From positions 1-16,112 of the forward strand of contig JAMOQH010000051.1 in assembly GCA_027064085.1 (NCBI GenBank): 16,112 bases of DNA, read 5' to 3'. The notes below the pieces were generated by a model that searched no databases, was not told where the DNA came from, and saw only the letters and a program-made list of their open reading frames with translations. Shown here piece by piece: positions 1 through 16,112 of the stretch. Source of the DNA: a bacterium. Lineage in GTDB: Bacteria > UBP6 > JAFGXH01. The stretch's first letter is position 1, and each line of letters begins with the position of its first letter. Position numbers and translations under genes: made by a program.

Positions 1-254
1 GAATTATCACAAACAAATCCTGTTTTACACCCTGATTCCTTACAGCTATTTTCACATTCTTTTGTTGTTGGATTGCAGTATTCCCCAATTTGAGCACATG
101 ATTCGGGGGTACAATTAATAACACACAATTTTTTTTCTATATCACAATGTCTTCCTGCTTTACAACCTGTTGTTTCGCAGGTTACATTGTTTTCTTTTGC
201 ACAGGAATAGAAAAATAACAGTATAAACAATATTATCATTGAAAAAAGTTTCAC
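1..254 (-). CDS. Cys-rich repeat lipoprotein, N-terminal part (runs off left edge)
   Basis: Reading the minus strand from a GTG at 254-252 gives 84 codons open to the window edge. The start is chosen because a perfect AGGAGG (266-261) lies 6 nt upstream; the nearer ATG at 259 hits a stop after two codons. Residues 1-17 are a hydrophobic lipoprotein signal ending in FYSC, so Cys18 is the likely lipidated residue. After it come regularly spaced cysteines: C26, C31, C37, C44, then C48, C53, C60, C67, then C71, C76, C82. This is a module of about 23 residues, C-x4-C-x5/6-C-x6-C, repeated at least 2.5 times. It resembles the disulfide-rich EGF/Dickkopf-like repeats common in surface lipoproteins of Myxococcota and related bacteria (family knowledge). 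An outer-membrane or surface location is inferred; the function is unknown. A promoter is visible upstream, and a decayed Cys-rich gene lies beyond it. Confidence 0.8.
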   Translation of the reverse strand, partial: MKLFSMIILFILLFFYSCAKENNVTCETTGCKAGRHCDIEKKLCVINCTPESCAQIGEYCNPTTKECENSCKESGCKTGFVCDN

Positions 255-300
255 AACATTCCTCCTTTTTTCCAAATTATACACTCCATAAATTATTTAC

Positions 301-329
301 CTTATAACATAAGAATTAATTATTTTCAA
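301..329 (-). promoter_or_regulatory. Candidate sigma70-type promoter of the Cys-rich lipoprotein gene
   Basis: On the minus strand TTGAAA (329-324) and TATAAG (306-301) are separated by 17 nt. Each differs from the sigma70 consensus at one position. Transcription would begin near 294, giving a leader of about 40 nt before the GTG start, with AGGAGG inside it. In AT-rich DNA such matches arise by chance, but position and spacing fit well. Confidence 0.5.
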
Positions 330-380
330 TTTCCTGTTTTTTATTGGTATTTTGAGGAATATTTACTGTTTATATGATAA

Positions 381-436
381 CTATTGTCTTTTTATTGAGC
401 AAAATGATTTAAATGCGTTTTCTATTGTCTTTTTAT
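381..436. repeat. 15-bp direct repeat (381-395 and 422-436)
   Basis: CTATTGTCTTTTTAT occurs twice in the same orientation, starting at 381 and at 422 (41 bp apart). The right copy overlaps the stop codon and last codons of the decayed Cys-rich gene; the left copy lies in noncoding DNA. This looks like a small duplication or deletion scar at the broken gene's end. No transposase or inverted repeats accompany it. Confidence 0.6.
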
Positions 437-786
437 GTTAACATATTCATTAATACACTCCTGATTTCCTGCATTTAAGTCTCCAGAATTTTTCACACAT
501 ATCCCGTTAAGGCAATTTGGAAAAGCATTACAGCAGTCATCGTTGGAAGTACATTGTGAAACAGGAGCACATCTATTTTGGATGCATGTATAGCATGCCT
601 TGTACCACAGGAAGATACATTATCTTCTATACATTGACTTGTTGTTTCTTTGTCAACACATCTTGTATTCTTACATTCTTGATTGCTTTCACAGTTATTG
701 TCTTCTATACATGAAACACATACTCCTCTTGGTGAGCCATCAGGTATTGAACAGTATGGAAGTGCATTATTATCGGATTTATATTT
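422..786 (-). pseudogene. Decayed Cys-rich protein gene (no start codon, one frameshift)
   Basis: Two adjoining minus-strand frames encode one continuous Cys-rich pattern. The upstream half (786 to about 601) reads through stretches such as CVSCIEDNNC and CKNTRC. The frame breaks near 598-606 and the pattern resumes in another frame (about 600 to the TAG at 424-422) with ACYTCIQNRC, CTSNDDCC and CLNGICV. Each half meets stops if followed across the junction. The upstream half has no ATG, GTG or TTG before an in-frame TAA at 789-787, so the 5' end is missing too. It begins directly after the pabA stop codon. The simplest reading is a truncated, frameshifted relative of the neighbouring Cys-rich lipoprotein family. 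A sequencing error could explain the frameshift but not the missing start and signal peptide. Confidence 0.65.
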
Positions 787-794
787 TTATAAAT

Positions 795-1373
795 TTAATT
801 TTTCTTCAAAAAATTTTTAATAATTATATCACCATATTCTGATAAAATGGATTCAGGATGAAATTGAACACCAAAAAGATTGTTTATTTTATGCTTAATT
901 GCCATTATTTCATCAAATTTACCATTTTTTTCTGTCCATGCTGTAATTTCAAGATTTTGATTAAAGTTTTCATCTTTTTTTATGATAAGAGAATGATATC
1001 TGACGGCTTTAAAAGGGGAGGGGATATTTTTAAATATTCCTTTTCCATTATGATAAATAAGTGATACTTTTCCGTGCATTACCTGATTCGCATGGGAAAT
1101 TTTGCAATTAAACATTTCTCCAATTGCTTGATGTCCTAGACAAACACCTAAAATAGTTTTATGTTTATAGTATTTTTTAATGACGGGTATGGATATACCA
1201 CTGTTTTTAGGGTGTGAAGGCCCCGGAGATATAATAATATGTGAAAAATTAAATAACTCAACATTATTTTTATCATTAGCTATAACAATAGGAGTGATAT
1301 CAATTTTATATAATAAATCAACTAAATTATATGTAAAACTATCATAATTATCTATAATATATATTTTTTTCAT
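795..1373 (-). CDS. pabA: Aminodeoxychorismate synthase, glutamine amidotransferase subunit (PabA/TrpG type)
   Basis: This 192-aa class I glutamine amidotransferase hydrolyses glutamine and passes ammonia to the chorismate-binding subunit. Motifs are complete: DNYDSFTYN (8-16), SPGP (49-52), GVCLGHQAIG (76-85) with nucleophile Cys78, MHGK (99-102), RYHSL (125-129), and GVQFHPES (168-175) giving His172 and Glu174 of the triad. Length matches PabA/TrpG. The domain alone cannot separate PabA from TrpG, but the partner gene directly upstream is PabB-like, so p-aminobenzoate synthesis is the likely role; dual use for anthranilate is possible. Its ATG overlaps the pabB stop as ATGA and lacks a clear Shine-Dalgarno, suggesting translational coupling. 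It is the last intact gene of the tnaA-pabBC-pabA operon. Confidence 0.9.
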   Translation of the reverse strand: MKKIYIIDNYDSFTYNLVDLLYKIDITPIVIANDKNNVELFNFSHIIISPGPSHPKNSGISIPVIKKYYKHKTILGVCLGHQAIGEMFNCKISHANQVMHGKVSLIYHNGKGIFKNIPSPFKAVRYHSLIIKKDENFNQNLEITAWTEKNGKFDEIMAIKHKINNLFGVQFHPESILSEYGDIIIKNFLKKN

Positions 1374-3004
1374 ACTAGCTTAACTTCAAAAAAACCGTTA
1401 ATAGAATTTGATAAGTATATTTTATCAGCATTAAGAAATTCCTTTTTCTTAATAGTTTTCTCTAAAACTTTATTGCTTTCTAACATTTTAGCCCTTATTA
1501 TTCCAGGCAATGCTCCATCTTTTATAAAAGGAGTATAAATCTTGGCATTTTTTTCTATGTAAACATTATGTATTGCTCCTTCTGCTAAATTATTTTCTTT
1601 ATTGAAAAAGATTATATCTATATAGGTTTCCTTTATTTTTTCATATTCCTTATTGTATAACTCTCTTTTATTAGTCTTATGCCTTCTAAAAATTGAATTA
1701 TGGTCTATTTTAATATCAGAAATTATAATTTTAGGGTTTTTAGGTGATTTTCTAGGCTCAAGAACTCTAATTCTTTTTTTATCAGTTGAAAAAAACTCTA
1801 AACTTTTATTTAATCTATTTAAATGTTCCTTTTCGTATTCTATTTTTCCATTTTTTGATAACATTGTTTCTAAAACTACTATGTCTTCGTTTAAGTTTCT
1901 TAAAAATTTTGCTTTTAATAATGCTTCATTCCACTCATCTTTAATATCACTATCATATAAAATTCCACCACCTATTCCCATTTTTGCTTTTTTGTCTGAG
2001 GATAGGGATTGGATAGTTGGAGGATAAGCCACTATCGTCCGTATTGCAATATTGAATGTGAAATCATTTTCGGGGGTAATGAAGCCTATTATTCCTGTGT
2101 AAATTCCTCTTTTTTCCTTTTCAAGTTCTTTAATTATTTCTATAGTTCTTTTTTTAGGTGCTCCTGTAATTGAGCCACATGGAAACAGTGCTTCTATTAT
2201 TTTGCTAAATTCTATGTTTTCATTTACTTTTGATTTCACAGTAGAAATCATTTGATAAACTGTTTTAAACTTTTGTACTTCAAAAAGATTTTCAACTTCT
2301 ACTGTTTTAGGTATAGAAATTTTGGTAAAATCATTTCGTATTAAATCAACTATCATTAAATTTTCAGAAATTGTTTTTTTATCATTTTGCATTTGTTTTA
2401 TGTAATACTCATCATTTTGTTTACCATCTGTTTTAAGAGTACCTTTCATCGGCTTAGAAATAAGGGTATTGTTTGTTTTTTGTAAAAAAAGTTCAGGGGA
2501 AAGAGAAATTATTGTTCTATTTTCTAAGTTTAAAAATGCTCCAAATTCTACAATTTGCTTTTCTCTAAGGTTTTTGTAGAGTGTTAATTCGTTTTCTGTA
2601 AATCTAAAATCAGCCTTAAAGGTAAAGTTTGTTTGATAAGTTTCGCCATCTTTAATATAGCTTTTTAATTTTTTTAATTTATTATTATACTCCGTTTGAG
2701 TTATATTAGTTTTAAAATCATAGATATATGAATTTTTTTTAATACCACTAAAATAATCATTTAATTCTTGATTACTTAGCTTAATAACTTCTTGGAATAC
2801 ATAGAATTCTGCTTGATAGTCATAAGAAATATATCCTGCAATGTAATTTCCTTTTGTTTTATATTTATCTATTTTTATTAAAACATTTTTCAATTCATCT
2901 TTATTTTTAGCAATTAGAATATCAATTGGAGATGTGAATAAAAAATTTCTGTTTTTGTTTACTCTATCTTCAAATAATAAGAAAGTTTCGTTTATATTTA
3001 ACAT
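1370..3004 (-). CDS. pabB: Fused aminodeoxychorismate synthase component I / aminodeoxychorismate lyase (PabB-PabC)
   Basis: This 544-aa cytosolic enzyme has two parts. Residues about 85-372 form the chorismate-binding domain, with ENLMIVDLIRND (214-225), CGSITGAPKK (276-285) and KRGIYTGIIGF (298-308). KPMKGT at 184-189 matches the PIKGT motif of PabB, with Lys187 where anthranilate synthases have Ala (PIAGT). This supports 4-amino-4-deoxychorismate synthesis rather than TrpE activity. Residues about 377-544 form a short class IV aminotransferase-fold domain (VLETM at 376-380, HKTNKRELY at 442-450, EGAIHN at 475-480), as in known PabB-PabC fusions. Lys443 is the likely PLP lysine for pyruvate elimination to p-aminobenzoate. 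The gene starts 1 nt after the tnaA stop, without a visible Shine-Dalgarno, and overlaps pabA by 4 nt. One polypeptide plus PabA could make PABA from chorismate. Confidence 0.9.
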   Translation of the reverse strand: MLNINETFLLFEDRVNKNRNFLFTSPIDILIAKNKDELKNVLIKIDKYKTKGNYIAGYISYDYQAEFYVFQEVIKLSNQELNDYFSGIKKNSYIYDFKTNITQTEYNNKLKKLKSYIKDGETYQTNFTFKADFRFTENELTLYKNLREKQIVEFGAFLNLENRTIISLSPELFLQKTNNTLISKPMKGTLKTDGKQNDEYYIKQMQNDKKTISENLMIVDLIRNDFTKISIPKTVEVENLFEVQKFKTVYQMISTVKSKVNENIEFSKIIEALFPCGSITGAPKKRTIEIIKELEKEKRGIYTGIIGFITPENDFTFNIAIRTIVAYPPTIQSLSSDKKAKMGIGGGILYDSDIKDEWNEALLKAKFLRNLNEDIVVLETMLSKNGKIEYEKEHLNRLNKSLEFFSTDKKRIRVLEPRKSPKNPKIIISDIKIDHNSIFRRHKTNKRELYNKEYEKIKETYIDIIFFNKENNLAEGAIHNVYIEKNAKIYTPFIKDGALPGIIRAKMLESNKVLEKTIKKKEFLNADKIYLSNSINGFFEVKLV

Positions 3005-3005
3005 T

Positions 3006-4406
3006 TTATAGTAGTGATTTTTTCTTAGAATTTACTAATTTAAAAGTAGTGGAAAAGTGTCTGAGTCCTGATCCTTCTATATCAATTTTTAGTCCATGCT
3101 TGATTTTATGGGCATTTTTAAAAACTTCTTTAATTGTTTCTGCTGTATACATCATGTGTTCATAAGAATATGTTCTTCTTGGTATAGCAAGTCTGCATAA
3201 ATCTAATTTAGGCCTGATATTTTCACCAGTATCTGGGTCTCTTCCAACAAGATTTGCTCCTACTTCAACAGGTCTAACTCCACCTGCTTCATAAAGTGCA
3301 GCTGTTAAATATTGTGCAGGAAACTCATCTTCAGGTATATTGGGATAAAATTTTCTTCCATCTAAAAATACTGCATGTCCACCAATTGGCTCAACGATAG
3401 GGATACCTGCTTCTTTTAATACATCTCCTAGCATTTTTACCTGACCAATTCTGTAGTGTAAATAATCAAATTCTGTTACTTCATGCAAGCCCTGTGCTAA
3501 AGCTCCCATAACCATTCCACTCATTCCACCATAAGTTAAATATCCTTCGTTTAATATTGTTGGAGTTGCTAAATCATTAAAAAGTTGTTCTGATCTAATA
3601 CCAATTAAACCACCCATAGGTACAATAGCATCTTTTTTAGAAGACATGGTGAAGCCTTCTACAAGTGAAAACATTTTCTTTACTATTTCTTTAATTGTCC
3701 ATGTTTTGTACTTATTTTCTCTTTGTTTAATAAAATAAGCATTTTCTGCAAATCTAGCAGCATCAAAAAACAATGGAATACCATTTGCTTTAGCTATTTT
3801 ATGTGTTTCTTCAATATTTTCTAAAGAAACAGGCTGACCACCACCTGAATTACATGTGATGGTAAGTAAAATATATGCAATATTTTCTCTTTTGTGCTCT
3901 TCTACAAAAGCTTTTAATTTATCTAAATCTATGTTTCCTTTAAAGGGGTGATAAATTGCACTATCTGCTGATTCATCTATGGTTAAATCTATTGCTCTAC
4001 CACCAGAACTTTCAATATGACCCTTTGTTGTATCAAAATGTGTATTTCCTGGAACGAACTGACTTTCTTTTATCATTACAGTATTTAAAACTTTTTCTGC
4101 TGCTCTTCCTTGATGAACAGGAATAACAAAAGGTATTCCTGTTAGTTCTTCAACTATATCTTTTATTTCAAAAAATGATCTGCTTCCTGCATAAGATTCA
4201 TCTCCCATTATTATTTTAGACCACTGAATATTACTCATAGTACCTGTTCCACTATCAGTCAATAAGTCAATGTAAACATCTTTTGCCTTAATATGAAACA
4301 TATTATAGCCACCTTTTTTTAGAATTTCCACTCTTTCTTCTTTAAGGGGAATAGAAATCTTTTCAACCATTCTGTACTTATAAGGAACAAACCATTTCTC
4401 TTTCAT
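3006..4406 (-). CDS. tnaA: Tryptophanase (tryptophan indole-lyase)
   Basis: This 466-aa PLP enzyme splits L-tryptophan into indole, pyruvate and ammonia. It aligns by eye along its length with beta-eliminating lyases: LLTDSGTGTMS (48-58), GDESYAGSRS (68-77), HQGRAAE (98-104), FFDAARFAENAYFIKQRE (213-230), MSSKKDAIVPMGG (254-266) with the PLP lysine at 258 (beside 257), and LAIPRRTY (406-413). Two positions separate it from tyrosine phenol-lyase: the substrate-binding Arg381 of TPL is Val382 here (RPVEVG), and TPL Phe448 is His450 here (LRHF), as in TnaA. Start ATG has a good TAGGAG upstream. There is no Trp-containing TnaC-like leader peptide, so attenuation of the E. coli type is not supported. 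It is first in an operon with pabBC and pabA, and divergent from the kinase gene. Confidence 0.94.
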   Translation of the reverse strand: MKEKWFVPYKYRMVEKISIPLKEERVEILKKGGYNMFHIKAKDVYIDLLTDSGTGTMSNIQWSKIIMGDESYAGSRSFFEIKDIVEELTGIPFVIPVHQGRAAEKVLNTVMIKESQFVPGNTHFDTTKGHIESSGGRAIDLTIDESADSAIYHPFKGNIDLDKLKAFVEEHKRENIAYILLTITCNSGGGQPVSLENIEETHKIAKANGIPLFFDAARFAENAYFIKQRENKYKTWTIKEIVKKMFSLVEGFTMSSKKDAIVPMGGLIGIRSEQLFNDLATPTILNEGYLTYGGMSGMVMGALAQGLHEVTEFDYLHYRIGQVKMLGDVLKEAGIPIVEPIGGHAVFLDGRKFYPNIPEDEFPAQYLTAALYEAGGVRPVEVGANLVGRDPDTGENIRPKLDLCRLAIPRRTYSYEHMMYTAETIKEVFKNAHKIKHGLKIDIEGSGLRHFSTTFKLVNSKKKSLL

Positions 4407-4437
4407 TTTAAACTCCTAAAACTTACATAATATTAGC

Positions 4438-4466
4438 TTTATACTATTTTTATATTTAATAATCAA
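4438..4466 (-). promoter_or_regulatory. Candidate sigma70-type promoter of tnaA-pabBC-pabA
   Basis: On the minus strand TTGATT (4466-4461), a 17-nt spacer and TATAAA (4443-4438) precede tnaA. Initiation near 4431 would give a leader of about 25 nt that holds the TAGGAG ribosome binding site, too short for a leader peptide. I saw no CRP-like TGTGA-N6-TCACA site. Confidence 0.5.
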
Positions 4467-4567
4467 TCATTTTACAAGTTCAAGCTATCTATTTTCATAT
4501 AAAAAATAAAAATATCATAAAATTATAGCTTTTGAGTATAGTTTACCCATGATAATCAATAAAAATA

Positions 4568-4595
4568 TTGACTTTATAATCTAAAAATATATACT
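4568..4595 (+). promoter_or_regulatory. Candidate sigma70-type promoter of the PEGA kinase gene
   Basis: TTGACT (4568-4573), a 16-nt spacer and TATACT (4590-4595) each match the sigma70 consensus at five of six positions. Transcription would start near 4602, leaving about 20 nt before the TTG start codon. The site is divergent from the tnaA promoter in the same 216-bp gap. Confidence 0.55.
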
Positions 4596-4622
4596 TAGAT
4601 TCGTATTGTTTTAGGTTTTATT

Positions 4623-7193
4623 TTGAAAGATGCTATAAGATTTGGTAAATACTTATTATTACAAAGAATAAATGTTGGTGGAATGGCAGAAGTTTTTAAA
4701 GCCAAGACTTTTGGAGTTGAAGGGTTTGAAAAACTTGTTGCAATAAAAAGAATTCTACCATCTATTGCGGAGGATGATGAGTTTATTAAAATGTTTATTG
4801 ATGAAGCCAAGATAACAGTTAGACTTCAACATGCTAATATTGCTCAAGTTTATGAACTCGGAAAGATAGATGATAGTTACTTTATTGCTATGGAATTTAT
4901 TAATGGAAAGGATTTAAAGCAGTTGTTTGAGCATAATAAAAGAGAAGAACAACCTATGGATATTGCTCAGGCTTGTTATATTACTTCACAATTATGTGCT
5001 GGTCTTGATTATGCTCATAGAAAGAAAGATGATAGAGGTAATGATTTAAATATTATTCATAGAGATGTATCTCCCCAAAATATTAGAATTTCCTATGATG
5101 GAGAAGTAAAAGTTATCGATTTTGGTATTGCAAAAGCTAAAAATAAATCATCTAAGACTGAAGCTGGTATTTTAAAAGGTAAATTTGGTTACATGTCACC
5201 TGAACAAGTACGAGGAAAAACTATAGACAGGCGTTCTGATATTTTTGCTATTGGAATTATATTTTATGAACTAATAACGGGTAGTCGTTTATTTCAAGGT
5301 GAAACAGATTTTTCAACTTTAGAGAAGATAAGAAATGTAGAAATTGAATTACCAACTAAGAGAAATCCTAAAATACCTAAAGAACTAGAAAATATAGTAA
5401 TGAAAGCTCTTACATCTAAAAGAGAGCATCGATATAGTTTTGCTCATGATATGCATGATGATTTACAAAAATTTATGATATTAAATAACTTTATGTATTC
5501 AAGAACAGATTTATCAAATTGGATGAAAATAACATATCGTAAAGACATTGAAAAAGATTTAACGATGTTAAAGCAATATGATAGTTATGATAATTCTCAT
5601 TTTGAAAGTTTAGCAAAGCCTAGTCTTCCAAAGTCTACTCCAGAAGTAATGGAGTGGGATGATGATGAATTGGAAACTCAAATTTTTGATAAATCTCCAT
5701 CTTTTGTTGGAGAGAACCCTAAAGAAAATTCTAATGCTAAAGCAAATAGTGCTAAAATAAAAAAGATGCCAAAGAAAAATCTTGCTAGGGTGTTAAAAGA
5801 AAAGAAAGATAAAGAAAAGAAGCTTAAAAAGTTGATGATTTTAGCATCTTTTGTTGTATTTTTACTTGTTGTTGCATTTGTATATAATCAATTTTTTAGT
5901 GGTAATACTTCTAACTTAAACAATTCTGATAAAAAATATCTTGAATACGAAATGAGTATTGATTTACAAGTTGTTCCAAATAAAATGTTTAATATATATC
6001 TTGACAATAAATTATTAAGAAAAAATGAATCTGCACCATATTTGGTTAAAAATATTAAACCTGGTAATCATGAATTAAAAATTCAAAAATCTGGTTATGT
6101 TTCACAAGTAAAAAAAATAAAAATACCTAAGTTAACAAAAAAAGATGCTGAAGATTTAAAGTCAATGCAAAAAAAACAAGCCATAAAAAAGTATGGTATA
6201 ACCTATGACCAATATCTTTTAGGTATAACAAGCATGATGTTTAAGTTAAAAGAAAGTTCTCTTGAAAATCTTGTTGTTAAAGCTGAGCCAACTGATGTTA
6301 AAATATATTTTCAAGAGAAATTAATTTCAAATAGTTCTCCTGGGGTAATTAAAAATTTGAAATCAGGGAAATATAAACTAAAAGTAGTAAAGGAGGGATA
6401 CAGTTCTTATAGCTCCGAAATTACTATTTCTGAGGAAGATTTATCTAAAAAGAGTAAAGAAATTTCAGTAAAACTAGAAAAGGGTAAATTGGTTGCAATA
6501 GAAATAAAAACTTCTAAAAATACTAGTTTATTTATTGATAATAAAAAGATATCTGGTTCAACCCCTTATAAAGTTAGTGTAACAGAAGGAAAGCATCTAA
6601 TTAAAGTGAAAGGTTCAATATACAAGACTATAACAAAAGAATTAGATTGTAAGGAAAATTCTAAATTTACAATAAAATCAATACAAAAATTTGTAGAATT
6701 AACAATTCGTAGTAAACCGGAGGGGGCAAAAGTTTATTTTTTTGATAAAGATAATTTGAAATCTTCTATTTCTCAGGTTACTCCTGTAACTAAAAAAGTT
6801 GAAATTAGAAATTTAACTGCAATAAAACTAGAGAAAAATGGTTATAAGCCAACATCTCTTAAGTATAAATGGAATAAGAAAGCAAAACAAGCTTTAACTG
6901 TTATTCTTAATAAAAAAGGACAGCCAATAAAGATTACAACCAATAAAAAACATAAGGTAGTTTATAGTAAAAAAACTGCTAAAAAATATGGTTATATTAG
7001 TATCATTAGCCGTCCTGCAACAAATATAAAGGTTGATGGGCGTAACTTAGGAAGAAAAACGCCTTTGATTAAATTTAAAATTCCCGCTGGTAAACACAGA
7101 ATCACTCTTTATAACAAGGCTAAAAAAATAAAGAATAGTTTCACTATTACTGTTATTCAAAATAAGGTTAAACCTATTATAAAGAAATATTAA
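4623..7193 (+). CDS. Membrane Ser/Thr protein kinase with periplasmic PEGA repeats
   Basis: This 856-aa kinase begins at a TTG, the only usable start before an upstream in-frame stop (4596-4598); a weak AGG lies 7 nt before it. Residues about 8-290 form a Hanks-type kinase domain: NVGGMAEV loop (17-24), Lys42 in VAIKR, Glu61, HRD catalytic loop 146-148 (HRDVSPQN), DFG 166-168, SPE at 192-194. The catalytic residues are all present; the glycine loop lacks its first Gly, as in many myxobacterial kinases. A linker with the acidic stretch WDDDELETQIFD (345-356) and a basic region precede one transmembrane segment (about 404-425). Outside lie roughly four to five PEGA-like beta modules (about 447-500, 549-618, 690-765, 790-847, and a weaker one near 620-680), typical carbohydrate- or envelope-facing sensors. 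Substrate unknown. The stop codon overlaps the convergent small gene. Confidence 0.92.
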   Translation: MKDAIRFGKYLLLQRINVGGMAEVFKAKTFGVEGFEKLVAIKRILPSIAEDDEFIKMFIDEAKITVRLQHANIAQVYELGKIDDSYFIAMEFINGKDLKQLFEHNKREEQPMDIAQACYITSQLCAGLDYAHRKKDDRGNDLNIIHRDVSPQNIRISYDGEVKVIDFGIAKAKNKSSKTEAGILKGKFGYMSPEQVRGKTIDRRSDIFAIGIIFYELITGSRLFQGETDFSTLEKIRNVEIELPTKRNPKIPKELENIVMKALTSKREHRYSFAHDMHDDLQKFMILNNFMYSRTDLSNWMKITYRKDIEKDLTMLKQYDSYDNSHFESLAKPSLPKSTPEVMEWDDDELETQIFDKSPSFVGENPKENSNAKANSAKIKKMPKKNLARVLKEKKDKEKKLKKLMILASFVVFLLVVAFVYNQFFSGNTSNLNNSDKKYLEYEMSIDLQVVPNKMFNIYLDNKLLRKNESAPYLVKNIKPGNHELKIQKSGYVSQVKKIKIPKLTKKDAEDLKSMQKKQAIKKYGITYDQYLLGITSMMFKLKESSLENLVVKAEPTDVKIYFQEKLISNSSPGVIKNLKSGKYKLKVVKEGYSSYSSEITISEEDLSKKSKEISVKLEKGKLVAIEIKTSKNTSLFIDNKKISGSTPYKVSVTEGKHLIKVKGSIYKTITKELDCKENSKFTIKSIQKFVELTIRSKPEGAKVYFFDKDNLKSSISQVTPVTKKVEIRNLTAIKLEKNGYKPTSLKYKWNKKAKQALTVILNKKGQPIKITTNKKHKVVYSKKTAKKYGYISIISRPATNIKVDGRNLGRKTPLIKFKIPAGKHRITLYNKAKKIKNSFTITVIQNKVKPIIKKY

Positions 7194-7399
7194 TCTAAAT
7201 TATCATTTTTTGTATCAGGTTCTTTTAAAAACAATCTAATATTTTTTTCAAAAGGAAATATATCTAGATAAAGATTAATATTAATTAATTCACCTGAGTC
7301 ATAATTAACAAAACCGTAACCTCCATTTCTCCAGATAGTTTTTTTTTCTCCTTCCTTGTTTGTGTAATTGCTTGGGAATAAAATTTTTTTTCTTTCCAT
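7190..7399 (-). CDS. Small conserved-looking hypothetical protein (69 aa)
   Basis: The start is placed at the ATG at 7399 because GGAG (7409-7406) lies 6 nt upstream; the ATG at 7411, four codons earlier, has no ribosome binding site. The 69-aa product has no signal peptide or membrane segment. A central Trp-containing stretch (TIWRNGGYGFVNYDSGE) is followed by INLYLDIFPFEKNIRLFLKEP and an acidic tail. The order W-x-x-G-x-(G/A)-F-x-N-x-D-(S/G), hydrophobic strand, D-x-(F/L)-P, strand, resembles small uncharacterised single-domain proteins I associate with Myxococcota; this is recall, not a search result. The gene converges on the kinase gene, the two stop codons overlapping within 4 bp (TTAA at 7190-7193). 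Function unknown. Confidence 0.65.
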   Translation of the reverse strand: MERKKILFPSNYTNKEGEKKTIWRNGGYGFVNYDSGELININLYLDIFPFEKNIRLFLKEPDTKNDNLD

Positions 7400-7411
7400 G
7401 GTAAACTCCAT

Positions 7412-7620
7412 ATAAACATTAATAAAACACTACTATACTTAACCAGATTATTTCCAAAAATGTTTTTTTTTTATTTTCTAAGAAATACAGTAAATTAAAA
7501 GATTTCGTTCGTTTCAAAAAAAAAATGTTTGTTTCAAAAAAAAACAAAAAAAAATGAATTTTTATTTAAATAGTATGTCTAATTTTTATTGATGCTAATT
7601 TTTATCTATCAGGAGGTATT
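7412..7620. other. Intergenic region with phased A-tracts upstream of the envelope operon
   Basis: This 209-bp gap separates two divergent genes. It contains long A-runs, including two near-copies of GTTTCAAAAAAAAA at 7511 and 7531 (20-bp period, about two helical turns) and a further A-run to about 7554. Such A-tracts could bend DNA or act as UP elements for the operon starting at 7621. I could not pick a convincing -35/-10 pair for either direction. The AGGAGG at 7611-7616 is the ribosome binding site of the next gene, 4 nt before its ATG. Confidence 0.45.
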
Positions 7621-8406
7621 ATGTTCAAAGGTTTTATGTTTGTTTTGCTAGCATTTAGTGTTGTTTCTTTGTTGGCCACAGATAATATACAAAATTTTTC
7701 TTATGGAAAAGTTAATTGGAGTAAAAAAACAATAATTGTAACTGGTAGTGGGGCACCGAATTTAAAAACTAAATCTCCATCAAAAGCTAGATTAACTGCA
7801 GAAAGGGCAGCAAAATTAGATGCTTATCGTAATGCATTGGAAGTTGTAAAGGGGTTAAAAATAAAATCAACTTTAACTATTGAAAATGCTATGAAGGGGG
7901 ATAAGACAATTGCGGTACAAGTTCAAGGTATGATTAGAGGTGGTAAAGAGAAAGGTAAAAAATATTATGATGATGGTGGTGTTGATATTATTTTAGAAAT
8001 TCCTCTATCAGGAATTTTACCAGTAAAAAAATATTTATCTAAAGATGCAAAGCAACCTGTATCAGGAAAAGAGAAAAGATATACATCTCTTGTGATTAAT
8101 TTATTAAATTTTAAATATAATAAAGTTTTACAGCCTACAATTAAAAATGAATCTAATAAATTAATTTATTCAATTGATACAGTTAATAAAGATATTGCAA
8201 AAGGAGTAATTGTAAGATATTTTAAAAATATTGATGATGCTAAAAAATTAGTTGGTGAAAATCCATTGGTTATAAATGCAAAATCTTTATCAAAAAAGGA
8301 TAAATCTACTGTAATTATTTCAGATATTGATTCAGAAAAATTTATTAATGGTAAAATTAATTTAGATTTTTTGAAAACAGGTAATGTAATTTTTATAACT
8401 AAATAG
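7621..8406 (+). CDS. Exported LPP20-like protein
   Basis: This 261-aa protein starts at an ATG with a strong AGGAGG. Residues 1-19 form a signal peptide with probable cleavage near LLA|TDN; there is no lipobox cysteine, so it should be periplasmic or secreted rather than lipidated. Residues about 36-136 match the LPP20 pattern: a strand leading to TGSGAPN (41-47), a helix ARLTAERAAKLDAYRNALE (56-74) with the RAAxxDAYRNxxE signature, VVKGLKI, then GMIRGGK (103-109) and an EIPLSGIL strand (126-133). The rest (about 150-261) is a separate lysine-rich beta region with no recognised family. LPP20 domains occur in outer-membrane and flagellar-associated lipoproteins such as FlgP, but no flagellar gene is near. 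It is the first gene of an operon with a FlgT-like and a FecR-domain gene. Confidence 0.8.
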   Translation: MFKGFMFVLLAFSVVSLLATDNIQNFSYGKVNWSKKTIIVTGSGAPNLKTKSPSKARLTAERAAKLDAYRNALEVVKGLKIKSTLTIENAMKGDKTIAVQVQGMIRGGKEKGKKYYDDGGVDIILEIPLSGILPVKKYLSKDAKQPVSGKEKRYTSLVINLLNFKYNKVLQPTIKNESNKLIYSIDTVNKDIAKGVIVRYFKNIDDAKKLVGENPLVINAKSLSKKDKSTVIISDIDSEKFINGKINLDFLKTGNVIFITK

Positions 8407-8413
8407 GGGGGGG
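8406..8413 (+). promoter_or_regulatory. Poly-G (8) ribosome binding site between first two genes of the envelope operon
   Basis: Eight consecutive G residues start at the last base of the upstream TAG stop and end 1 nt before the next ATG (8415). Together with the preceding A this forms the only Shine-Dalgarno-like sequence for the FlgT-like gene. In such AT-rich DNA a G8 run is exceptional. Slippage would change the spacing and so could tune translation of the second gene. Confidence 0.6.
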
Positions 8414-8414
8414 A

Positions 8415-9614
8415 ATGAATAAGTTATTTTTAATATTAGTATTTTTTATTTCAATTTCATCGTTTGCTAAAAATTCTGAAGTTATAACAGTAAAAGGTGA
8501 AGCTGCAATTATGAATAATGATAAGCTTTCTGCAAAAGATAGAGCTTTAGATGATGCAAAAAGAAAAGCAGTTGAACAGGTAACTGGAGTTATTGTTTCT
8601 TCAGAATCTTTAACTCAGAACTTTGAACTTTTAAGCGATAAAATATATAGTAAGGCTAAAGGATATATTAGTAAATATAATGTAGTTAAAGAAGGTGTTG
8701 ATGCTAAAGATAGTGGGGTCTATTTTGTAGAAATTAAAGCAACTGTTTCAAAAAATAAGCTTGAAAAAGATATTTCTGCAGTAACATTATTATATAAATC
8801 TTTAGGGAAACCTAAATTTTTATTAATGATTGCAGAACAAAATTTTGGACAAAAAACAGCAAATGGTTGGTGGAGTAATATAAAAACAACTACAAATTCA
8901 GTTGAAACTGTTATTATTGATAAATTGAGTAAAAAAGGATTTAAGTTTGTAGATGGAAAAACATTACAAAATAAATTAAAAAAGTATTCTCAATTTAAAA
9001 ATATAGATGCCGTTACTGCAAAAGATATTGTTGCAATTAATACACTTCATGATGCTGATTATGTTGTTTATGGTAGTGTTATTGTAAGTGTAAAAAATGG
9101 TCTTGCAAAAACAAAAAGTGGTTTTGCGATAGGAACATTAAAAATAGTTAAATCAAGTAATGGAGCTATTGTTGGAACAATAGAACTTAAAGATAGAAAT
9201 AATAGAGATGGTAATCCTGATAATTTTCGTGGAGAGGCTGTAAACAGACCAGATGAAATTATTGCTTCTGAGGATGCATTTAGTGCTTTCGGAAGAAGAG
9301 CTGCAAAACAATTGTTAAAAAAGGTTTTATCTCACTGGTTAGAACAGGCAAATTCAGTAAGAGAAATTTCTATTAAAATCAAGGGGTTAAAATACAAAAA
9401 ATATAAAAAACTGAAAGCTCATTTGCTTGATATAAGAGGTGTAAAATCTGTTGAAAATTTTAAAATGCAACATAAGATAGCTTCAATGAGAGTTAGTTAT
9501 AAAGGAAGAAGTAATCAATTATTAGATATTCTTACTGAAAAACCTCTTAAAGGATTAAAATTAGAATTAGAAACAATTAATGACAATGAAATAATTTTTT
9601 CTGTGGAGAAATAA
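8415..9614 (+). CDS. Exported FlgT-like protein
   Basis: This 399-aa protein carries a signal peptide (1-18, SSFA|KNSE). Residues about 22-115 match the FlgT N-terminal pattern: ITVKGEAAI (24-32), helix RALDDAKRKAVEQVTGVIV (43-61), then YISKYNVVKEG (84-94) and VEIKATVSK (105-113). Residues about 134-310 look like a TolB/CsgG-type middle domain (FLLMIAEQNFG, SVETVIIDKLSKKGFKFVD, DADYVVYGSVIV). Residues about 315-397 form a basic alpha/beta region, possibly ferredoxin-like, with RGVKSVENF. In vibrios FlgT builds the flagellar H-ring, but the window has no flagellar gene, so I assign domain similarity, not function. It lies 8 nt after the LPP20-like gene and 1 nt before the FecR gene, so co-translation of all three is likely. 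Confidence 0.78.
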   Translation: MNKLFLILVFFISISSFAKNSEVITVKGEAAIMNNDKLSAKDRALDDAKRKAVEQVTGVIVSSESLTQNFELLSDKIYSKAKGYISKYNVVKEGVDAKDSGVYFVEIKATVSKNKLEKDISAVTLLYKSLGKPKFLLMIAEQNFGQKTANGWWSNIKTTTNSVETVIIDKLSKKGFKFVDGKTLQNKLKKYSQFKNIDAVTAKDIVAINTLHDADYVVYGSVIVSVKNGLAKTKSGFAIGTLKIVKSSNGAIVGTIELKDRNNRDGNPDNFRGEAVNRPDEIIASEDAFSAFGRRAAKQLLKKVLSHWLEQANSVREISIKIKGLKYKKYKKLKAHLLDIRGVKSVENFKMQHKIASMRVSYKGRSNQLLDILTEKPLKGLKLELETINDNEIIFSVEK

Positions 9615-9615
9615 T

Positions 9616-10362
9616 ATGATGAAATATAAAAAAATATATATTGCTTTTATATTTTTAATGTCTCTGGTTGTAACATTTTCTATTTCAAGTAAAGGTATAA
9701 AAGCATCAGGAAAAATACTTAAAGTTGATGGTAAATATGCTTTTATTAAGTATGGCAAGAAATGGAAGAGATTAAAGCCTAATTATAAAATATATAATGG
9801 AAGTCAGATTAAAACAGGTAGTAAAACAAGAATTATAATTCAGTTTAGTGATAAATCAGAATTAAGAATTGCTCAAAAATCTAAAATAAAGATAGAAAAG
9901 GCTTTTGTTAAAACACCTGAAAATAGAGAGATTTCAGCTAGATTAATACTTGGTAAATTATGGGCAAAAGTATCTAAATCTAAAAATAAAAATAAAAATT
10001 TTACAATAAAAACGAGTAATGCAACTGCAGGAGTAAGAGGAACAAGCTTTAGTGTTTCTTTTAATGATGATAAATCTTCAATTGTTAGCCTTTATACGGG
10101 TATTGTTGATGTAGAATCAAAAATAAAAAAAGATAAACACAAAAGAGATATGAAAAATTATGACAAAAGAAAAAGAAAAGAGGTGAGTGGTCCTAAAGAG
10201 GTGAGCTTAGATAAATGGAATAAAATAGTCCTTAAGCAAATGCAAAGAGTTGTTGTTGCAGAAAATGGAGAGATGAATACTTTTGATATGAATCCAGTTG
10301 AAGAGCAAAAAGATGAATGGATAGCTTGGAATTCTAAATTAGATAAGTCCCTAGAAAAATAG
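9616..10362 (+). CDS. Exported FecR-domain protein
   Basis: This 248-aa protein starts at the first of two adjacent ATG codons; GGAG (9605-9608) fits either. Residues about 1-24 are a basic and hydrophobic signal peptide or anchor. A FecR domain spans about 50-170: IYNGSQIKTGSKTRIIIQF (59-77), ELRIAQKSKI (82-91), ARLILGKLWAKV (108-119) and the hallmark TSNATAGVRGTSFSV (133-147). A very basic segment follows (about 169-190, KKDKHKRDMK...), then an acidic C-terminal tail. Unlike the classic FecR regulator there is no TonB receptor or sigma factor beside it. FecR domains of this free-standing exported form occur widely in envelope proteins, and a structural or ligand-binding role in the periplasm is inferred. 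It is the last gene of the operon and converges on the coiled-coil gene at 10388. Confidence 0.85.
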   Translation: MMKYKKIYIAFIFLMSLVVTFSISSKGIKASGKILKVDGKYAFIKYGKKWKRLKPNYKIYNGSQIKTGSKTRIIIQFSDKSELRIAQKSKIKIEKAFVKTPENREISARLILGKLWAKVSKSKNKNKNFTIKTSNATAGVRGTSFSVSFNDDKSSIVSLYTGIVDVESKIKKDKHKRDMKNYDKRKRKEVSGPKEVSLDKWNKIVLKQMQRVVVAENGEMNTFDMNPVEEQKDEWIAWNSKLDKSLEK

Positions 10363-10387
10363 TACAAATTTTATATATCTCTTACTT

Positions 10388-12046
10388 TTAAAAAGACTCA
10401 AAATCATCTAAATCTATATCGATGTTTTTAGTAATTCTTTCGTTGTATCCAATTAATTCTTGTATTTTCATTTCATATTCTTCTATTTCTTTTTTATAAT
10501 CTTGATTTATATCAATAACTTCTTTATTTTTATTTTTTAATTTATTATATTTTTTTTGAAGATTATCATATAGTTCTTTATGGTAAGTAGAGTTTATCTT
10601 TTTGTTATTTTCATTTAATTCTTGCTTTAAGTTTAATAATAATAAATCTTTGTTTTTAAGTTCATCTTCTAATATAGCGATTCTGTTTTCATGTTCTCTA
10701 ATTATTAAATTCTTTTTATTTAATAATTCTTCTTTTAAAGTATTCTCTTTTCTGAATTCATCAATTTTGAGTTTTAGTTTTTGTATTAAAACACCTTTTT
10801 CATCTAGTAAAGATAAGTTTTTTATATTCTTTTCTCCAAGTTTTTCTATTTTTTTACTTAAATTCTCAAAATCATTACTTATTTTTTTATTTTTTTCTAA
10901 TAATTGTAATAATTTTCTTTCATTTTCTTTTTTTATTTTTTTTAATGTGTTTGTAAATTCTATATCTTTTTTAGATTCAAAGTCTTTTAATTGAATTTCA
11001 AGTTCTTTTACTATTGTAATTAATTCTTTATTCTTTTCATTAACTTCGTCTATATCAAATTTTAAGTGTGAAATTTCAGAGACATATAGATTATTTTGTT
11101 CTATTAAATCATTGTTTTCCTCATATAGTTTCTCTATTTTATCTAAGTTTTTAGATGATTTCTGTATAATTATTCTCAGAGAATCTCTTTTGGCATTACT
11201 TTTATTTTCTTGTATTTCTCTATTTAATTTTACATAATTATTAATTAAATCTATATTCGTTTTAACTAATTTATCTAGGTTATTGATTTCGCCTAAACTA
11301 GAGATATCTTCTTTTGTATTAAATAATTTAATTAAAAAATGAATATAATTTTCATATTTAATTAACTTTATATTATTCTTCTTTATTATATCTTGATTTT
11401 TTAATACTTTTATTGAAAGATCATTAATTACAGATTTTATAAATTTTTGTTTCTGTAGTAATATGTTTTCTCTATTTTTAAATTTAATAAATTTATTTTT
11501 AATTAATTCTCGCTTTTTTGTTTCTTTAATGTATTTATTTTTTTCAATAAAATTTTTTTCTAAATAAGTATTTAAATAACTCATTGACAGTAAACTAGAA
11601 TGGTTTATTTTTAATTGTTCAAAATTATTTGCAATAATTAAGTTGATTGAGTTGGAATTACTTAAAGAAAATTCAACTAGATCTTTACTTTCTTGTGGAA
11701 TAATTTCTAGGTTTATATTAAAAGTACTTATATTAATAAATTTAAAATATTTTGATAATTCATGTGATAATTGAGCTGTTTTATTAGTAAAAAAATATAA
11801 AATACTATTATCATTTAACAATTTAAGTAACTCTAATGGAAAATAATTGAGTTCTTCTAATATAATTGTATTATATTTTTTGTTAGTTAAAATTAAATTG
11901 TTATCAGTAGCAATATCTTTTTGTTCAAAGAGTCTTTCTTTTGTATTAAAAAAGTCATATTCTTTTTCTTTTACTACTTGTAATAATGGGTATTCAATTT
12001 TTTTGTACAAAATATTATATTTTATCTTTTTTATTAATTTATTCAT
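10388..12046 (-). CDS. Large coiled-coil protein with N-terminal alpha/beta domain
   Basis: This 552-aa protein has no signal peptide or membrane segment and is probably cytoplasmic. Residues about 1-165 are globular, alternating strands and helices (NTIILEELNYFPLELLKLL at 59-77, NSILYFFTN at 80-88, KYFKFINIS at 99-107). The order resembles the second half of a Rossmann-like methyltransferase fold, but I see no glycine-rich SAM motif, so any relation would be degenerate. Residues about 165-540 are long Lys/Glu/Asn/Leu-rich coiled coil with few breaks. The end is a short acidic, aromatic tail (DIDLDDFESF, 543-552) that might be a docking peptide. Its ATG overlaps the previous stop by 8 nt (ATGAATAA) and lacks a good ribosome binding site. 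It is the last gene of the STAS/HATPase operon. A scaffold role is a guess. Confidence 0.8.
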   Translation of the reverse strand: MNKLIKKIKYNILYKKIEYPLLQVVKEKEYDFFNTKERLFEQKDIATDNNLILTNKKYNTIILEELNYFPLELLKLLNDNSILYFFTNKTAQLSHELSKYFKFINISTFNINLEIIPQESKDLVEFSLSNSNSINLIIANNFEQLKINHSSLLSMSYLNTYLEKNFIEKNKYIKETKKRELIKNKFIKFKNRENILLQKQKFIKSVINDLSIKVLKNQDIIKKNNIKLIKYENYIHFLIKLFNTKEDISSLGEINNLDKLVKTNIDLINNYVKLNREIQENKSNAKRDSLRIIIQKSSKNLDKIEKLYEENNDLIEQNNLYVSEISHLKFDIDEVNEKNKELITIVKELEIQLKDFESKKDIEFTNTLKKIKKENERKLLQLLEKNKKISNDFENLSKKIEKLGEKNIKNLSLLDEKGVLIQKLKLKIDEFRKENTLKEELLNKKNLIIREHENRIAILEDELKNKDLLLLNLKQELNENNKKINSTYHKELYDNLQKKYNKLKNKNKEVIDINQDYKKEIEEYEMKIQELIGYNERITKNIDIDLDDFESF

Positions 12047-13025
12047 TTTTTATTAAAATCTCTATACTGTCACTCAAACCTTTTTTTATATCTAATAATT
12101 CAACTTTGTATTTTTTACTTTTCTTTTTAGGGTATATAATAATTCCATTTTTAATTATTTGCATTTGTAATACTTTATTATTAGAAATGCTCCATTTTAG
12201 TTTTTTATTTGTTGAATCATTTTTTAAAATAATTCCTTTTGTTTTAAAAGTATAAAAATCAATGTTTATTTTATCTACACTATTATTTTTATATAAGATA
12301 TTGAAATTTGTTGGCAGAGTACCATCTTTATTCAATTTAATTACTTCAATAATATCCATATATTTTCCTATCTTGGCATAAATGGAACACTTCTGCTCAT
12401 TTTTAAAAAAAGTAAAAGAAAACCTGCTGCTATCTTTTATTTTTAATTTACCACATGAAGAAGTTAATTTAATGCTATTATTTTTAAAGTAATTGCCGTT
12501 TTCATCTATGGCCATTGCTTTTAGTAATACAAAATTATCATTTGGTGGAATTATTATTTTTTGACTATAAGTATTTTCATTTTGTAAAATTTTAACTCCA
12601 AGTAAAACTGGTTCTTTTTTTATTTTAGGTTTATCAATTTTTTTTACTTCATAATACGAAAGGATTACATCATTATTTGAATCTTTCTTTATTGGAATTA
12701 TCTTAAAATCTTCTTTTAATTTTTTTAATAAATTATTTTTCTTTTCAATCGTTTCTTGTTTATCAAGTTTATATTCAATAACTGCTACCCATTTATTTAA
12801 GGGGGCTTTTACTAATTTTAGTGGTTTCTTACATGAGTTACAAGCATCTATGTCTGAAAATTTTCCAGAAGTAAAGTTATAAGATTTTAGTTCATAGTCA
12901 ATATTATAGTCAAATCTACTACCATTTTGAACACTTACAACATTTTTAACATAATATAAATTTATATCAGCATATAATAAAATACTGAATAAAAAACTAA
13001 TCATATATATTAGTAAATTCTTCAT
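12039..13025 (-). CDS. Exported protein with Ig-like region and CxxC motif
   Basis: This 328-aa protein begins at the ATG at 13025, supported by AGAGGA 6 nt upstream and a proper basic n-region. An alternative ATG at 13004 would give an 8-nt overlap like the other junctions but a poorer signal peptide. Residues 1-19 are the signal peptide (SILLYA|DINL). Residues 62-65 form a CNSC motif, which could be a disulfide or metal site. Residues about 140-230 look like a bacterial Ig-like beta domain (AIDENGNYFKNNSIKLTS at 172-189), with Cys191 and Cys213 placed to pair. The C-terminal third is another beta-rich region. I recognise no named family. The gene overlaps its upstream neighbour by 29 nt and its downstream neighbour by 8 nt. 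Confidence 0.75.
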   Translation of the reverse strand: MKNLLIYMISFLFSILLYADINLYYVKNVVSVQNGSRFDYNIDYELKSYNFTSGKFSDIDACNSCKKPLKLVKAPLNKWVAVIEYKLDKQETIEKKNNLLKKLKEDFKIIPIKKDSNNDVILSYYEVKKIDKPKIKKEPVLLGVKILQNENTYSQKIIIPPNDNFVLLKAMAIDENGNYFKNNSIKLTSSCGKLKIKDSSRFSFTFFKNEQKCSIYAKIGKYMDIIEVIKLNKDGTLPTNFNILYKNNSVDKINIDFYTFKTKGIILKNDSTNKKLKWSISNNKVLQMQIIKNGIIIYPKKKSKKYKVELLDIKKGLSDSIEILIKNE

Positions 13026-13539
13026 CTAATTCCTCTAATTTTGCTTTTGCGTTTTTATATTCTTCTAAAATATTATTATATTTTTTAGATAATTTATTAT
13101 ATTTTTCTTTTAATTCATTTAATTTAGGAATATCTTTAGTGTCTTCAGACATATTTGCAATAATTTTAATTTTAGACATTAAGTTTTCATTTTCTTTAAT
13201 AATTATTTCTCTTTCTAATTTTAATGCAGTGGTATTATTTGTATTCTTTTCTACAACATTTGAAATTTCTTCTTTTAAAGCATTTTTTTCTTGTTTTTTC
13301 TTTTCAATAGATGCTTTTAATTCTTTATCTTCGGGATTACTCTCATATAGAATTGACAATTCTTCTATTTCTTTGTTTTTATTTTCAATAATGGATGACA
13401 AATATAACAAATATGATTTGACCTTTTCTTCACTAACTTGCTTTTGCTTTATTAAAATATCTTTTTTATAATTTATATATATATATATATTTATTAAAAA
13501 GATTGTTAAAAAAAATAAGCCTATAATTAATTTATCCAT
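12997..13539 (-). CDS. Single-pass membrane coiled-coil protein
   Basis: This 180-aa protein has one N-terminal membrane segment (about 4-23, LIIGLFFLTIFLINIYIYIN) followed by about 150 residues of Lys/Glu-rich coiled coil (about 30-175). The layout is that of a signal-anchored protein; the side holding the coil cannot be read with confidence, though the positive residues after the segment (YKKD) favour the coil inside. The membrane segment is partly encoded by a (TA)8 run. The ATG overlaps the HATPase stop as ATGGATAA. It sits between a cytoplasmic regulator pair and an exported protein, so a linking role across the membrane is plausible but inferred. No family recognised. Confidence 0.75.
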   Translation of the reverse strand: MDKLIIGLFFLTIFLINIYIYINYKKDILIKQKQVSEEKVKSYLLYLSSIIENKNKEIEELSILYESNPEDKELKASIEKKKQEKNALKEEISNVVEKNTNNTTALKLEREIIIKENENLMSKIKIIANMSEDTKDIPKLNELKEKYNKLSKKYNNILEEYKNAKAKLEELDEEFTNIYD

Positions 13540-14068
13540 TTATATATTTCTCTATAATTATTTCATTTCCTTTTTTATTCCAATAAATTTTATCTGAATG
13601 GATTTTTATTAATTTTATACCTCTTCCGTAAGTTTTATAATTATCTATCTTTAAATCAGAATATTTAAAACCATTTCCCTCATCTTTAATCATTAATATA
13701 ATTTTATCATTTTTGAAAATAATTTCTAAATAAACTTTTTTAGTATTATAATCTATACTTTTTTGTCTTTCTATAACCAAACGATTAAACTCGTCAAAAC
13801 CATTATCGTTTTCTTTGATTTTAGAGTTTATATTGAATATTCCATGATAAAAAGAATTTAAAATACTTTCTTTTAGAATAATTTCAAGACTATACTGAAA
13901 CTCAGAAGAATAGTTAGTAAATAACTTTTTAATTAAAAACAAAGTAAAACAATCAATTTCATTAAGGTTAAATATTTTAGAATTAAATTCTAATTTAATT
14001 GAGTTTTCTGCTTCTTCAGTTATTAATTTATTGAAAATAATAAACTTTTTTTCACAATCTTTAATCAT
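13532..14068 (-). CDS. RsbW-like ATP-binding protein (HATPase_c, anti-sigma kinase type)
   Basis: This 178-aa protein has the GHKL ATPase motifs of anti-sigma-factor kinases: N box LEIILKESILNSFYHG (61-76) with Asn71 expected to hold Mg, G1 box MIKDEGNGF (126-134), and G2 region TYGRGIKLIKIHSDKI (146-161), then a final strand GNEIIIEKY. There is no His phosphoacceptor domain or membrane segment, so it is not a sensor kinase. The family phosphorylates a Ser on a partner STAS protein or binds a sigma factor or other target. Its STAS partner is encoded immediately upstream with an 8-nt overlap (ATGATTAA). A charged insert between N and G1 boxes (about 80-110) is longer than in compact RsbW proteins. 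No sigma factor gene is in the operon, so the output may be another protein, possibly one of the coiled-coil neighbours. Confidence 0.85.
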   Translation of the reverse strand: MIKDCEKKFIIFNKLITEEAENSIKLEFNSKIFNLNEIDCFTLFLIKKLFTNYSSEFQYSLEIILKESILNSFYHGIFNINSKIKENDNGFDEFNRLVIERQKSIDYNTKKVYLEIIFKNDKIILMIKDEGNGFKYSDLKIDNYKTYGRGIKLIKIHSDKIYWNKKGNEIIIEKYING

Positions 14069-14399
14069 ATTTTATACTATCAGTAGCATCTTTTAAATTG
14101 TCATAAAAATCAAATAATCTTTCCAACCCCATAATCTCAAGAGTTTCATATGTTTTAGAATTTAATGCAACTAATTTCAACTTAAAATCATTTTGTAAAG
14201 ATAATTTGTAAATTCTAAATAAGTATCCAATTGTTGCAGAATCAATCATAAGAACATTTTCAAAATTTAAAATAATTGTTTTGGGATTATCGGCCAATAG
14301 ATTGTTTAGTATTTTTTGGAAATCAGATAAATTTGGAGATGTCATATATGTATCCAAGATTATTGATTCTACTCCTTTAGAGATATTTTGATGTTTCAT
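14061..14399 (-). CDS. STAS-domain anti-sigma factor antagonist (SpoIIAA/RsbV-like)
   Basis: The start is placed at the ATG at 14399, because AGGGAG (14410-14405) lies 5 nt upstream; a TTG ten codons earlier (14429) has no such support. The product is 112 aa, the usual length of single-domain STAS antagonists. The core strand and helix read TIILNFENVLMIDSATIGYL (41-60), with Ser54 in DSATIG at the position of the phosphorylated Ser of SpoIIAA/RsbV. The C-terminal part (LKLVALNSKTYETLEIMGL, 74-92) also fits the family. It should be switched by phosphorylation by the HATPase encoded next. No PP2C phosphatase (SpoIIE/RsbU type) is in the window to reverse it. It is the first gene of the five-gene operon. 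Confidence 0.87.
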   Translation of the reverse strand: MKHQNISKGVESIILDTYMTSPNLSDFQKILNNLLADNPKTIILNFENVLMIDSATIGYLFRIYKLSLQNDFKLKLVALNSKTYETLEIMGLERLFDFYDNLKDATDSIKYD

Positions 14400-14429
14400 A
14401 TTTACTCCCTTAAAAACTTCACTTGCCAA

Positions 14430-14617
14430 TATTTATTTATTGTGAAGTTAGAATAACTTTTTAAGTTTATCATATAAGATTCTTTATTACAAATTTTTAG
14501 ATTTTTATTAACTCCATTTTAAAAACTATTTTTAAAAAATATGTTTTATTTATTGAATATGTTAAATTTCTAAGATATATTTTATTTATTTGGTAAATAA
14601 TTGGAGATAATTATATA
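14430..14617. other. Intergenic region between the surface-protein gene and the STAS operon
   Basis: This 188-bp gap is extremely AT-rich. Apart from the inverted repeat at 14445, it holds an AT-only hairpin with 9-bp arms (14517-14525 and 14529-14537, 3-nt loop) followed by A/T runs. It might end transcription of the upstream gene, but without GC pairs the stem is weak. No small gene or RNA is visible. Confidence 0.4.
14445..14459. promoter_or_regulatory. Perfect inverted repeat upstream of the STAS operon
   Basis: AAGTTA-GAA-TAACTT has two perfect 6-bp arms around 3 nt, 46 bp before the STAS start codon. It could be an operator, since the site falls where a promoter or leader of this operon would lie. 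I saw no convincing -35/-10 pair to anchor it, so the regulatory role is a guess. Confidence 0.35.
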
Positions 14618-16112
14618 TTACGGCCTTTGCCAATTAACTTTAATGTTACTTAAACTAGGTTTATCATCATTTGTTGCACCAATACTCATTACAACTTCAA
14701 TTTGAATAAATCTTCCTATTGGAGTATTTCCACTTGGCCATGTTAAATATTCACCTGATGTTGTTACAAAATTACTCCATTCTGGAGAATTTGGATCTGT
14801 GTCGTTTAATAAAAAGTAATTTCTATTATTTGAAACTCTTGCTCTAATTTTTATACTTGAACCATTTGGAGTTGAACCTGTCCATGAAATACTATCATAT
14901 TTGGCACTACTTCTTTTCGTATCAACTATTGTTTTAAAACTTCCACTAGGTGAAACAATGTTTCTTAAATTGAAACCAGTTAAATCAGAGTATGAATATG
15001 GAGCCGTTCCTGTATTTTGTCGCCCTTTCTCCGTTCCATCTTGATTTAATTCAACAGCTTGACCACTTGATGAATCTCTGTTGATTACCCATACTTCATC
15101 TTCACTGTCAACACCTATACCAATAGGGGAGCTACCTTTAGAAGAATAACTTCCTAGCTGGTTACCGTTTGAGTTGAATTTACCAACTTTATTAGAGCCA
15201 CTAAATGCACACCAAATATTACCTTGGCTATCAGTTGCAATACCTCTACCATTACCGCCACCATTAAATGAATGGTTAGTGATAGTTATTGAGTCATTAG
15301 CTTCATTATAAACTAATTCATTGATTCCTCCATTTCCCCAGCCTCCATACCAAACATGGTCGTTACTGTCTATAACTATACCATAAGTCTGAACTTCAGT
15401 ACCATTAGAGAATTGCATAGTATATTGACTAAAAAAGCCATTGTCTCCTGGATTTTTATTTGTGTTTATTCGTAAGACTTTTCTTGTGTTACCATTATAA
15501 CTATCATCTAATCTTGAGCTCCATAAGTAACCTCTACTATCTATTGCCAATCCATATATAGGAACTCCTGATTGATATGGAAAACCTTGAAACACAGTTC
15601 CTGTAGGAGATATTTTATAAACTGCACCATCATAAGAGCCCATAGTATGTCTTAATGCAAAGCAACCAACCCATGCATTTCCGTTTCTGTCTATTGCTAC
15701 ACCTCTAGGAGCACAATCTGTATGTAAATTTACCGTAAATGCCAGTGAACCATCTGCGTTTAATTTAGTAACATTATGGCTACTTCTATTTGCAACCCAA
15801 ACAGAACCATCTCTTTCAACTGCTGTTCTTGATGGATTATCTCCAACTGGAAATGTACCCTCATTTGCTCTTGTTTTGGTATTTATTTTCGTAACAGTAT
15901 CATCTGCACTATTAGCAATCCAAATGTAGTCATTTTGTATAGTGGAACTATCCAGAGTTAATTTATTTGGGTCATCTGGGTCAGTACCAATACCATCATA
16001 ATCATTGTCATCATCAATAAGGTCATCATTTACATTGTTTAGACATGAAGGATAATCAGCACTGTTTTCATTACATTCGGGTGTATCTGTACCTATATTT
16101 ATTTCATAGCAA
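14618..16112 (-). CDS. Secreted/surface NHL-like beta-propeller protein, C-terminal part (runs off right edge)
   Basis: The minus-strand frame is open from the right edge (codon at 16111) to the TAA at 14618, giving 497 residues without the N-terminus; an internal ATG at 15643 is not the start. The first part seen has scattered Cys and an acidic run IDDDNDYDGIGTDPDDP, like thrombospondin type 3 or MopE-type calcium sites. Then follow about six propeller-blade repeats with the pattern G-(I/V)-A-x-D-x-x-G-x-(V/I/A)-W: PSRTAVERDGSVWVANR, RGVAIDRNGNAWVG, YGLAIDSRGYLWSS, RGIATDSQGNIWCA, IGIGVDSEDEVWVINR. This fits NHL / Virginiamycin B lyase-like propellers. The last 110 residues form a beta-sandwich-like domain ending VNWQRP. 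An extracellular adhesion or ligand-binding role is inferred. It appears less AT-biased than the operon downstream. Confidence 0.85.
   Translation of the reverse strand, partial: CYEINIGTDTPECNENSADYPSCLNNVNDDLIDDDNDYDGIGTDPDDPNKLTLDSSTIQNDYIWIANSADDTVTKINTKTRANEGTFPVGDNPSRTAVERDGSVWVANRSSHNVTKLNADGSLAFTVNLHTDCAPRGVAIDRNGNAWVGCFALRHTMGSYDGAVYKISPTGTVFQGFPYQSGVPIYGLAIDSRGYLWSSRLDDSYNGNTRKVLRINTNKNPGDNGFFSQYTMQFSNGTEVQTYGIVIDSNDHVWYGGWGNGGINELVYNEANDSITITNHSFNGGGNGRGIATDSQGNIWCAFSGSNKVGKFNSNGNQLGSYSSKGSSPIGIGVDSEDEVWVINRDSSSGQAVELNQDGTEKGRQNTGTAPYSYSDLTGFNLRNIVSPSGSFKTIVDTKRSSAKYDSISWTGSTPNGSSIKIRARVSNNRNYFLLNDTDPNSPEWSNFVTTSGEYLTWPSGNTPIGRFIQIEVVMSIGATNDDKPSLSNIKVNWQRP

Follow-up and report, generated by a model that had tools for sequence, protein, structure and literature searches.

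A putative serine-kinase/STAS switch encoded in line with three family-restricted proteins on a contig of an uncultivated bacterium

The window, that is, the whole stretch of DNA that was analysed (16,112 nt), corresponds to the complete contig C51 of an uncultivated, AT-rich bacterium, whose genome is referred to here as G000. The open reading frame (ORF) map revealed five genes in one orientation on the minus strand, running from 14399 down to 10388. The features of this region are as follows.

14400..14617, minus strand: intergenic stretch, the candidate site of the operon promoter (gene map)
14061..14399, minus strand: STAS-domain protein of the antagonist type, 112 aa (Pfam STAS, TIGR00377, and PDB RsfB matches)
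13532..14068, minus strand: RsbW-like HATPase, putative serine kinase, 178 aa (HATPase_c_2, SenB 9qih, insert and motifs)
12997..13539, minus strand: membrane-anchored coiled-coil protein, 180 aa (hydropathy; ortholog G002:C118)
12039..13025, minus strand: exported CxxC protein with a signal peptide, 328 aa (ortholog G002:C35; structure model)
10388..12046, minus strand: cytoplasmic coiled-coil protein, 552 aa (homolog G002:C243, fragment G001:C79; structure model)

As described in the earlier note on this DNA, the reading frames overlap; all four overlaps lie on the minus strand and measure 8, 8, 29, and 8 bp in the order STAS, HATPase, membrane coiled-coil, exported, and 552-aa protein. A good ribosome-binding site, AAGGGAG, is located upstream of the STAS ATG. 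The overlaps between successive genes indicate that the five genes form one tightly coupled operon, presumably read as a single transcript. If the five genes are one unit, the promoter must lie in 14400..14617. A promoter scan over the region returned 51 hits compared with 39.6 ± 7.6 in shuffled sequences, which is not clearly above chance. The G+C content of the five genes is 18–24%, versus 25–35% around them, and the third-position G+C (12–18%) is as elsewhere. A foreign origin was considered for this low G+C and rejected because the third-position G+C equals that of the other genes. The low G+C at 10388-14399 is an effect of amino-acid composition.

The neighbouring genes are of several kinds. 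On the strand of the operon and immediately upstream of it, 14618-16111 encodes a beta-propeller (NHL/Vgb-like) protein that is cut by the contig end. Three consecutive plus-strand genes for exported proteins (7621-10362) converge on the operon and leave a gap of 25 bp; one of them has FlgT_N and LpoB-like matches, and another has a FecR domain. Farther along, 4623-7193 encodes a Ser/Thr protein kinase with four PEGA domains C-terminal to its transmembrane segment.

The first gene of the operon encodes a STAS protein by its Pfam match (E 1.6e-13). It also matched TIGR00377 (E 2.8e-10, under the cut-off of that model) and, among PDB sequences, RsfB (E 6.7e-4). Ser54 lies within MIDSATIG at the conserved D-S site ('DSA') and is a candidate phosphosite. 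The reading of this protein as a STAS antagonist with Ser54 was thereby upheld.

The second protein matched HATPase_c_2 with an E value of 1e-4 and 22.7 bits, slightly short of the Pfam cut-off of 27.4. In the alignment, the nucleotide-binding motifs are retained, namely the N-box (E67/N71), D129-x-G-x-G, and G148-R-G150. An insert of approximately 35 aa follows the HG of the N-box; an insert of this kind, approximately 30–40 aa long, is common to the HATPases of the genomes G012, G014, G015, G019, G020, G035, and G043. Within our local set, these same HATPases matched the window protein with E values of 1e-13 to 4e-10; in its own genome, the RsbW-like HATPase of contig C156 and RsbT reached E 0.11 and E 0.06, respectively. 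Given the intact motifs and the matches in relatives, its description as an RsbW-like HATPase can be retained despite the sub-cut-off Pfam score. The best PDB sequence match was SenB (9qih; E 3.2e-5, residues 51-175), but SenB is 304 aa long, and its HATPase lies in the C-terminal half (166-293). No relevant paper on SenB turned up in literature searches. The pair is best read as an orphan serine-kinase/STAS switch with a putative kinase reaction, in an operon seen in one genome.

The ORF map of the 16-kb contig contains no sigma factor or PP2C gene, in agreement with the earlier note, and no anti-sigma gene; this absence does not extend to sigma and PP2C genes in the genome, which was covered through family searches and selected stretches. 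A search for either gene elsewhere in G000 found both: 11 genes with sigma-70 region 2, all on other contigs, and an RsbU-like GAF-PP2C gene at C22:47619, with a sensor kinase and a receiver protein encoded next to it. A full rsbR-rsbS-rsbT-rsbX-like stressosome set also lies on contig C122 (L050:5493-8526), with a GGDEF gene after it and no sigma factor. One alternative is that the pair controls a sigma factor of the genome directly or via an anti-sigma factor, the three co-transcribed genes being passengers or regulon. The 11 sigma genes and the profile kinship of the HATPase to the RsbW and SpoIIAB structures speak for it. As in RsbW/RsbV and SpoIIAB/SpoIIAA, a HATPase and a STAS protein with a D-S phosphosite are encoded by adjacent genes. 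However, unlike in those systems, no sigma gene is linked to the pair, nor is an anti-sigma gene present on the contig, and the insert is absent from the RsbW-like HATPase of C156. The HATPase is also not of the RsbW or SpoIIAB kind by pairwise sequence or by the NCBI equivalog models, in which it scored 16 bits for RsbW (cut-off 145) and 13 for SpoIIAB (cut-off 135) and passed neither, although the RsbW-like protein of C156 missed these cut-offs as well. We regard control of a sigma factor as somewhat unlikely.

The earlier statement that established switches of this type (RsbW/V, SpoIIAB/AA) act on sigma factors is incomplete, since the targets in SypE/SypA, HmpU/V/W, and HsbR/HsbA-HsbD are unknown or are not sigma factors (PMC8256260, PMC5085249). 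When phosphorylated, HsbA binds HsbD, a diguanylate cyclase (PMC5085249), and the targets of SypA and HmpV are unknown (PMC8256260). By the precedent of HsbR/HsbA, SypE/SypA, and HmpW/HmpV, direct action on a sigma factor is not a necessary feature of a switch of this kind. Like HsbR/HsbA of Pseudomonas aeruginosa and SypE/SypA of Vibrio fischeri, whose outputs are not, or not only, sigma-related, the window encodes a small STAS protein with a Ser as candidate phosphosite and a dedicated, here putative, kinase; the likeness is one of description. In HsbR and SypE, kinase and phosphatase activity both belong to a larger response regulator, whereas the window HATPase is a stand-alone protein of 178 aa on a contig with no receiver or PP2C. 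HmpU/V/W and HmpF of Nostoc punctiforme offer a second comparison, again by description only, as a partner switch and a coiled-coil protein take part there in one motility programme. HmpF, a coiled-coil regulator of type IV pili, also takes part in hormogonium motility in Nostoc (PMC12288463); it is encoded beside, and steered by, a chemotaxis-like system and is not in an operon with the switch.

The HATPases nearest the window one in G010, G012, G014, G015, G019, and G020 sit in chemosensory clusters with a PATAN-type response regulator, and two STAS genes were seen, in the clusters of G012 (C3) and G015 (C78). The HATPases of G035 and G043 lie C-terminal to a receiver-like part, with a STAS gene adjoining in G035. 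The pair may thus work like HsbR/HsbA or like the chemosensory STAS and HATPase proteins of the phylum, feeding a distant diguanylate cyclase or taxis array. The HsbD precedent fits this proposal, as does a chemosensory cluster on contig C144 of G000 that has no STAS or HATPase of its own. G012 and G015 share the insert-type HATPase and a clustered STAS gene with the window, but their pairs are flanked by CheA/B/D/R/W and the PATAN response regulator and the window pair by coiled-coil genes; no chemosensory, receiver, or GGDEF gene was found in the ORF map of the contig. The HATPase tree, with its long branches and open forks, places the window protein with weak support, and BLAST favours the insert-type group. 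A chemosensory or second-messenger role is, on balance, unlikely. Across the phylum, the chemosensory clusters (L051 = G015:C78, L053 = G012:C3, and L087-L089) combine an insert-type HATPase, a PATAN response regulator, and Che genes.

The remaining three genes encode proteins of structural appearance or exported proteins. The membrane coiled-coil protein has one hydrophobic segment, which is N-terminal with a hydropathy peak at residues 4-22. Its full-length ortholog is G002:C118 (E 2.3e-32, 45% identity). KK directly follows the transmembrane segment in both proteins, which, under the positive-inside rule, makes a cytoplasmic location of the coiled coil probable.

The exported protein has an ortholog in G002:C35 (E 3.6e-40, 36% identity). 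A CNSC motif (C62/C65), C191, and C213 make up its four cysteines, and all four are conserved in that ortholog. In its structure model (mean pLDDT 52, built from two sequences), residues 19-130 are well predicted as an N-terminal alpha/beta domain, and the rest is of low confidence. Residues 137-235 of the model have a weak likeness to the S-layer protein SbsC (Z 3.2). The signal peptide and the CxxC motif noted earlier were recovered; the Ig-like part of that description is weak, as the confident N-terminal domain is alpha/beta.

The 552-aa protein has no hydrophobic segment by hydropathy and consists of an N-terminal alpha/beta domain of approximately 120–150 aa, modelled with low confidence (mean pLDDT 55, also from two sequences), followed by a long coiled coil. 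The term coiled coil in its earlier description therefore applies to all but this N-terminal part. The homolog on G002:C243 is 774 aa long; the coiled coils match with E 2.9e-4 and the N-termini, in a two-sequence comparison, with E 5e-4. G001:C79 holds a fragment of the large coiled-coil gene at a contig end, and the C-terminal motif YEMKI-ELIGYNER of the coiled coil is conserved in G001 and G002. Fold searches with the AlphaFold models of the exported and 552-aa proteins yielded nothing significant. For the N-terminus of the 552-aa protein, a Rossmann-like identity, methyltransferase-like or other, was considered and not established, the fold searches being uninformative. As for the membrane-spanning gene set proposed previously, a single-TM coiled-coil protein and an exported protein are encoded, but no one protein has domains demonstrated on both sides of the membrane.

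The family is represented by three genomes: G000, G001 (93% complete), and G002 (82% complete), the latter two of another genus. Judged by homology, the three non-switch genes are genuine, as each has a homolog in that other genus. In G002, they lie on three contigs, C35, C118, and C243. On C35, the exported-protein gene has genes for an SNF2 helicase and for a riboflavin function as neighbours; on C243, iron-sulfur oxidoreductase-like and TolC-like genes flank the large coiled-coil gene (all names read from translations). In G001, the large coiled-coil gene alone was found of the three; it is cut by the contig end, its downstream neighbours differ, and the missing genes may reflect assembly gaps. 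Searches of G001 and G002 revealed no ortholog of the STAS/HATPase pair; the sole stand-alone STAS genes of these two genomes (C12 and C82) belong to a different, RsbW-like pair that G000 has on C156. Thus, the five genes are not adjacent in either relative, and the gene order, known from one genome only, is not fixed as the earlier note assumed. That note had named such separation in relatives as evidence against its model, and separation is what this sampling of two genomes revealed.

Of all 28 genomes of the phylum, G000 and G002 alone yielded the exported and the membrane coiled-coil proteins; a G015 match with two stops (E 0.0026) was set aside as noise. The genome-contig scan with the exported protein returned G002's own record as the sole match, and a plasmid tblastn search gave weak matches only, to Vibrio records unannotated at that place. 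The three non-switch proteins have been found so far in this bacterial family only. Since they persist in G002 without the STAS/HATPase pair, their core function seems to be independent of this switch. These observations also bear on whether the five genes are chance neighbours, a rearrangement having set an orphan switch ahead of three unrelated genes with shared transcription as the only link. In favour of this, the three genes lie apart in G002, and the gene order around them is not conserved between the genera. However, four successive overlaps of 8–29 bp are unusual for unrelated genes, and the pair is followed by three genes of one orientation, each of them family-restricted. We consider chance neighbourhood quite improbable.

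We therefore favour the account of a five-gene operon in which a serine-kinase/antagonist switch is combined with three family-restricted proteins and in which the output is likelier a protein than a dedicated sigma factor, and we give it a probability of approximately 40%. The points against it are that the five-gene order comes from one genome, that G002 has the trio dispersed and without the pair, and that the genome has 11 sigma genes. By analogy with known switches, the HATPase would bind ATP and phosphorylate Ser54 of the STAS protein; the reaction would be reversed by a phosphatase from another locus, for which the RsbU-like PP2C of C22 is a candidate. The phosphorylation state of Ser54 would then decide whether the STAS protein is held by the kinase or is free for an output protein, for which a protein target is likelier than a dedicated sigma factor. 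The most economical choice of candidate targets is the coiled-coil proteins, as they are encoded in the same operon as the switch: the membrane-tethered coiled coil and the 552-aa protein may form a cytoplasmic assembly, and the exported CxxC protein may be the periplasmic companion of this assembly. The more specific proposal that the STAS protein or the HATPase docks on the coiled-coil proteins and, bypassing transcription, controls how an envelope structure is assembled is plausible but improbable. The HATPase/STAS type of switch is well known, its link to coiled-coil/envelope genes has been seen in one genome, and a switch-controlled scaffold stays a guess because the near relatives keep the three genes scattered and without the switch.

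Should the switch control the coiled-coil proteins, serine-phosphorylation switches would extend from gene regulation to the direct control of an envelope scaffold, and one orphan STAS/HATPase pair would gain a named candidate output. As the evidence stands, the locus mainly provides a clear candidate for such a test, together with a description of three conserved, functionally uncharacterized proteins. Separately, the AT-rich record DYRY01000027.1 (L082) is titled Anaeromyxobacter dehalogenans, a species with very high G+C, and this label looks wrong.
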